Origin: Methylobacterium sp. 77
Lineage (GTDB): Bacteria > Pseudomonadota > Alphaproteobacteria > Rhizobiales > Beijerinckiaceae
Length of the DNA stretch: 64,000 bases
Assembly: GCF_000372825.1 (NCBI RefSeq)
Contig: NZ_KB910516.1
Coordinates: 3,763,825-3,827,824 of the forward strand
Reading direction: 5' to 3'
Shown: positions 1 through 64,000 of the stretch, piece by piece
Layout of the letters: each line of letters starts with the position of its first letter
How positions within the stretch are numbered: the stretch's first letter is position 1
Translations under genes and position numbers: made by a program
The notes under the pieces: generated by a model
Database searches by the model: none
Seen by the model: only the letters and a program-made list of their open reading frames with translations
What the model was told of the DNA's origin: nothing

Positions 1-10
1 AACGGTCGGC

Positions 11-853
11 TCATCGTGAAGCGGTCAGATCGGAGACGATCAGCGCGCGCAATTGCGGCGTGACCACGGGTCGTGTTCCGAACCAGCGCTCGAAACCGGG
101 AACGGCCTGATGCAGCAGCATCCCGAGTCCGTCGACGACCCGAAGTCCGCGTGAGGCGGCGTCCGCGAGGAGCGGGGTCTTAAGCGGCGAGTAGACGATA
201 TCGGCAACGGCACAATGAGCCGGCAAATTATCGATCGCGACATCGAGGGGCGGCTTGCCGGTCATGCCGAGGGAGGTGGTGTTGACGAGGAGTCGCGCAT
301 GGCCGAACGCGCCGTCGAGGTCGTCCCAGTCGATCACGTCGACACGCGACGGATCGAGGCCGGCAATGGCTTCGGCGCGCGAGCGGGTTCGGTTGGCGAC
401 GACGATGCGGACATTGGGCCTGTCGAGCAATCCCGCCACCACGGCCCGTGCCGCACCGCCGGCGCCGAGAACAATGACATCACGGGCATCCGCGTTCAGC
501 CAATCCCGGCCGAGCGTCTCGTCGAGATGGGCGGTGAAGCCGACGGCATCGGTGTTGTCGCCGACGAGCCGCCTCTGTTCGTCGAAGGACAGCGTGTTGA
601 CCGCGCCGATCCGCCGGGCTGCTCCGGTCAATATGTCGGCCAGGGCGAAGGCGGCTTCCTTGTGCGGCAGGGTCACGTTGCCGCCCGCAAACCCCGCCGC
701 CTTCAGGCCGCGCAGGAACGCCTCGAACCCGTCCGGCGCCACATCGATCCGCTCATAGGAGCCGTCGAGCCCGAGGGTGGAGAGCCAATGACCGTGGATC
801 ATCGGCGATCGGGAATGGGCGATCGGATGACCGACGACGAAGGCTTTGATCAT
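11..853 (-). CDS. aroE: shikimate dehydrogenase
   Basis: This enzyme reduces 3-dehydroshikimate to shikimate with NADPH in the chorismate pathway. The 280-residue protein shows the shikimate-binding SRSPMIHG near residues 14-21, NVTLPHK with catalytic Lys65, GDNTDAVG around 98-105, the dinucleotide-binding GAGGAA at 130-135, and NTTSLGM and LGMLLHQA further on. An upstream TTG at 925 would add 24 arginine-rich residues and overlap maf. I chose the ATG at 853 because family members begin just before the FVVGHP-type strand. It follows maf by 56 bp on the same strand and is probably co-transcribed with maf and the kinase-like gene upstream, all reading away from the putative origin. Confidence 0.95.
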   Translation of the reverse strand: MIKAFVVGHPIAHSRSPMIHGHWLSTLGLDGSYERIDVAPDGFEAFLRGLKAAGFAGGNVTLPHKEAAFALADILTGAARRIGAVNTLSFDEQRRLVGDNTDAVGFTAHLDETLGRDWLNADARDVIVLGAGGAARAVVAGLLDRPNVRIVVANRTRSRAEAIAGLDPSRVDVIDWDDLDGAFGHARLLVNTTSLGMTGKPPLDVAIDNLPAHCAVADIVYSPLKTPLLADAASRGLRVVDGLGMLLHQAVPGFERWFGTRPVVTPQLRALIVSDLTASR

Positions 854-909
854 GAACGGGTCTCTTGAACGGCTTCGGTGTCGGTCGTGGCAGGGACGAC
901 GATGAGCGA

Positions 910-1524
910 TCAGAAGGCGAGGCAACCATGGCGGCGTAAGCGGTCGAGCAATCCGGTCAACGGCAGGCCGAGGATCGTGGCATGGGAACCCTCGATCCTG
1001 CTGAACAGGTGGATGCCGAGACCTTCCAGTTGATACCCCCCCACCGTGCCGGTGACGCGGTGAAGACCGGCGATGGCCAGATAAGTGTCGATATCGACGC
1101 TGCCGAGATCCCGTATCGTGAGATGGGCGTCGTCGTGAATGAGCTCCGGTTCCCGGCCCGGCACGATGAGAGCAGCGGCGGAATGCAGCGAATGCATCCT
1201 GTTCGATAGTCGGCTCAACTGGTCACGGGCGGCGTCGAGGGAGGATGATTTATGAAACACCTCGCCCTCGCAGGCGAGGACCTGATCCGCCGCCAGAACG
1301 ATCCGATCCCCGGCTGTCGCCGCAACCGCCAAAGCCTTCGCCAGCGCCAGCCTGCGCGCGAGATCGACGGGAGTAAGGGGACCGGCCTCGGCCTCGACGC
1401 GCCGCTCGTCGAGGTTCGGGACCATAACCTCCACCTCCAGACCGGCGGCTTCGAGCAGATGTCGCCGCGTCGGCGAGCCGGATGCGAGGATAAGGGGCCG
1501 TTCGGGAAGCCAGAGGTGGGTCAT
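910..1524 (-). CDS. maf: Maf family nucleoside triphosphate pyrophosphatase
   Basis: Maf proteins hydrolyse non-canonical or modified nucleoside triphosphates, or dTTP/UTP, to monophosphates. The signature LILASGSPTRRHLLEAAGL lies near the N-terminus, followed by an AADQV motif carrying the catalytic Asp region. The length of about 204 residues is normal. A GTG at 1554 in the same frame would add ten residues. The ATG at 1524 is preferred because it starts close to the conserved first strand. The gene lies between the PPDK regulator and aroE on the same strand, an arrangement common next to alphaproteobacterial origins. Which nucleotide it prefers cannot be read from the sequence. Confidence 0.92.
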   Translation of the reverse strand: MTHLWLPERPLILASGSPTRRHLLEAAGLEVEVMVPNLDERRVEAEAGPLTPVDLARRLALAKALAVAATAGDRIVLAADQVLACEGEVFHKSSSLDAARDQLSRLSNRMHSLHSAAALIVPGREPELIHDDAHLTIRDLGSVDIDTYLAIAGLHRVTGTVGGYQLEGLGIHLFSRIEGSHATILGLPLTGLLDRLRRHGCLAF

Positions 1525-1575
1525 GACGGAATCCGGAGACACAGATACGGGCACTGGCGCAACGCGCCCAGTCCC

Positions 1576-2406
1576 TTACGCCACGATGAATTTGAGCCTG
1601 TGTTCGCGGTGCAGGTCGAGGATCGCGGCGGCGGTCTCCTCGATGGACCGTCGGGTGACGTCGATGGTCGGCCAGCGATGACGATTGCAGAGCTTCCGGC
1701 AGGCGGCGATCTCGTCGGCGACGGCATCGCGATCGACGTAGAGCGAGGTGTCGTCGGCCTTCAGGCTCAAGAGCCGGTTCTGCCGGATCTGCACGATCCG
1801 CTCCGGGCTCGCCAGCAATCCGACGACGAGGGGCTTGCGTGCATTCTCCAATGAAGGCGGAACCGGCATTCCCGGAACGAGAGGAAAATTCGCGGTCTTC
1901 AATCCGCGATTGGCCAGATAGATCGCCGTCGGCGTCTTCGACGTGCGGCTGACGCCGACGAGGATCACGTCGGATTCGTCGATGTCGAAGGGCAGGTTGC
2001 CGTCGTCATGAGCGAGAGTGAAATTCATCGCGTCGATGCGCTTGAAATATTCGGCGTTCAGCATGTGCTGAGCCCCCGGCCGGGCCGTCGTCTCCGCACC
2101 GAGATAGGATTGAAGCAGCGCGTGGACCGGCTGCAGCACCGAGAGACAGGGCGAGCCGGTCTCGCGACAGGCCGCTTCCAGCCGCTCGGTCAGATCGTGC
2201 CCCACCAGGGTATAGAGGACCAGGCCGGGTGCCGCCTCGATCTCGGAGATCACGCGTTCGAGCTGGGCCGCCGATCGCACCAGCGGATAGACATGCTCGA
2301 TGGCCGAGACGCCCTCATACTGGGCCGCGGCGGCACGACCCACGTTGATGAGGGTCTCACCGGTGGAATCCGAGACGAGATGGAGATGGAAGTAGCTGCG
2401 ACTCAT
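1576..2406 (-). CDS. pyruvate phosphate dikinase / PEP synthase regulatory protein (DUF299)
   Basis: The 276-residue protein belongs to the DUF299 family of bifunctional Ser/Thr kinases and phosphorylases, which use ADP to inactivate and Pi to reactivate PEP synthase or pyruvate phosphate dikinase. The start [18 protein letters not shown] and the P-loop-like [15 protein letters not shown] near residue 155 are diagnostic. To my recollection this family corresponds to the RP001-type gene that flanks the origin in Caulobacter and Rickettsia, and here it also borders the long gene-free stretch facing hemE. Its target enzyme is not in the window, so PPDK versus PEP synthase is undecided. Downstream are maf and aroE on the same strand. 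Confidence 0.93.
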
Positions 2407-2454
2407 CGGAAATTCCCATCCCAGGCCATCGGACGGGCATGAGGGATCTCAGGG

Positions 2455-2463
2455 TTATCCACC
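2455..2463 (+). promoter_or_regulatory. DnaA-box-like site TTATCCACC
   Basis: The 9-mer matches the DnaA consensus TTATCCACA at eight positions. With the site at 2489-2497 on the other strand it forms a larger dyad: TTATCC followed by CACCTG here is mirrored by CAGGTG followed by GGATAA there. Confidence 0.65.
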
Positions 2464-2488
2464 ACACCTGAAGGCCGGAGTCGACAGG

Positions 2489-2497
2489 TGGGGATAA
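2489..2497 (-). promoter_or_regulatory. DnaA-box-like site TTATCCCCA (minus strand)
   Basis: Read on the minus strand this is TTATCCCCA, eight of nine matches to the DnaA consensus. It is the inverted partner of the site at 2455-2463, 34 bp away start to start. Confidence 0.55.
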
Positions 2498-2685
2498 AGC
2501 CCCCCGGCAAGTGTCAGGCTCGAAGCTTGGCCCCGGTCTGTCGACTCTTCCGTCAACATGCAGCACGTCGGGCCTCGTCCCGATCTCGTTTTGGGAGATT
2601 CAGGGAGGGTTCGGGCGGTGAGACCCTATCACGCGGTGCAAGTCGCTGATCGGACTTCCGCTTCTGGAAAGTTAGCGCGAACCCG

Positions 2686-2700
2686 TTAAAGCCCCGTTAA
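2686..2700 (+). promoter_or_regulatory. CtrA-type box TTAA-N7-TTAA
   Basis: TTAAAGCCCCGTTAA is an exact TTAA-N7-TTAA, the full-site consensus of the cell-cycle regulator CtrA. In Caulobacter CtrA binds such sites in the origin and blocks initiation. Here the site lies 22 bp from a DnaA-like box and 50 bp from the AT-rich dyad. Confidence 0.6.
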
Positions 2701-2722
2701 CGGCGGTGATGCGGGGACGGGG

Positions 2723-2731
2723 TGTGGACAA
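2723..2731 (-). promoter_or_regulatory. DnaA-box-like site TTGTCCACA (minus strand)
   Basis: The minus strand reads TTGTCCACA, one mismatch from the DnaA consensus. It lies between the CtrA-type box and the AT-rich dyad. Confidence 0.6.
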
Positions 2732-2750
2732 GTTCGCGTTCCCATCGTCC

Positions 2751-2808
2751 CCCGTCTAAAAGAAAAAACAGAGTCCTAGAATCTCTCTTTTCTTATTAGA
2801 TAGACGGG
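2751..2808. repeat. AT-rich dyad, candidate DNA unwinding element
   Basis: Perfect 8-bp arms CCCGTCTA (2751-2758) and TAGACGGG (2801-2808) flank the most AT-rich stretch of the region. Purine-rich AAAGAAAA sequence on the left is mirrored by TCTTTTCTTA on the right, so the dyad extends imperfectly. Two GANTC sites (2771-2775, 2779-2783) lie in its centre. A rho-independent terminator is less likely because the neighbouring genes diverge from here. Confidence 0.5.
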
Positions 2809-3029
2809 ACGGGACAGGGGTGATCGGCCACCCTCAGCGGCTCTCCGAGGTGAAGCAGTTTGGCGGGCAATATCCTTTTCGCGGGCGAGATCCTCGGAGA
2901 CGAAAGGACGTCCTGCGGTAAAACAACGTCCCAGGACAAAAGACCTTCCCGAGGACAGCCAGGAGCGTCATAGCTTTCTCCCAGCGATGACGATCTCCTC
3001 CACTCAACCATGGACCGGGCAGGACAGGC

Positions 3030-4100
3030 ATGAATCGACGTGACACCACCGATCGTGCGCTGATCCAGGTTCTCGACGGCAAGCCCTCCAGGATTCCTCC
3101 CGCCTGGATGATGCGACAGGCCGGGCGCTACCTGCCGGAATATCGCGAGGTCAGGGCCAAGGCCGGTTCCTTCCTCGACCTCTGCTACAACCCGGACTTC
3201 GCCACCGAAGTGACCTTGCAGCCGATCAGGCGCTTCGGCTTCGATGCAGCGATCCTCTTCTCCGATATCCTCGTCGTGCCCGACGCGCTCGGGCAGAACG
3301 TCCGTTTCGTCGAGGGAGAAGGCCCGCGGCTCGATCCGGTCCATGGCCGGGACGAATTCAGCGCCCTGAAACTGGCCGACGATCCGAGTATCTTCCAGCA
3401 TCTGGAGCCGGTCTTCGAGACCGTTCGCCGCCTGCGCTCCGCGCTGCCCTCCGAGACGACGCTTCTCGGATTCTGCGGCGGCCCCTGGACCGTTGCGAGC
3501 TATATGATCGGCGGGCGCGGCACGCCCGATCTGGCGCCCGCCCGCGCGCTTGCCGATACCGATACCTCCCTGGTGGAATCTCTCATCGACCGCCTGGTCT
3601 CGGTCCAGATCGAGTACCTGTCGCGCCAGTTGGAGGCCGGCGCCGATGCGGTCCAGATCTTTGAAAGCCATGCCGGTTCGCTGCCTCAGGCGTCCGGAGC
3701 GGCGACCGATGCGCTCACGCAATGGAGCTTTTCTCCCATCGCCCGCATCGTCGAAGGGGTCAGGGCGCGTGTGCCGGGAGCGAAGATCATCGTCTTCGCG
3801 CGTGGGTCCGGCCTCGAAGGCCATGCCCGCGTGATGGGGGAGACCGGCGCGGATGCCGTCGGTGTCGATTGGAGCGTCGATTTGAAGGCCCTGCGCGATG
3901 CCGTGGCGCCCCGCACCGTGACCCAGGGCAATGTCCACCCGGAAACGTTAATCGAGGGCGGCGACGCCCTCGATGCGGCCGTGGACGGGGTGCTCGAGGC
4001 AACCGAGGGGCTGCCGCACATCTTCAACCTCGGCCACGGCATCACGCCGCAGACGCCGATCGCCCATGTGGAGCGGATGCTCGCCAGATTGCGGCGCTGA
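3030..4100 (+). CDS. hemE: uroporphyrinogen decarboxylase
   Basis: HemE decarboxylates uroporphyrinogen III to coproporphyrinogen III in haem synthesis, in the cytosol and without cofactor. The 356-residue protein has the N-terminal signature [17 protein letters not shown] near residue 24, the loop [14 protein letters not shown] with its conserved Asp, [13 protein letters not shown] around 150, and GHGITPQTP near the end. An AGGA-type ribosome site sits just before the ATG. It is followed after 10 bp by hemJ, the next but one enzyme of the pathway, so the two are likely one operon. Its position beside the putative origin matches the conserved alphaproteobacterial arrangement. Confidence 0.97.
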
Positions 4101-4110
4101 CGACCAGCCC

Positions 4111-4563
4111 ATGGCCGACACGCTCTATCCCTGGATCAAGGCGATCCACGTCATCGCGGTGATCTCGTGGATGGCGGGGCTGCTCTACCTGCCGCGCCTC
4201 TTCGTCTACCACGCCTCCCTGCCCGAGGGCGCGGATTCCTCCGCCCAGTCCGAGACGTTCAAGGTCATGGAACGGCGCCTGATGAAGGCGATCATGAACC
4301 CGGCCATGGTCGTCACCTGGGTGCTCGGCCTCTTCCTCGTCTGGCAGAGCGCGTTCTACGCGTCGGGCTGGATGCAGGCGAAGTTCGCCCTGGTTCTGGC
4401 GATGAGCGGCTGCCACGGCTGGTTCTCGCGGATGGTCAAGGACTTCGCCGCCGACCGGAACGCGCGGAACCACCGCTTCTACCGGATGGTCAACGAGGTG
4501 CCGACGCTCCTCATGGTCGCCATCGTCATCCTCGTCATCGTCAAGCCGGGATTCGGGTCATGA
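4111..4563 (+). CDS. hemJ: protoporphyrinogen IX oxidase, HemJ family
   Basis: HemJ is the membrane-bound, oxygen-independent oxidase that converts protoporphyrinogen IX to protoporphyrin IX. The 150-residue protein starts MADTLYPWIKAIHVIAVISW, where the conserved His lies in the first membrane segment, followed by AGLLYLPRLFVYH and three more hydrophobic helices. The motif ERRLMKAIMNPAM is typical of the family. The ATG at 4111 is 10 bp after the hemE stop. Its stop overlaps the start of the next gene by 4 bp (ATGA), so hemE, hemJ and the small secreted protein are probably transcribed together. No HemG or HemY is visible in the window. Confidence 0.92.
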   Translation: MADTLYPWIKAIHVIAVISWMAGLLYLPRLFVYHASLPEGADSSAQSETFKVMERRLMKAIMNPAMVVTWVLGLFLVWQSAFYASGWMQAKFALVLAMSGCHGWFSRMVKDFAADRNARNHRFYRMVNEVPTLLMVAIVILVIVKPGFGS

Positions 4564-4916
4564 TCGCATCGCATCGCTACCGGACATGGGGCTTGGCGGC
4601 CGCCGTGATGCTGGCGGCTTCCGGCGCCGAGGCCGCGAGTTTCCCGTGCGAGAAGGCCGAGACGCCCGACGAGAAGGCGATCTGCGCCCATCTTCCCCTC
4701 AACGATCTCGACGTGGAGATGGCGGTCCGGTTCGAGATCCTGCGCGGGCTCCTGCCCATGGGCGGCAATGCCAAGCTGCGCGACGATCAGGAAGCCTGGC
4801 TGCAGGAACGGCGGACCTGCGCCGCCGACACCGCCTGCCTGACCAAGGCCTATGAGGCCCGGCTGAAGACCCTGCGCGGGGTCTTCTCCGAATTCGCCAA
4901 ACAGGGTCCGCTCTAA
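4560..4916 (+). CDS. small secreted protein, LprI/DUF1311-like
   Basis: The 118-residue product begins with a signal peptide (hydrophobic to about residue 24, ending GAEA). The mature part carries four cysteines spaced as in the DUF1311 or LprI-type lysozyme-inhibitor fold: FPCEKAETPDEKAICAH, then a conserved LNDLDVEM helix, a QEAWLQERRTCAADTAC pair, and a final YEARLKTLR. It starts inside the hemJ stop codon (ATGA), so it is translationally coupled to the haem genes. The function is not established, and a role as a periplasmic enzyme inhibitor is only a family-based guess. Confidence 0.82.
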   Translation: MIASHRYRTWGLAAAVMLAASGAEAASFPCEKAETPDEKAICAHLPLNDLDVEMAVRFEILRGLLPMGGNAKLRDDQEAWLQERRTCAADTACLTKAYEARLKTLRGVFSEFAKQGPL

Positions 4917-4924
4917 GATCGGGC

Positions 4925-5971
4925 TCAGCCGAGGCGGGCGAGCAGGCGGTCGATCAACGGGTTGTCCGGGCCGAACGCGTAATCGATCCGCCTGACGCTG
5001 ACGGCGCTCGCACCCGACTTCACCAGGTCGTCGACGAGGTCGAACGTGGCGTCCACCGGGCAGTGGAGCACGATCTCGGCGCCACGGCTCTCCGGCACGC
5101 CGTAGGGCAGCTGCGCGTCGTGCAGGGCGCTGATCCCGGCGAGATCGAGATTGCCGTCGGGGGGCATCGCCGCCCGGATCTCGCGGGTCAGCCGTGCGCG
5201 CTCCTCCGCCGCGATCCGGCCGAGGACGGTGCGCAACGCCTTCTTCTGGCTCTGCCCCCATGATGCCGTCAGCGAGGCGACGAGATTCGCCTCGGAACGC
5301 AGGATGATGCCGTCATCGAGGATCTTCAGCGCGTTGGCGGCGAGCGTCGCCCCCGTGGTGGTGATGTCGACGATGATCTCCGCCGAGCCGGAGGCCGGAG
5401 CCCCCTCCGTGGCGCCGAGGCTCTCCACGATGCGGTAATCGGCGACCCCGTGCTCGGCGAAGAACCGCCGGGTCAGGTTCACGTATTTCGTGGCGATGCG
5501 CAGGCGGCGTCCGTGGCGGATGCGGAGTTCGGCCGCGACCTCGTCGAGATCGGTCATGGCGCGGACGTCGATCCAGGCCTGGGGCACCGCGACGACGACC
5601 GTCGCCTGACCAAAGCCGAGGGGGGTCAGCAGCTCGACCTGACCCCGCGCGTCGGGCAGGCTCTCGCGGATGAGATCCTCGCCGGTGACGCCGAGATGGG
5701 CGCTGCCGCTGGCGAGCTGATTGGCGATCTCGGAGGCCGAGAGGTAGCGCACCTCCACATCGGGCACGCCGACGAGCTTGCCGCGATAGTCGCGCGCGCC
5801 AGCCCCTTGGGCGAGCTTCAGCCCGGCACGGGCGAAGAAGGCCGAGGCATTCTCCTGCAGTCGCCCTTTCGAGGGGACCGCGAGAACGAGCGGGCCGTCG
5901 ACCACCGTGTGAGAATCCCGGGACGTCGGAGCGGTCTCAGCCACGGGACGATCCTTCCGACGTGAGGACAC
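4925..5971 (-). CDS. hisG: ATP phosphoribosyltransferase, catalytic subunit
   Basis: HisG joins ATP and PRPP in the first step of histidine synthesis. The 348-residue protein has [11 protein letters not shown] near residue 33, a long catalytic core, and the PRPP-binding stretch [20 protein letters not shown] followed by [11 protein letters not shown]. After the core come about 110 more residues ending in [18 protein letters not shown], which look like the C-terminal ACT-like domain of long-form HisG. The neighbour hisZ normally partners the short form, so having both is unusual. The first 25 residues are not conserved-looking and the true start may be internal. The gene overlaps hisZ by 35 bp. 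Confidence 0.93.
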
Positions 5972-7091
5972 GGGACAGCCAGATGGCGCAGCCCACCGCC
6001 GGGACCGGCGTGGGACTGCCCAGATGCTGGAGCAGCCCGTCGTAGCGGCCGCCGCCGACGAGGGGAGCCGACCCTTGTCCCCGCGTCACTTCGAAGATGA
6101 AGCCGGTATAATAATCGAGGTTGCGCGCGAAGCTGCCGGAGAACCGGAAGCTTTCCACGTCGAGACCGCGTGCGGCCATGAAGCCGGTCCGCTCCTCGAA
6201 CAGGGAGAGGGCGGCCTCCAGTGGTGCGTAGGCGATGCCGGCCGAGGATGCGAGGTCGCGCATGGACCGGGCGGCTTGGTCCGGATCGCCGGAGATGGCG
6301 CGGTAGCGTTCGACGATGGCCCGGTTCTCGGCATTGAGGCCGGCGCCGCCATTGGCCTGCGCCGAGGCCTTGGCGAGGAAGCGTTCCGCGATCTCGCCGG
6401 CGCTGCGTCCGCCGACGCGCGAGATGCCGGCGATGGACAGCACGTCCTCCACGAAGGCGCGCACGCCCTTCGGATCCTGTCCCTGGATCGCGGCGAGGAG
6501 ACCGGCATGCGGATCTTCCACCATCGCGACATTGGTGACGTCGTCGAGGGAGCGTCCCGCCGCGAGCGCCCGCAAGGTCCGCCGCTTGGCGGCCGGCGGC
6601 ACGTTGAGCCCGTCGAGCAGCGCGTCGATCACGCCCATATCGCCGAGTCTCACCGAGACGTCGCCGGCGCCGAGAAGCTCCAGGCCTTCGAGGGCGAGGC
6701 CGAGCGCTTCCGCATCCGCCGCCGGGATGTCGGTGCGTCCGATCGATTCGATGCCGGCCTGCAGGAACTCTTCCGCCTCGCCGGAGCCGAGCCGGAAGAC
6801 CGGGCCGAGATAGCTGTAATCGGCTGTCGCCCCGACACCCCGCGCCAGATGCTGGCGGCAGACCGGAATCGTGAATTCCGGACGCAGGCAGAGCTCGGCC
6901 CCGGACGCATCCTGCGTCACGAAGATGCGCCGGCGGATCTCCTCGCCGGAGAGTTCGAGGAACGGCTCCACCGGCTGGAGCACCGCCGGGGTCACGACGC
7001 CGTAGCCGGCGCCCGAGAAATGCGCGAGCAACCGCGCTCCCTCATCCGCTCGCACGGTGTCGATCGGATCGACTGCCTCCGGTCTCGTCAT
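5937..7091 (-). CDS. hisZ: ATP phosphoribosyltransferase regulatory subunit
   Basis: HisZ is a histidyl-tRNA synthetase paralogue that lacks aminoacylation activity and forms the allosteric partner of HisG. The 384-residue protein has class II synthetase-like motifs: [16 protein letters not shown] (motif 2 region), YSYLGPVFR, the [13 protein letters not shown] block and [13 protein letters not shown], then a short C-terminus with no anticodon-binding domain. It is the first gene of a hisZ-hisG pair and overlaps hisG. The true histidyl-tRNA synthetase is a separate gene at 49.3-50.8 kb. Confidence 0.92.
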
Positions 7092-7198
7092 GGTTCACTC
7101 GCCGTCTGATGGGCGTCCTTTATCAACCGCATCCGGACTTGGCGACCACCCACGGAGCGCGAAGAACGCCGACCCGCCATGCGGATCGCCGGCTCTCC

Positions 7199-8281
7199 TC
7201 AGATCCAGCCCTGCAATTCGCGGCGGACCACGTTCTCGATCACCTTCATCCCGAGGTCGCTGTCGTTGAGGCAGGGGATATAGGCGAAGTGCTCGCCGCC
7301 ATTGTCCTCGAAATAGTGGCGGTTCTCGCCGTCGAGTTCTTCCAGGGTCTCGAGGCAATCGGCGGTGAAGCCCGGCGCCACGATGGCCATGCGCTTGACG
7401 CCGGATTTGGCGAGGTTCTGCACGGTCTCGTCGGTATAGGGCTTGAGCCATTCCTCGTTGCCGAAGCGCGACTGGAAGGTGGTGCGCATCCGCTCCGTCG
7501 AGAAGCCCAGGGCCTCGCGGATCAGCCGCCCCGTCTTCACGCACTGGCAATGATACGGGTCGCCCTTGAGGAGGTAGGATTTCGGCACGCCGTGGAACGA
7601 GGTGAGGATCACCTCCGGCTCGAAATCGAGCTTGGCCAGACCCTCGCGGATCGAGGTGGCCATGGCCTCGATATAGACCGGGTCGTCGTGATACGGCGCC
7701 GAGACCCGCACGGTCGGCTGCCAGCGCATCTGCATCAGGGCCTTGAACGCCTGGTCGCAGGCGGTGGCCGAGGTGGCGGCGGCGTATTGCGGATAGAGCG
7801 GCACCAGCAGGATGCGGTCGCAGCCCTGGTCGAGCAGGGCCTGGATGCGCAGGCGCACTTCCGGCTTGCCGTAGCGCATCGCCCAGTCGACCACGACGGA
7901 TTCCCCCATCGCCACCTGCAGCCGCTCGGCCTGTCCACGGGTGATGGTCTTCAGCGGCCCCTCGTCGCGTTCGTTGTTCCACACGCTCGCATAATCGCGG
8001 CCCTTCGGCCCGGGGCGCTTGGTCAGGATGATGAGATTGAGGATCGGCCACCAGATCAGCCGCGGCACCTCGATGACGCGCCGGTCGGACAGGAATTCCT
8101 TGAGGTAGCGGCGCATCGGCCAATAGCTCGTGCCCTCCGGCGTGCCGAGATTCATCAGCAGCACGCCGACCCGGCCCCAGCGGACGCGAGGATGGTCCGG
8201 CGGGAGGGTGGCGGTCTCGGAGGAGCCTGTCTGCAACGGCATGATGTCCTTGAGGGACGTCGGTTCGACGCGTTCGTTCAT
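7199..8281 (-). CDS. hemH: ferrochelatase
   Basis: HemH inserts ferrous iron into protoporphyrin IX, the last step of haem synthesis. The 360-residue protein has GVLLMNLGTPEG near residue 39, LLVPLYPQYAAATSAT around 170, the active-site block TSFHGVPKSYLLKGDPYHC with the conserved His near 230, and VAPGFTADCLETLEEL near the end. With hemE and hemJ nearby, three late haem genes lie within 5.3 kb, although hemH is on the opposite strand. No strong ribosome site decides the start. An internal ATG would remove 13 residues. Confidence 0.96.
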   Translation of the reverse strand: MNERVEPTSLKDIMPLQTGSSETATLPPDHPRVRWGRVGVLLMNLGTPEGTSYWPMRRYLKEFLSDRRVIEVPRLIWWPILNLIILTKRPGPKGRDYASVWNNERDEGPLKTITRGQAERLQVAMGESVVVDWAMRYGKPEVRLRIQALLDQGCDRILLVPLYPQYAAATSATACDQAFKALMQMRWQPTVRVSAPYHDDPVYIEAMATSIREGLAKLDFEPEVILTSFHGVPKSYLLKGDPYHCQCVKTGRLIREALGFSTERMRTTFQSRFGNEEWLKPYTDETVQNLAKSGVKRMAIVAPGFTADCLETLEELDGENRHYFEDNGGEHFAYIPCLNDSDLGMKVIENVVRRELQGWI

Positions 8282-8408
8282 CGGATTTCCGAGCGCCCTG
8301 ATTCGGCGCGGTTGTCACATGCCGCCATTCCGGCACAGTTGTACGGGACGGCATATCTATCTAGAGCACGAGACCTGCCAGCGACCATCTCGTCAATGAA
8401 GGCGCGAC

Positions 8409-9362
8409 ATGCCGTCTCCCCGGTACTTCTTCAACCACTTCATGCCGTTCACCGGCTATCCCTATAAGGGCGCGCCAACCGTCTGCAATCTCTGCGGATC
8501 GGCCGAGACCGTGACGGTGGCCGAGACCGATCGGCGGCTGAAGACGCTGAAATCCATCGCCTGCGCCCAATGCGGGCTGATTCGCACCGACCCGATGCCG
8601 ACCCCGGACGAATTGGCGCATTACTACGCCCATGCCTACCGGGCGGATTATCAGCTCGCCTTCGCCGGCGGCCCTCCGCGCCACCACCTCAACCGTTCCG
8701 CTCGCGAGGCGACCTTCCGCGCCGACCTGCTGGCTCCGAAGCTCAAGCCGGGTGCGCGGGTTCTCGATTTCGGCTCCGGCTCCGGCGAATTCCTGGCCGC
8801 TGCCCGCGCCAGGGGCTGCGAGGCCATCGGCGTCGAACCCGGCCGCGACTACGCCGCCTATGCCCGTGAGCATCACAAGGTCGAAGTCCTCGACGACGCT
8901 GCCGACGAGCGCTTCCCGGCCGGGCATTTCGACGTGATTTCCACGCACCACGTGCTCGAACACCTGCGCGACCCGGCCGTGGTGATGGAGCGTCTGTCGC
9001 GCTGGCTGAAGCCCGACGGGGTGCTCTATGCCGCCGTGCCCAACATGGCCGCCACCGGCAAGCCGCCGCACGAGCGCTTCCACTTCGCCCACGTGCACGG
9101 CTACGTCCGCGAGACCTTCGATCTTCTCGCCCGCCGCGCCGGTCTCGTGCCCCATCCCGAATATTGGCGCGAGGACACGACGGTGATCTACCGCAAGAGC
9201 GATGCCCCGGTGGGTGAACTCGCCAATCCCGGTCTCGCCCGGCGTCTCGCCGTCGACCTCAAGCCCATGCCGGCCGCAGCCTACCTCGTCTCCGGTGCCT
9301 GGATCTGGCCGATGATCCGCCGCAACGCCAAGGCCGTGCGCGACGGCTTCGCCTCGCGCTAG
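8409..9362 (+). CDS. class I SAM-dependent methyltransferase with N-terminal zinc-ribbon-like domain
   Basis: The 317-residue protein begins with a cysteine pair arrangement CNLCG and CAQCG (residues 26-60), typical of the zinc-binding head found on many sugar and small-molecule methyltransferases. Then comes a Rossmann methyltransferase core: VLDFGSGSGEFLAAA (SAM loop) near 120, GVEPG, and DVISTHHVLEHL with LKPDGVLYAAVPN. A HFAHVHGY stretch follows. This layout resembles methyltransferases of polysaccharide or hopanoid/quinone-type pathways, but nothing nearby names the substrate. It stands alone, with a strong hairpin 26 bp after its stop. Confidence 0.85.
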   Translation: MPSPRYFFNHFMPFTGYPYKGAPTVCNLCGSAETVTVAETDRRLKTLKSIACAQCGLIRTDPMPTPDELAHYYAHAYRADYQLAFAGGPPRHHLNRSAREATFRADLLAPKLKPGARVLDFGSGSGEFLAAARARGCEAIGVEPGRDYAAYAREHHKVEVLDDAADERFPAGHFDVISTHHVLEHLRDPAVVMERLSRWLKPDGVLYAAVPNMAATGKPPHERFHFAHVHGYVRETFDLLARRAGLVPHPEYWREDTTVIYRKSDAPVGELANPGLARRLAVDLKPMPAAAYLVSGAWIWPMIRRNAKAVRDGFASR

Positions 9363-9388
9363 AGGCTGACGGGCCGGATATTCTCTGT

Positions 9389-9413
9389 GCCGATGCAGCG
9401 GTGTTGCATCGGC
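9389..9413 (+). terminator. hairpin, likely terminator after the methyltransferase
   Basis: Perfect 9-bp arms GCCGATGCA and TGCATCGGC surround a 7-nt loop 26 bp after the stop at 9362. The T-run that follows is poor (TTCATC), so it could also act as an RNA-stability hairpin. Confidence 0.5.
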
Positions 9414-9483
9414 TTCATCGATGGCATCCACACTCGGCTCCGAGCGGGTTCTCGACAGCCCGACCCCTCGGAGACCCGTCTCA

Positions 9484-11004
9484 ATGACCCGTCCCACCCG
9501 TCGTCAGACCCTGAGCCTCGGCCTCGGGGCGGGTCTCGCGGCTGGCCTGCCGGCTCCCGCACAGGCCGGGGCGATCGAACCGACCTTCACCCTGCTCCTC
9601 GTCAACGACGTCTACCTGATGTCGGAAGTCGATGGCCGCGGCGGCTTCCCCCGGCTCAACGCGGTGGTGAAGGCCGAGCGGGCCCGCGGCGTGCCGCTAC
9701 TCTACGCCCATGCCGGCGATACCCTGTCGCCCTCGCTGATGTCGGGGTTCGATCGCGGCGCGCATATCATCGAGCTCCTGAACGTCGCACCGCCCGACGT
9801 GTTCGTGCCGGGCAACCACGAATTCGATTTCGGCCCGACCACGTTCGCCCAGCGCATGGGCGAGGCGGCCTTTCCGGTCTTTGCCGCCAATCTGCATGAC
9901 GCTGAGGGCAAGCCGCTCACCGGAATCCGCGACCGGATGGTGATGACGCTCGGCGGAATCCGGATCGGCATCGTCGGCATCGCTCTCGCCAGCACGCCCG
10001 AGAAGTCGCAATCCGGCGATCTCGTTTTCGGTCCCGAAATCGAGACGTTGCGTGCACAGGCCCAGGCCCTTCGTGAGGAGGGAGCCGAGCTCATCGTCGG
10101 CATCTGCCATACGGCGCGCGTCACCGACGAGGCGATCGTGGCGGCGCGGATCGTCGACATCCTGCTGTCGGGCCACGACCACGACCTCATCGTGCAATAC
10201 GATGGCCGGACCCTCCTGGCGGAATCGAGCTTCGACGCCCATTACGTCACGGCCATCGACGTCACCGTGACGGTGAAAGGGAGCGGCAAGGCCAAGTCCT
10301 TGTCCTGGCATCCGAACTTTCGCGTCTACGACACTGCGGAGGTCACGCCCGATCCCGAGACCCTCTCCCTGACGCAGCGGCTCGAGGGCCGATTGGCGAA
10401 GGAACTCGACGTGCCGGTCGGGACGATCGGCACGCCCCTCGACAGCCGCATCGCGACGGTGCGCCTTCGCGAGGCGAGCTTCGGCAACCTCGTCGGCGAT
10501 GCGCTCCGGGCGGCGACGGGGGCGCAGATCGCCATCACCAATGGCGGTGGCATCCGCGGTAACCGGCTCTATCCGGCCGGCACAATCCTGACCCGGCGCG
10601 ACATCCTCACCGAACTCCCCTTCGGCAACACGACGATTCTCGTGTCGCTGACAGGCGCGCAGGTACGGGCCCTGCTGGAATCGGCCTTCGCCGATCTCGG
10701 CCGTCCCGCCGGGCGATTCCCTCAGGTCTCCGGTCTCGTCGTCACCCTCGACCCGGCGGCAAGTGCCGGACATCGCATCCTGTCGATCCTCGTCGACGGA
10801 CGGCCCCTCGACGAGGCGCGCTCCTATACGGTCGCCTCCAACAACTTCCTCTACGATGGCGGCAACGGCTACGGCATCCTCGCCGATGGGCGTACCCTCA
10901 TCGGCGCCACCGACGGCAAGCTCGTCGCCAACGAGGTGATGGCCTATATCGGCCGGCATGATCCCCTCTCCGTTCCCGATGACGGCCGGATCGTGATGCG
11001 ATGA
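9484..11004 (+). CDS. periplasmic 5'-nucleotidase / UshA-like metallophosphoesterase
   Basis: The 506-residue protein (from the ATG at 9484) begins with a twin-arginine signal, MTRPTRRQTLSLGLGAGLA, pointing to Tat export. The metallophosphoesterase core shows LLLVNDVY, HAGDTLSPS, GNHEFDFG, and GHDHD for metal binding. The second half is the 5'-nucleotidase C-terminal domain, with FGNLVGDALRAATGAQIAIT, NGGGIRG and a late NNFLYDGGNGYG substrate loop. The family removes phosphate from nucleotides or sugar nucleotides. An upstream ATG at 9421 would put 21 residues before the Tat signal, which is unlikely. Its stop overlaps the ung start by 4 bp. Confidence 0.9.
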   Translation: MTRPTRRQTLSLGLGAGLAAGLPAPAQAGAIEPTFTLLLVNDVYLMSEVDGRGGFPRLNAVVKAERARGVPLLYAHAGDTLSPSLMSGFDRGAHIIELLNVAPPDVFVPGNHEFDFGPTTFAQRMGEAAFPVFAANLHDAEGKPLTGIRDRMVMTLGGIRIGIVGIALASTPEKSQSGDLVFGPEIETLRAQAQALREEGAELIVGICHTARVTDEAIVAARIVDILLSGHDHDLIVQYDGRTLLAESSFDAHYVTAIDVTVTVKGSGKAKSLSWHPNFRVYDTAEVTPDPETLSLTQRLEGRLAKELDVPVGTIGTPLDSRIATVRLREASFGNLVGDALRAATGAQIAITNGGGIRGNRLYPAGTILTRRDILTELPFGNTTILVSLTGAQVRALLESAFADLGRPAGRFPQVSGLVVTLDPAASAGHRILSILVDGRPLDEARSYTVASNNFLYDGGNGYGILADGRTLIGATDGKLVANEVMAYIGRHDPLSVPDDGRIVMR

Positions 11005-11690
11005 CGGCATCCGGTCCCCTCTCCGAGGCCCTCGACCGCTTCCGTTCCTCGGGCTCGTCCTGGCTGACGCTGCCATTCTTCGCCGGAGGCGCGGCCGAGG
11101 CCGTCTGCGCACGGGTCGACCGGCGGATCGCGGAGGGGGCGAGCGTCCTGCCCTCCCCCGATGCCGTCTTTCGCGCTCTCACCCTGACGCCGCTCGAGGA
11201 GGTGAAGGCGGTCATCCTCGGGCAGGACCCCTATCCGACGCCGGGCGACGCGAACGGCCTCGCCTTTTCCTATGTCGGCCCTCGCCGGCTTCCCGCCTCG
11301 CTGAAGGTCATCCTCGCCGAATTGCCCGGCCAGCCGACGAGCGGCGATCTCACGCCCTGGGCGCGAAGGGGTGTGCTGCTCCTGAATTCCGCTCTCACCG
11401 TCGAAGCCGGCGCATCCGGTGCTCATCTGCGCTACGGCTGGTCTGCTCTCACCGATGAGGCGGTGGCGGCCGTCTCGGCCCGCGCGACGCCTGCGATCTT
11501 CCTGCTCTGGGGCGCACAGGCCCGCGCGCGGGCAGGGCTGATCGACCGCGCGCGATGCGGGGTGATCGAGACCGGCCATCCCTCCCCGCTCAACCGTCTG
11601 CGGGATTTCTCGGGCACTCGGCCCTTCGACGAGGCCAATGCCTGGCTGGCGGACAGGGGCCTCGCGCCGATCGACTGGTCGCTGGGGTGA
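11001..11690 (+). CDS. ung: uracil-DNA glycosylase, family 1
   Basis: Ung removes uracil from DNA to start base-excision repair. The 229-residue protein has the catalytic loop LGQDPYPTPGDANGLAFS with the water-activating Asp76, VLLLNSALTVEAG, and the DNA-intercalation loop HPSPLNRLRDF. The usual GQDPYH reads GQDPYP here, a variant known in some bacterial Ung proteins. The start codon overlaps the stop of the phosphoesterase gene (ATGA), suggesting coupled translation. No leader sequence is present, so it acts in the cytosol. Confidence 0.93.
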   Translation: MTASGPLSEALDRFRSSGSSWLTLPFFAGGAAEAVCARVDRRIAEGASVLPSPDAVFRALTLTPLEEVKAVILGQDPYPTPGDANGLAFSYVGPRRLPASLKVILAELPGQPTSGDLTPWARRGVLLLNSALTVEAGASGAHLRYGWSALTDEAVAAVSARATPAIFLLWGAQARARAGLIDRARCGVIETGHPSPLNRLRDFSGTRPFDEANAWLADRGLAPIDWSLG

Positions 11691-11817
11691 TCCTGTGGCC
11701 TGTCTTTCGGCTGACGCGGCGAAACGGTCGCTTTGACAGTGTGGCCCGGCGGACTATCTCGAAGGGGCACCATAAGCGGAACTTAAGATTTCGCGCCTGT
11801 CCGAGGAAACGCCGTCC

Positions 11818-12237
11818 ATGTCCCCTAAAACCGTTCTCGCCGGTGGCCTTGCCGCCGGTCTGCTCATGACGACCCTGGCCGATGCGCAGATCCGCAATGC
11901 GCCTCCGCCTCGCGCCCTGGAATTCGCCGCCTACATCTTCGCCGCGGCCAATGTCTGCGGCTACCGGATCGGCGTCGACCAGTTCGATGCGCTGCTGCAG
12001 AAGCAGGGCGTGAACGCGGCCGATGTCGGGCCGCGCGGGCCTTTCGGGGGTAAGGTCCAGACGATCTTCGCGCTGATGTCGAACCAGATGCAGCTCAACC
12101 GCGAACAGGCCTGCCTCGCCGTCGCCGGCGAGTACGGGCCCGAGGGCAACGTCACGAAGAACGTGCTGCTGCCGGCCGCCATGGAGGGCGCGCCCGCCGA
12201 AGCCAAGCCGCCCGCCGACGCGAAGCCGGCCCAGTAG
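11818..12237 (+). CDS. hypothetical secreted protein
   Basis: I do not recognise the family. The 139-residue product has an N-terminal signal peptide (hydrophobic residues 5-18, ending LADA). A predicted helical mature domain follows with two cysteines, ANVCGYRIG and REQACLAVAGEYGPEG, that could form one disulphide. The C-terminus is an Ala/Pro/Lys-rich tail (AEAKPPADAKPAQ). It lies alone between ung and rlmN, with a GC-rich hairpin after the stop. Codon use matches the neighbours, so it is probably a real native gene. Confidence 0.75.
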   Translation: MSPKTVLAGGLAAGLLMTTLADAQIRNAPPPRALEFAAYIFAAANVCGYRIGVDQFDALLQKQGVNAADVGPRGPFGGKVQTIFALMSNQMQLNREQACLAVAGEYGPEGNVTKNVLLPAAMEGAPAEAKPPADAKPAQ

Positions 12238-12255
12238 ATCCGCCATTCCTTACAC

Positions 12256-12284
12256 GCAGCGGAGCGCCATTCGCGTTCCGCTGC
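12256..12284 (+). terminator. GC-rich hairpin after the secreted protein gene
   Basis: The arms GCAGCGGA (12256-12263) and TCCGCTGC (12277-12284) pair perfectly 18 bp after the stop, with a short GCG/CGC stem inside the loop. No T-run follows, so true terminator activity is uncertain. Confidence 0.4.
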
Positions 12285-12331
12285 AGGATCGCTTATATCG
12301 GACTGATTCCAAGTCCGAAGGTTAGAGATCC

Positions 12332-13618
12332 ATGGCGACGGCGTCATTCGACACCGCCGGTCGCGACGTTGACGTCGTGGCCGCAATCGAGAAACTCCCC
12401 GAGTTCCAGCCGGACCCTGTGCCGCCGGGGCGTTCCTCCCTCATCGGGCTGACCCGTGAGGAGTTGAAGGGGCGCCTTGCCGCCATCGGCGTGTCGGAGC
12501 GGGAGCAGCGCATGCGCTCGGGCCAGCTCTGGCACTGGCTCAACGCGCGCGGCGCCACCTCCTTCGATCAGATGACCAATGTCGGCAAAGGCCTCAAGGC
12601 CGATCTGGCGCAGGCCTACACCCTCGAACGGCCGGAAGTCGTCAGCGAGCAGGTCTCTCGCGATGGCACCCGCAAGTGGCTGCTGCGGATGGCACCCACC
12701 GGCAAGCACGACCACAATCGCGGCGCCGAGATCGAGTGCGTCTACATTCCCGGACGCGGGCGCGGCACGCTCTGCGTTTCGAGCCAGGTCGGCTGCACCC
12801 TCACCTGCAGCTTCTGCCATACCGGCACGCAGCGCCTCGTGCGCAACCTGACCGCCGCCGAGATCACCGCGCAGGTGGTGGTGGCCCGCGACCGGCTGAA
12901 CGATTGGGTCGGCCAGAACCCGGTGGCCGCCGGCGAGGACGAGACCCGTCGCGCCGTCACCAACATCGTCTTCATGGGCATGGGCGAGCCGCTCTACAAC
13001 ATCGACAACGTCATCGATTCGGTGGGCGTGATGTCCGACCAGGAGGGCCTCGGCCTCTCGCGTCGGCGCATCACCGTGTCGACCTCCGGCGTCGTGCCGC
13101 AGATGCAGCGGCTCGGCACCGAGGCCCATGCCATGCTGGCGATCTCGCTCCACGCGGTGCGGGACGACCTGCGCGACACCCTCGTGCCGCTGAACCGCAA
13201 GTATCCGCTGGCCGAACTGCTCGCGGCTTGCCGCCACTATCCCGGCCTCAACAATGCCCGCCGCATCACCTTCGAATACGTGATGTTGAAGGGCATCAAC
13301 GATACCGATGCGGATGCGCGCGAACTGGTCCGGCTGCTGCAGGGCATCCCGGCCAAGATCAACCTGATCCCGTTCAACCCGTGGCCCGGCAGCATCTACG
13401 AATGCTCGGACTGGGAGCGGATCGAGCAGTTCTCCGAGATCGTCTATCAAGCCGGCTATGCGTCTCCGGTGCGGACGCCGCGCGGTCGCGACATCCTGGC
13501 GGCCTGCGGACAGCTCAAGAGCGAGACCGAGAAGCTGCGCGCCCGCGCCCGGATGATGCTGGAAGACGGAATCGGCGCCGAGGGCGTCTATGCCGGGGCC
13601 GATGACGACGAGGCCTGA
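12332..13618 (+). CDS. rlmN: dual-specificity 23S rRNA (A2503) / tRNA (A37) C2-methyltransferase
   Basis: RlmN is a radical-SAM enzyme that methylates C2 of A2503 in 23S rRNA and A37 of some tRNAs. The 428-residue protein has an N-terminal accessory domain ([15 protein letters not shown]) and then the cluster motif CTLTCSFC near residues 154-161, inside [30 protein letters not shown], the VSTSGVVP stretch and a late [12 protein letters not shown] follow. The conserved cysteine AACGQL near the C-terminus, which carries the methyl-adduct role, is present. The gene stands between a secreted protein and a membrane protein 9 bp downstream. Confidence 0.96.
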
Positions 13619-13627
13619 GCGCGCGCC

Positions 13628-14110
13628 ATGCGGCTCGTCGGCCGCCTGATCTGGGCGAGTGTCGCCCTGTGCCTCGCGATTCCGTGCGGGGCCCTGGTGC
13701 TCGTCGTCGCCATCCTGTTCGATCCGGTGTCGAGCGAGGCGCTCACCCGGCTCGGTCTGTTCGGCTTCCTGCAGGGGATGACCGATCTCGCCTCGGGGAT
13801 CGGTCCCGATGCGCTCCTCGCCCTCGCGGCCGGGCTCGCCAGGGCCGGCTTCATCCTGCTGGTACTGCCGCCCGTCGCCATGGCGCTGATCGGCGAGGCC
13901 ATGAGCCTGCGCAGTGCCCTGGCCTATGCGCTCGGCACGGGCTTCGCCACCGCCCTCGTGCCCTGGCTGATGCGGGGTGCCTCGGGCTCGCTCGCCGCCC
14001 GAAACCTCGCCATCGAGGGCAGGGTGACGGCGCTGTTGTTCCTGGCCGGCGCGGCTGCCGGGCTGGTCTATGGCTGGATCGCCATCCGCGACCGGCCGGA
14101 GGGCGCCTGA
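13628..14110 (+). CDS. hypothetical integral membrane protein
   Basis: The 160-residue product consists almost entirely of hydrophobic segments. I count four likely membrane helices: residues 7-30, 60-85, 90-115 and 130-152. It ends in a short charged tail RDRPEGA. No known domain is apparent. It starts 9 bp after rlmN and is probably co-transcribed with it, which says little about its role because rlmN is a housekeeping gene. Codon composition fits the neighbours. Confidence 0.75.
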   Translation: MRLVGRLIWASVALCLAIPCGALVLVVAILFDPVSSEALTRLGLFGFLQGMTDLASGIGPDALLALAAGLARAGFILLVLPPVAMALIGEAMSLRSALAYALGTGFATALVPWLMRGASGSLAARNLAIEGRVTALLFLAGAAAGLVYGWIAIRDRPEGA

Positions 14111-14189
14111 ACGCGCACCCCTCTGGAAGCGTTGCCTGCCCTGGAGCATCGGCGACGAGCCGTGGAGAGCCCTGCATGACGGATATGGC

Positions 14190-15926
14190 ATGACCGGACG
14201 TCGTTTCAGCCTCGCCTTCGCGCTTCTGGCGACCCTTTCCGGACCGTCGCTGGCGCAACCCGTTCCCGAACCGCTGCCGATCCCTTCCGACGACGCGCGC
14301 ATCCTCCCGGTCCTCGGGACCCACGGCATGGTGTCCTCGCAGGACGCCCTGGCCACTCGGGTCGGTGTCGCGATCCTGAAACAGGGTGGGAACGCCGTCG
14401 ATGCCGCCGTCGCCGTCGGGTTCGCCCTCGCGGTGACTTTGCCCCAGGCGGGCAATCTCGGCGGCGGCGGGTTCATGCTCGTTCGGCTGGCAGCGACCGG
14501 CGAGACCGTGGCGATCGACTTTCGCGAGACGGCGCCCGCCGCGGCGAGGGAGGACATGTTCCTCAAACCCGATGGGCAACCCGACCGCGCCGCATCCATT
14601 CGCACCGGCAAGGCCGTCGGCGTTCCGGGCTCCGTGCGCGGACTGGCCGAAGCGCACCGCCTCTACGGGTCCGGCCGCTTCACTCTCTCCGAGCTCGTCG
14701 CCCCGGCCCGGGCATTGGCCAGGGACGGGATTCCCGTCGAGGGCGGCCTCGCCGATTCTCTTCCCCGCGCCGCCGACCGTCTCGGGCGCTGGCCATCGAG
14801 CCGGGCCGTGTTCTTTCGTGATGGCCGTCCCCTCGCGCGGGGCGAGACCCTGGTCCAGCCCGATCTCGCGGCGACCCTCGCGTCCATCGCCGAACGCGGC
14901 CCCGATGCCTTCCATACCGGCCCGATCGCCGAGCGGATCGCCGCCGCGGTCAGGAGCGCCGGCGGAGTGATGATCGCGAACGATCTCGCCGCGTATCGCC
15001 CCGCGATCCGCCAGCCGATCCGGGGCACCTATCGCGGCTACGAGATCGTCTCGATGCCGCCGCCGAGTTCGGGCGGCGTCCACCTCATCGAGATCCTGAA
15101 CATCCTCGAAGGGTTCGACCTGGCCTCCATGGGTGCCGGCAGCGCCCAGGCCCTCCACATCCTCGCCGAGGCGATGAAGCCGGCCTATGCCGACCGCGCC
15201 ACCTGGCTCGGCGACCCGTCCCGCTCGAATGTGCCCATGCGGGGCCTCACCGCGAAAGCCTATGCCGAGACCCTGCGCTCTGCCATCGACCCTGCCCGCG
15301 CCCGTCCGGCCGAGGCGGTGAAGGCCGGCGACCCGCTGCCTTACGAATCCGACCACACCACCCATTATTCCGTGGTCGACCGCGCGGGGAACGCCGTCTC
15401 CACCACGACGACCCTCAACTTTTCCTACGGGCTCGGCCTCGTGGCGGAGGGGACCGGCGTCCTCCTCAACAACGAGATGGACGATTTTTCCGCCAAGACC
15501 GGCAGCGTCAACGCCTACGGCCTCGTCGGCGGCCCGGCCAATGCGGTGGCGCCCGGCGCCCGGCCGCTCTCCTCGATGACGCCGGCCATCGTGCTCAAGG
15601 ACGGACGCCTCGTTCTCGTCACCGGAAGCCCGGGCGGCAGCCGCATCATCTCTACGGTGCTGCAGGTGATCGTGAACGTCATCGATTTCCGCATGAATCT
15701 CGCCGAAGCCGTCACCGCTCCGCGCATCCACCACCAATGGCGCCCCGACGTGCTCTTCGCCGAGGACGGGCTCTCGCCGGACACCCTGGCGCTGCTGCGG
15801 GCGAAGGGCCACGAGGTCCGGGTCGGATCGAGTTCGGGCTCGGCCAATTCCGTGATGGCGGTGGACGGGCTCGTGGCCGGGGCCGCCGACACGCGGCAGC
15901 GCGGAACCCTGGCGGAGGGCGATTAG
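14190..15926 (+). CDS. ggt: gamma-glutamyltranspeptidase
   Basis: GGT cleaves and transfers the gamma-glutamyl group of glutathione in the periplasm. The 578-residue precursor starts with a signal peptide (MTGRRFSLAFALLATL, cleavage near SLAQ). The self-cleavage site lies in ESDHTTHYSVVD, with the nucleophile Thr around residue 390, separating large and small subunits. GNLGGGGFMLV, the substrate loop MDDFS, SSMTPAIV and GSPGGSRI are all present. The ATG at 14190 is chosen because the signal peptide starts there; in-frame sequence upstream is not protein-like. No transporter or glutathione gene lies nearby. Confidence 0.93.
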   Translation: MTGRRFSLAFALLATLSGPSLAQPVPEPLPIPSDDARILPVLGTHGMVSSQDALATRVGVAILKQGGNAVDAAVAVGFALAVTLPQAGNLGGGGFMLVRLAATGETVAIDFRETAPAAAREDMFLKPDGQPDRAASIRTGKAVGVPGSVRGLAEAHRLYGSGRFTLSELVAPARALARDGIPVEGGLADSLPRAADRLGRWPSSRAVFFRDGRPLARGETLVQPDLAATLASIAERGPDAFHTGPIAERIAAAVRSAGGVMIANDLAAYRPAIRQPIRGTYRGYEIVSMPPPSSGGVHLIEILNILEGFDLASMGAGSAQALHILAEAMKPAYADRATWLGDPSRSNVPMRGLTAKAYAETLRSAIDPARARPAEAVKAGDPLPYESDHTTHYSVVDRAGNAVSTTTTLNFSYGLGLVAEGTGVLLNNEMDDFSAKTGSVNAYGLVGGPANAVAPGARPLSSMTPAIVLKDGRLVLVTGSPGGSRIISTVLQVIVNVIDFRMNLAEAVTAPRIHHQWRPDVLFAEDGLSPDTLALLRAKGHEVRVGSSSGSANSVMAVDGLVAGAADTRQRGTLAEGD

Positions 15927-15998
15927 GGCTCATCGATCCCGGCGGATGGTGCCGCGGAAGCGCCCGCGCTACAGGAAGGGCATCAGTCCGGGTTTCCG

Positions 15999-16778
15999 AT
16001 GCTCATCCTTCGCTCGATCGCCTTCAACATCGTCTTCTATCTCGCCACCACCGTCATCGCGGTCGGTGGATTGCCGGCCCTCGTCTCACAGAAGGCCTCC
16101 CTTCGCGTGGCCCAGTTCTGGGCGCGGGTGAGCCTATGGCTCCTGCGCGTGGTCGGCGGCGTCAGTGTCGAGTTCAGGGGTCTGCACCATCGCCCGCCCG
16201 GTGCCCTCCTCGTGGCGGCCAAGCACCAATCGGCCCTCGAGACCCTGGCCCTCGTCACCGCCTTCCCGAACTTCGCCTACATCCTCAAGCGCGAGCTTCT
16301 CTGGATCCCGCTCTTCGGCTGGTTTCTGTCCCGCTCGGGCATGGTCGCCATCGACCGTTCCAAGGGCGCTCGCGCCATGGCAGCCATGAACGAGGCGGCC
16401 GCCCGCGCGATCCGCGAGGGACGCCAGCTCATCATCTTCCCCGAAGGAACCCGCAAGGCACCGGGGGCGCCGCCCGCCTACAAGCTCGGCATCACCCATC
16501 TCTACGCCGCCCTGGACGTGCCCTGCCTGCCCATCGCCCTCAATAGTGGCCTCTACTGGCCCCGGCGCCAGCTCACCCGCCGCCCCGGCACCACGGTGAT
16601 CGAATTCCTGTCTCCGATCGCCCCCGGCCTCGACCGCATCGCTTTCCTGGAAGAGATGCAGCAGCGGATCGAATCCGCCTCGGATGTCCTCATCGCCTCC
16701 GGCCGCGCCGAACTGGCGGCGCGCGGGCATAGGGTGCCGGAGACCGGCTCCGTCGGCGAACCGACCCGGACCGCCTGA
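15999..16778 (+). CDS. plsC: 1-acyl-sn-glycerol-3-phosphate acyltransferase
   Basis: PlsC makes phosphatidic acid from lysophosphatidic acid at the inner membrane. The 259-residue protein has an N-terminal hydrophobic segment (residues 2-30) and a second near 45. Its acyltransferase block carries KHQSALETL, where the family HX4D motif appears as HQSALE with Glu in place of Asp, as in many alphaproteobacterial PlsC proteins. FPEGTRKAPGAPPAYKLG binds phosphate, and PCLPIALNSGLYW follows. It is a single gene, with a gene-free 197 bp downstream holding a DnaA-type site and a promoter. Confidence 0.9.
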   Translation: MLILRSIAFNIVFYLATTVIAVGGLPALVSQKASLRVAQFWARVSLWLLRVVGGVSVEFRGLHHRPPGALLVAAKHQSALETLALVTAFPNFAYILKRELLWIPLFGWFLSRSGMVAIDRSKGARAMAAMNEAAARAIREGRQLIIFPEGTRKAPGAPPAYKLGITHLYAALDVPCLPIALNSGLYWPRRQLTRRPGTTVIEFLSPIAPGLDRIAFLEEMQQRIESASDVLIASGRAELAARGHRVPETGSVGEPTRTA

Positions 16779-16798
16779 ACCCTCATCCATCCACAGCC

Positions 16799-16807
16799 TG
16801 TGGATAA
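16799..16807 (-). promoter_or_regulatory. perfect DnaA-box 9-mer outside the origin
   Basis: The minus strand reads TTATCCACA exactly. It overlaps an inverted partner (ATCCACAG, 16788-16795), so the two form the dyad TCCACAG-CC-TGTGGA. It sits 40 bp upstream of a good sigma-70-type promoter for the gene at 16976. Confidence 0.5.
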
Positions 16808-16847
16808 GTGCTTCCGGCGCCCCTGCTGCGGAGCGAAACAGAGACTC

Positions 16848-16877
16848 TTGACGGTTCGAAATTGTTAAGATTATTCT
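16848..16877 (+). promoter_or_regulatory. putative sigma-70-type promoter
   Basis: TTGACG (16848-16853) and TATTCT (16872-16877) are separated by 18 bp in the only AT-rich part of this intergenic region. They would drive the small gene beginning at 16976. Confidence 0.5.
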
Positions 16878-16975
16878 GGAACAAATGGCGAACACGAAAG
16901 ACGTCCCGTTCTCGTGCCGCAAGGCGCGACACGCGATGGCGATCGACGCCAATCCCCTGATCCGGAGACCCGCCC

Positions 16976-17365
16976 ATGCGCGAAGTACGTCTGAGGACGG
17001 CAGCCAGCCTGCGTGGAACTCCTGCCTTGGCGCTGAGCGCCTGGCGTGGCCGCTCCGGCCGCCGCTACGTCGTCGGCATCCATGAACTGGCCGAGCTCGA
17101 ACTCGACGATATGGGCGAAGCGGTGGTCATGGCCGTGCGTCGGAATTCGGCCGGGATCGGTGAACTCATCGCTGTCGCCGCGGCCGGTTCCAGCCCGCGA
17201 GAGCGTCTGACCCGCAACTGGATCGCCCGCGCCCGCCACGGTGGTGCCACCGAGATGCACGTCCATCGCCTTGCCGAGGACGAAGCCGAGCGGGGTGAGA
17301 TCGTCGCCGACCTCCATGTCGATCATCTGTCGCAGCTGGACCAGACCACCAGCGCCGCCGCCTGA
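16976..17365 (+). CDS. hypothetical protein
   Basis: I do not recognise this 129-residue protein. It begins with basic residues (MREVRLRTAASLRG) and then alternates strand- and helix-like segments (RYVVGIHELAELELDDMGEAVVMAVRR). It has no signal peptide, membrane helix or cysteine. The C-terminal half is acidic and rich in His and Asp (EMHVHRLAEDEAERGEIVADLHVDHLSQL). A GGAG ribosome site lies about 9 bp before the ATG, and a promoter-like TTGACG/TATTCT pair lies about 100 bp upstream, so I take it to be a real, separately transcribed gene. Confidence 0.62.
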   Translation: MREVRLRTAASLRGTPALALSAWRGRSGRRYVVGIHELAELELDDMGEAVVMAVRRNSAGIGELIAVAAAGSSPRERLTRNWIARARHGGATEMHVHRLAEDEAERGEIVADLHVDHLSQLDQTTSAAA

Positions 17366-17470
17366 ATCCGCCGGCGGCCATGCTTTCGCCGCGTTGAGAC
17401 CCGCCAAAGCTCCCTCACCGAGAAGGCCTCGTCGATGGCGACGCGGCTTCGAGATCGAGGCAGGTCGACA

Positions 17471-18565
17471 ATGGCGCAGGCACCGGATTTGACGGCCAGG
17501 AAACGGCTTTCGCGCACCGGCCTGTTCCTGCCCTACATCCTCCTCCTCGGCGTCGTTCTTCTCTGGAGTGCCGGCTGGTTCTGGATCCGCGGCAAGGCCG
17601 AATCCGAGATGGATGCCTGGCTGGCCCGCGAAGCCTCGGCCGGCCGCAACTGGACCTGCGCCGACCGCTCCATCACCGGATATCCCTTCCGCATCGAACT
17701 GCGCTGCGCATCCCTGGCCTTCTCGCGGGCGGATAGCCGCTTCACCCTCGGCCCGTTGACGGCCGTCGTGCAGGTCTACCAGCCGCGCCAGGGTATCCTG
17801 CAGGCGGCCGGACCGTTCCACGTGGAACAGGACGGCCTCGTCGCCGATGCCAGCTGGACATCGCTGGAAGCGAGCTTCCACGGTGCTTCCGACGGGTTCG
17901 TGCGCGCCTCTCTCTTAGTCGAGGCGCCCAAGGTCGCCGTGAAGGATGCCGGGCCGCAGCTGATCGACATCGCCGCGAAGCACCTCGAATTGCACGCCCG
18001 TCCGACACCGGCCCGTTTCGCCACGGATGGCGCCGTCGACATGAGCCTTCGCCTGACGCAGGCGAACGTGCCGCTGCTCGACCCTCTCCTCGGCAATACC
18101 GCCCCGCTCGACGCGGCGCTCGACGCCACGGTGAATCAGGCGGCCATCTTCCGGACGGGGCAGGTGGCACGCGAGCTCGAAGCCTGGCGGCAGGCTGGCG
18201 GCAATCTCGACATCGCTCTGCTGTCGCTGGCGAAGGGCGATCGCCGCCTTCAGGCCCAGGGCAAGATCGGCCTCGACGACGCGCATCGCCCGACCGGGCA
18301 GCTCGACACGCGGGCCGCCGGGGTGGAGGCGCTCGTGGGCCAGATCATGGGCCAGCGCTTCGGAGCCGAGAAGGGTGCCCTTATCGGAGGACTGGTCGGC
18401 AAGCTTCTCGGCGGCGGCAGCCGTCGCCAGGAGGCCGAGACGGCGGCAGTGCCGAATTCCGGGGATGCGTCCCTCAAGGCGATGCCGCCCCTGCGCCTCA
18501 CCGACGGACGCCTGATGCTCGGCCCGTTCGCGATCCCCAACGTCCAGGTGCCGCCGCTCTACTGA
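17471..18565 (+). CDS. DUF2125 domain-containing envelope protein
   Basis: The 364-residue protein has a short cytoplasmic head, one membrane helix (about residues 17-38, LFLPYILLLGVVLLWSAGWF) and a long periplasmic DUF2125 domain containing CADRSITGYPFRIELRCASL, where two cysteines bracket the conserved GYPFR. The function is unknown. The family occurs beside tyrA in many Rhizobiales, as here (convergent, 27 bp apart). The ATG at 17471 follows a GAGG ribosome site; one at 17435 lacks it. The gene contains a near-perfect parS-like palindrome at codons 115-119, which may constrain its sequence. Confidence 0.85.
   Translation: MAQAPDLTARKRLSRTGLFLPYILLLGVVLLWSAGWFWIRGKAESEMDAWLAREASAGRNWTCADRSITGYPFRIELRCASLAFSRADSRFTLGPLTAVVQVYQPRQGILQAAGPFHVEQDGLVADASWTSLEASFHGASDGFVRASLLVEAPKVAVKDAGPQLIDIAAKHLELHARPTPARFATDGAVDMSLRLTQANVPLLDPLLGNTAPLDAALDATVNQAAIFRTGQVARELEAWRQAGGNLDIALLSLAKGDRRLQAQGKIGLDDAHRPTGQLDTRAAGVEALVGQIMGQRFGAEKGALIGGLVGKLLGGGSRRQEAETAAVPNSGDASLKAMPPLRLTDGRLMLGPFAIPNVQVPPLY
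17814..17829. promoter_or_regulatory. second parS-like site inside the DUF2125 gene
   Basis: CGTTCCACGTGGAACA contains the perfect 14-bp palindrome GTTCCACGTGGAAC (17815-17828), the core of parS in several bacteria, including pseudomonads. It differs from the parS in rsmG at one base per half (TTCC for TTTC). It lies about 15 kb from the putative origin, a normal distance for a secondary ParB site. Confidence 0.62.
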
Positions 18566-18592
18566 CGGGGCGTCCCGGCGAATCCTGCTTCT

Positions 18593-19552
18593 CTATCGCT
18601 CGGAGACGGGTTCGTCCTTCGCCTGCTCGGGCGGGGTGCGGCTGCGTCCGAAATCCGCCTCCGCCGTCTCCTGCCCCAGGGCGACGATGCCCCGGCGGAT
18701 GGCGCGGGTCCGGGTGAACAGGTCGAACAGCGCGTCGCCGTCGCCCCAGCGAATGGCGCGGGCCAGGGCCGCGAGATCCTCGTTGAAGCGGCCGAGCATC
18801 TCCAGCACCGCATCCTTGTTGGTCAGGAACACGTCCCGCCACATGGTCGGATCGGAGGCGGCGATGCGGGTGAAGTCGCGAAAGCCGCCGGCGGAGAACT
18901 TGATGACCTCCGATTGCGTCACCGCTTCCAGGTCGGCGGCCGTGCCGACGATGTTGTAGGCGATGAGGTGCGGCACGTGGCTGGTGATGGCCAGGACGAG
19001 GTCGTGATGCTCCGGAGTCATGCTCTCGACGATGGCGCCGAGCCCTTCCCAGAAGGCCTGAACCCGCGCGGTGGCGGTCTCGTCGGTTCCCTCGGGCGGG
19101 GTGAGGATGCACCAGCGGCCCGAGAACAGGGTCGAGAATCCGGCATCGGGACCGGAATACTCGGTGCCCGCCACGGGATGGGCCGGCACGAAATGGACGC
19201 CCTCCGGCAGATGGGGGGAGACGGCAGCGACCACCGAGGCCTTCACCGAGCCGACATCGGAGACGATGGCGCCGGATTCCAGATGCGGCGCCATCGTTTC
19301 GGCGACCGCTCCCACCGCGCCCACCGGCACGCACAGGATCACGAGATCGGCGCCAAGGACGCCGGAGGCCTCGCTCGTCGCCTCGTCGGCGAGACCGAGC
19401 GCGCGCACGCGTTCGATCACGCTGGGGTCGCGGTCGATGGCCACGATGCTCCGTGCCAGACCGTATTGGCGCGCGCCGCGGGCGATCGAGGACCCGATCA
19501 ACCCGAGGCCGACGATGGCGAGGCGCTCGCAGATTGGGCTCGCCTCAGGCAC
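18593..19552 (-). CDS. tyrA: prephenate / arogenate dehydrogenase
   Basis: TyrA oxidatively decarboxylates prephenate or arogenate on the way to tyrosine. The 319-residue protein has the NAD-binding [14 protein letters not shown] at residues 13-26 with an acidic residue after strand 2 (VAIDRD). [39 protein letters not shown] and a helical C-terminal domain containing [11 protein letters not shown] and [14 protein letters not shown] follow. It overlaps hisC by 8 bp and is translated with it. Whether it prefers prephenate or arogenate cannot be told from sequence. No ACT domain is present at the end. Confidence 0.94.
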
Positions 19553-20666
19553 GGATGCCGTCCTTCACGAAGGCGGTGAGCGCCGTGACGAAGGCCTGAT
19601 TCGCCTCCTCGCTGCCGATGGTGACGCGCAGCGCGTGCGGTAACCCGTAGGACGTCACCCGCCGCACGATCACGCCGCGCGCGGCGAGATAGGCATCGGC
19701 TTGCTCCGCGTTACGGCCCGGCTCGTCGGGAAAGTGGACGAGGATGAAGTTCGCCACACTCGGTGTCACCGTCAGCCCGAGCGAAGACACGACCTCGCTC
19801 GTCCAGGCGAGCCAGGTCTCGTTATGGGCGATCGCGGCCGCCACATGCGCCTCGTCGGCGATGGCGGCGGCACCGGCCGCGATGGCACTGCCCGACAGGT
19901 TGAACGGCCCACGGATGCGGTTGACCGCATCGACCACCTCCGGCGGACCGACCATCCAGCCGATGCGGAGTGCGGCGAGGCCGTGGATCTTCGAGAAGGT
20001 GCGCGTCATCACCACGTTCTCGGATTCGAGGACGAGTTCGAGCCCGGCGCTGTAATCGTTGGTTCGCACATACTCGGCATAGGCTCCGTCGAGGACGAGG
20101 AGCACGTGCGGAGGCAGGCCCGCATGCAGGCGCCGGATCTCGGCGAAGGGCAGGTAGGTGCCCGTCGGGTTGTTCGGGTTGGCGAGGTAGACGATCTTCG
20201 TGCGCGGCGTGACGGCGGCGAGGATGGCGTCGACATCGGCGCGAAGGTCGCGCTCGGGGACGACGACGGGCGTGCCGCCGGCGGCCAGGATGGCGATCCG
20301 GTAGACCAGGAAACCGTGCTCGGTGAAGATCCCCTCGTCGCCCTGCCCGAGATAGGCGTAGGCGAGGAAGGACAGGAGTTCGTCCGACCCGGCACCGCAG
20401 ACGATGCGGGCTGGGTCGAGCCCGTAGCGGAAGGCGATGGCTTCGCGCAGGCGCGTGGAATTGCCGTCCGGATAGAGAGCGAGGCGGAACGCCTCCTCGC
20501 GCATGGCCTCGATGGCCAGCGGGCTCGGGCCGAGCGGCGTCTCGTTGGAGGAGAGCTTATGGACCTTCACCGCGCCGGGAGCGCCGCTCTTGCCGGGCAC
20601 ATAAGCCTCGATGGCGAGAACCCCCGGACGGGGAACGGGACGGGACGCGGAAGGAGCGGAGGACAT
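19545..20666 (-). CDS. hisC: histidinol-phosphate / aromatic aminotransferase
   Basis: This 373-residue class I/II PLP aminotransferase has [18 protein letters not shown] near residue 38, the [11 protein letters not shown] block around 163-173, LDGAYAEY, and the PLP lysine in [17 protein letters not shown] (Lys226). The family interconverts histidinol phosphate and imidazoleacetol phosphate, and many members also transaminate aromatic keto acids. Sitting between chorismate mutase and tyrA, with which it overlaps, it probably serves phenylalanine/tyrosine synthesis as well as, or instead of, histidine synthesis. The ATG at 20666 follows a GGAGGA ribosome site; longer in-frame sequence upstream is not conserved-looking. 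Confidence 0.92.
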
Positions 20667-20754
20667 GAGCGTGGGCCGGCTGTGGAGTTCAGGCTGCCCC
20701 TCTAACCCAGCTTGCCGGCCTTGACGAGGGAACCGGCCGTCCCGCCCGCCCGCG

Positions 20755-21618
20755 TCATACCCGGAACCGGGCGGCGTGGCTGCCGATCTCGTCGAGGCTA
20801 CCGACCCTGGCGCCGGCCCGTTCCAAAGTCTCCCGCAACTGGCGGCCACCGACGCCGCCCGGAACCGCCAGGAGAAGTCGGTGCCCATCCGCCGTCGCTG
20901 CGCGCGCGACGATCTCGCCGTAGAGGCCCTGCAAGGCACGGGCGGCTTCCGGCGACCAGGTCTCGAGCCGGGCCGCGTGGAGCACCCAGTCGCGCTGGGC
21001 CGCGGCCGGGTCGTCGAGGGGATTGGCGACGACGAAGACTGGCGTGCCGGCGGGATGGGTCGGGCGCTCGATGAAGGGCAGGCGCGCGATCACTTTGGGC
21101 CGACCCTCGCCGGTGAGACCCTCCCACCACGGCGCTTCCTGACTCGGAGGCGCAGAGCCGTCGGGGTCGAGCCGGAAGATGCCGAGATCGCCGCGCGAGG
21201 CGGCCACCGCCTCGATCACCGCCGCACAGGTGGGATGCGGCCGGTAGGGCACCGTGAAGCCGAAATGGAACCGCGCCGAGTCGCGCATCGGAGCATCGCC
21301 GTCGGAAATATCGGCATGGACGCTGAACGGCGCCTGGACCCAGGTGAAGGTGGCGATGATGACGCGCCAGATCCCCTCCACGGTGTCGAGGGGCAGGAGT
21401 CCGCGATGGCGCTCGGCGACGCGGCGCATCATCGCGGCCTCGCGGCCCGGCCTGAAGGCCGATCCGCTGGCGGAGGTTCGCTTGACCGCGATCAGCCGAT
21501 CGATGATCGAGCCGCGCTGGATCAGCAGGGCGTGCATCTCCGCGTCGATCCGGTCGATCTCGGCGCGCAACTCGGCGAGGTTGTCGAGGGGCGGTGCGGG
21601 TCTCGTGGTGAAGCGCAT
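20755..21618 (-). CDS. chorismate mutase (AroQ type) with unassigned C-terminal domain
   Basis: The N-terminal 95 residues are an all-helical AroQ chorismate mutase: [19 protein letters not shown], then [13 protein letters not shown] and [13 protein letters not shown], with the expected Arg and Lys active-site positions. The remaining 190 residues match no family I can name. [13 protein letters not shown] segment and a closing [14 protein letters not shown] faintly recall the prephenate dehydratase and ACT region, but the dehydratase TRF-type motif is absent. The gene heads a chorismate mutase-hisC-tyrA cluster, so making prephenate for tyrosine fits. The start at 21618 is preferred over a longer frame from 21666. 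Confidence 0.82.
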
Positions 21619-21925
21619 GCGGGCTGTCGAGTCCGGCGGCGGGTGTGAGGATGGCCGTTCCCGCATGGAGGGAACGGCGTTTCGTGTCTACGTTTCCCAG
21701 GGGCCGAGGGCCAGTGCCGGTCTTGCATCCTTCGCGCACGCGCCTCCTTTCCAAAGCCCCCCCTTTCGTTGACGCCCGTGCATGCGCACATTACGCCCAA
21801 CGGGTGTCCGGTTTCCTCGGGCATCGATGGGGATGGACCTTCGCGACGCGACGACAGGGCGGCAATCGGCTGCTCCTTCGCATCACCGCGAAAGCGAATC
21901 GGCGAATGACGCGCGAAGACGCCTG
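21619..21925. other. gene-free region between chorismate mutase and metX
   Basis: This 307-bp divergent intergenic region must hold promoters for both directions. A loose pair TTGACG (21769-21774) and TTACGC (21791-21796), 16 bp apart, could serve metX. I looked for a SAM-II riboswitch, common before alphaproteobacterial methionine genes, and found no convincing match to its conserved core. A SAM-type element of another class cannot be excluded without folding. Confidence 0.4.
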
Positions 21926-23134
21926 ATGACCATGTCGCTCGATAGTCTCGCAAAACCCGACGACGGAGACCTCCGTCCGGATGGCATTCCGATGGATGCG
22001 CCGCCCTCCCTCGACCCGCGAAGCCCGGTGGCCGCGTTCGGCCCCGACGAGCCTCTCAGGATGGATGCCGGCGTCGACCTCGCGCCGTTCCAGATCGCCT
22101 ACCAGACCGCCGGCACCCTCAATGCCGAGCGGTCCAATGCGGTGCTGATCTGTCATGCTCTCACCGGCGATCAGCATTTCGCCCACACCCATCCGGTGAC
22201 GGGCAAGCGCGGCTGGTGGGAGACGCTGGTGGGACCGGGCAAGCCCGTCGACACCGATCGTTATTTCGTCATCTGTTCGAACGTGATCGGTTCCTGCATG
22301 GGCTCCACGGGTCCGGCCTCCGGGAATCCCGCCACCGGTCGACCCTACGGCCTCGACTTCCCGCTGGTGACGATCCGCGACATGGTCCGGGGGCAGGCCA
22401 TGCTCCTCGACCGGCTCGGCATCCGCGACCTGTTCCTCTGCGTCGGCGGGTCGATGGGCGGCATGCAGGTGCTGCAATGGGCGGCGCTCTATCCGGAACG
22501 GGTCTTCGCCGCTCTCCCGATCGCCACGGGAGCCCGGCACTCGGCCCAGAACATCGCCTTCCACGAGGTCGGCCGCCAGGCGATCATGGCCGATCCGGCC
22601 TGGGCGGAGGGACGCTATCTCGAGGCCGGCACGCGGCCCGCCAAGGGCCTCGGCGTGGCGCGGATGGGCGCGCACATCACCTACCTTTCCGAGCCGGCTC
22701 TGCATCGCAAGTTCGGCCGCCGCTTCCAGGGCGGCTCGGCGCCGACCTTCTCGTTCAACGCCGATTTCCAGATCGAGAGCTACCTGCGGCACCAGGGCCT
22801 GAGCTTCGTCGAGCGGTTCGACGCCAACGCCTATCTCTACCTCACCCGCGCCATGGATTATTTCGACCTCGCCGCCGACCATGGCGGCGTGCTCGCCAAT
22901 GCCTTCCGCAACACCGGGACGCGGTTCTGCGTGATGTCGTTCACCTCCGACTGGCTGTTCCCCACCGCCGATTCCCGCGCCATCGTGCACGCCCTGAACG
23001 CGGCCTCGGCGCCGGTCGCCTTCGTCGAGATCGAGAGCGACAAGGGGCACGACGCCTTCCTCCTCGATGAGCCGGTCATGTTCAACGCCGCCAAGGGTTT
23101 CATCGACGCCGCCGCCAGGGCCAGGGGCCTGTGA
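21926..23134 (+). CDS. metX: homoserine O-acyltransferase (MetX)
   Basis: MetX acylates homoserine with acetyl- or succinyl-CoA at the start of methionine synthesis. The 402-residue alpha/beta hydrolase-fold protein has [27 protein letters not shown], the nucleophile elbow [17 protein letters not shown] and the Asp region [12 protein letters not shown]. The catalytic His lies in [11 protein letters not shown]. The exact acyl donor depends on a few residues I cannot interpret safely. The ATG at 21926 is used, with another ATG two codons later. The stop overlaps the metW start (GTGA), so the two are translated together. Confidence 0.94.
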
Positions 23135-23823
23135 AGTCGGTGAGCCGCGTGGCTGCGGCACCCTGGAGCTCGATCGATACGCTGCCGCACAGCGACGGCG
23201 CCCGCGTCGACCATCTCGTGGTGCTCGGCCTCGTGTCGCCGGGCGCCCGCGTCCTCGATATCGGCTGCGGTGACGGGACGCTCCTGGCATTGCTGCGCGA
23301 CCGGCGCGGCGTCGATGGGCGCGGCATCGAACTCTCGCGCGAAGGCGTCAACGCCTGCCTCGCCCGTGGACTTCCGGTGATCCAGGGTGATGCCGATACC
23401 GACCTCGCCAATTATCCCGACGACGCCTTCGACGTGGTGGTCCTGTCCCAGACCATCCAGGCGACGCGCAATCCGCGCATCGTGCTGGAGCATCTGCTGC
23501 GCATCGGGCGGCAGGTGGTGATCTCGTTCCCGAATTTCGGCCATTGGCGGGTGCGCTCGGAACTCGCCTTCCGCGGGCGGATGCCGGTGACCGAACTGAT
23601 GCCGGAAGAGTGGTACGAGACCCAGAACATCCACCATTGCACCATCCGCGACTTCGTCGGCCTATGCCGGACCGTGGGCGCGCATATCGAGAAGGCCACC
23701 GCCCTCGATGCGCGTGGCCGGCCGATGCGGATCTCGATGCCGTGGTGGGTCTGGAACCTGATGGGCGCGCAAGGGGTGTTTCTCCTGCGCAGAGGCGACG
23801 GATCGTCGTCCGAGGCCGGCTAG
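23131..23823 (+). CDS. metW: methionine biosynthesis protein MetW
   Basis: MetW is a methyltransferase-fold protein that works with MetX in methionine synthesis in proteobacteria. The 230-residue protein has [15 protein letters not shown] near residue 41 and [19 protein letters not shown]. The family hallmarks [27 protein letters not shown] and [19 protein letters not shown] (here with MPEEWYE) follow. Translation begins at a GTG overlapping the metX stop codon. An apparent SAM-binding loop is kept, but the reaction, if any, is not certain. Confidence 0.94.
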
Positions 23824-23949
23824 GGCGATCCGGGCGCGAGCACCCTCTCCCATGAGGCCGGTATCCGGCATGCAGCAATCTCCACCGATGGCCCGGATGG
23901 TCGACATCCGGCATGAGGGGCGTCCGATGGCGCTGGGGGAGACAGTCTG

Positions 23950-25242
23950 TTGAGAAACGGCGATCGCGATCGGACCCGTGCGGACGGACTGCGTTCGCCG
24001 ACGATCACGCATTTGCAGCAGGCATCGAGTGGCCGGACCTTCGCCCTGCACCTGCTCATCGTCCTGGTCCTGCTCGCCACCGCGCAGACCTATGACGGAT
24101 CGATCCACGGCCTGGGGCACTGGATCGTGCTGTCGGCCTATGCCGTGGCCTCGATCGTCCTGATGCTGGTCGGCCTGCGAACGGCGCCCGACACGGGCAT
24201 CCCTGCGGGCCCGGCCCAGGGGTGGCTCGGCTGGGGTTCGACCCTGCTGAATGCCAGCGTCGCGATCTATGTCCTCATCGAGCACATGTTCCTCGGGGCT
24301 GCGGATACCGAGGAGGCGGCCGCCGCGGCCAGCCGGCTTCCGGCCTTCCTGATCCTGCTGCAGACCGCGCTGACCATGCGCGTCTGGCACACTTTCGCGT
24401 TTGCCGGTCTCGTGACCGCGGGATGGGGCGGAGCGATCGTGTTCGTCTATCTGTCGCCCGAGAGCCATCATCTCGGGCCTCACGTGACCCTCGACGAGGA
24501 AGTACCGGGCCTTCTCACCTTCTTGGTCGCCAGCCTCGTGGTCCTCGACGGCATGCGGCGGCTGACCTGGGCGGTGGCGACGACGTTCCGGCTGGAGCGG
24601 GAGCGTCTGATGCTCACGCGCTTCGTCCCGGCCGCCGTCGCCGAGGATCTGGCGCAAGGCGGTGATCCGGGCGAGGTCCAGGAGCGGCATGCCTGCCTGT
24701 TCGCTCTCGATATCCGTGGATTCTCCGCGCTGACGCGGACCCGGCCGCCCCAGCAGGTGTTCGAAGTGCTGATGGAGATGCGCGCTCTGACGCACCGGGC
24801 CGTGACCGAACGCGGCGGCATCATCGACAAATATATCGGCGACGGGGTGCTGGCGCAGTTCCTCGTGGGGCCGCCCCAGGCGCAGGCGCGTGCGGCCCTC
24901 ACCTGTGCCGAGGCCGTTCAGTTGCGGCTGACGGCCTTGAACCGGCGCCTCGCGAACAAGGCTCTGCCCACCCTGCGCGTGACCATCGCGCTGCATGCCG
25001 GGGACGTTCTCGTCGGCGTCTTCGACGACGGCCATCGCGCGGAATTCACCGTCCTCGGCCCGGCGATGAACACCCTCGCCCGGATCGAGGCACGCGCCAA
25101 GGCCGCGGATCTCCCGATCGCCATCTCGGAGGATTTCCGCGATCTCCTCGCCGGATCCGGAGCGAGCGGCCTGAACTGGATTCCGGCCGCGGTCGAAGAT
25201 AGCGGTGCGTCGGGGCCTCGGCTGTATGCGGTCGCGTCCTGA
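23950..25242 (+). CDS. membrane-bound class III adenylate/guanylate cyclase
   Basis: The first 215 residues carry about five to six membrane helices (from FALHLLIVLVLLATA to VPGLLTFLVASLVVL). The cytosolic C-terminal half is a class III cyclase domain. The two metal-binding aspartates lie in CLFALDIRGFSAL (near 252) and DKYIGDGVLAQF (near 295), and the transition-state Asn and Arg in LGPAMNTLARIEARA (near 370). Lys in DKYIGDG is the usual adenine-selecting position, so cAMP is the likelier product. Translation appears to start at a TTG. A lone cyclic-nucleotide-binding protein is encoded 19.5 kb away, but no link is shown. Confidence 0.88.
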   Translation: MRNGDRDRTRADGLRSPTITHLQQASSGRTFALHLLIVLVLLATAQTYDGSIHGLGHWIVLSAYAVASIVLMLVGLRTAPDTGIPAGPAQGWLGWGSTLLNASVAIYVLIEHMFLGAADTEEAAAAASRLPAFLILLQTALTMRVWHTFAFAGLVTAGWGGAIVFVYLSPESHHLGPHVTLDEEVPGLLTFLVASLVVLDGMRRLTWAVATTFRLERERLMLTRFVPAAVAEDLAQGGDPGEVQERHACLFALDIRGFSALTRTRPPQQVFEVLMEMRALTHRAVTERGGIIDKYIGDGVLAQFLVGPPQAQARAALTCAEAVQLRLTALNRRLANKALPTLRVTIALHAGDVLVGVFDDGHRAEFTVLGPAMNTLARIEARAKAADLPIAISEDFRDLLAGSGASGLNWIPAAVEDSGASGPRLYAVAS

Positions 25243-25465
25243 AGCCGGCGCCGGAAAGGGCAACCACCCCTTCGGATAGAATCGGCGATGTATGACAACG
25301 AATTAGACTATCTCTTCGGATGCCATGGCCATCTCCGAGCTTTAATCCCGCGTGGTTCGTGCGGCGCGACACGTCAAGGATGAAACAAGCTTCCTATATT
25401 AGGTTCATACAGAGTGAAGCGGACCAAACATCTGGTCTGCACTGTAAAGGATCTCATAAAACGCC

Positions 25466-25726
25466 ATGATGAATCGTATCGCCGCCGTCGCCACCGCTCT
25501 TGTCCTTGGCGCTGCTTCGATCTCTTCGGCCGCGGCGTTCGAGCGCCCCTCGCGCTACACCTCGTACTCGCCCTATGACGTCACGGAGACGGGCTCCCTC
25601 AATGAGGTTCGCCGCTCGCCCGCCTATCTCGGCTGCCCGATGAGCTCGGCCGCCGAAGGCAACGCCAACCAGCCGAGCTTCCCGGTCCAGCAGTACGGCC
25701 AGACCTCCGGCGGAAACCGCTGCTGA
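25466..25726 (+). CDS. small secreted hypothetical protein
   Basis: The 86-residue product has a clear signal peptide (MMNRIAAVATALVLGAASIS, cleaved near SAAA). The mature peptide of about 60 residues is polar, rich in Ser, Tyr and Pro, and has two cysteines (YLGCPMS and the C-terminal NRC). No family is recognised. It has its own 220-bp upstream region with an AT-rich promoter-like stretch (CCTATATTAGG at 25393-25403) and an AAAGGA ribosome site. A 32-residue membrane peptide follows 23 bp later, probably in the same transcript. Confidence 0.7.
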   Translation: MMNRIAAVATALVLGAASISSAAAFERPSRYTSYSPYDVTETGSLNEVRRSPAYLGCPMSSAAEGNANQPSFPVQQYGQTSGGNRC

Positions 25727-25749
25727 TTCCCGGATCGGGAGCGGCGGAT

Positions 25750-25848
25750 ATGGTTCTGAAGGGCTTTTCCTACGCCATGATCGGCGCCTTCGCCGGTGGT
25801 CTGATCCTGACGATTCTCGGCTCGGCCGGCATGTTCCCAGGCTCCTAG
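25750..25848 (+). CDS. 32-residue single-helix membrane peptide
   Basis: The frame encodes MVLKGFSYAMIGAFAGGLIL followed by TILGSAGMFPGS and a TAG stop. One continuous hydrophobic helix (about residues 6-27) with small-residue GxxxG-like spacing suggests a membrane peptide. A GGGAGCGG ribosome site lies 6-12 bp before the ATG. It lies 23 bp after the secreted protein gene and is followed by a stable hairpin, so the pair looks like a two-gene transcript. No homologue is known to me. Its shortness is the main doubt. Confidence 0.55.
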   Translation: MVLKGFSYAMIGAFAGGLILTILGSAGMFPGS

Positions 25849-25879
25849 GGCCGACCATTCCGCGACACGATGGCGGCAG

Positions 25880-25901
25880 CGGCGGGGCGAAAGCTCCGCC
25901 G
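25880..25901. terminator. GAAA-tetraloop hairpin between the convergent genes
   Basis: CGGCGGGGC, a GAAA loop and GCTCCGCCG form a 9-bp stem (one G-T pair), followed by TTCC on the plus strand. It lies 31 bp after the small membrane peptide and 8 bp past the bioC stop, so it could end transcription from either side. Confidence 0.5.
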
Positions 25902-25909
25902 TTCCTGCG

Positions 25910-26692
25910 TTACGGATTGCGTCGGATCTCCAGCACGGCGACCTCGTAGGTGATGGCCGATCCGCCTTCCTCGAAGCGCCGGATGATCGCCCGCAGCGCG
26001 CCGGGCGACAGGGTGCCGGCCGAGGCCGGCGTTCCGGCTCCGATGGTCCGGAGCGAATGAAGGAATGCCCGGCCATCGGCATGCCGCTCCACCACCGGCT
26101 CCAGGGACAGGCTGCTGGTACAGCCCTCGAACCGGAGGCGGGCGAGGGTATCCGCCGTCGGATAGGACGGCGTCGCGGGGCGATGGCCGGCGGCATGATG
26201 CGCCTCGTGCCATTCGCGGAAGGTTCCCGAAGCCAGGGTCGTCACCGCGAGAAATCCACCCGGCGCGAGCAGGCCGGCGAGACGGCCGAGGGCCGTTTCG
26301 AGATCCTCGAACCATTGTGCCGCGAGGCTGGAACAGATCAGGTCGAAGCCCGGCGACAGGCAGGGGCGCTCGCCGTCCATGACGAGAAACCTCGATCCGC
26401 CTCGCCCCCTCAGCCGCTCGCGAGCCCGCTGCACCATGGCGGGCGCGAGGTCCGAGGCGATCATGAGGCTCGGCGTCACATGAGCGAGAAGGGCCTGGGT
26501 GAGGAAACCGGTGCCGCAGCCAATCTCGAGAATGCGCGGCGCTTGCGGAAGCGGCCGGCCGATGATGCGCTGCGCCAGCCGTTCGGCCACGACCGCCTGG
26601 ATGACGCCCGCGGCATCGTAGCCTTCGGCCCCGTCGAAGGCCCGGGCCACAGCCTGTTTCCAGGGACGCATCGGTGCCGTCTGCGGGGTCAT
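25910..26692 (-). CDS. bioC: BioC-like malonyl-ACP O-methyltransferase
   Basis: BioC methylates malonyl-ACP so that fatty-acid synthesis can build the pimeloyl chain of biotin. The 260-residue protein opens with VARAFDGAEGYDAAGVIQAV, the BioC-like start. The SAM loop ILEIGCGTGFLTQALL follows near residue 53, then FDLICSSLAAQWFEDL and LLAPGGFLAVTTLASGTFRE, which fit BioC better than generic methyltransferases. No other biotin gene lies nearby, so the call rests on sequence pattern alone. A start further upstream (26773) would add 27 residues. Confidence 0.72.
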   Translation of the reverse strand: MTPQTAPMRPWKQAVARAFDGAEGYDAAGVIQAVVAERLAQRIIGRPLPQAPRILEIGCGTGFLTQALLAHVTPSLMIASDLAPAMVQRARERLRGRGGSRFLVMDGERPCLSPGFDLICSSLAAQWFEDLETALGRLAGLLAPGGFLAVTTLASGTFREWHEAHHAAGHRPATPSYPTADTLARLRFEGCTSSLSLEPVVERHADGRAFLHSLRTIGAGTPASAGTLSPGALRAIIRRFEEGGSAITYEVAVLEIRRNP

Positions 26693-26860
26693 GGTGCGGC
26701 TGCGATAGCCTGGGCCGGAGGCGCGCTCAAGCGTCGAGCCGGCGCCCGCGGTCGTGGCGGTCGGGCTTGCCATGAGATTCGTCCACACCTGTCCACAGGC
26801 GCGCCGATCGCTTTGCATCGTTGACGAACGCTTTACGGAAAGCCGCCCATTGTCCGGATC

Positions 26861-27907
26861 ATGTGGCGTAGCGTACTCGCGTTTTCCGTTCTCGGGCTCA
26901 TCGGCGCAGGCCTCACCGGCTGCGGGCGCAGTGCGTTCGAGAGCCGCGAGCCCTGGCGCGACCAAACCGAACAGGCCTGCAACGCCCGGCGGCTGGTGGA
27001 GGCCACCGAGTTCGTCACGCCGGTCAAGGAGATCAGCGGTCCCGGCGTCTGCGGCATGCTGCAGCCCTACCGGATCACCCGTCTCGGCAAGGGCTCCGTG
27101 GTTCTGAAACAGCGGATGACGCTGGCCTGCCCGGCCCTGGCCGAGGCCGAGGCCTGGCTCGCCGACACGATCCAGCCCGCCGCCAACCTGTATTTCGGGC
27201 AGCCGGTCGCCGAGATCAACGCGGGCTCCTATGCCTGCCGCGGCCGCAACAACCAGGCCGGCGCCAAGCTTTCCGAACACTCGTTCGGCAATGCCGTCGA
27301 CATCATGTCGTTCAAGCTCGCCGACGGCTACGTCATCACCGTCAAGGGCGGATGGCGCGGCACCGAGGCCGAGCAGGGCTTCCTGCGCGAGGTCTTCATC
27401 GGGGCGTGCCAGCGCTTCTCGACGGTGCTCGCCCCCGGCTCCAACGTCTTCCACTACGACCACATCCACGTGGATCTCGCCCGGCACGATCCGCGCGGCC
27501 TGAAGCGCATCTGTCAGCCGCTGCTCAAGTTCACGCCGCAACTCGGCGCCGACGGCGTTCCCCGGCCCGTCTCGCGTCCGCGCCCGGTGGAGCGCCAGCC
27601 CGCCGCGCCGCAGGCTCCCGTCGACGTCGAGGAGGACGATCCCTACGGCGTGACGCCGATGTCCTCGAACCAGCGCCCGGCTCGGCCGAACCCTCAGGTC
27701 GCCCGCGCGCCCTCCCCCGCCCTCTCCGCTGCCGCCCCGTCCCCCCGCGCGCCCTCGGCCTATGCCTCCGCGCCGGTGCCCCGCTTCGCACCGCGCCCCC
27801 AGACCTCCCGTCTGGCGGCGGCGCCCGCTTATGACGAGCCGGCGCCGGGCTTCTCCGGCGAGCCGCTGTCCCTCGCCGCTCCGGGCCTCTCGGACCCGAT
27901 CTACTGA
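26861..27907 (+). CDS. extensin-like C-terminal domain lipoprotein
   Basis: The 348-residue protein has a lipoprotein signal with lipobox LTGCG (Cys21). The extensin-like domain carries CACNARR-type cysteines, NAGSYACRGRNN, LSEHSFGNAVDI and FHYDHIHVDLARHDP, the last two like the His/Asp zinc-site patterns of M15-type peptidases. The last 130 residues are low-complexity and rich in Pro, Ala and Ser. The family is common in Rhizobiales and probably acts on the cell envelope. Peptidoglycan peptidase activity is inferred, not shown. It diverges from bioC, 168 bp apart. Confidence 0.85.
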   Translation: MWRSVLAFSVLGLIGAGLTGCGRSAFESREPWRDQTEQACNARRLVEATEFVTPVKEISGPGVCGMLQPYRITRLGKGSVVLKQRMTLACPALAEAEAWLADTIQPAANLYFGQPVAEINAGSYACRGRNNQAGAKLSEHSFGNAVDIMSFKLADGYVITVKGGWRGTEAEQGFLREVFIGACQRFSTVLAPGSNVFHYDHIHVDLARHDPRGLKRICQPLLKFTPQLGADGVPRPVSRPRPVERQPAAPQAPVDVEEDDPYGVTPMSSNQRPARPNPQVARAPSPALSAAAPSPRAPSAYASAPVPRFAPRPQTSRLAAAPAYDEPAPGFSGEPLSLAAPGLSDPIY

Positions 27908-28035
27908 GCGCCGGACTGTGTTCCGGCGGCCCCAGGCCGGAGCGAAAGCGACGCCGCGTTCTCCCTTGCGCTTGACACCGTCCGGCGAGACGCCATCGTC
28001 CCGGAATGAACGGACTCCAGCGAAAAGACGCCGGC

Positions 28036-28503
28036 ATGCGCCCGAATTCCCTCGCCACCGCCCTGGCCCTCGGCCTCGTTCTCGCGGGGAGCCTGCAACC
28101 CGCCTTCGCCCGCTCGGGACGGGAGGAGATCACGCCCGCCGAGGAGCGCGAATTTCCCTTCGACGGCGACATTCCGGGATGCCAGGATTCCTCGGTGCTG
28201 GAGCAGATGTCGAGCCAGTTCGCCGAGAAGGAGGCGAAGTTCTGGAACTCGAGCCTCACCATCGTCGCCTATGACCGGATCGAGCGCACGGCCTGGCGCC
28301 CCTGGGGCCTCGACACCTATCCCCGCCGCTTCTGCAGCGCGGTGGCGACCACGTCGGACGGCATCAAGCGCAAGGTCGACTATTCGGTGCGCGAGGGTCT
28401 CGGCATCATCGGCGTGACCTGGGGCGTCGAGTTCTGCGTCCACGGCCTCGACCGCAACCTCGCCTATGCCTACGCCACGGCCTGCCGCGAAGCCCGTCCG
28501 TGA
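28036..28503 (+). CDS. hypothetical secreted protein
   Basis: This 155-residue product has a classic signal peptide (MRPNSLATALALGLVLAGSL, ending AFA). The mature domain has a conserved-looking FDGDIPGCQDSSVLEQMSSQ start, a helix EKEAKFWNSSL, then WRPWGLDTYPRRFCSAVA and a strand-rich end with GVEFCVHGLDRNLAYAYATAC. The four cysteines suggest two disulphides. I know no function. An upstream ATG at 28006 would add 10 residues. Its stop overlaps the RNase T2 start (GTGA), so the two secreted proteins are coupled. Confidence 0.78.
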   Translation: MRPNSLATALALGLVLAGSLQPAFARSGREEITPAEEREFPFDGDIPGCQDSSVLEQMSSQFAEKEAKFWNSSLTIVAYDRIERTAWRPWGLDTYPRRFCSAVATTSDGIKRKVDYSVREGLGIIGVTWGVEFCVHGLDRNLAYAYATACREARP

Positions 28504-29159
28504 GACGGGCGTCGGCGCTCGCCGCACTGGCGCTGACCGCGCTTTCGGGAACGGCTCAGGCGCAAGGCTACGGCCGCGGCGGCACGCCCGGCGAGTTCGA
28601 TTTCTACGTGCTGGCCCTGTCCTGGTCGCCGACCTATTGCGAGACGGCGGGACGCCGCGACGCCGACGGCCAGTGCCGGCCGGGGCGCGGCCTCGGCTTC
28701 GTCGTCCATGGGCTGTGGCCGCAATATACGCGGGGCTACCCGTCCGACTGCTCTTCCGTCGAGCGGTCTCCCACACGGCAGGCCATCGATGCGGCCGGCG
28801 AAGTCTACCCGAGCGAGGGGCTCGCCCGCTACGAGTGGCGCAAGCACGGCACCTGTTCCGGCCTCGACCCGATGGCGTATTTCAAGGCGGCCGCCCAGGC
28901 GCGCGAGGCGGTGACCATCCCGGCCGCCTTCGCCAAGCCCGATTCCGATACGCGCATCGCGCCGATCGACATCGCCCGCCAGTTCGTGGCCTCGAACAGG
29001 GGCCTGCGCCCCGATATGATGTCCGTCACCTGTATCAGGGGAGAGTTGCAGGAGGTGCGAATCTGCTTCACCAAGGACCTGCGCGGCTTTACGCCTTGTC
29101 CCGAAGTAGCGCGGCAGAATTGCCGCGCGGGCGAGATCGCCGTCGACGCGAGCCGGTGA
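28500..29159 (+). CDS. secreted ribonuclease T2 family protein
   Basis: RNase T2 enzymes cut single-stranded RNA through a 2',3'-cyclic phosphate. The 219-residue precursor has a signal peptide (to about residue 21) and both catalytic segments: FVVHGLWPQ near residue 70 and YEWRKHGTC near 116, each with its catalytic His. Six or more cysteines fit the secreted fold. A GTG start overlaps the upstream secreted gene by 4 bp. The job is probably periplasmic RNA degradation. The obligate neighbour of unknown function might be an inhibitor or folding partner, but that is a guess. Confidence 0.92.
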   Translation: MRRASALAALALTALSGTAQAQGYGRGGTPGEFDFYVLALSWSPTYCETAGRRDADGQCRPGRGLGFVVHGLWPQYTRGYPSDCSSVERSPTRQAIDAAGEVYPSEGLARYEWRKHGTCSGLDPMAYFKAAAQAREAVTIPAAFAKPDSDTRIAPIDIARQFVASNRGLRPDMMSVTCIRGELQEVRICFTKDLRGFTPCPEVARQNCRAGEIAVDASR

Positions 29160-29163
29160 CCCC

Positions 29164-30009
29164 ATGAACTACAGGCACGCTTTCCACGCCGGCAATTTCG
29201 CCGACGTGCTCAAGCACCTCGTGCTGACCCGCGTGCTCCATCATCTCCAGGCCAAGCCCACGGGCTTTCGCGCCATCGACACCCATGCGGGCCTCGGATT
29301 CTACGACCTGACCGGCGACGAGGCGGGTCGGACCGGCGAATGGCTGGATGGCTGGGGCCGTCTCGACACTCCCTTCCCCGACGAGGTGGAGGCGCTGTTC
29401 GCGCCCTACCGCGAAGCTGTCGCCGCCACCAAGGCGCGGCATGGTGCGGACATCTATCCCGGTTCGCCCGCGATCATCCGCGAGTTTTTGCGGCCCACCG
29501 ATCAGGGCGTCTTCGTCGAGCTTCACCCGGCCGATGCCGACATCCTGCGCGAGCGCTACAACCAGGATCCCCGCACGAAGGTGATGCATCTCGACGGGTG
29601 GACCGCGCTCAATTCGCTGATCCCTCCGCCGGAGCGGCGCGGCGTCGTCCTGATCGACCCGCCCTATGAGGAACTCGGCGAGATCGACCGGCTCGGCGAG
29701 GCCCTGGCGAAGGCCGTGGCGAAATGGCCGACGGGAATCTATCTCGGCTGGTATCCGATCAAGGACGTGGACCTCATCGACCGCATGGTGGCGGAGCTCG
29801 ACAAGTCCCTGTCCCGCCCTGCCCTGCGCATCGACCTGATGATCTCGGAGCCGTATCCGACCCGCCTCAACGGCAACGGCCTCATCGTCATCAACCCGCC
29901 CTGGCGCCTCGCCGACGAGGCGGCCCTGTTCCTCCCCGCCCTGGCGGAGCGGCTGGCGCGCGGCGATTACGGCGCGTTCCGCTGCGACGCGTTCGGCGTC
30001 GAGGCGTAG
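29164..30009 (+). CDS. rlmJ: 23S rRNA (A2030-N6)-methyltransferase
   Basis: RlmJ methylates A2030 of 23S rRNA. The 281-residue protein begins MNYRHAFHAGNFADVLKHLV, the family hallmark, and has IDTHAGLGFYDL near residue 38. The catalytic motif is IDPPYEE near 163, and NPPWRL lies near the end. It follows RNase T2 by 4 bp on the same strand and precedes a spermidine-synthase-like gene by 8 bp, so all four genes from 28.0 to 30.7 kb may share a transcript. Confidence 0.94.
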   Translation: MNYRHAFHAGNFADVLKHLVLTRVLHHLQAKPTGFRAIDTHAGLGFYDLTGDEAGRTGEWLDGWGRLDTPFPDEVEALFAPYREAVAATKARHGADIYPGSPAIIREFLRPTDQGVFVELHPADADILRERYNQDPRTKVMHLDGWTALNSLIPPPERRGVVLIDPPYEELGEIDRLGEALAKAVAKWPTGIYLGWYPIKDVDLIDRMVAELDKSLSRPALRIDLMISEPYPTRLNGNGLIVINPPWRLADEAALFLPALAERLARGDYGAFRCDAFGVEA

Positions 30010-30017
30010 AACCCGTC

Positions 30018-30716
30018 GTGAAGGCCGCCTATCCCGTGAGCTCCGCGACCCCTGTCGCCAGCGCCGCCATTCCCGGCAGCGTCGAGACGATGCATCTCGT
30101 CCGCTACGACGACGCCTATTCGATCCTGGTCGGCACGGCCGAGTTGATGAACGACCGGCACCGCGATTCGGAGCGTGCCCTGGCCACGGTCACCTGCGCG
30201 CGGCTCGAGGAAAACACGACGCCGACCCTCCTCATCGGTGGCCTCGGCATGGGGTTCACCCTGCGTGCGGCCCTCGACGCCCTCGGGCCGCAGGCGCGGG
30301 TGGTCGTGGCGGAACTGATGCCGGCGGTGATCGCCTGGGCGCGCGGGCCCCTCACCCACCTCTTCGACGGAAGCCTCGACGATCCGCGCGTGACCCTGGT
30401 CGAAGCGGATGTGAACCGCCTCATCCAGTCCGGGTCGGCTCAGTTCGACGCCATCCTGCTCGACGTCGACAACGGCCCCAAGGGCCTGACGCGGCGTGAG
30501 AACGACCGTCTCTACGATACCTGGGGCTTGAAGCGGGCCCATTACGCCCTGCGGCCGGGCGGCATTCTCGCCGTGTGGTCGGGAGGGCCGGACCGCAGGT
30601 TCAAGGCACGGCTCCGGCGGTTCGGCTTCGATGTCGAGGAACTGCGCTATCCCGCCCATCCCGGCGGCCGCCGCCACGTCCTCTGGATCGCGGTGCGCAC
30701 CGACATCCCGGGCTGA
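30018..30716 (+). CDS. spermidine-synthase-like methyltransferase-fold protein
   Basis: The 232-residue protein has a Rossmann core like polyamine synthases: LLIGGLGMGFTLRAALDAL, VVVAELMPAVIAWA, and FDAILLDVDNGPKGL. It lacks the N-terminal tetramerisation domain of true SpeE and has only the short DDAYSILVGTAELMNDR lead-in. Such short proteins are often annotated as spermidine synthases without evidence. The GTG at 30018, eight bases after the rlmJ stop, is taken as the start because the frame upstream overlaps rlmJ without conserved sequence. Confidence 0.75.
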   Translation: MKAAYPVSSATPVASAAIPGSVETMHLVRYDDAYSILVGTAELMNDRHRDSERALATVTCARLEENTTPTLLIGGLGMGFTLRAALDALGPQARVVVAELMPAVIAWARGPLTHLFDGSLDDPRVTLVEADVNRLIQSGSAQFDAILLDVDNGPKGLTRRENDRLYDTWGLKRAHYALRPGGILAVWSGGPDRRFKARLRRFGFDVEELRYPAHPGGRRHVLWIAVRTDIPG

Positions 30717-30728
30717 GACACGCCGGTT

Positions 30729-31016
30729 TCAGTAATTGTAGCTCCGACGCGGATAGGCCTGATTGGGTGCATAGCCGGCTCCGCGTTGCTGGACACGGGA
30801 GCCGTACTCGATCTCGCGCTGCTGCTTGGCGCGGCGGTTGGCGAGGTAACGGCCACCGATACAGCCGGCGACTGCGCCGACGACACCGCGCTCCGCGAGG
30901 TAATGCCCGGCGAGACCGCCGATGATCGCGCCCTTGATGCAGCCCTTGGCCTCGGCCGCTCCCGTGCTCGCCAGCGTCAGCAGTGCCAGGGCCGAGAGTG
31001 TCGCAACGATCCGCAT
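30729..31016 (-). CDS. small glycine-zipper envelope protein
   Basis: The 95-residue product has a signal peptide (MRIVATLSALALLTLASTG, cleaved near AEA). A glycine-zipper segment follows, GCIKGAIIGGLAGHYLAERG then VVGAVAGCIGGRYLANRR, with two cysteines, and the tail is basic and Tyr-rich. Glycine zippers of this kind insert in or span membranes. The function is unknown. It converges on the spermidine-synthase-like gene, 12 bp apart, and lies 80 bp downstream of the glycolate-oxidase-type gene on the same strand. Confidence 0.78.
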   Translation of the reverse strand: MRIVATLSALALLTLASTGAAEAKGCIKGAIIGGLAGHYLAERGVVGAVAGCIGGRYLANRRAKQQREIEYGSRVQQRGAGYAPNQAYPRRSYNY

Positions 31017-31096
31017 GGTGTCCTCCACGATTGAGCGGGGAGGAAACACCGCCCTGGAGCGTGGCGTTCCAGCGGCGTCGCAAAAGCCGCCTTCGC

Positions 31097-32530
31097 TCAG
31101 GCCGCGACCCGGCCCTCCAGCGGGAACACCTTGGCGGGGTTCATCAGCCATTTCGGGTCGAACACGTTGCGGACCCGCATCTGCTGCTCGAGATCGGCCT
31201 GCGCGTACTGGAAGCGCATGAGCTCGCGCTTCTCGATGCCGACGCCGTGCTCACCGGTGAGGCAGCCGCCGACTTCGACGCAGAGCTTCAGGATCTCGTC
31301 GCCGGCGGCCTCCGCCTTCTGCAACTCGCCCGGCTTGTTGATGTCGAACAGGATGAGGGGATGCAGGTTGCCGTCGCCGGCATGGAAGACGTTGGCGACG
31401 CGAAGCCCCTTCTCCGCGCAGATCGCGCCGATGCGCTCCAGCACCAGCGGCAACTGCCCGGTGGGGATGGTGCCGTCCATGCAGATGTAGTCGGAGATGC
31501 GGCCCGTGGCGCCGAAGGCGGATTTGCGGCCCTTCCAGATCGCGGCGCTCTCGGCCTCGGAGGTCGAGACCCGGATGCTGGTGGGCCGGTAATCGCGGGC
31601 GATGGCCTCGATCCGGGCCAGCATCGCCGTGCATTCCGCGTCAGACCCCTCGACCTCGATGATCAGCATCGCCTCGGCGTCGCGCGGGTAACCGGCCTGG
31701 GCGAAATCCTCGGTGATCAGGATCGCCTCCCGGTCCATGTATTCCATGGCCACGGGGATGATGCCGGCGGCGATGATGGCGGCGGTGCAGGCGCCGGCAT
31801 CCTCCACCGAGGAGAACCCGACCAGGGCCGGGCGTGCTCCCTCGGCCGCGCGCAGGATGCGCACCGTCGCCTCGGTGACGATGCCGAGCTGGCCCTCCGA
31901 TCCGCAGATCAGGCCGAGGAGGTCGTAGCCTGCGCTGTCGAGGTGAGCGCCGCCGATCTCGGCCACGGTGCCGTCGTTCATCACCAGGGTGACGCCGAGC
32001 AGGTTGTTGGTGGTCACCCCGTATTTCAGGCAATGCGCGCCGCCGGAATTCATCGCGATATTGCCGGCGATGGTGCAGGCGAGCTGGCTCGACGGGTCCG
32101 GTGCGTAGAAGAACCCCTCGTGGCTGACGGCGCCCGAGATGGCGAGGTTGGTCAGGCCGGATTCGACGCGGGCGACGCGGTTCTCGAAATCCATGTCGAT
32201 GACGCGGGTCATCTTGGCGACGCCGAGGATGATCGCGTCTTCCTGGGCGATCGCCCCGCCGGCGAGCGAGGTGCCGGCCCCGCGCGCCACCACGCGCACG
32301 CCATTGGCGTGGCAATAGGCCATGACGGCGGAGACCTCGGCCGTGGTCGAGGGCAGGACCACGGCGAGCGGCATCTTGCGATAGGCGGTGAGCCCGTCCG
32401 TCTCGAAGGCGCGGCGCTCGTCCTCGGTGACGATCAGCGCCTCCGCCGCCACCAGCGGGCGCAGGCCGGCGATGATGGAGTCGCGACGGGCGAGGATATC
32501 GGGATCGGGGATGGGAAAGGCGATCGACAT
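31097..32530 (-). CDS. glcD: FAD-linked 2-hydroxyacid oxidase, GlcD type
   Basis: The 477-residue flavoprotein resembles the GlcD subunit of glycolate oxidase and related D-lactate dehydrogenases. The FAD-binding domain has VVARGAGTSLAGGAI, GLTNLAISGAV, and NIAMNSGGAHCLKYGVTTNN. The C-terminal domain has VFHAGDGNLHPLI and GEHGVGIEKRELM, the active-site His and Glu block. GlcE and GlcF, which complete glycolate oxidase in many bacteria, are not next to it here. It may pair with distant subunits or oxidise another hydroxyacid on its own. Confidence 0.88.
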   Translation of the reverse strand: MSIAFPIPDPDILARRDSIIAGLRPLVAAEALIVTEDERRAFETDGLTAYRKMPLAVVLPSTTAEVSAVMAYCHANGVRVVARGAGTSLAGGAIAQEDAIILGVAKMTRVIDMDFENRVARVESGLTNLAISGAVSHEGFFYAPDPSSQLACTIAGNIAMNSGGAHCLKYGVTTNNLLGVTLVMNDGTVAEIGGAHLDSAGYDLLGLICGSEGQLGIVTEATVRILRAAEGARPALVGFSSVEDAGACTAAIIAAGIIPVAMEYMDREAILITEDFAQAGYPRDAEAMLIIEVEGSDAECTAMLARIEAIARDYRPTSIRVSTSEAESAAIWKGRKSAFGATGRISDYICMDGTIPTGQLPLVLERIGAICAEKGLRVANVFHAGDGNLHPLILFDINKPGELQKAEAAGDEILKLCVEVGGCLTGEHGVGIEKRELMRFQYAQADLEQQMRVRNVFDPKWLMNPAKVFPLEGRVAA

Positions 32531-32861
32531 GGGGCGGGCGCTCCTCGGTGTATCGATACGTCTTCAGCTGCCGCTCAGCTTGGCAGGACTAAAACTAAGC
32601 GGTGAGCCGTTCAAGAGTTTGGAATTGCGAGGTGGGAAGACGTCTAAACGAAAACCCGTTTCGGCGCATCCGTTCGTGATGTTTTGACCTTTTCCCAGGA
32701 GACAATACGCTCGCCCAGGAGAAAGATCGCCGCGTTGCGCTTTTTTTCGCCGAAGGGACCCTGAGAGAGTTTGGAACGTTCCCAGTCTCGATCTGTTCTA
32801 AAACCAAAAGCTCTGCCATAAGCTCGGTCGGCTCATGCCGACCAATGGAGGAAATAAAACG
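32531..32861. other. gene-free divergent region upstream of cytochrome c
   Basis: This 331-bp region separates the divergent glcD-type gene and cytochrome c gene. It is AT-richer than its surroundings and must hold both promoters. TTGACC occurs at 32684-32689 but without a convincing -10. CCCAGGAGA occurs twice, about 20 bp apart (near 32694 and 32714), and a GGAACGTTCC palindrome lies near 32773. A GGAGG ribosome site at about 32846 fixes the cytochrome start. Confidence 0.4.
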
Positions 32862-33230
32862 ATGCGTCACCTCATCCTCGGCGCCGCGCTCGCGCTGATG
32901 CTCCCGATGTCCGCGCAGGCCCAGGAAGCCGGCGACGCCGCTGCCGGCGAGAAAGTCTTCTCCGCCTGCAAGGCGTGCCACAATTTCGAGAAGAACGGCG
33001 TCGGCCCGAGCCTCAAGGGCGTGTACGGCGAAAAGGCCGGCGAAGGCCATGACGGCTACAGCTTCTCTGCCGCGCTGAAGAATTCCGGAATCACCTGGGA
33101 CGAGGCGAATCTGAAAGAGTGGCTGAAGGATCCCAAGGCCAAGGTGCCCGGCACCAAGATGGTCTATCCGGGTCTCAAGGACGACAAGAAGATCGCGGAC
33201 GTCATCGCCTACCTCAAGTCGAAGTCCTGA
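32862..33230 (+). CDS. soluble class I cytochrome c
   Basis: The 122-residue precursor has a signal peptide (to about residue 20, AQA) and one haem site CKACH at 36-40. The axial Met lies in GTKMVYPG (Met100), and the C-terminal helix reads KIADVIAYLKSKS. This is the pattern of cytochrome c2/c550-type periplasmic electron carriers. GGAGG 6-10 bp before the ATG at 32862 decides the start over an upstream one. The gene has strong ribosome binding, its own large upstream region and two successive terminators, which suggests high, monocistronic expression. Confidence 0.92.
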   Translation: MRHLILGAALALMLPMSAQAQEAGDAAAGEKVFSACKACHNFEKNGVGPSLKGVYGEKAGEGHDGYSFSAALKNSGITWDEANLKEWLKDPKAKVPGTKMVYPGLKDDKKIADVIAYLKSKS

Positions 33231-33239
33231 CGAGCCGGG

Positions 33240-33266
33240 ACCGCAGCCGATAGAATCGGTTGCGGT
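33240..33266 (+). terminator. first terminator hairpin after cytochrome c
   Basis: ACCGCAGCCGAT (33240-33251) and ATCGGTTGCGGT (33255-33266) form a 12-bp stem (one G-T pair) with a 3-nt loop, followed by TTTC. It starts 10 bp after the stop. Confidence 0.7.
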
Positions 33267-33299
33267 TTCGAGCCTTCGTCGTCCAGCGATTTCCATCGA

Positions 33300-33331
33300 G
33301 GCCGTCCCTGTTCGCTCAGGGGCGGCCTTTT
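33300..33331 (+). terminator. second, strong rho-independent terminator after cytochrome c
   Basis: GGCCGTCCCTG and CAGGGGCGGCC make an 11-bp GC-rich stem around TTCGCT, directly followed by TTTTCT. This is the best intrinsic terminator in the window and backs up the hairpin 34 bp before it. Confidence 0.8.
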
Positions 33332-33424
33332 CTCGTCGCGCCGAACCACAGCCGGGTTCGATCCGAAGTGCCGGCCCCTCTCCAAGGGACTGATCGTCGG
33401 GATACCGTCCCTATCGGGACATCG

Positions 33425-33937
33425 TTATCTGGAGGCCGCGGCATCCGCCGTGGTGCTGGCCACGTTGTCGTGGAGTGCCCCGCGCAGCATCACCAGGGAA
33501 TCGAGGAGGGCCTGGCGTGCATCGTCCGACATGCCGGTCAGAGCTCCGGCGAGGCCGGGGACGCAATCCATACGGCCCTCGAGCTCGCGCCCCTTGGGCG
33601 TCAGGAAGATGCTGACCTGACGTTCGTCGGCCCGGTCGCGGGCGCGACGGACATGACCTGACGTTTCCAGGCGCTTCAGCAGGGGCGTGAGCGTTCCGGA
33701 ATCGAGGAACAGCCTGGTCCCGATCTCCTTCACCGTAAGCCCCTCATGATCCCATAGGACGAGGAGGACCAAATACTGGGGATAAGTGAGATCATGGGCC
33801 GCCAGAAGCGCGCGGTAGGCACGCCCGAAGGCGTGAGCCGCAGAATAGACCGCAAAGCAAAGCTGCCCGTCGACACCTTGGCCCGATGCCGGAACGTCGT
33901 CGACTGCCTTGGTCTGCGTGTTGCGCCGGCCCGCCAT
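33425..33937 (-). CDS. ohrR: organic hydroperoxide sensor-repressor, MarR family
   Basis: OhrR represses the ohr gene until organic peroxides oxidise its N-terminal cysteine. The 170-residue protein has the sensor Cys27 in [15 protein letters not shown]. The family-typical [35 protein letters not shown] and [13 protein letters not shown] form the winged-helix DNA-binding core. AAGGAGG 8 bp before the ATG at 33937 decides the start against two upstream in-frame codons. It diverges from ohr, with two identical palindromes between them. Confidence 0.93.
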
Positions 33938-34049
33938 CGTTGCGGCCTCCTTCATGTCGGTCGGATACGGTGTCGAGCCCGACCCGACTACCCTATCTAG
34001 TTGATTATGCGGAATGGTCACCAGCATTCGTGGCTTTTCCGCATGATGG

Positions 34050-34059
34050 TTGCGCGCAA
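34050..34059. promoter_or_regulatory. candidate OhrR operator, copy 1
   Basis: TTGCGCGCAA is a perfect 10-bp palindrome inside the longer repeat GGTTGCGCGCAATCTA (34048-34063). The same palindrome recurs 38 bp downstream, between the divergent ohrR and ohr genes. Confidence 0.55.
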
Positions 34060-34087
34060 TCTAATTCGATGCCATATGAGACATCGG

Positions 34088-34097
34088 TTGCGCGCAA
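34088..34097. promoter_or_regulatory. candidate OhrR operator, copy 2
   Basis: This is the second TTGCGCGCAA, inside GGTTGCGCGCAATTTA (34086-34101), which matches copy 1 at 15 of 16 positions. The AT-rich right flank is shared, as expected for a repressor that also reads flanking AATT. Confidence 0.55.
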
Positions 34098-34225
34098 TTT
34101 ATCTCTGATCCTCGGACGGACCGGTCGATCGATAGCATTCATCAGGCGGCGGACGGACAACCGTCTCGGTTCGTACGGACCATCCGACGTCGAGCCGCCC
34201 CTCCCCTCCCAGCAGAAAGACGACC

Positions 34226-34648
34226 ATGAAAGCTCTCTATACCGCCCACGCCCACGCTACGGGAGGCCGTGAAGGTTCTGCCTCCACTGACGACAACGCA
34301 GTCAACGTCACCCTCGTGACGCCGAAGGAACTCGGCGGTGGCGGCGGCGACGGCACCAACCCCGAGCAGCTTTTCGCCACCGGCTATGCCGCCTGCTTCC
34401 TCGGTGCGATCAAATTCGTCGCCGGCAAGGACAAGGTGAAGATCCCGGAGGACGCCAAGGTCGAATCCACCGTCGGCATCGGCCCGCGCGACGATGGCGA
34501 GGGCTTCGGTCTCGTCGTCACCCTGAAGGCCACGCTGCCCGGCATCGAGCGGGACAAGGCCGAGGATCTGGTGAAGCGCGCCGACGTGGTGTGCCCCTAT
34601 TCGCACGCCACCCGCGGCAACATCCAGGTCGATATCAGCGTCGCGTAG
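34226..34648 (+). CDS. ohr: organic hydroperoxide reductase Ohr
   Basis: Ohr reduces organic hydroperoxides with two reactive cysteines, recycled by lipoylated proteins. The 140-residue protein has Cys57 in ATGYAACFLGAIKF and Cys123 in VVCPYSHATRGN, plus NPEQLF, giving the full Ohr/OsmC signature with Ohr-type spacing. Its divergent repressor ohrR is 288 bp away. The start is 17 bp after an AGAAAGACG purine-rich stretch. A hairpin ends the gene. Confidence 0.95.
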   Translation: MKALYTAHAHATGGREGSASTDDNAVNVTLVTPKELGGGGGDGTNPEQLFATGYAACFLGAIKFVAGKDKVKIPEDAKVESTVGIGPRDDGEGFGLVVTLKATLPGIERDKAEDLVKRADVVCPYSHATRGNIQVDISVA

Positions 34649-34660
34649 ATCGCGCGCGAA

Positions 34661-34688
34661 AGCCGGAGGGGGCGATACCTCTCCGGCT
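34661..34688. terminator. hairpin between convergent ohr and the NfeD gene
   Basis: AGCCGGAG and CTCCGGCT form a perfect 8-bp stem 12 bp after the ohr stop, with a 12-nt loop. There is no clear T-run, so termination strength is uncertain. Confidence 0.5.
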
Positions 34689-34734
34689 CCTGCTGTGCGT
34701 GCCGCAACCGCCCGGCCGAGCCGATGCTCCGAGG

Positions 34735-35169
34735 TCAGGCTGCGGTCACGATGAGCGTCGTTCCCTCGATCCCGGTCACCCGGACGCGGGCGCCCGATGG
34801 AGCATCGGGGCCGGTGACACGCCAGAGCGTGTCGTTCACCCTGATCCGCCCGGACCCGTTCGCGATCGCGGCGTCGAGGTGAAATTCCTGGCCGATCAAT
34901 CCGTGCGCGCCACGGTTGAGGCTGTTCGGATGCCCGGTCATCCGCTTCTGCGCCACGATGACGAGGCCGACCGAGAGGCCCGCGAAGAACAGGATCTGAG
35001 CCTGCCAGGGCATCGGGACGATGGCGATTTCGAGCCCCGTGACCATGGCGGCGGTGCCGAGCCAGACCAGGAATACGCCGGAGATGGCGAGCTCCGCCCC
35101 TATCAGGATCAGTCCGATCAGGATCCAGGTCCAGACCGGCCCCAAGGCCGTCACGATGTCGAGGATCAC
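34735..35169 (-). CDS. NfeD family membrane protein
   Basis: The 144-residue protein has two to three membrane helices (WTWILIGLILIGAELAISG, WLGTAAMVTGLEI and ILFFAGLSVGLVIV). A C-terminal OB-like beta domain follows (HGLIGQEFHLD, GSGRIRVNDTLWRVTG). NfeD proteins partner SPFH/stomatin proteins in membrane microdomains. Its start overlaps the stop of the SPFH gene by 4 bp, as is usual for this pair. The precise role in membrane quality control is inferred from the family. Confidence 0.9.
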   Translation of the reverse strand: MILDIVTALGPVWTWILIGLILIGAELAISGVFLVWLGTAAMVTGLEIAIVPMPWQAQILFFAGLSVGLVIVAQKRMTGHPNSLNRGAHGLIGQEFHLDAAIANGSGRIRVNDTLWRVTGPDAPSGARVRVTGIEGTTLIVTAA

Positions 35170-36158
35170 GCGGAGGTTCCTCCGCCCGGTCCGACCCTCG
35201 GTGGCAGGCCCGAACTCTTTCGTGGCTGCGCGGCGTTCTCGCCGAACACGCTGCGGGTGATCTCGGCGATGCCGCCCAGGGTGCCGGCGAGGGAGGCCGC
35301 TTCGATCGGCACGATCACCACCCGTTGGTTGGGTGCCGTGGCGAGCGCCTTGATCGCGTCCACGTATTTCTCGGCCACCAGGAAGTTCGCCGCCGCGAGA
35401 TCGCCTTTCGAGATGGCCTCGCTGATGAGGCCCGTCGCGCGGGCCTCGGCCTCGGCGCTGCGCTCGCGGCCTTCCGCATCCCGGAAGGCGGCCTCGCGCC
35501 GACCCTCGGCTTCGAGGATGGCGGATTGCTTGCGGCCCTCGGCGCGCAGGATATCGGCCTGGCGATGTCCTTCGGCCTCCAGCACCGAGGCGCGCTTCTC
35601 GCGCTCGGCCTTCATCTGGCGCGCCATGGCGCCGGCGAGGTCGGCAGGCGGCAGGATGTCCTTGATCTCGATCCGGGTCATCTTGACCCCCCAGGGCGAA
35701 GAGGCCGCGTCCATCACATGGAGCAGCCGCTCGTTGATCTCGTCGCGGTGGGACAGCAGCTGATCGAGATCCATCGAGCCGACGACCGTGCGGATGTTGG
35801 TCATCGTCAGCGTCATCATCGCGGTCTCGAGATTCGAGATCTCATAGGACGCCTTGGCCGCGTCGAGCACCTGGTAGAACACCACCGCGTCGATCTTCAC
35901 CCCCGCATTGTCGCGGGTGAAGGCCTCCTGGCTCGGCACCTCGATCACCTGCTCCATGACGTTCACGCGGCGGCCGATGCGCTCGACATACGGTGCGATC
36001 AGGCCGAGCCCGGATTCGAGGGTGCGCGAATACCGCCCGAACCGCTCCACCGTGTAGACGTGGCCCTGCGGGATGATGTTGATGCCGATGGCGAGGGTGA
36101 CGACCACGAGGACGACGATCGCCACCGCCACCACGCTCAACCCGATCGAGAGATCCAT
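35166..36158 (-). CDS. qmcA: SPFH/stomatin-like protein (QmcA type)
   Basis: The 330-residue protein has an N-terminal membrane helix (VVAVAIVVLVVVTLAIGINI) and then the SPFH domain with INIIPQGHVYTVERFGRYSR, DNAGVKIDAVVFYQVLDA and RIEIKDILPPADL. A long coiled-coil follows, made of repeated EAEG/RAEGR units (residues about 190-240). This is the stomatin/paraslipin group that scaffolds membrane microdomains and, in E. coli QmcA, interacts with FtsH-type proteolysis. It overlaps the NfeD-like gene by 4 bp and is upstream of it. Confidence 0.9.
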   Translation of the reverse strand: MDLSIGLSVVAVAIVVLVVVTLAIGINIIPQGHVYTVERFGRYSRTLESGLGLIAPYVERIGRRVNVMEQVIEVPSQEAFTRDNAGVKIDAVVFYQVLDAAKASYEISNLETAMMTLTMTNIRTVVGSMDLDQLLSHRDEINERLLHVMDAASSPWGVKMTRIEIKDILPPADLAGAMARQMKAEREKRASVLEAEGHRQADILRAEGRKQSAILEAEGRREAAFRDAEGRERSAEAEARATGLISEAISKGDLAAANFLVAEKYVDAIKALATAPNQRVVIVPIEAASLAGTLGGIAEITRSVFGENAAQPRKSSGLPPRVGPGGGTSA

Positions 36159-36276
36159 CCATGCCCCCTGCCGCCGTTTCGCGACATTGACACCGCGCTG
36201 CGCTCTCCGCGCAAGCTCGGTCCCACTCCGAGGGGGCGTTTTGTAACCGTTCTTGCCGGTGCTTCCGGGCGATGCC

Positions 36277-37752
36277 TTATCGCGCCCACACTCCCAGGCG
36301 CTCCGTGCGGGCGCGGTCCTCGGCGGCGACGAGGTCGGGTGTCGCTTCCGAGGAGGCGCGGCCCCCGCCGTTGAACAGCACGACCTCCGAGAGGTCGCGG
36401 CCTTCCACCGCGCAGAGATAGGCCGCGCTTCCGGCGACCGGCTGGCAGGTCACCGGGCGCCCCGCGAGGTAGCGCGTCAGCTCCTCCGGCTGACCGCCTC
36501 GGACCCACTCCACTCCGAACAGGCGCACGAGCTTGCCGCCGACACGGAGGGTCGCGGTGTCGATCACCTCGGACTTGCCGGTGATGGCGTTGGACGGCTC
36601 CGGTGCCTTGGCGGGGCTCTCCTCGGCCGAGGGCGGACTCGGCTCCTCCGCGGGGATGCCGGGCGGCGTCGCGGGGGATACGGTCTCGCGCGGATTGGCC
36701 GGTGTGGATGGCTGGCCCTGAGCCTGCGGATTCGGGGCCTGCGGGTTCGCGGCTTGCTGGGACGAGGGGGCCGCCTGGACCGGATCGGGCACCTTCGCCG
36801 CTTGCCGAGAAGTCTCGGCATCCGGTGCGACGGCCGGCCTGTCGTCCCCGCCGCTATTGGCGAGGACAAGAACGATGACGAGCCCGCCGAGCAGGCCGGC
36901 AGCGGCGAGCGTGCTCGGCCGGGTCAGGACGCCGTGATCATCCGGGCGCAGGCGACGCAAACCCTCTCCGGCACGCGTGATCATGCCGGCCAGACGCGGC
37001 TCGCCAGCCGACGACGGGGCGTGAGGCCCGGACGAAGGCGGAACAGCGTCCTTGCTGCCCACGGTGGAGAGTCTCTCGCGGGCGATGCCGATCGTCTCCC
37101 GCGCCTTGTCGCCGAAGGAGGCACCGATGCGCAGGCCACGCTCGCGCAGGGTCGGCCCGGGGCTCGCGCTCCGCTCGGAGACCGGCCGATCGGCGAATTG
37201 AGCCCGGACGCCGCTCAGGGTTTCCGCCCAGGTGGCGGAGACCGTGGCGGCGGCAGCCCTCCCCCTCGCGGCCGAGCGGGACATCACCGAGCGCGCCAGC
37301 TCCGACTGCGTCTCGACGAACCGCGCCGTGGCCGCCTTGATCTCCTCCGACGCGGTCGGCTCGGGCGGTTGTTCGATGACGGGTTTTTGTGGGACCGGCA
37401 GGAAGAGCGCACCGTGGCGCTCACGCAATTCCGCGAACAGCTCGTCCAGGGTCAGGGGCCCGTTCTCGCCCTGGCGCGGGGCCCCATGACGGTCGACGAT
37501 CCTGTGGAAAGGCGGGGCGGCGGTCGGTTCGACCACGGCCTCGGCAAGCAGTTGCAGCGTCCGCCGAGCCACGGGAAACGCGTCCTGGCGGCGAATTTCC
37601 GCCTCGATCAGCGCTCTCACCGATTCCCGTCCCTGTCGTGCAGCGAGGAGGGCCGGCGCCTCGACCTCGTCGGACGGCCCGCCTGCTGCAGGGTTTTTGC
37701 CGGCGGAGAGGTTTTTGCCTGCGGCGCGGTTCTTGGCTGCGGTCGATGTCAT
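36277..37752 (-). CDS. membrane protein with degenerate staphylococcal-nuclease-like domain
   Basis: The 491-residue protein has a long cytoplasmic part rich in Ala and Arg and one membrane helix near residue 290 (LAAAGLLGGLVIVLVLA). A Pro/Ala/Gln-rich linker of about 90 residues leads to a C-terminal SNase-like fold: VIDTATLRVGGKLVRLFGVE, GRPVTCQPV, YLCAVEGRDLSEVVLFNGGG and a closing AAEDRARTERLGVW. The Asp/Glu/Arg catalytic set of true nucleases is not evident, so it may bind rather than cut. An envelope gene of unknown role lies 15 bp upstream. Confidence 0.75.
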   Translation of the reverse strand: MTSTAAKNRAAGKNLSAGKNPAAGGPSDEVEAPALLAARQGRESVRALIEAEIRRQDAFPVARRTLQLLAEAVVEPTAAPPFHRIVDRHGAPRQGENGPLTLDELFAELRERHGALFLPVPQKPVIEQPPEPTASEEIKAATARFVETQSELARSVMSRSAARGRAAAATVSATWAETLSGVRAQFADRPVSERSASPGPTLRERGLRIGASFGDKARETIGIARERLSTVGSKDAVPPSSGPHAPSSAGEPRLAGMITRAGEGLRRLRPDDHGVLTRPSTLAAAGLLGGLVIVLVLANSGGDDRPAVAPDAETSRQAAKVPDPVQAAPSSQQAANPQAPNPQAQGQPSTPANPRETVSPATPPGIPAEEPSPPSAEESPAKAPEPSNAITGKSEVIDTATLRVGGKLVRLFGVEWVRGGQPEELTRYLAGRPVTCQPVAGSAAYLCAVEGRDLSEVVLFNGGGRASSEATPDLVAAEDRARTERLGVWAR

Positions 37753-37767
37753 CGGTTCGGGTGTGTC

Positions 37768-38616
37768 TCAGGCGCCATGCCGTGTCGGTGTGATGGCACT
37801 CAGCGGGCCGGGGGCGTAACGGCTGAGGACACGGCTCGACTCGGACACGATCACCGGGCGCGGTCCGGCAAAGGAGATTTCGAGAGTCAGCTCCGAGACG
37901 CCCTGCGAGCGGGCGCCCTTCCTGGGGTTGTCGGCCCGGAAATCGAAGGTCGAGCGCACGATGCAGCTCGATGTCGCGACGCTGCAGGCCGTGCGTGCGG
38001 AACCGCCCTGCGCCACATAGCGGCGTTCGGGCCAGCGACGGACGAAGCGCCGCTTCTCCGCCATGAGAGCGGCGAGCGACAGGGTGCGGCCGTGGAATCG
38101 GACGCGCTCGGCATAGAAGCGAGGTGCGGCCGCGACCATGCCGTCACCAGGAGCCGAGACGGCGTCGAGATAATCCTCGTTCAGCCTCTGGGCCTTGCCG
38201 GCCCATTCCGGGAAGCGGTCGTCGGAGGCCATGGCCATGCCGGGGGCGACGGTGAGCGGCAATGCGTTCGGCGGGACCTGCGAAAGCCGGCGATGGGAGC
38301 GCCGGACACCCGAATCCGCCTGACGGATGCTGCGACGGGCGCGCAGCGGCGCCTCGGCACGTTTCTCGTCGACGGCGGAGGCGCCTGAATCGGCCGTCAT
38401 GGTGTCGGGCTTCGTCGCCTGAGATGCGCTGCCCTGCAGGTTCTCTTTGGCAGCCGGCGGCGAGGCGGGCTTGGCCTCGGCTTTCGGCTCGGGCTTCTGG
38501 TCCGCCTTGGCTGGAGGATCGACCCAGGCCGGGCGAGTCTGAGCTCCGGCGCTGCCGGTGGAGAGCAGGGCGCCGAGGAGGGCGGCCGAGCAGGTGGAGA
38601 CAAGACCGTGGCGCAT
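37768..38616 (-). CDS. hypothetical secreted protein
   Basis: The 282-residue product has a signal peptide (MRHGLVSTCSAALLGALLST, ending AGAQ) and a Pro/Lys/Ala-rich spacer. Its C-terminal domain carries LNEDYLDAVSAP, FYAERVRFHGRTLSLAALMAEK and RRFVRRWPERRYV, with two cysteines flanking TACSVATSSC. I recognise this only as a conserved hypothetical of Rhizobiales-type genomes, perhaps NTF2-like. It is 15 bp upstream of the SNase-like membrane gene, so the two probably form one envelope operon. Confidence 0.75.
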   Translation of the reverse strand: MRHGLVSTCSAALLGALLSTGSAGAQTRPAWVDPPAKADQKPEPKAEAKPASPPAAKENLQGSASQATKPDTMTADSGASAVDEKRAEAPLRARRSIRQADSGVRRSHRRLSQVPPNALPLTVAPGMAMASDDRFPEWAGKAQRLNEDYLDAVSAPGDGMVAAAPRFYAERVRFHGRTLSLAALMAEKRRFVRRWPERRYVAQGGSARTACSVATSSCIVRSTFDFRADNPRKGARSQGVSELTLEISFAGPRPVIVSESSRVLSRYAPGPLSAITPTRHGA

Positions 38617-39118
38617 GGCATCTCACCGCTGTCGCGAACGACGTGGAGGGTGGGCACGACCGCATCGGAGCGCCCGGCCTGGGGGAAACGTCAAGGTGGG
38701 GCTTTCGGTTGCTCTCGTGAGTGGGTCCACTCGCGACGCAGACGCGCCCTGCGGCGAGGACTAGCACGCCGGGTCGCCGACCGGCCGCCAAAGGCGTCAT
38801 TCCCCGCGCTATGCCCGCTGTTCCCAGCCCATCGGCGACCGATGCCCGCCGAGCCGGCCTGCCCCCATCTCCGGTAAAGCCTCTTCGGCCGAAGCTCCCT
38901 TCTGACGAAGACCCCTTGCCATCGCCGCGCAAGGGCCCACCTCTGAAGAGCTTGACGGGTCCGGGCCCCTCTGGCGGCCGAGGCGTCGGCCGCGATGTCG
39001 GACCCCTTCTTTGCCTTTGCGCTCACGCGGCGCGAACGCACCGGGGGGTTCTGACACAGGTGGTTGTTGCAATGATTTCGCGCGGCATCTCGGGATGCCC
39101 ATCGGTCGAGGCCGCCGC
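38617..39118. other. gene-free divergent region before the lipid kinase
   Basis: These 502 bp separate the secreted-protein gene (leftward) from the lipid kinase (rightward). Open frames exist on both strands but have poor third-position GC bias and no recognisable protein features. I see no clear promoter or RNA gene. Divergent promoters must lie here. A short proline-rich gene on the plus strand around 38.8-39.0 kb cannot be fully ruled out. Confidence 0.4.
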
Positions 39119-40033
39119 GTGAGCGCCGCCTCCCCGCGCCGGGCGCTCCTCCTCGTCAATCCGAACGCGCGCAATGGCACGTTCTCCCTCGATACCGTCC
39201 GCGATGCCTTGCGCGACGCCGGCATCGAGCCGTTCGAACCGCCGGGCGATCCCGATTGCACGGCGGTCATCAAGCGCCATGCGAAAGGCTGCGATCTCGT
39301 CATCCTCGGCGGCGGCGACGGCACCATGAATTCGGCCGCCCCCGCTCTGGTCGAGACCGGCCTGCCCCTGGGCATCCTGCCGCTCGGCACCGCCAACGAT
39401 CTTGCCCGCTCCCTCGGCCTGCCCACCGATCCGGTGGAGGCGGCGCGCCTCATCGGCACGGCGCAGCCGCAGCCGGTCGATCTCGGCTGGGTCAACGGCC
39501 GCTATTACTTCAACGTGGCGAGCATCGGCTTTTCGGCCGAACTGGCCGGCGACCTCACTGCCGAATCGAAGAAGAAGTGGGGCACCCTCGGCTACGCCAT
39601 CGCCGCCATGCGGGTCCTGCGACGGGTGCGCCCGTTCACGGTCTATCTCGAACATGACGGGCAGACCGAGACCATCACCACGATCCAGGTCTCGGTCGGC
39701 AACGGCCGCCACTATGGCGGCGGGATGACGGTGGAGGAGACGGCGACCGTCGATGACGGAAAGCTCGATTTCTACAGCCTCGAAGTCACGCATTGGTGGC
39801 GGCTTCTCGCGCTCCTGCCGGCCCTTCGCCGAGGCACTCAGGGCAAGGCCGCCGATGTGCGGGCCTTCAACACCACCGAGATCGTGGTGAAGACCAAGAA
39901 GCCGAGGCCGGTGAACACGGACGGGGAATTGTCCACCTACACGCCGGCCCATTTCAAGGTCGTGCCCAAGGCCATCCGGATCTATGCGCCCGAGCCCTCC
40001 GAGCGCCCCGGCATCATCCCCACAGCGTCCTGA
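39119..40033 (+). CDS. diacylglycerol/lipid kinase family protein
   Basis: The 304-residue protein belongs to the DAGK catalytic family (YegS/DgkB-like). It has RRALLLVNPNARNG at the start, the nucleotide-binding LVILGGGDGTMNSAAPAL near residue 65, LPLGTANDLARSLGLP, FNVASIGFSAELAGD and the late NTDGELSTYTPAHFKV. Such enzymes phosphorylate diacylglycerol or similar lipids at the membrane. The GTG at 39119 has GAGG 7 bp upstream and gives the normal N-terminus. An ATG at 39095 would add eight residues. terC follows 45 bp downstream. Confidence 0.9.
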   Translation: MSAASPRRALLLVNPNARNGTFSLDTVRDALRDAGIEPFEPPGDPDCTAVIKRHAKGCDLVILGGGDGTMNSAAPALVETGLPLGILPLGTANDLARSLGLPTDPVEAARLIGTAQPQPVDLGWVNGRYYFNVASIGFSAELAGDLTAESKKKWGTLGYAIAAMRVLRRVRPFTVYLEHDGQTETITTIQVSVGNGRHYGGGMTVEETATVDDGKLDFYSLEVTHWWRLLALLPALRRGTQGKAADVRAFNTTEIVVKTKKPRPVNTDGELSTYTPAHFKVVPKAIRIYAPEPSERPGIIPTAS

Positions 40034-40078
40034 TATCCCGCTGCTTCCCGACCTGACGACGTTCGAGGTTCTCTTCCC

Positions 40079-40831
40079 GTGGATTCCCTATTTCAACTCG
40101 CCGCAGACCCCACCGCGTGGGTGGCGCTCGCCACCCTCATCGTGATGGAGGTGGTGCTCGGCATCGACAACCTGATCTTCATCTCGATCCTCACCAACAA
40201 GCTGCCGGCCCATCAGCAGACCAAGGCGCGCCGCATCGGCATCGGCCTCGCCCTGATCCTGCGCCTCGGCCTGCTCGGCACCGTCGCCTACATCGTCCAC
40301 CTGACCCAGCCGGTCTTCGAGATCTTCGGGAAGGCCTTCTCCTGGCGGGACATGATCCTGATCGGCGGCGGCCTGTTCCTGCTGTGGAAGGCCACGAAGG
40401 AGATCCACGAGAGCGTCGACCCCGATGACGGCCACGAGGACGCGTCGACGTCGCCGGTGGTGATGAGTTTCGCCGCCGCGGTCGGCCAGATCCTGGTCCT
40501 CGATCTCGTCTTCTCCATCGACAGCATCATCACGGCGGTCGGCATGACCGACCATGTGCCGATCATGGTGATCGCCGTCATCACCGCCGTCACCGTCATG
40601 CTTCTGGCGGCCGACCCGCTGGCACGCTTCATCGCCGCCAACCCGACCGTGGTGATGCTGGCGCTCGGCTTCCTCATCATGATCGGCATGACGCTGATCG
40701 CCGAGGGCTTCGGCGCCCACGTGCCCAAGGGCTACATCTACACCGCCATGGCCTTCTCGGCCGGCGTGGAGGGGCTCAACCTTCTCGCCAGACGCCGGAA
40801 GCGGGGCAAGAAGGCGGGGGAGCCCGGCTAG
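40079..40831 (+). CDS. TerC family integral membrane protein
   Basis: The 250-residue protein has seven or so membrane helices and the TerC signatures [20 protein letters not shown] (acidic residues inside the membrane) and [15 protein letters not shown]. TerC-family proteins are linked to metal (manganese) export and to tellurite resistance; this short YkoY/YceF-like form most likely handles Mn or supports exported metalloenzymes. A GTG start has GAGG about 9 bp upstream. No ter stress genes are nearby. The wreck of a TonB receptor lies immediately downstream on the other strand. Confidence 0.9.
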
Positions 40832-41262
40832 GACCGCATCGGTTCCGGCGGATGCCGGTTGAGGGCGAAGGGCCAACGTGCCGTCACTGCCCTCGACCGG
40901 ACCGCCGATCTCGACATGGCCCTGGTCGCTGTCGTCATTGCCGAACTTCGCCGAAGGGCGTGAGATCGGTGGGGTCGACGGTCACGTCGAGGCTGCTGCC
41001 ACGAGAGCCGAGCCGGTAGGCGTCGGCCGGACCGCCTAGGAAGGGGGCCGCCTCGACGCCGACTGCTTCTAATCCGGAGAGGTCTCGGGCACGCGGGGTC
41101 GGCTCGGCCCGACCTGACGGAGGCCGTGCCAGAAGATGCCGCCAGAGCGATCGAACCCGCGGACCTAGACCGAGTGGTAGCGCGGATCGAAGCCGAACAC
41201 GTTCGCGGGGACACCCGTCGCGTCGCTGAGAGAAGCGACGCTCGTTTTTTTGACGCCGCTCC
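40832..41262 (-). pseudogene. remnant of a TonB-dependent siderophore receptor (plug domain)
   Basis: Reading leftward, several frames give pieces of a siderophore-receptor plug domain in the right order. First comes VFGFDPRYHSV (41168-41197), a stop, then VRGFDRSGGIFWHGLRQVG in the same frame (41108-41164). After a further stop and a frame change comes GLEAVGVEAAPFLGGPA (from 41075), then LTPFGEVR. In yet another frame follows FGNDDSDQGHVEIGGPVEGS near 40885-40947. Intact receptors read as RGFD, DGLRQ, GLE.VEV.RGP, PFGEV and GND. Signal peptide, TonB box and the whole barrel are missing. It is clearly non-functional and was probably once about 2 kb long. Confidence 0.8.
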
Positions 41263-41315
41263 CCACGGTTATCAAGTAAAAATTGTTATTGTGTAATGAC
41301 TTAGAATGGCTCGTG

Positions 41316-42236
41316 CTACAGAATCGGCTCACGCAGAGCAGATGTCTCGCGGGCGCAGATGGCCTGGTCGGGTGGCGAGCCTTCCTGGGAGAGGTTCTTT
41401 GCGAGTTCGACGCGCGCGCGATCGAAATCCGCACGGTAGCCTGCATCGCCCTGGAGCGAGCTGACGACGACGCTGGCGGTCGTGCGTCCAGCCTCGACAT
41501 CGCTCGCCCAATGCACGCCGCAGACGATCCGGTTCTCGCCGTAAGCCTTACCGCGCACGAAGAACTGCGTCGCCTTCTCGGGCACCAGGGCCGCGAGGAT
41601 GGAGGCGTAGGCCCAGCCTTGGGTCGCGTGGCTCGAGGGGAAGCTGTAGGCGTCCCCGAGTTCGCGCGTGCGCGCCACGCAGATCTCGGCCTCGTTGCCG
41701 ACGAAGGGACGCAGGCGGCGATAATGCTCCTTGAGCGAGCGGGTGGCGCGGCTGATGTCGAGGCGGGTCCGTTCCAGCAGCGTCATCAGGGCCGGCGAGC
41801 GCGACTGGTCGATCTTGCGGCCGAGCACGCAGGCGAAATCGTCGAGGATGGCCGACGGTCCGTCGGCGACATCGGCAGTCGCGAGTTCCCAGCGTGGGCT
41901 GCCCTTGAGGGCGCGGGTCGCCGAGAAGGCGGTCTTGTCCGCGGTCTCGGCGGCCGATTGTCCACGAGGCGGCGGCGGCAGGATCGCGACGGTATCCGGT
42001 GCCGTGGCATCGGACAGGTAGGGCGCGCGTGCCGCGACCCCCGGCGTCAACGATGTCGTCGCCACGGCCGGCGCGGAACGGGGCTTCTGATCGGCGGCCT
42101 TCTTCTCGACGGCGTTCGGGGCGGGAGCCTGCGCCCAGGCAGGGGACGTCGTCAGGGCTACCGAGGTCAAGGCTGTCGAGGTCAAGGCTGCCGACGTGAA
42201 GGCGAGCGACGCGAGAGCGGGAAGCAGGGGAGACAT
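41316..42236 (-). CDS. PAP2/class A acid phosphatase
   Basis: The 306-residue protein has a signal peptide (MSPLLPALASLAFTSAALTS onward, cleaved near AWAQ). An Ala/Pro spacer leads to a PAP2-type phosphatase domain with the three motifs KEHYRRLRPF, YSFPSSHATQGW and RIVCGVHWASDVEAGR, which carry the Lys/Arg, His and His/Asp catalytic residues. This is the layout of non-specific class A acid phosphatases of the periplasm. The ATG at 42236 is chosen because the signal begins there. A longer in-frame start exists at 42329. Confidence 0.9.
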   Translation of the reverse strand: MSPLLPALASLAFTSAALTSTALTSVALTTSPAWAQAPAPNAVEKKAADQKPRSAPAVATTSLTPGVAARAPYLSDATAPDTVAILPPPPRGQSAAETADKTAFSATRALKGSPRWELATADVADGPSAILDDFACVLGRKIDQSRSPALMTLLERTRLDISRATRSLKEHYRRLRPFVGNEAEICVARTRELGDAYSFPSSHATQGWAYASILAALVPEKATQFFVRGKAYGENRIVCGVHWASDVEAGRTTASVVVSSLQGDAGYRADFDRARVELAKNLSQEGSPPDQAICARETSALREPIL

Positions 42237-42402
42237 GGCGGCGGCTCTGGATGAAAGGCGTCGGGATTGGCAAGCGACAGGAGAGCCATAGGGTTCCTGA
42301 ACGACACTCGTATGGCGCCCGGAGCGCATGACATTTCGCCAATCCGTAACGAGATCGGTCAGGAATCGCCGTTCTCGGCGTCTCTTGGCGTCTCTTGGCG
42401 CC

Positions 42403-43284
42403 CTACCCGATGCCGGCGCGGATCGCGGCGGCGACTTCGCCCGGATATTCCTCGTGCGGGCTCAAGGCCCCCGGCACCGATGCCTTGGCGACGTTGCCTG
42501 AGGCGATGAGGGCATCCATCTCGGCGCCGGAGCGGCGTGGCGCGCGCTCCGGGCGAAGGACCAGGATCGGCGGAAGGCCGTCCGCCTCGAACAGGGCGAG
42601 GAAGTCCTTGCGGGTCTTGAACGGGTCGAGCCCGCCGGTGACGAAGGCGGCGGTGCCGAAGCGGCCACTCGGCTGGAGCGTGACGGCGTGCTTGTCGGCG
42701 ATGATGCCGGGCGTGACGTGGTCGGGATCGGCATAGACATGCGCGCGCATCATCCGGCCGATCACCGGCGGGCTGATGTTGATGCGGTAGAGCGCCTCGC
42801 CGAAGAACGGCAGTTCGAGTGCCTTGCGGATGCCCGAGAACAGGCCACGGCGCGATTGGCCCATGGCGGTGGGCAGCGGCCCCCGCCAGGTCGGGGCCAC
42901 GAGAACGAGCTGGTCGAACAAGCCGGGATGTCGCTGCGCGGCGGCCACGAGATAAGGTGCGGCATGACCCGCCGCGATGCCGATCGCATAGGGTCCCGGT
43001 ACCGCCGCGATCAGGGAATCCAGGAACGCGTGGAAGGTCTCCGGCTCCATCGCGATCCGCGAGCGCGGGTGATTGCCGAAGCCCGGCCAATCGGGGATGA
43101 GGCAGCGATAATCATGGCCGAGGTTCTTGGCGAGCGGTCGCATTTCGGCACGCGCCGAGATCGACGACAGGGCCGGCAGCAACAGAGCGGCCGGTCCGCC
43201 CCCGACGATGTCGCAGGGCGTCGGCACCTTCCGCTCCAGCACGTCGAGCTGAAAGCCACGGGTGGAGTGGGCAGGCTCGATCAT
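42403..43284 (-). CDS. alpha/beta hydrolase-fold protein lacking the nucleophile serine
   Basis: The 293-residue protein has the order of an alpha/beta hydrolase: PDWPGFGNHP near residue 65, the elbow position GIAAGHAAPYLVAAAQRHPG, LVLVAPTWRGP, a helical lid, and a late GALSPHEEYPGEVA with a candidate catalytic His. Where the family has GxSxG, this protein reads GIAAG, so the serine is replaced by alanine and ordinary esterase chemistry is unlikely. It may be a binding or structural protein. No partner genes are nearby. A GTG three codons upstream is an alternative start. Confidence 0.75.
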   Translation of the reverse strand: MIEPAHSTRGFQLDVLERKVPTPCDIVGGGPAALLLPALSSISARAEMRPLAKNLGHDYRCLIPDWPGFGNHPRSRIAMEPETFHAFLDSLIAAVPGPYAIGIAAGHAAPYLVAAAQRHPGLFDQLVLVAPTWRGPLPTAMGQSRRGLFSGIRKALELPFFGEALYRINISPPVIGRMMRAHVYADPDHVTPGIIADKHAVTLQPSGRFGTAAFVTGGLDPFKTRKDFLALFEADGLPPILVLRPERAPRRSGAEMDALIASGNVAKASVPGALSPHEEYPGEVAAAIRAGIG

Positions 43285-43390
43285 CGCTCGCACGCCCTCA
43301 TACGCTTCGCCGCCGGTTCGCCGCTGTCTCGGATGTGAGATCTATGCCGGCGTCGGCCCCCTGCCCAGGGCGACCCGCCGTCACTCCGTG

Positions 43391-43453
43391 GGTCATGAGA
43401 TCGGTGGGCCATGAGAATCGGTAGCCATGAGAATCGATAGCCATGGGATCGAG
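43391..43453. repeat. short tandem repeat, about 16-bp unit, four copies
   Basis: Four imperfect copies of GGCCATGAGAATCGGTA run head to tail: 43391-43406, 43407-43423, 43424-43439 and a shortened copy 43440-43453. They lie in the 222-bp gap between the hydrolase-like gene and dapD. They contain no gene; their origin is probably slippage. Confidence 0.6.
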
Positions 43454-43465
43454 CACGCTCGTCCC

Positions 43466-43485
43466 CTCCCCCGCCGGAGGGGGAG
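43466..43485 (-). terminator. GC-rich hairpin downstream of dapD
   Basis: CTCCCCC and GGGGGAG pair perfectly around a 6-nt loop 21 bp past the dapD stop on the minus strand. No T-run follows. It may be a terminator or one of the dispersed palindromic units common in such genomes. Confidence 0.4.
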
Positions 43486-43506
43486 AAGGGGATCCGCGTC
43501 ATGCGC

Positions 43507-44349
43507 TCAGGTGCGCAGAAGCTCGTTGATGGCGGTCTTGGAGCGGGTGCCGGCATCGACGCGCTTGACGATGACGGCGCAGTAGAGGCCGGGGCCGGGG
43601 CTGCCGTCCGGCAGGTCCTTGCCGGGCGTGGTGCCCGAGACCACCACCGAGTAGGGCGGCACGCGGCCATACATGACCTCGCCCGTCGCGCGGTCGATGA
43701 TCTTGGTGGAGGCGCCGATATAGACGCCCATGGACAGCACGCTGCCCTGGCCGACGATCACGCCCTCGGCCACCTCGGCGCGGGCGCCGATGAAGCAATC
43801 GTCCTCGATGATGACCGGATTGGCCTGGAGCGGCTCGAGCACGCCGGCGATGCCGGCGCCGCCGGAGATGTGGCAGTTCTTTCCGACCTGTGCGCAGGAG
43901 CCGATCGTCACCCAGGTGTCGACCATCGTACCCTCGCCCACATGGGCGCCGAGGTTGACGAAGGACGGCATCAGCACGGCGCCGGGCGCGATGTAGGAGC
44001 CGCGGCGCACGATGCAGCCCGGCACCGCGCGGAAGCCCGCCTCGCGGAAGTGCTTCTTCTTCCAGCCCTCGAACTTCGACGGCACCTTGTCCCACCAATT
44101 GGCGCCATCGGGACCGCCATGGATGATCTCCATGTCGTTGAGGCGGAAGGACAGCAGCACCGCCTTCTTGAGCCACTGATTGACCTGCCACTCCTCGCCG
44201 GCCTTCTCGGCCACGCGGACCTTGCCGGAATCGAGCAGGTCGAGGGCCTCGTCCACGGCGTCGCGCACGGCGCCCTTGGTGGAGGTGTCGATTCCGGCGC
44301 GCTCCTCCCAGGCGGTCTCGATGGTGGTGGCGAGGTCGGCGTGGGACAT
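43507..44349 (-). CDS. dapD: 2,3,4,5-tetrahydropyridine-2,6-dicarboxylate N-succinyltransferase
   Basis: DapD adds succinyl to tetrahydrodipicolinate in lysine and meso-diaminopimelate synthesis. The 280-residue protein has an N-terminal helical domain ([10 protein letters not shown]) and then a left-handed beta-helix of hexapeptide repeats. [39 protein letters not shown], the [20 protein letters not shown] turn and [15 protein letters not shown] are typical. The ATG at 44349 is followed directly by conserved sequence. No other lysine gene is adjacent. Confidence 0.95.
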
Positions 44350-44434
44350 GGCGGCGTTCCGGTCGGTTGGGGAAGGGCCGTGCTTACAAAAGGCGGCCCG
44401 GCCTGTCACCTCACGGAACAGGCGTGGGTCGGTC

Positions 44435-44698
44435 TCAATCGCGGCAGCCGCTGCGGGCTTCGTCCCGCACGATCTCGGCGACCTTCGCGCGATCGCGGGC
44501 GGAGAGCGGGACGTCGCGGATGTCGGAGAAGCGGCATTTCTCGTTGCCGAAGGCCGCGATCCCGCGCGGGGTCTTGAAGCAGTATCCCGCCTCCGCATAG
44601 ACCGCGTTCCGCTCGCCCCAGAGTTCGTCGCAGGGGAATGCCGCCAATGCCGGGGAGGCCGGCAGCAAGGCGAGGCAGAGAATCACGAGAGGGCGCAT
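44435..44698 (-). CDS. small secreted protein, YARHG-like
   Basis: The 87-residue product has a signal peptide ([19 protein letters not shown]). A mature region of about 68 residues reads [35 protein letters not shown] and [20 protein letters not shown]. The RNxxYAxxGYCF core resembles the YARHG domain of extracellular proteins, with four cysteines. AGGAA ahead of the ATG at 44698 supports that start, and an in-frame ATG two codons earlier is possible. The function is unknown. Confidence 0.75.
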
Positions 44699-44790
44699 CG
44701 GCATTTCCTGGGAGGGCGTGAGAGAGTGCAGGCGTTTCGCCCGTCTTCGCAAGGTGCGCCGGATCCGGCCGCGACTCCGGTGAGGCTCCG

Positions 44791-45249
44791 TCAGGTGGCA
44801 TCGATCCTGGCGCGAACGCGATCGAGCCCTTGCGCCAGCTCGCTGAGGTCGTCGGCGAGGGCGCCATGGATGGCGTCGGCCGCATCCGGGAATTCCTCGA
44901 GCACGCGGCGCATCAGGGTCGGGGTGATGCGCATGACCTCCGCCGCCGTGACGGCGCGGGCATCGGTGGGGCGGTCGCCGCGCAGGAACAGCGCCATCCG
45001 TCCGATCAGCGCGGAACGGCCGACGCTGATGGGCTCGGCGTCGGCGACGCGCGGCGCCAGCTCGATCGTCCCCGACATCACCACGAAGCCGCCATCGGTG
45101 CGTTCGTCACGGGCGAACAGGACGTCTCCCGGCATCAGGCCGCGGCGCTCGGCTGCGAAGGAGAGGAGCCTCAGGGCGTCTCGCCCCATGAAGCCGAACA
45201 GGGGGGCGGCCGCCAGGATCGCGATGTCGTCGTCGAGCCCCAAGGCCAC
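44791..45249 (-). CDS. stand-alone cyclic-nucleotide-binding-domain protein
   Basis: The 152-residue protein is a single Crp-like cNMP-binding beta-roll: AAAPLFGFMGRDALRLLSF, GDVLFARDERTDGGFVVMSG, the phosphate-binding-cassette region IGRMALFLRGDRPTDARAV, and a C-terminal helix. There is no helix-turn-helix, kinase or channel segment, so it is a binding module only. The Arg that would hold the cyclic phosphate may be the one in RPTDAR. Translation begins at a GTG. A membrane cyclase is encoded at 24-25 kb. Confidence 0.8.
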   Translation of the reverse strand: MALGLDDDIAILAAAPLFGFMGRDALRLLSFAAERRGLMPGDVLFARDERTDGGFVVMSGTIELAPRVADAEPISVGRSALIGRMALFLRGDRPTDARAVTAAEVMRITPTLMRRVLEEFPDAADAIHGALADDLSELAQGLDRVRARIDAT

Positions 45250-45430
45250 CCGCTCCCTCGAAACGGAGGCGACCCTCCAGAGGAACCAGCCTTAGCCGAA
45301 GGCGGGCGAGGGGGGAAATCCGGCCGTGCTGACTTTACGGGACGCGTGGAGGTCGTGGTCGCCAACAAACAGCTGTCACGAAGCCGAGGGATACAGGTCT
45401 CTCCCGATCGAGACGAAGACGGACAAAGCG

Positions 45431-45652
45431 GTGGCCAATCACATCTGCCTGGATCCCAACGATCCCTATGCCCAGACCGAAGTCCTGGTTTTCTTCGAAG
45501 GCAGATATCCCAATATCCGTCTGCTGTCGGTCATCGACGGCAACGCGGACGAGATCCTGGCCGATCTCGTCGACGAACAGCAGCGCGATCTCATTCGGGA
45601 GATCGCCGCCTTCTACAGGCCCGGTGGTGAGTCGCCGATCGCGATCGCCTGA
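45431..45652 (+). CDS. small hypothetical protein
   Basis: From a GTG at 45431 the frame encodes 73 residues (VANHICLDPNDPYAQTEVLV onward). An alternating beta/alpha pattern follows, FEGRYPNIRLLSVI, DEILADLVDEQQRDLIREIA and AAFYRPGGESPIAIA. The frame extends upstream to 45326, but that part does not look like protein. No family is recognised. It converges on the response-regulator gene, 16 bp apart. Composition is less biased than in neighbouring genes, so it may be recent or weakly constrained. Confidence 0.4.
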   Translation: MANHICLDPNDPYAQTEVLVFFEGRYPNIRLLSVIDGNADEILADLVDEQQRDLIREIAAFYRPGGESPIAIA

Positions 45653-45668
45653 CGCCCGGATCCGCGCC

Positions 45669-46355
45669 TCAGGGCAACAGCTTGTAGCCGCCGCCTTCGG
45701 TGACGAGGATTGCGGTGACGGCCGGGTTCGGCTCGATCTTCTGGCGCAGGCGATAGATGTGGGTCTCCAGCGTGTGCGTGGTGACCTGCGCGTTGTAGCC
45801 CCAGACCTCGGCGAGCAGCGTGTCGCGTCCCACCACCTCGCGGCCGGCACGGTAGAGGAACCGCAGGATCGCGGTCTCCTTCTCCGTGAGTTTCAGCTTC
45901 GAACCGCGTTCGCAGACGAGAAGCTTGGCGCCGGGGCGGAACGTGTAGGGGCCGATCTGGAAGACGGCGTCCTCGCTCGCCTCGTGGCTGCGCAGATGCG
46001 CGCGGATGCGGGCGAGCAGCACGGCGAACTTGAACGGCTTGCCGACATAATCGTTGGCGCCGGCTTCCAGGCCTTCGACCGTATCCTGTTCCGAATCCTG
46101 GGCGCTCAGCATGATGACCGGGCCGCGATAGCCGTTGCGGCGCATGATCCGCACCGCCTCGCGCCCGTCCATGTCCGGGAGGCCGACATCCATGATCGCG
46201 AGATCGATCCGCTCCTCGGTCACGCGGGCGAGGGCGGTCTTCGCATCCTCCGCGCCGAGAACGATGAATTCCTCGTAGAGATCGAGCTGCTCGATCAGCG
46301 TTTCGCGCAAGGACGCGTCGTCGTCGCAGATGAGCAGGCGATGGGTGGTCGACAT
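45669..46355 (-). CDS. OmpR/PhoB-family response regulator
   Basis: The 228-residue protein has a receiver domain with LLICDDDASLRETLIEQL, the phospho-acceptor Asp in AIMDVGLPDMDG (near residue 53), and KPFKFAVLLARIRAHLR. A winged-helix DNA-binding domain follows (LTEKETAILRFLYRAGREVV and THTLETHIYRLRQKIEPN). No histidine kinase is adjacent. It resembles CenR-type cell-envelope regulators of alphaproteobacteria, and the divergent neighbour is an L,D-transpeptidase, which fits envelope control, but this assignment is tentative. The start at the second ATG (46355) is preferred over 46379. Confidence 0.88.
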   Translation of the reverse strand: MSTTHRLLICDDDASLRETLIEQLDLYEEFIVLGAEDAKTALARVTEERIDLAIMDVGLPDMDGREAVRIMRRNGYRGPVIMLSAQDSEQDTVEGLEAGANDYVGKPFKFAVLLARIRAHLRSHEASEDAVFQIGPYTFRPGAKLLVCERGSKLKLTEKETAILRFLYRAGREVVGRDTLLAEVWGYNAQVTTHTLETHIYRLRQKIEPNPAVTAILVTEGGGYKLLP

Positions 46356-46632
46356 CGGCCGGGATACTTTCACACGCAACTGGGATGCACCCCGAATGGG
46401 TCGATCCCGAGAACTTGAGAGACGGCCGAGTTCTCGGCCGCTAGCGTACAGTCCAGAGTGATGAGTCTATTATGTCAGAACCTTGAACGACTTCGAGGCG
46501 AAGGCCGCCTTCGCACATACCGGACGGGCCAAGGACCGAAAAAGTTTCGCCCGGGCTCGACCTTCGGGCATCGTCGCCGGGGCAGGGCTGGCCCCGCTGT
46601 GTCCGTCCGGTCGATAAAGCGGCCATCATCCC

Positions 46633-46677
46633 CGAACGCACGATCTCCGAACGCATGATCTCCAAACGTCCGATCCG
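46633..46677 (+). repeat. 15-bp tandem repeat spanning a start codon
   Basis: Three head-to-tail copies: CGAACGCACGATCTC (46633-46647), CGAACGCATGATCTC (46648-46662) and a diverged CAAACGTCCGATCCG (46663-46677). The ATG of the L,D-transpeptidase gene lies in copy 2, where a single C-to-T change turns ACG into ATG. Confidence 0.6.
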
Positions 46678-47206
46678 TACGACGCTCACTCACATCCGTG
46701 TCCGCCGGCTCGTCGGTGATCCGACCCGCGGGCAGATCCTCGCCGGTGGCGCGATCATCCCCTGCGCGCTCGGCCGCTCGGGCATCGGTCAGGTGAAGCG
46801 GGAAGGGGACGGCAAGTCTCCGAGGGGGCGATTTCGCCTCCGGGCCGGTGCCTATCGCCCGGACCATTTCGGAGCGCGTCCACGCACCACGCTGGGCTTG
46901 CGCCCGACGCGACGGAGCGACGGCTGGTGCGACGACCCGCGCGACCGGCGCTACAACCGCCCGATCACCCTGCCCACGCCCCATGTGAGCGCCGAGCGGA
47001 TGTGGCGGGAGGACGGTCTCTACGATCTCGTGGTCGATCTCGACTACAATCGCCAGCCGATCCGGCCGGGCCGCGGCTCGGCGATCTTTCTCCATGTGGC
47101 GCGGGCGGGATACCTGCCGACGGAGGGCTGCGTCGCGGTGAAGCGCACCGATCTCGTCCGGCTTCTGCGGCGCGTCGGAGCGCGCACGCATCTGGACATC
47201 CTGTGA
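46655..47206 (+). CDS. L,D-transpeptidase (YkuD) family protein
   Basis: The 183-residue protein carries a YkuD-type catalytic core: GQILAGGAIIPCALGRSGI, KSPRGRFRLR, and the active-site stretch IFLHVARAGYLPTEGCVAVK, with His and the nucleophile Cys in the TEGC variant of the usual SHGC. Such enzymes cross-link or modify peptidoglycan. No signal peptide or membrane helix is visible, so export is unexplained unless the real start lies upstream. The start codon sits inside a tandem repeat. It diverges from a response-regulator gene about 300 bp away. Confidence 0.78.
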   Translation: MISKRPIRTTLTHIRVRRLVGDPTRGQILAGGAIIPCALGRSGIGQVKREGDGKSPRGRFRLRAGAYRPDHFGARPRTTLGLRPTRRSDGWCDDPRDRRYNRPITLPTPHVSAERMWREDGLYDLVVDLDYNRQPIRPGRGSAIFLHVARAGYLPTEGCVAVKRTDLVRLLRRVGARTHLDIL

Positions 47207-47218
47207 TGACCGCATGCG

Positions 47219-48544
47219 CTACCCCTTCGCTGGAACGGCGGCGGCGGCCCCGTCCCGGCGCTCGCCCGGACGCGACAGGGTCATGACCAGGATGGCCGCG
47301 AGGCAGCACAGGGCGCCCGCGGCGAAGAAGGCCGGCAGGTAGCTCGACAGGGCGGTGCGCGAGAGGCCGGCGCCGTAAGCGATGGTCGCCGCACCCAATT
47401 GGTGACCCGCGAACACCCAGCCGAAGACGAGGTTGGCCTTCTCGCGGCCGAACCGGGTGGCGGTGAGCCTGACCGTGGGCGGTACCGTGGCGATCCAGTC
47501 GAGCCCGTAGAAGGCGGCGAAGACGGACAGGCCGACGAAGGAGAAATCCGAGAACGGCAGGAACATCAGCGAGAGGCCGCGCAGGCCGTAATACCAGAAC
47601 AGGAGCCAACGGTTGTCGTAGCGGTCGGAGAGCCATCCCGAGGCGACGGTGCCGACGAAATCGAACACGCCCATCGCCGCGAGCACACTCGCCCCCTGCA
47701 CCGGGCCGATGCCGTAATCGGCACAGAGCGGGATGAAATGGGTCTGGATCAGCCCGTTCGTGCTGGCTCCGCAGATGAAGAACGTGGCGAACAGCACCCA
47801 GAACACGCTCGTGCGCGACGCCTCCCGCAGGACACCGAGGGCGGAGCCGGCCATGGCGACCGGTGCCTGCCTCGACCCGGCGGCGGCGGTGTCGCCATAG
47901 GGCGCCAGACCCATCTCCTCCGGCCGGTCGCGCATCAGGGCCGTCACGGCGAGCCCTGCCGTCAGCAGGAGGCCGCAGATCACGAGGAGCGCCGCGCGCC
48001 AGCCGAGCGCCTCGGTGAGGGCGGCGAGCAGCGGAAGCACGACGAGCTGGCCCGTGGCGGAACTCGCGGTGAGGAGGCCGACGACGAGGCCGCGCGAGCG
48101 GGAGAACCAACGGGTCGCGATGGTGGCGCCGAGGACCAGGGCGGTCAGGCCGGTGCCGATTCCGACCACGACCCCCCAGAGCAGGACGAGCTGCCAGACC
48201 TCGCTCATGAACAGGGACGCGAGCAGGCCGCCGACGATGAGGAGCAGCGCCAGGAGCACGATGCGGCGCGGGCCGTAGCGGTTCATCAGCTGGGCGGCGA
48301 AGGGCCCCATCAGGCCGAACAGGACGAAGCGGACGGCGAGCGCCGAGGAGATCGTCGCCGTGTCCCAGCCGAACTCCTTCTGAAGCGGCAGGATCAGCAC
48401 GCCCGGTGCGCCGACGGCTCCCGCCGTCACCAGCATGGTGAGGAAGGTGACGCCGGCGACGACCCAGCCGTAATGGACGTTCCGCCGGGCGAGGGGGGCG
48501 GCAACGGCGTTCGACAACGAGCCGAATGGGGTGGCGTTGGACAT
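47219..48544 (-). CDS. major facilitator superfamily transporter, OFA/monocarboxylate-like
   Basis: The 441-residue protein has twelve predicted helices. The opening NVHYGWVVAGVTFLTMLVTAG is typical of oxalate:formate antiporter-like and monocarboxylate transporters. The loop 2-3 motif reads AQLMNRYGPRRIVLLALL, and a second half-repeat has SGWLSDRYDNRWLLFW. The substrate is unknown; small organic acids are the family norm. It faces a MarR-type regulator gene 161 bp away and is probably controlled by it. The C-terminus converges on the L,D-transpeptidase gene, 12 bp apart. Confidence 0.85.
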   Translation of the reverse strand: MSNATPFGSLSNAVAAPLARRNVHYGWVVAGVTFLTMLVTAGAVGAPGVLILPLQKEFGWDTATISSALAVRFVLFGLMGPFAAQLMNRYGPRRIVLLALLLIVGGLLASLFMSEVWQLVLLWGVVVGIGTGLTALVLGATIATRWFSRSRGLVVGLLTASSATGQLVVLPLLAALTEALGWRAALLVICGLLLTAGLAVTALMRDRPEEMGLAPYGDTAAAGSRQAPVAMAGSALGVLREASRTSVFWVLFATFFICGASTNGLIQTHFIPLCADYGIGPVQGASVLAAMGVFDFVGTVASGWLSDRYDNRWLLFWYYGLRGLSLMFLPFSDFSFVGLSVFAAFYGLDWIATVPPTVRLTATRFGREKANLVFGWVFAGHQLGAATIAYGAGLSRTALSSYLPAFFAAGALCCLAAILVMTLSRPGERRDGAAAAVPAKG

Positions 48545-48704
48545 ACGGCCTCTTCAGGGTCCCGCATGATGTTCCGGCGCGACGATCGGGCAAGACGGCA
48601 GCCCGGCATCGCGCGGTGGTGAGGCCCTTGCTTAGGCGCATATGCACCCTTTAGACAAGCGCTCAGCTCTTAACGCCGTGATCGTGGATCGAGGACCTGT
48701 CGCG

Positions 48705-49145
48705 ATGGACCAACCGGCGCCGACCTCGCCGTGCCACTGCATCACCCTTCGGCAGGCGTCGCGGCGACTGACGCAGCATTACGACCACCACCTTGCCCCC
48801 AGCGGCCTGCGCGCCAGCCAATACGGCGTGTTGCGCGGTCTGAGCCGCGTCGCGCCGATTTCCATCAACGCCTTCGCCGAGATCATGGTGATGGACCGGA
48901 CCACGATGGGCCGCGCCCTGCGGCCCCTGACCCGGGACGGTCTCGTCGCCGTCGGTCCGGGGCCGGACGGCCGCACCCGGTCCCTGACCGTCACCACAGC
49001 GGGATGGGCGCGGATGGAGGAGGCGCTGCCCCTCTGGGAGCGGGCGCAGCGATCGTTCGAGGAGAGTTACGGGACTGCACCGGCAAGCGACCTGCACCGG
49101 GCGGTTGCCCGCGTGGCGAGGTCCGACCTGTCCTTGGCCGGGTGA
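48705..49145 (+). CDS. MarR family transcriptional regulator
   Basis: The 146-residue protein has a MarR winged-helix core: TLRQASRRLTQHYDHHLAPS, LRASQYGVLRGLSR, INAFAEIMVMDRTTMGRALR (recognition helix) and a beta wing GPGPDGRTRSLTVTTAGW. Two cysteines near the start (SPCHC) could sense oxidants or metals. GAGGA 9 bp before the ATG at 48705 decides this start over an upstream ATG at 48642. It diverges from the MFS transporter, its likely target. A GCATATGC palindrome at 48638-48645 is a candidate operator. Confidence 0.85.
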   Translation: MDQPAPTSPCHCITLRQASRRLTQHYDHHLAPSGLRASQYGVLRGLSRVAPISINAFAEIMVMDRTTMGRALRPLTRDGLVAVGPGPDGRTRSLTVTTAGWARMEEALPLWERAQRSFEESYGTAPASDLHRAVARVARSDLSLAG

Positions 49146-49250
49146 GGGCGGAGGCGACCGGCGCGCTCCGGGTCGTGGCGAGATCGCAGCCTCTGATCGC
49201 AACGCCTCCCGGATCACCCACCGGGTGTCCGGGACAGGCGCGCGATCGTT

Positions 49251-50789
49251 TCAGAAATGCCGGGCCAGCACCTCGCGGACGCGCTCGACCATCTCGTCTT
49301 CCTTGACCGAGAACTGCGCCGGGCGAGCCGCCTTCCACTCCGCGTTGCTGGCGATGGCGCCCGCTGCCTTGGCGCCCTCGATCAGATCCTTGACCTGGAC
49401 CTCGCCGGCCTCCCGCTCGTTCGAGCCCTGGATGATGGCACAGGGTGAGCTGCGGCGGTCGGCGTATTTCATCTGCGCCTTCATGCCGGAGCTGCCGAGA
49501 TAGAGCTCGGCGCGGATGCCGGCTTCGCGCAGGCGCGACACGAGGCGCTGGTAATCGGCGATGTTGTCGCGGTCGAGGACCAGCACCACCACCGGGCCGG
49601 GCTTCGCGGTGCCCTCGAGAAGCGGGCTCTTGATCAGCTGCAGGGCCGACATCAGGCGCGAGACGCCGATGGAGAAGCCGGTCGCGGGCACGGGCTCGGC
49701 GCGGAAGCGGCCGACGAGGCCGTCATAGCGGCCGCCGCCCGCCACCGATCCGAAGCGCACGGTCTGGCCGTCCTCGTTGGTGACGGGGAAGGTCAGTTCG
49801 GCCTCGTAGACCGGGCCGGTATAGTATTCGAGGCCGCGCACCACGGAGGGGTCGGCCCTGACGCGGTCGTGGCCGTAGCCTGCCGCCGCGCAGAGCCGCA
49901 TGATGGCGTGCAGCTCGGCGATGCCCTCGCGGCCGGTCTCGGAGGAGCCGACGACGTCGCTCCAGGAGCCGAAGAACTGCTCCCAGAAGGCCATCCGGTC
50001 GCCCTGCGCATCGGGGGCTGCCTGGAACGAGACGTAGGCGAGAATCCGCTCGATCGCCTCGGGGGCGAGGCCCGCTCCCTTGGTGACGTCGCCGCTCTCG
50101 TCCTTGCGGCCCTCGCCGAGGAGCTGGCGCACGCCGTCAACGCCGAGCCGGTCGAGCTTGTCGATGGCGCGCAGCACGGTGAGACGCTGGCCGGCCTTGT
50201 CCTCGCCTGCCAGGCCGATCGCCTCCATGACGCCGTCGAGCACCTTCCGGTTGTTGACCTTGACGACGTACTGGCCGGACAGGCCGAGCTTCTCCAGCGT
50301 GTCGGCCATCAGCATGCAGATCTCGGCATCGGCCGCGACGGAGCCGGCACCGACGATGTCGGCATCGCATTGCATGAACTGGCGGAAGCGGCCCGGGCCC
50401 GGCTTCTCGTTGCGGAAGACGTAGCCGGCGCGGAAGCTGCGGTAAGGCTTCGGGATCGCGTCGAAATGCTCGGCCACGTGGCGGGCGAGCGGCGCGGTGA
50501 GGTCGTAGCGGAGCGACAGCCAGGATTCGTCGTCGTCCTGGAACGAGAACACGCCCTCGTTCGGGCGGTCGAGGTCGGGCAGGAACTTGCCGAGCGACTC
50601 GGTGTACTCGACGAAGGGGGTCTCCAGCGCCTCGAACCCGTAGAGCTCGAAGCTCTGGCGGATCGTCTCCAGCATCCGGTGCTGCGCGGCGATCTCGTCG
50701 GTGCGGCGGTCGACGAAGCCGCGCGGCAGGCGCGCCTTCAATGTCTCGGCCTTCGTGGAGGCGGCCTTCTCGGATTCGGCCTTGGCCAT
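49251..50789 (-). CDS. hisS: histidyl-tRNA synthetase
   Basis: HisRS charges tRNA-His. The 512-residue class II enzyme has the motif 2 region [16 protein letters not shown], then [20 protein letters not shown]. The histidine-binding [15 protein letters not shown] and [12 protein letters not shown] follow, and the C-terminal anticodon-binding domain has [15 protein letters not shown]. Motif 2 departs from the common bacterial form, which reads like FRHERPQ.GRYRQF, and resembles the distinct alphaproteobacterial type linked to tRNA-His lacking G-1. The ATG at 50789 is taken; upstream in-frame sequence is not protein-like. Confidence 0.94.
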
Positions 50790-50900
50790 GGTGTTTTCGC
50801 TTTGCGTTCGGGCTGTCGGTGTCACGCGGGCTCTATCGCGGGTGCCCCCGAGCGGCAAGCGCGCCGGGTATCAGGCCAGGAAAGGCCAGGGGCAAGATCG

Positions 50901-51386
50901 TCAGAGCTTCAGGGCCAGCAGCGCGCACAGGCCGAGGATGGCGATGGGGATCTGAGTCGGGCGCAGGCGCGCGAAGAAGAGCGGCGCCTCTCCGCTGCGG
51001 GCGGCGACGGGATCGAGGATCGCCACCGCGGTGAAACCGGCGATCAGGAGGGCGAGCGCCGTCACGGTCTGGCCGAGGGAGGCGGCGAGGAGCGCCACGA
51101 AGCCGAGACTGAACAGGCCGATCATGGTGGCGATCTGGGTGAAGCTCGGGCCGCCCTCGGTGCGGAAGCTGACGCCGCGACGCACACCCGACAGGAACAG
51201 CAGGATGGCGCAGCCCCACAGGATGGTGAGGTAGAGGATCGCATCTCCGAGATCGTCGCGCCGCCACCAGGCGAAGGCCGCGCCGAAGGCGAAGGGCAGC
51301 ATCGGTCCGTAGCCGAACACGATGCTGAGCCAGGGGATCGCGCGGGGTTCGCTGACGGTGAGCGTGCGTCTGTCGTCCGGCCTCAT
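50901..51386 (-). CDS. DUF3429 family membrane protein
   Basis: The 161-residue protein has five hydrophobic segments, starting with IPWLSIVFGYGPMLPFAFGA, the signature opening of DUF3429. ILYLTILWGCAILLFLSGVR, FSLGFVALLAASLG, ALALLIAGFTAVAIL and a C-terminal helix follow. The function is unknown. In-frame sequence upstream to 51518 lacks protein character, so the ATG at 51386 is chosen. It lies 111 bp upstream of hisS on the same strand and may be transcribed ahead of it. Confidence 0.8.
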   Translation of the reverse strand: MRPDDRRTLTVSEPRAIPWLSIVFGYGPMLPFAFGAAFAWWRRDDLGDAILYLTILWGCAILLFLSGVRRGVSFRTEGGPSFTQIATMIGLFSLGFVALLAASLGQTVTALALLIAGFTAVAILDPVAARSGEAPLFFARLRPTQIPIAILGLCALLALKL

Positions 51387-51527
51387 CCGCGAAAAGCTCC
51401 TCGATCCGTCTCGCCGGGCAACCCCCGCATCGGGACACGGTTCCGGCTCGGCTCGCATCCCACGCCGCCGGTTCAGGAGCCTCCTCCACCCCAGGAAGGC
51501 TTCTCCGATCCACGCCAAGCGCGGCTG

Positions 51528-51543
51528 TTTTCACGTGCAACAG
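51528..51543. promoter_or_regulatory. degenerate parS-like site (weak)
   Basis: GTTTTCACGTGCAACA matches the parS in rsmG at 13 of 16 positions and keeps the central TTCACGTG. It is not a clean palindrome, so ParB binding would be weak if it occurs at all. It lies between secB and the DUF3429 gene. Confidence 0.3.
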
Positions 51544-51577
51544 CAGGCCCGCCCTGCGCCCTATCCGGAAACGAGAA

Positions 51578-51609
51578 CGCCCCGGCACGCCGAAGGCGGC
51601 CGGGGCGTG
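51578..51609 (-). terminator. terminator hairpin after secB
   Basis: ACGCCCCGGC and GCCGGGGCGT form a perfect 10-bp stem, with a second small stem (CGCC/GGCG) inside the loop. On the minus strand it follows the secB stop by 29 bp and leads into TTCTCGTTTC. Confidence 0.7.
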
Positions 51610-51638
51610 TCTGAGATCGACGCTGAGATGTCGGCGAA

Positions 51639-52148
51639 TCAGGAGGCGAGGGGGCCGGTCTGATCGCCCTGCTGGTTCTGCGCCTCGAAGGCCTTCTGGC
51701 GGTAGAGACCGACGAAATCGATCGGATCGATGTAGAGCGGCGGGAAGCCGCCGTTGCGCACGGCCTCTGCGATGATCTGGCGCGCGAACGGGAACAGCAG
51801 GCGCGGGCACTCGATCATCACCGCCGGGTGGAGCTGGTCCTGCGGGATGTTGCGCATGCGGAAGATGCCGGCATAGTTCAGCTCGAACGCGAACAGAACC
51901 TCGTTGTTGATCTTGGCATCGCCTTCCAGGGTCAGCTCGACCTCGAAATCGGCCTCGGCCAACTGCTTGGCATTGACGTTGACCTGGATGTTGATCTGCG
52001 GGCCGCTTTCCTGCGGCTGGAGCGAGCGCGGCGCGTTCGGGTTCTCGAAGGAGAGATCCTTGGCGTACTGGGCCAGCGCATTGATGGCGGGCGACTGGTC
52101 TTCGGCGGGAGCCGCGCCGTTGCCGTTCGGTGCCGGGGTGTCGGCCAT
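51639..52148 (-). CDS. secB: protein-export chaperone SecB
   Basis: SecB holds secretory precursors unfolded and hands them to SecA. The 169-residue protein has an Ala/Pro-rich start and then the beta-sheet core with [50 protein letters not shown], and [20 protein letters not shown]. It ends with [20 protein letters not shown]. The ATG at 52148 is preferred; 17 more in-frame residues upstream are not conserved. It diverges from timA, as often seen in this order. Confidence 0.95.
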
Positions 52149-52565
52149 GGCGTTCTCGTCCTCTTTCGCGGGGTCTTTCGGGGCACCTCGGCGATCCACT
52201 GCGTGGCGTATCGTCCGATCGTCGCAGGGCCGGGTCCGAGCGACAGCGCGCTAACACGATGGGCCATCTCCGACAAGACGAAGGGGCCGGGCGGCGAGTC
52301 CGCCCCGAGACGCGAAGCCGCCTCCGCGGATGGCGATCCGCACTTGACCCTGAGGCCTCCGGCATGGCTCCTCCCTGCCTGGATACGGCGCGCGGGAAGT
52401 CCCATATGCGGGCTGACCTCGCGGGTTGCGCCTTCATATCCAGGGCGGAATCCTTGGATTCTTCGGCTCGATCCTTGCGCGGCGTTCCGATAAAGGGCGC
52501 AGCGGCGGGATTTCGGGAGCCTCCTCGAACAAGCAAGTCGTGCGACGGCCACGATCGGATCGGTG
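52149..52565. other. gene-free divergent region between secB and timA
   Basis: This stretch of about 417 bp holds promoters in both directions. In many relatives fxsA lies next to this cluster. I see no fxsA-like frame here and no RNA structure that I can name. Several short frames cross it without coding character. Confidence 0.4.
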
Positions 52566-53294
52566 ATGCAGGATTCTTTCGATTTGACGACCCTGATCTT
52601 TCTGGCGCTGGCGGTGTTCGTCATCTGGCGGCTCCGCTCGGTGCTGGGGCAGAAGACCGGAACCGAGCGCTCGCCGTTCAAGCCGGTCGACAGGAGCCGC
52701 AATCCGGCAGCGCCGGCGCGGCCGGAGGGCGACAACGTGGTGCGGCTCCCGGGGGCCGACCGGGCTCAGCCCCAATCCGATTCGGCGCCGGCCCCCGTGT
52801 CCGAAGTCCGTGATTGGCGCGGCATCGCCGAGCCGGGCTCGGCTGTCGCGCACGGGCTCGAAGCCGTCGTTCAGGTCGAGCCGAATTTCGACCCCCGCTC
52901 CTTCGTCGAAGGCGCCAAGGGAGCCTACGAGGCCATCGTGATCGCCTTCGCCAAGGGAGACCGCAAGACCCTGCGCAGCCTGCTCTCGCGCGAAGTCTGC
53001 GAGGGGTTCGAGCGTGAGATCACGGCCCGTGAGACGCGCCGCGAGACGGTGGAGACCACCTTCGTCTCCCTCGACAAGGCGGAGATCGTGGCCGTGGACG
53101 TGCGCAACCGCGTGGCGCAGGTGACCGTGCGGTTCCTGTCGCACCTCATCACCGCGACCCGCAGTGCCGAGGGCCAGGTGATCGACGGCAATGCCGAGGC
53201 GGTGGCCGAGGTGCCGGACGTGTGGACCTTCGCCCGCACCCTGGGCAGCCGCGATCCAAACTGGCAGCTCGTCGCCACGGAAGCCGGCGCCTGA
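52566..53294 (+). CDS. timA: Tim44-domain protein (TimA)
   Basis: The 242-residue protein has a single N-terminal membrane helix (LTTLIFLALAVFVIWRL), a polar Pro-rich linker, and a Tim44-like domain from about residue 95. The domain includes FVEGAKGAYEAIVIAFAKGD, LLSREVCEGFE, TTFVSLDKAEIVAVDVR, VTVRFLSHLITATRSAEGQV and DVWTFARTLGSRDPNWQLV. Alphaproteobacterial TimA is an inner-membrane protein related to the mitochondrial import motor component Tim44; its role here is unclear. It leads timA-mltA-smr, with mltA 16 bp downstream. A GTG one codon earlier is an alternative start. Confidence 0.9.
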   Translation: MQDSFDLTTLIFLALAVFVIWRLRSVLGQKTGTERSPFKPVDRSRNPAAPARPEGDNVVRLPGADRAQPQSDSAPAPVSEVRDWRGIAEPGSAVAHGLEAVVQVEPNFDPRSFVEGAKGAYEAIVIAFAKGDRKTLRSLLSREVCEGFEREITARETRRETVETTFVSLDKAEIVAVDVRNRVAQVTVRFLSHLITATRSAEGQVIDGNAEAVAEVPDVWTFARTLGSRDPNWQLVATEAGA

Positions 53295-53310
53295 GGATCC
53301 AGGGTTTGTC

Positions 53311-54534
53311 GTGACCGGGTTTTCGTATCGGACGATCGCGTCCTTCGCCGTCCTGGCTCTTGTCGGAGCATTCCTTCCCGGCCCGGTCGCTTTCGCGGCC
53401 GGGCCGCTTCGCGTCGGTGAGGCGGTTCTCGAACCCGTCGATCTCGCCACCCTGCCGGGTTTTCCCGGCTCCGATCCGGCCGCTTCCCTCGAGACGTTCC
53501 GGCGCACCTGCTCGGCACCCCCGGTCGTGATCGCTCCGAGCGTTACCGGCTTGGCGGAGGACCTCGCCGCGGCCTGCGCCCGCGCGGCCACGGTCGGGCC
53601 CGAGGAGGCCGTGGCCTTCCTCACGGGGAGTTTCGAAGCCTATCGCATCGTCAGGCCGGGCGAGGTGGGGGGCCCGCCGCGGAGGACGGGCTTCCTCACC
53701 GGCTATTTCGAGCCGGAGCTGACCGGCGCGCTTTCCGCCGAACCTGGTTTCACCACCCCTGCCCTCGCCCGGCCCGACGACCTCGTCAGCCTCGCCCCCG
53801 GCGAGACGTTGCCGGGGTTGGACCCGGCGTTACGGGCCGCACGGGCGACGGGGACCGGATTCGAGCCCTATCCCGATCGTGCCGCCATCGAGGATGGCGG
53901 GATCGGCGACCGTACCCGTCCGTTGCTGTACCTGCGCGACCCGGTCGATCTGTTCGTGCTCCAGGTCCAGGGCTCGGGACGGGTGCGCCTGCCGGACGGG
54001 CGAGCGGTGCGCGTACTCTATGACGGGCGCAACGGGCAGCCCTATACCTCGGTGGCCAAGCTCATCGTTCAGGCCGGGCACCTGCCCCTCGAAGGGCTGA
54101 CGCTCGCGCGCTGGACCGGCTGGCTTCGCGCCCATCCGAAACTCGCCAAGCCGCTGATGCGGGCCAATGCCTCCTACATCTTCTTCCGCCTCGCCGAGGT
54201 GGAGGATCCGAGCCTCGGGCCTCCGGGCGCGGCCGGCGTTCCGCTGACGCCCGGCCGCAGCATCGCCGTCGATTCCACCCTGTGGCGCTACGGAACGCCG
54301 TTCTGGCTCGAAGGACGGATCGCCGGAGACGGCGCACCGGGGCGTCTCGTAATCGCCGCCGATACCGGCTCGGCCATCGTCGGCCCGGCACGGGGAGACC
54401 TCTATCTCGGTACCGGCGAAGCGGCGGGGATCGCCGCCGGCGATCTGCGCGAGGCGGTCGGTTTCATCGTCCTGCTGCCGAAGCCGCGTGCGGGGCCCTC
54501 CTCCGGCCCGGCCGCCCCGGCTGGCATTCCATGA
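53311..54534 (+). CDS. mltA: membrane-bound lytic murein transglycosylase A
   Basis: MltA cleaves peptidoglycan glycan strands to form 1,6-anhydromuropeptides. The 407-residue protein begins at a GTG with a signal-like hydrophobic stretch (SYRTIASFAVLALVGAFLPG). The MltA domain has GFLTGYFEPELTG, GFEPYPDRAAIE, YLRDPVDLFVLQVQGSGRV and a late 3D-type domain, IAADTGSAIVGPARGDLYLG, with catalytic aspartates. No lipobox Cys is visible, so it may be soluble periplasmic. Its stop overlaps the smr start (ATGA). Confidence 0.92.
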   Translation: MTGFSYRTIASFAVLALVGAFLPGPVAFAAGPLRVGEAVLEPVDLATLPGFPGSDPAASLETFRRTCSAPPVVIAPSVTGLAEDLAAACARAATVGPEEAVAFLTGSFEAYRIVRPGEVGGPPRRTGFLTGYFEPELTGALSAEPGFTTPALARPDDLVSLAPGETLPGLDPALRAARATGTGFEPYPDRAAIEDGGIGDRTRPLLYLRDPVDLFVLQVQGSGRVRLPDGRAVRVLYDGRNGQPYTSVAKLIVQAGHLPLEGLTLARWTGWLRAHPKLAKPLMRANASYIFFRLAEVEDPSLGPPGAAGVPLTPGRSIAVDSTLWRYGTPFWLEGRIAGDGAPGRLVIAADTGSAIVGPARGDLYLGTGEAAGIAAGDLREAVGFIVLLPKPRAGPSSGPAAPAGIP

Positions 54535-55232
54535 GGCTGCCACGCAGACCCCGCGGCCTCTCGGGCGAGGATGCCTACCTCTGGGGCGAGATCGCGCGGC
54601 TGATCACCCCGTTGCGCGGGCGCGCCGTGCAGAAGGCCAAGGCCTTGCCGAGCGGCGCTCCAGTCCCGCCACGGAAGACGTCGGAGACGCAGGCCCCCGA
54701 CGCCAAGGCGGTCACGGGCAAGGCCGTCGCGGGCAAGGCCGTGGCAACCAAGCCGGTCGCGGCCAAGACCTCGTTGCCGATGCCCGTCCCCGCCCATGCG
54801 CCGCTCAAGGCACCTCCAAAACGCGTCGTGAAGCCGACACCTCCGCCGTCGACCGTTGCGGCGGCCATGGTCGTCACGGCTCCGGCCCTACCCGGTCTCG
54901 AACGCAAGGCGCGCCTCGCCCTGCGACGGGGGTCTCTCAAGGTGGAGGCGCGGATCGATCTCCACGGGATGTATCAGGCCGAAGCCCACGGGGCCCTCGT
55001 GGGCTTTCTGATGCGCTGCCGCTCGGCGGGCCACGCCCATGTCCTCGTCGTCACCGGCAAGGGCGGCGGGGCGGGCTATGACGACGCGTTCTCGGAGCGT
55101 GGCGTCCTGCGCCGCAGCGTTCCCCATTGGTTGCGCTCGCCGGAACTGCGCAGCATCGTCATCGGGTTCGAGGAGGCCGCGCGCCATCACGGCGGCGCCG
55201 GTGCCCTCTACGTGCGGCTCAGGCGGCGCTGA
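54531..55232 (+). CDS. Smr/MutS2 domain protein
   Basis: The 233-residue protein has a conserved N-terminal EDAYLWGEIARLITPLRG motif. A Lys/Ala/Pro-rich linker of about 70 residues with short GKAV repeats follows, then a C-terminal Smr domain: ARIDLHGMYQAEAHGALVGF, VLVVTGKGGGAGYD and SIVIGFEEAARHHGGAGALY. Smr domains are nicking endonucleases or nucleic-acid-binding modules. The exact function in bacteria is open. It is translationally coupled to mltA. rho starts 373 bp further on. Confidence 0.88.
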   Translation: MRLPRRPRGLSGEDAYLWGEIARLITPLRGRAVQKAKALPSGAPVPPRKTSETQAPDAKAVTGKAVAGKAVATKPVAAKTSLPMPVPAHAPLKAPPKRVVKPTPPPSTVAAAMVVTAPALPGLERKARLALRRGSLKVEARIDLHGMYQAEAHGALVGFLMRCRSAGHAHVLVVTGKGGGAGYDDAFSERGVLRRSVPHWLRSPELRSIVIGFEEAARHHGGAGALYVRLRRR

Positions 55233-55605
55233 CGCAACCCACCGAAACGCGTCTCCGGCGAGACGAACACCGATCGGTCGTCCCGCCTGATTTGACGACA
55301 TCCGCGTTTCTCAATCATCATCCTCGCCTCGCCTGCACCGACCCTGTGCGAGGTCGCGCCGAAGGCAGCCCGGTTTCGTTTTCGACGAATCGCGACGGGG
55401 TGGACTTGAGCCGGATGCGGAAACGCGATATGGGGAAGTCCCTCCTTTTACGCCGTGTTGCATCCGAGAGCCATTGGCTCCCCATAGACGATGCGCGGAA
55501 CCGGCCTTCACCGCCGTTCCGACCACAGGTGCCGACAAGGCATCCGGCGCTCCTCCGACTGTCCTCCCCGATCAACCCTCGTCCATCGTCGGTTCCAATT
55601 CTCCC
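55233..55605. other. long leader region before rho
   Basis: This 373-bp gene-free region precedes rho. A promoter-like TTGAGC/TATGGG pair lies at 55406-55434, which would give a leader of roughly 165 nt. Long rho leaders are often targets of Rho autoregulation, and this one is pyrimidine-rich near its 3' end. No other gene or structured RNA is recognised. Confidence 0.45.
55406..55434 (+). promoter_or_regulatory. rho: putative rho promoter
   Basis: TTGAGC (55406-55411) and TATGGG (55429-55434) are 17 bp apart in the rho leader region. Spacing and -35 are good; the -10 is weak. Confidence 0.4.
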
Positions 55606-56949
<1,344 letters not shown>

Positions 56950-57192
56950 GGGGCGCTGGTCTCTCTCTCGTTCACTGCGAACCTCTCCCGAGGCTCACTC
57001 GAAGACGAGTCTCGGCGGGCACGGTATCCGGAAGGCTTCCTCACCCTCCGGTTCTCTTCCCCATGTCGGGATAAGAGCGAGGGGCATCGTGGAAGTCGCT
57101 GCGATATAACGATGTTTTCTTTCAGAAAATATCTCGTTCGCCGGCTTTCGATAGCCCTGCTCGCAGGTCGATTTTCCGGCATGGTTTGAGCG

Positions 57193-58500
57193 ATGAGCGA
57201 CGGCAGCACCATCTTCGCCCCCGCCAGCGGCTTCGGCCGTGCTGCCGTCGCCGTCATCCGCATCAGCGGCCCGGAATCCGGACCTCTCATCGTGAGGCTG
57301 GCCAAGCGCCTGCCGCCACCTCGCCGCCTGTCCCTGCGAACGCTTCGTGAGCACGGGACCGGCACCGTGCTCGATTCCGCCCTCGTCGCCTGGATGCCGG
57401 GACCGGATACGTTCACGGGCGAGGACATGGCCGAACTTCACCTCCACGGTGGCCTCGCCGTGCGCTCAGCCGTGATGGCGGCCTTGGCCACGCATCCCGG
57501 CTGCCGCCTCGCGGAACCCGGTGCCTTCAGCCGCCGGGCCGTCGAGAACGGGCGAATGGACCTCACCGCCGCCGAGGGAGCCGCCGACCTCATCGAGGCG
57601 GAAACCGACGCCCAGCGACGCCAGGCTCTGCGCCAACTCGACGGCGTCCTCGGCCGCAAGGTGGCCGAGTGGCGCGAGCGCCTGATCGACCTCCTGGCCG
57701 GTGCGGAGGCGGCCCTCGACTTCTCCGATGAGGGCGATGTCGACGACACCGCTCTCGACGCGCTCCTTCACGCCAAGGCTCGCATTATCCGCGATGAGAT
57801 CGCTACGATCCTCGCGGATGGCCGCCGCGGCGAGCGCCTCCGCGAGGGCTTCGTTGTGGTGCTGTCCGGCCCGCCCAATGCCGGTAAATCGACCTTGCTC
57901 AACGCCTTGAGCGAACGGGATGCGGCCATCGTGTCCGCCATACCCGGCACCACCCGCGACCTCATCGAGATTCGCTGCGATCTCGGCGGATTGCCGGTCA
58001 TTATCGTCGATACGGCGGGCTTGCGCGAGACGGTCGATCCCGTGGAAGCCGAAGGCATCCGCCGCACCCGCAAACGGATGGATCAGGCCGATCTCGTCCT
58101 CGCCCTTCATGCGGGAGACGAGCCCGCGAATGACGCAAAGCCCCTCTCCGATCGATCCGTTACGGTGCGGACGAAGGCCGATCTCGGAGGCATCGCGAAT
58201 GGCGAGATCGCCATCTCGGCGGTGACCGGGCAGGGGCTCGACCAGCTTCTCATGCTCATCGAGGCCCGAGCCGAATCCGCATTGGGCGGAGGCGATGCGC
58301 TCATTACGCGCGAACGCCACCGCGACGGGCTCACCCGGTGCCGCGATCATCTCGACAGACTGTTAGCGGGACCTGCCCTCCCCGAGCTCCTCGCCGAGGA
58401 TCTGCGCCTAGCCGTGAGGGCCTTGGGCGAAGTCGCCGGCCGGGTCGGCGTCGAGGACATGCTCGATCGCCTGTTCTCGGGGTTCTGTATCGGCAAGTAG
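57193..58500 (+). CDS. mnmE: tRNA modification GTPase MnmE
   Basis: MnmE, with MnmG, modifies the wobble uridine (cmnm5U34) of certain tRNAs. The 435-residue protein starts MSDGSTIFAPASGFGRAAVA. It has the tetrahydrofolate-binding domain with HGGLAVRSAVMAAL, a G domain with GPPNAGKSTLLN near residue 226, DTAGLRETVDPVE (G3) and TKADL-type G4, and the C-terminal FCIGK with the catalytic Cys. It converges on parB (86 bp), whereas in many relatives mnmG follows in the same direction. Confidence 0.97.
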   Translation: MSDGSTIFAPASGFGRAAVAVIRISGPESGPLIVRLAKRLPPPRRLSLRTLREHGTGTVLDSALVAWMPGPDTFTGEDMAELHLHGGLAVRSAVMAALATHPGCRLAEPGAFSRRAVENGRMDLTAAEGAADLIEAETDAQRRQALRQLDGVLGRKVAEWRERLIDLLAGAEAALDFSDEGDVDDTALDALLHAKARIIRDEIATILADGRRGERLREGFVVVLSGPPNAGKSTLLNALSERDAAIVSAIPGTTRDLIEIRCDLGGLPVIIVDTAGLRETVDPVEAEGIRRTRKRMDQADLVLALHAGDEPANDAKPLSDRSVTVRTKADLGGIANGEIAISAVTGQGLDQLLMLIEARAESALGGGDALITRERHRDGLTRCRDHLDRLLAGPALPELLAEDLRLAVRALGEVAGRVGVEDMLDRLFSGFCIGK

Positions 58501-58586
58501 ATGCACCTACAGCCGACCTCGATGACCCTGCCTCGCCGAGGCCTGCCCGCGCGGTGCAGCCACCGAGGTCCGGAATGAGGGTCTCG

Positions 58587-59480
58587 TCACGCCCCGTCTG
58601 AGACTTTGAACCGCCGGCACAGGGCGTCGAGTTCCTCGGCCGTCTCGTAGCGAATGCGGATTTCGCCGCTGCCCTGGTTCTTCGACTTGAGCGAGACGGA
58701 GACACCGAGCGCCCGCGCCATCGCCTGTTCGAGGCTGTGCACCTGCCCGTCACGCTCGGGCTTGCGCGGACGGCCGGGACGCGGCGAATCCCCGTCCGGC
58801 ACCTCGGCCGAGGCGAGAGCCTCGACTTCGCGCACGGACAAGCCTTCGGCCACGATACGCCGCGCAACGGCTTCAGGATCCCTCACCGCCAGCAAGGCGC
58901 GGGCATGACCCGCCGTGATCTCGCCGGCGACGACACGGTCCTGGATCGAACTGGACAATTGCAGCAGGCGCAGAGTGTTGGCGAGGTGAGAGCGGCTCTT
59001 GCCGATGATCTCTGCGAGTTCGGTCTGGCTGTAGCGGAACTCGCTCATCAGCCGCTCGTAACCGGCGGCTTCCTCGATGGCGTTGAGGTCGCTGCGCTGG
59101 ACGTTTTCCAGGATGGCGTATTCGAGCGACGTCCGGTCGTCGATCTCCACGACGACGATCGGCGCTTCGTGAAGGCCGGCACGCTGTGCAGCCCGCCAAC
59201 GACGCTCACCGGCGACGATCTCGTACGTATCCGGAACGCCGGCGAGGGCGCGCACGACGATGGGCTGGATGATGCCGCGCAGCTTGATCGATGCCGCCAA
59301 CTCGTCGAGTTCGGCCTCATGGAAGCGACGGCGAGGATTGCGCGGATTGGGACGCAGGAATTCGACGGCGACCTTGCGCTGTGCCTGCGGCTTGCCCGCA
59401 TCGCCGTTATCGTCACCCACATCCCCGATCAGGGCCGCGAGCCCGCGCCCGAGCCGGGGCCGCGCCACTTCATCCGCCAT
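58587..59480 (-). CDS. parB: chromosome partitioning protein ParB
   Basis: ParB is a CTP-dependent DNA clamp that loads at parS and spreads to organise the origin. The 297-residue protein has an N-terminal ParA-stimulating region (RPRLGRGLAALIGD), the ParB/Srx domain with the CTP-binding GERRWRAAQR at 91-100 and ENVQRSDLNAIEEA. A parS-reading helix-turn-helix (YSQTELAEIIGKSRSHLANT) and a C-terminal dimer domain follow. It follows parA by 53 bp. Two good parS-like sites occur in this window, at 60952 and 17814. Confidence 0.97.
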   Translation of the reverse strand: MADEVARPRLGRGLAALIGDVGDDNGDAGKPQAQRKVAVEFLRPNPRNPRRRFHEAELDELAASIKLRGIIQPIVVRALAGVPDTYEIVAGERRWRAAQRAGLHEAPIVVVEIDDRTSLEYAILENVQRSDLNAIEEAAGYERLMSEFRYSQTELAEIIGKSRSHLANTLRLLQLSSSIQDRVVAGEITAGHARALLAVRDPEAVARRIVAEGLSVREVEALASAEVPDGDSPRPGRPRKPERDGQVHSLEQAMARALGVSVSLKSKNQGSGEIRIRYETAEELDALCRRFKVSDGA

Positions 59481-59533
59481 CGCCACCTGCTTCAACTCCG
59501 GTACGCTACACAAACACGAGAAAAACGAGGATT

Positions 59534-60376
59534 CTACGCCGCCACCGGAAGCCGGCCCTCGCGCTGGATCACTTCCGAGGCCAAGCGCAGATAGGCCTGC
59601 GAGCCGGCGCATTTCAGATCGTAGAGCAGCACCGGCTTGCCATGCGACGGGGCCTCCGAAACGCGAACGTTGCGCGGGATCGTGGTCTCGTAGACCTTGT
59701 CCCCCAGAAAGCCGCGAACATCGGCCGCGACCTGGTTCGAGAGGTTGTTGCGCGGGTCCACCATCGTCAACACCACGCCCTGGATCGTCAGACGTGGGTT
59801 CAGAGCGGCGCGCACCTGCTCGACCGTCCGCAGCAACTGGCTCAATCCTTCGAGGGCGAAGAACTCGCATTGCATCGGAACGAGAACGGCATCCGCGGCC
59901 GCCAGCGCGTTGATCGTGAGCAGGTTCAGCGAGGGCGGGCAATCGATCAGTACGTAGGTCACGCCCTCCGTCGCGCCGGTCTTGCCGATATCGGCCATGG
60001 CGTTGCGCAGGCGATGGGCTCGGTCGGAGGAGCTCGCCATCTCCAATTCGAGGCCGAGAAGGTCCATCGTGGAGGGGGCGACCAGTAGACGGGGCACGGC
60101 GGTCGGTACCACCGCCTGGGCGAGCGAGGCGTCGCCGGCGAGCACATGGTAGGTCGAAACCCTGCGCGAGCGCCGATCGATTCCGAGCCCGGTCGACGCG
60201 TTACCCTGCGGATCGAGGTCGATCACCAGCACGCGCTCTCCGATGGCGGCGAGGGCAGTGCCGAGATTGATGGCCGTCGTCGTCTTGCCGACGCCACCCT
60301 TCTGGTTGGCCAGCGCGAGCACGCGCAAAGGCCGATCGGGCGTCGCCCTGGAGGCGGAGGAGGGTTCGATGGTCAT
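59534..60376 (-). CDS. parA: chromosome partitioning ATPase ParA
   Basis: ParA is the nucleoid-bound ATPase that moves ParB-origin complexes. The 280-residue protein has the deviant Walker A NQKGGVGKTTTAINLG (Lys26 and Lys31), VLVIDLDPQGNASTGLGI, VLIDCPPSLNLLTINALAAA and VLTMVDPRNNLSNQVAADV. This is a chromosomal (short, no HTH) ParA. Its ATG overlaps the rsmG stop by 4 bp, so rsmG, parA and probably parB share a transcript. Confidence 0.97.
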   Translation of the reverse strand: MTIEPSSASRATPDRPLRVLALANQKGGVGKTTTAINLGTALAAIGERVLVIDLDPQGNASTGLGIDRRSRRVSTYHVLAGDASLAQAVVPTAVPRLLVAPSTMDLLGLELEMASSSDRAHRLRNAMADIGKTGATEGVTYVLIDCPPSLNLLTINALAAADAVLVPMQCEFFALEGLSQLLRTVEQVRAALNPRLTIQGVVLTMVDPRNNLSNQVAADVRGFLGDKVYETTIPRNVRVSEAPSHGKPVLLYDLKCAGSQAYLRLASEVIQREGRLPVAA

Positions 60377-61014
60377 GAATCCACGCGGGAGAGTGTCGTG
60401 ACGCGGACGACCCGCGCTTCCGACTCAGTACGGCTCGGCACCAGATCGTAAACGAATCTCCACCGTTGCGCTGCCTCGGTCAATTCCGTCTGTGCATCAC
60501 GCCCCTTCGGAAACAGGCCGATGGTGCCGGTTGTCAACAGCGGTTCGGTCCAAGCGAGCAACTGGTCCAAAGGGGCGAGGGCGCGGGCGCAGACCACGGC
60601 AACGCCGGACAGACTGCCGATCGCGTCCTCGATCCGTACGTTGCGCACGTGTGCCGGTGCTTTGGTCAGGCGCGCGACTTCGGTGAGGAAGGCGCATTTG
60701 CGGGCGTTGCTCTCGATCAGGTCGACACGAAATCCAGGCCTGTCCCGACCGGCAATGGCAAGGATCAGCCCCGGGATGCCGGCTCCGGAGCCGAGATCGA
60801 GCCAGGTGGTGGCGTCGGGTGCGAGGTCCAAAAGTTGAAGGGCATCGGCAATGTGACGCGTCCAGACCTCGGTGAGGGTAGCCGGACCCACGAGGTTCTT
60901 GACGCTCTGCCAACGCCGCAATTGCTCGACATAGAGATCCAATGCGGCGGCTGTTTCACGTGAAACATTCGCCTGGGCGAGAACGCGCGCCCGGTCGTCC
61001 GGCTTACCGGCCAT
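60373..61014 (-). CDS. rsmG: 16S rRNA (guanine527-N7)-methyltransferase
   Basis: RsmG methylates G527 of 16S rRNA. The 213-residue protein has an N-terminal helix with [18 protein letters not shown] and the SAM loop [36 protein letters not shown] and [16 protein letters not shown] follow. It overlaps mnmG by 11 bp and parA by 4 bp. The codons for Asn-Val-Ser-Arg-Glu-Thr near residue 20 form the perfect parS palindrome, as also reported within or near gidB in other bacteria. Confidence 0.95.
60952..60967. promoter_or_regulatory. parS: perfect parS centromere site
   Basis: TGTTTCACGTGAAACA is a perfect 16-bp palindrome identical to the near-universal bacterial parS consensus. It lies in the 5' part of rsmG, about 1.5 kb from the parB gene and about 58 kb from the putative origin. 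Confidence 0.93.
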
Positions 61015-62893
61015 GGCTGGCAGCCGAGGCGGAGCGGTCGGCCCGGCGGGCATGCGCCGCCAGCAATGTCAGAGCAGCCGGTGTAACGCCTTCGATCCGG
61101 GCGGCTTGACCGAGCGTGCCGGGTCGAATGGCCTCCAGCTTGGCCTGCATCTCGTTCGAGAGGCCCGGAATGGCGGCGTAATCGAGCTTGATCGGAAGGG
61201 TCACGGCTTCATCGCGCCGGAAGGCGGCGATGTCGGCGCTCTGTCGGTCGAGATAGACCGCATAGGTCGCGTCCGTTCGAAGCCGGTCGGCGACGCGCGG
61301 AGACACCTCCTTCAGCTCGGGCCAGACATCGGCCAAGCGGTCCCAGCCGATTTCAGGGTAGGACAGCAGCTGGAACGCGCTGCGACGGATGCCGTCCTGA
61401 TTGAGCGCGATGCCATGCCGGGCCGCTGCCGCCGGCGTCAGGCAGAGGCCGTCCAATCGTGCGCGCGCTGCCTCGAGTTCGGTCTGTGAGCGGGCGAAAT
61501 GCTCGGCTCTCACCGATCCGACGCAGCCGAGCGCGGCACCACGCGGGGTCAGCCGCTCGTCGGCATTGTCCACGCGAAGCGAGAGCCGGTACTCCGAGCG
61601 CGAGGTGAACATGCGATAGGGCTCGCTCACCCCATGAGTCACGAGGTCGTCGATCATCACGCCGAGATAAGACTCAGCCCGGTCGAAGCCGGATAAAGCG
61701 GATCCGCCGGCGAGACGCGCCGCGTTGATGCCGGCCACGAGACCCTGGCCGGCCGCCTCTTCATAGCCGGTGGTGCCGTTGATCTGTCCGGCGAGGAACA
61801 GGCCGGGCAGGCGCTTGGCCTGGAGCGTGGTGTCGAGTTCACGCGGGTCGACGTAATCGTATTCGATCGCGTAGCCGGGCCGTACGATGGCCGCGTGTTC
61901 GAGGCCGGGGATCAAGGCGATCAGGTCGCGCTGCACGCTCTCGGGGAGGGCGGTGGAAATGCCGTTGGGATAGACGGTCGGGTCGTCGAGACCCTCAGGC
62001 TCGAGGAAGATCTGATGTCCTTCCCGGTCGCCGAAGCGCACAACCTTGTCCTCGATCGACGGGCAATAGCGCGGGCCGCGGCTGCTGATCCCACCGGAAT
62101 ACATCGGCGAGCGATGGAGATTGGCGCGGATGAGATCGTGTACCGCCTGCGTGGTACGAGTGATGCCACACTGGACCTGTGGGGTGGTGATCCGCTCGGT
62201 CAGGGTCGAGAACGGCACCGGATCGTCATCCGCCGATTGCATGTCGAGGCCGGACCAATCGATGGTACGGCCGTCGAGGCGGGCAGGGGTACCGGTCTTG
62301 AGGCGTCCCAGGGCGAAGCCCAGACGGTCGAGGGTCTGGGCAAGGCCGACCGATGGGCCCTCGCCGACGCGCCCGGCCGGAATCTGGACCTCGCCCATAT
62401 GGATGAGGCCGCGCAGGAAGGTGCCGGTGGTGAGCACGACCGCTGCGCAGGGTATCGCCCGGCCATCCGCCAGGACCACGCCGGCGATGCGTGCCTTGTC
62501 GATCTCGATATCGGCGACTTCGCCCTCGACGACCGTCAGGTTGGCCGTCTCGGCCACGGCTTCCTGCATCGCCCGCGCATAGAGCTTGCGGTCGGCCTGG
62601 GTGCGAGGGCCGCGCACGGCCGGTCCCTTGCGCCGATTGAGCAACCGGAACTGGATTCCGGCCGCATCGGCGACACGGCCCATCAGGCCATCGAGCGCAT
62701 CGACCTCGCGGACGAGGTGGCCCTTGCCAAGCCCGCCAATGGCCGGGTTGCATGACATCGCGCCGATCGTGGCGGCGGAATGGGTGACAAGAGCGGTGCG
62801 GGCACCGATGCGGGCGGCCGCGCTGGCGGCTTCCACTCCGGCATGGCCGCCGCCGACCACGACCACGTCGAAGGAGAGACTCGTCTGGGACAT
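61004..62893 (-). CDS. mnmG: tRNA uridine 5-carboxymethylaminomethyl modification enzyme MnmG
   Basis: MnmG is the FAD- and NADH-using partner of MnmE in wobble-uridine modification. The 629-residue protein has the FAD motif [20 protein letters not shown] near the start, [39 protein letters not shown] and [37 protein letters not shown] and a C-terminal helical domain follow. It is 92 bp downstream of holA and overlaps rsmG. It lies on the strand opposite mnmE. Confidence 0.97.
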
Positions 62894-62985
62894 GGGGTGA
62901 TTAGGCGCGGCGGGAGCGAGTCGTCAACGCCGGGCGTGACGGGACAGGCCTTCCCTCGATCGACGATGTACGACCGAAGGCATCG

Positions 62986-64000
62986 TCACGCTCTTCGACG
63001 CGCAGCCTCGGTGGCGATGCGCAGGAGCGTCGCCGACGCATGGGCATGGGCAAGGTCGGGTTGCGCGCGGCGACAGGCTAGCACGGCCTCCTGGAGAAGC
63101 TGCACCGCATGGCGCAGGGCGACGGGCGACCACCGCCCGAGCTGGGCCTCGACGATGGATTTGCGGCGAAAGTGCAAGCCGCGCCAATTGCCGACCATCA
63201 TGCTCGGGCTCTGCCCATCCCCAGCGATCCGCGTCGAGAGAAGGGTGAGGGCATGGCGCAAGGCCGAGCCGAGCATCACCGAGGGATCCATACCCTCGTG
63301 GCGAAACCGGCGATAATCACGCTCGACCTCCTCGCTACGGCCGACGAAGGCAGCATCGATCAAGGTATTCAGGACGCTACCGGCGACGTCGCTCACCACC
63401 GCCTCGACGTCGTCCAGGCTGATCTCGGTCTGGCCCTTCGCATAGAGAGCGAGCTTCTCGATCTCGGATAAACTGGCCCGGCGGTCGCCACCGAGGCTCA
63501 TGGCGAGGACGTCCCGTGCCTCGCGGGCGATGCGCAAGCCGTGGTCCTGAAGGGTGCGGTCGATGAGGTCGGCGAGGGTTCGCTCGTCATCGGCGTAGCA
63601 GGGCAGCGCGAGAGCCCGGCTCGACTTCTCGCAGAGCGTTCGCAACGGCGCGCTCTTGGCGAGGTCACCCGCCTCCACGACGATGCGGGCGCCGGGGATC
63701 TCCGACTTCAGAGCCGCATCCACGGCGGGGGCATAATTGCGGCTTCCCGGCCGGACCCAGATGCTGCGCTGGCCGCCGAACAGGCCGACCGTACCGGCCT
63801 CGTCCACGAGGCGGCCGGTATCCGAGGCCAGGATATCGCCATCGATCTTGACCAGTGCGAACGGGTCGGACGGATCGGTGACGAAGCTTTCCGCCAGGCG
63901 CTTGGCACGCTCGAACACAAGGCCGGTATCCGGCCCGTAGACGAGGATCACCGCGATCTGCGACGCGGGTCCGCGTCGCAGCAGGGCTTCGATCTCGCCG
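62986..64000 (-). CDS. holA: DNA polymerase III subunit delta (5' end cut by window)
   Basis: HolA is the delta subunit of the clamp loader, which opens the beta clamp. At least 338 residues are visible, from GEIEALLRRGPASQIAVILV at the window edge to the C-terminal RIATEAARRRA. The AAA+-like start VYGPDTGLVFERAKRLAESF, VKIDGDILASDTGRLVDEA and EIEKLALYAKGQTEISLDDV are typical. A GTG at 63951 could be mistaken for the start, but the conserved reading frame continues to base 64000, so the true start lies outside. It reads into mnmG-rsmG-parA-parB. Confidence 0.92.
   Translation of the reverse strand, partial: GEIEALLRRGPASQIAVILVYGPDTGLVFERAKRLAESFVTDPSDPFALVKIDGDILASDTGRLVDEAGTVGLFGGQRSIWVRPGSRNYAPAVDAALKSEIPGARIVVEAGDLAKSAPLRTLCEKSSRALALPCYADDERTLADLIDRTLQDHGLRIAREARDVLAMSLGGDRRASLSEIEKLALYAKGQTEISLDDVEAVVSDVAGSVLNTLIDAAFVGRSEEVERDYRRFRHEGMDPSVMLGSALRHALTLLSTRIAGDGQSPSMMVGNWRGLHFRRKSIVEAQLGRWSPVALRHAVQLLQEAVLACRRAQPDLAHAHASATLLRIATEAARRRA

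Follow-up and report, generated by a model that had tools for sequence, protein, structure and literature searches.

Where does the chromosome of this Methylobacterium start to replicate, and do its two arms take their polarity from that same place? The question is raised by a 623-bp gap in the window that we analysed, a stretch of 64,000 bp (positions 3,763,825–3,827,824 of a single-contig genome of 4,664,957 bp, here G000). A sequence-only reading of the window had proposed that the gap is the chromosomal origin, oriC. No map of oriC, parS or KOPS was found among the titles and abstract openings of the literature on Methylobacterium. In M. extorquens the origin was set at dnaA by convention, "as no GC skew was observed", in the words of the passage cited (PMC2680597). 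An oriC at the gap would give a testable origin to a genus whose M. extorquens reference genomes, with no skew to go by, begin at dnaA.

The gap between DUF299 and hemE

The gap (2407..3029) has a single match in the genome, at 3,766,231, and is flanked by two divergent genes: that of a DUF299 protein, or kinase-pyrophosphorylase (1576..2406, minus strand, PF03618), and hemE (3030..4100, plus strand, PF01208). DUF299 ends at 2406 and hemE starts at 3030, so that the 623 bp are free of genes, as first described. On the left are maf and aroE, and on the right is hemJ (UPF0093; 4111..4563, plus strand, PF03653, beginning at ATG). Relatives that share a DUF299 of 99% identity belong to Methylobacterium, M. 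bullatum being an example. The sole Rfam match above the cut-off in the window is a terC RNA (RF03067, 38953–39010, 67.8 bits).

The motifs that had been read in the gap are all there. Three DnaA-box-like 9-mers have one mismatch each: box A (TTATCCACC, 2455..2463, plus strand), box B (TTATCCCCA, 2489..2497, minus strand) and site C (TTGTCCACA, 2723..2731, minus strand); no exact DnaA box occurs within the 623 bp. A CtrA-type site, TTAA-N7-TTAA, is exact (2686..2700), and GANTC sites start at 2478, 2543, 2597, 2771 and 2779. Two of the latter belong to an AT-rich dyad (2760..2794) which, based on its symmetry, folding and conservation, is a candidate unwinding element. Its arms (2760–2775 and 2779–2794) are 81% complementary, and the single strand 2740–2815 folds better than shuffled sequences (z -2.6; 3 of 200 shuffles are equally good). 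One exact consensus pattern for IHF is unmatched in the gap, the motif being degenerate and the pattern used a single strict one.

To judge what chance would give, we took the window together with 80 pieces of 20 kb, that is 1,664,000 bases or about 36% of the 4.66-Mb chromosome. DnaA boxes with at most one mismatch occur 52 times in this sample, which amounts to 0.019 per 623 bp, and the DUF299–hemE gap is the sole place in the sampled 36% where at least three one-mismatch boxes fall within 623 bp. For 623 bp, chance would give 0.005 CtrA-type sites, where one is found, and 1.2 GANTC sites, where five are found. The GC content of the gap is 0.59, against 0.615–0.707 in the sampled 20-kb pieces; its AT-rich stretch is modest, the 60-bp GC minimum ranking 66th among the 241 low-GC places listed in the sample.

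The window contains another arrangement of DnaA-box-like sites, 14.4 kb from the gap: a tight inverted pair (ATCCACAGCCTGTGGAT, 16789–16807), directly after what we judged by eye to be a putative acyltransferase gene. This pair holds the sole exact TTATCCACA of the sampled genome, and the relative G008 has a box-like pair at a similar offset. It is possibly a site that titrates or reactivates DnaA.

Conservation of the layout

Comparing the motif layout across relatives had been proposed as a check of the initial reading. We fetched 114 loci and cut 113 gaps (L204 was dropped at the orientation check); with the window this makes 114 rows, among which, owing to overlap between two sources and to 4 duplicated loci, there are 90 distinct sequences, and 67 after dereplication, nearly all from Methylobacterium and 4 from Microvirga. 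A direct DNA search of 36 other genomes of the genus gave a match to the gap in 34, most of which cover only parts of gap positions 233–402, and none in the two others (G025 and G033).

The layout is largely kept in the 90 distinct gaps. All 90 contain the TTAA-N7-TTAA site. Box B was sought on the minus strand 150–215 bp before that site: 80 of the 90 gaps have it with no more than one mismatch, 77 of these at 196–199 bp and 3 at 162–163 bp; scanning the whole 400 bp upstream of the CtrA-type site yields one extra minus-strand box, at 221 bp. Box B reads TTATCCCCA in the lineage of the window and TTATCCACA in sister groups; among relatives as a whole it is mostly CTATCCACA or TTATCCACA. On the plus strand, the best box within the 60 bp that precede box B is 33–35 bp from it, with at most three mismatches in 84 of 90 gaps and at most two in 66. 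The AT-rich 18-mer with its two GANTC sites follows the CtrA-type site at +80/81 bp in 69 of 90 (at most three mismatches), the other 21 being more diverged. Site C, on the contrary, is mostly lineage-specific: it has one mismatch in 9 gaps and at least two in 81, and what is conserved is its TGTGGA core only.

The alignment of the 67 dereplicated gaps also reveals conserved blocks around the GANTC sites. Every column of GGAGTCGA (2477..2484, with the GANTC site 2478–2482) is at least 95% conserved; TCGACTC (2541..2547, GANTC at 2543–2547) and TGGGAGATTCAGGGA (2592..2606, GANTC at 2597–2601) are conserved too. The first two form a conserved inverted pair, whose conservation is at least that of the DnaA boxes. 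The extended inverted repeat that had been described around boxes A and B stands in part: the box pair and its spacing of 33–35 bp are conserved, whereas the CACCTG/CAGGTG arms are not in the 67 gaps, and these arms are a lineage-specific detail as judged from the alignment; the loading of a DnaA dimer at the pair, as first suggested, is conjectural.

It is important to note that a plain count of one-mismatch boxes over the 90 distinct gaps gives one box in 56, two in 18, three in 7 and none in 9, which speaks against an origin at the gap if taken at face value. Since most relatives have at most one such box, the bare count would miss the origin, and the fixed spacing is the stronger evidence. 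The window and locus L098 have 28 gaps of 120 bp or more, of which only the DUF299–hemE gap matches all 5 sampled relatives, bearing in mind that the counterparts of some gaps fall outside the sampled stretches of these relatives. In the wider order, an 18-mer like that of the candidate unwinding element (at most two mismatches) is found near DUF299 in 1 of 60 other genomes of the order, with 6 having it elsewhere and 53 not at all. In this genome, G048, from another family, the 18-mer has 2 mismatches and lies 357 bp from DUF299, compared to 360 bp in the window; it counts by its position only, the backward control of the 18-mer giving as many hits as the 18-mer itself.

A predicted origin

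We consider the DUF299–hemE gap to be very probably oriC, one more example of the Caulobacter-type hemE/DUF299 origin. This assignment is supported by the box cluster, unique in the sample, by the conserved spacing, CtrA-type site, GANTC sites and AT-rich block, by a gene context shared with Caulobacter and Rickettsia, and by the lack, within the sample, of any rival cluster around dnaA or parS.

In Caulobacter, CtrA and CcrM are the regulators that time the firing of the origin. A similar sequence of events may be proposed here: DnaA would bind the conserved inverted pair A/B, 33–35 bp apart, as well as weaker sites such as C, and would then spread towards the AT-rich dyad, about 80 bp past the CtrA-type site, where the DNA would open. 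Firing would be timed by CtrA at TTAA-N7-TTAA and by CcrM methylation at the GANTC sites.

Could the gap be nothing more than the promoters of the divergent DUF299 and hemE genes, under the control of CtrA, CcrM and DnaA? The two genes do diverge, and in alphaproteobacteria CtrA-type and GANTC sites also act as promoter elements. Against this stand the inverted DnaA boxes and the AT-rich dyad at fixed distances, and a box cluster that is unique in the sample and located where the Caulobacter origin was mapped, according to the passage cited from PMC1914354; we find this explanation very improbable. An origin upstream of dnaA, the conventional chromosome start of the M. extorquens records, is even harder to believe, and we disfavour it. 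That start is a convention only, adopted "as no GC skew was observed" (the statement quoted above from PMC2680597), while dnaA is 855 kb from the gap, no box cluster is found in 4,610,001–4,630,000, and KOPS are mainly on the plus strand on both sides of dnaA, without a switch.

Polarity of the chromosome

Skew, whose minimum had been proposed as a check, is of little help. Across 83 pieces of 20 kb, neither GC nor TA skew gives a usable signal for hemE or for parS, the GC skew being almost nil; the skew at four-fold sites, once gene strand is allowed for, is close to zero, with even a slight reversal. The M. extorquens statement (PMC2680597, in the part cited) is consistent with this. An rRNA model, intended to give the orientation of the operons, matched in only 2 of 13 genomes.

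An unsupervised scan gave a clear signal. The strongest strand-polar octamers, GGGGAGGG (z 9.05) and GGGCAGGG (z 8.49), are KOPS (GGGNAGGG); the maxima over 30 orientation shuffles are 4.6–5.6. KOPS polarity is usually taken as running from oriC to dif. The octamers are polar on both arms and divide the chromosome at 3.82–3.825 Mb and near 1.07–1.10 Mb, the switch on the terminus side being at about 1.096–1.10 Mb; a dif-like site, at 1,093,698, is only a few kb away. An alphaproteobacterial dif 22-mer has no match in the whole genome with at most three mismatches; a looser 26-mer scan of 38 kb gave one candidate, TTCGCATAAGATATATTATGGAACTT (G000:C1:1093698-1093723), with 6 mismatches where the next best unrelated place has 11. 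This candidate, which lies in the lowest-GC 30-mer of 1.093–1.102 Mb, is assigned by its resemblance to the consensus only.

The switch on the origin side coincides with an exact parS at 3,824,776 and not with the hemE gap at 3,766,231. Outside 3.60–4.06 Mb, 242 of 275 KOPS sites fit a division between parS and dif. Measured from parS, the arms are unequal, about 1.93 and 2.73 Mb. Hence, if oriC is the hemE gap, the origin-side switch is not at oriC: it is about 58 kb away, near parS, and the gap is not the centre of the polarity of the chromosome. The proposal of an origin at the gap is otherwise well supported by the box cluster, the conserved layout and the gene context.

Separation of the predicted oriC from parS

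The exact parS (TGTTTCACGTGAAACA, 60952..60967) is inside gidB, beside parAB and 58 kb from the gap. It belongs to a group of genes that begins about 51 kb from hemJ: rho (55474..56949, plus strand), mnmE (57193..58500, plus strand), parB (58587..59492, minus strand), parA (59534..60376, minus strand), gidB/rsmG (60373..61053, minus strand) and gidA/mnmG (61004..62893, minus strand). The usual order is hemE-hemJ-rho-mnmE-gidAB-parAB; rho, mnmE and parAB–gidAB are here 51 kb or more from hemE–hemJ. In Caulobacter, parS is about 8 kb from Cori, as against 58 kb from the gap in this Methylobacterium.

The separation is general among the Methylobacterium genomes measured. Among 13 Methylobacterium genomes, picked out of 37 for their few contigs, all have 18–427 kb between the gap and the nearest parS (at most one mismatch), whereas DUF299 and parS are 2–18 kb apart in all of 17 genomes from other families of the order, picked for contiguity from 53 others with a DUF299 hit. 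The short distances in the other families agree with the ancestral order of the cluster. It would seem that the ancestral hemE-hemJ-rho-mnmE-gidAB-parAB cluster was cut between hemJ and rho in Methylobacterium, with the result that oriC and parS are now 18–427 kb apart in the 13 genomes. Taken together, that the gap is oriC and that the oriC/parS cluster was split in Methylobacterium is, in our opinion, probable.

The number of parS sites (at most one mismatch) varies: one each in G000, G008, G016, G019 and G024, and 9–11 in G002, G007, G010 and G026, scattered over 0.8–3.3 Mb. A site that resembles parS, with two mismatches, lies 13.5 kb from the gap on the side opposite to parS and may be a second parS, nearer oriC.

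The position of the KOPS switch in six genomes

Does the switch follow parS in other genomes? Five relatives were picked for contiguity and for their hemE–parS distance, which reaches 427 kb in one of the six genomes, before their KOPS results were known. Since KOPS are biased against the sense strand of genes, gene strand and arm were fitted jointly, using 275 sites of G000 that lie outside the contested region, and the resulting weights (-0.84 and 2.19) were applied to all six genomes; the weights thus come from one genome, and the six share ancestry and are not fully independent.

Compared with the best position, a switch placed at hemE has a log-likelihood deficit of 15.3 nats in G000, 52.9 in G036, 17.7 in G008, 23.0 in G024, 12.3 in G010 and 36.5 in G018. 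The corresponding deficits of a switch at parS are 1.3, 0.0, 3.5, 0.0, 9.4 and 10.1 nats. The 2-nat switch interval of G000 is 3,807–3,825 kb and has parS on its right border; in G036 and G024 parS is inside an interval only 3.5 kb wide. The best interval of G008 is 1–2.5 kb from parS. In G010 some 8 kb lie between the best switch and the exact parS, and parS and hemE are barely separated (2.8 nats); in G018 the best switch is 10–45 kb from the exact parS, between this site and a one-mismatch parS. That the switch is away from hemE holds in all six genomes; it is at parS precisely in three, closely in a fourth and approximately in two.

Simple counts of KOPS on the plus and minus strands between hemE and parS tell the same: 4/14 in G000, 11/40 in G036, 7/15 in G008, 3/16 in G018 and 12/0 in G024, with 5/4 in G010, a genome which is uninformative by such a count. 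In G024 parS lies beyond hemE, on the DUF299 side, so the sign expected for a switch at parS is reversed, as observed. Four other octamer sets served as controls, and three of them (GGGACGGG, GGGCTGGG and GGGTCGGG) have no consistent switch. The fourth, GGCSAGGG, weakly leans the same way (6 plus and 18 minus on the left and 17 plus and 13 minus between hemE and parS in G024; 50 plus and 78 minus between them in G036), and this, together with the deficits at parS in G010 and G018, weighs against our interpretation. For a sparse subset, AGGGSAGGGC, results are listed for G005 and G016 among 6 genomes; in G005, among the matches listed, three of the four sites between the exact parS and hemE oppose a switch at hemE, and G016 shows no clear direction.

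The offset could be a passing effect of recent local inversions and not a property of parS. Such inversions do occur near parS, one of them distinguishing G000 from G008, and the switch is not exactly at parS in G010 and G018. We think this quite unlikely, as the offset recurs at hemE–parS distances that differ and reach 427 kb, on either side of hemE (the DUF299 side in G024), and as parS lies within the narrow intervals of G036 and G024.

Another possibility is that oriC itself has moved beside parS in Methylobacterium, the hemE gap being a conserved regulatory relic or a double promoter. This would explain why the switch avoids hemE in six of six genomes and falls near parS. The inversion between G000 and G008, which covers parS and excludes hemE, points in the same direction: it should leave the KOPS polarity intact only if the axis lies inside it. 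On the contrary, the sampled surroundings of parS have no DnaA-box cluster in G000, nor clustered boxes in G036, G024 and G018, and G010 has a single box 2 kb away. The gaps on the parS side are poorly conserved (rho–mnmE matches in 0 of 5 relatives, Smr–rho in 1, and mnmE–parB in 3 over 53–150 bp), whereas the layout of the hemE gap is kept; a weakly boxed origin could have escaped the scan. A moved origin therefore seems unlikely.

The anatomy and conservation expected of an origin are found at the gap and nothing similar is seen near parS or dnaA in the sample, so that we keep oriC at the gap and interpret the KOPS axis in terms of segregation. We lean, with some reserve, towards the idea that in Methylobacterium the centromere parS, rather than oriC, sets the polarity axis, the FtsK-orienting motifs being arranged around parS. 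The switch would be there for the reason, slightly the more plausible one to us, that the arms handled by segregation extend between parS and dif; when the origin cluster was split, segregation polarity would seem to have remained with parS. If this is true, up to 427 kb are replicated outward from oriC while bearing segregation signs that point the opposite way.

Comparison with known systems

The origin proposed here resembles Cori of Caulobacter crescentus, which was mapped in the hemE/COG1806 context, as stated in the part of PMC1914354 that we cite. The flanking genes are the same (hemE and CC0001, COG1806 being DUF299), and DnaA boxes, TTAA-N7-TTAA and an AT-rich stretch are present in both (PMC1914354, same part). 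Cori differs in having five CtrA-type sites, compared to one here, and five boxes, compared to three one-mismatch boxes here; one IHF consensus pattern is unmatched in the Methylobacterium gap. The same passage of PMC1914354 gives hemE and COG1806 as border genes of the Rickettsia prowazekii origin, a likeness of gene context and not of aligned sequence.

As in the KOPS/FtsK systems with a switch at dif described in the cited parts of PMC13342612 and PMC6199493, the motifs are polar on both arms, and they switch a few kb from a dif-like site; there the other end of the arms is taken to be oriC, whereas here it is near parS. Where oriC and parS adjoin each other, as they normally do according to the cited section of PMC6199493, which of the two defines the arms cannot be told. 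Methylobacterium separates them naturally, by varying distances, and can thus tell whether it is replication or the centromere that segregation polarity follows. The end point of segregation in P. aeruginosa is dif, and not the terminus of replication (PMC6199493, cited section); by analogy, we infer a mirror situation, in which segregation polarity would start at parS and not at oriC.

Last, parS has been moved away from oriC in strains of V. cholerae and P. aeruginosa, as it is separated here (PMC4091711 and PMC5098823, in the parts cited). Chromosome I of V. cholerae is reorganised when parS is moved (PMC4091711). In P. aeruginosa separation begins with parS, which is functional within about 650 kb around oriC (PMC5098823). 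The separation was engineered in these two species, whereas in Methylobacterium it is natural, present in 13 of 13 genomes and accompanied by a switch of KOPS near parS.
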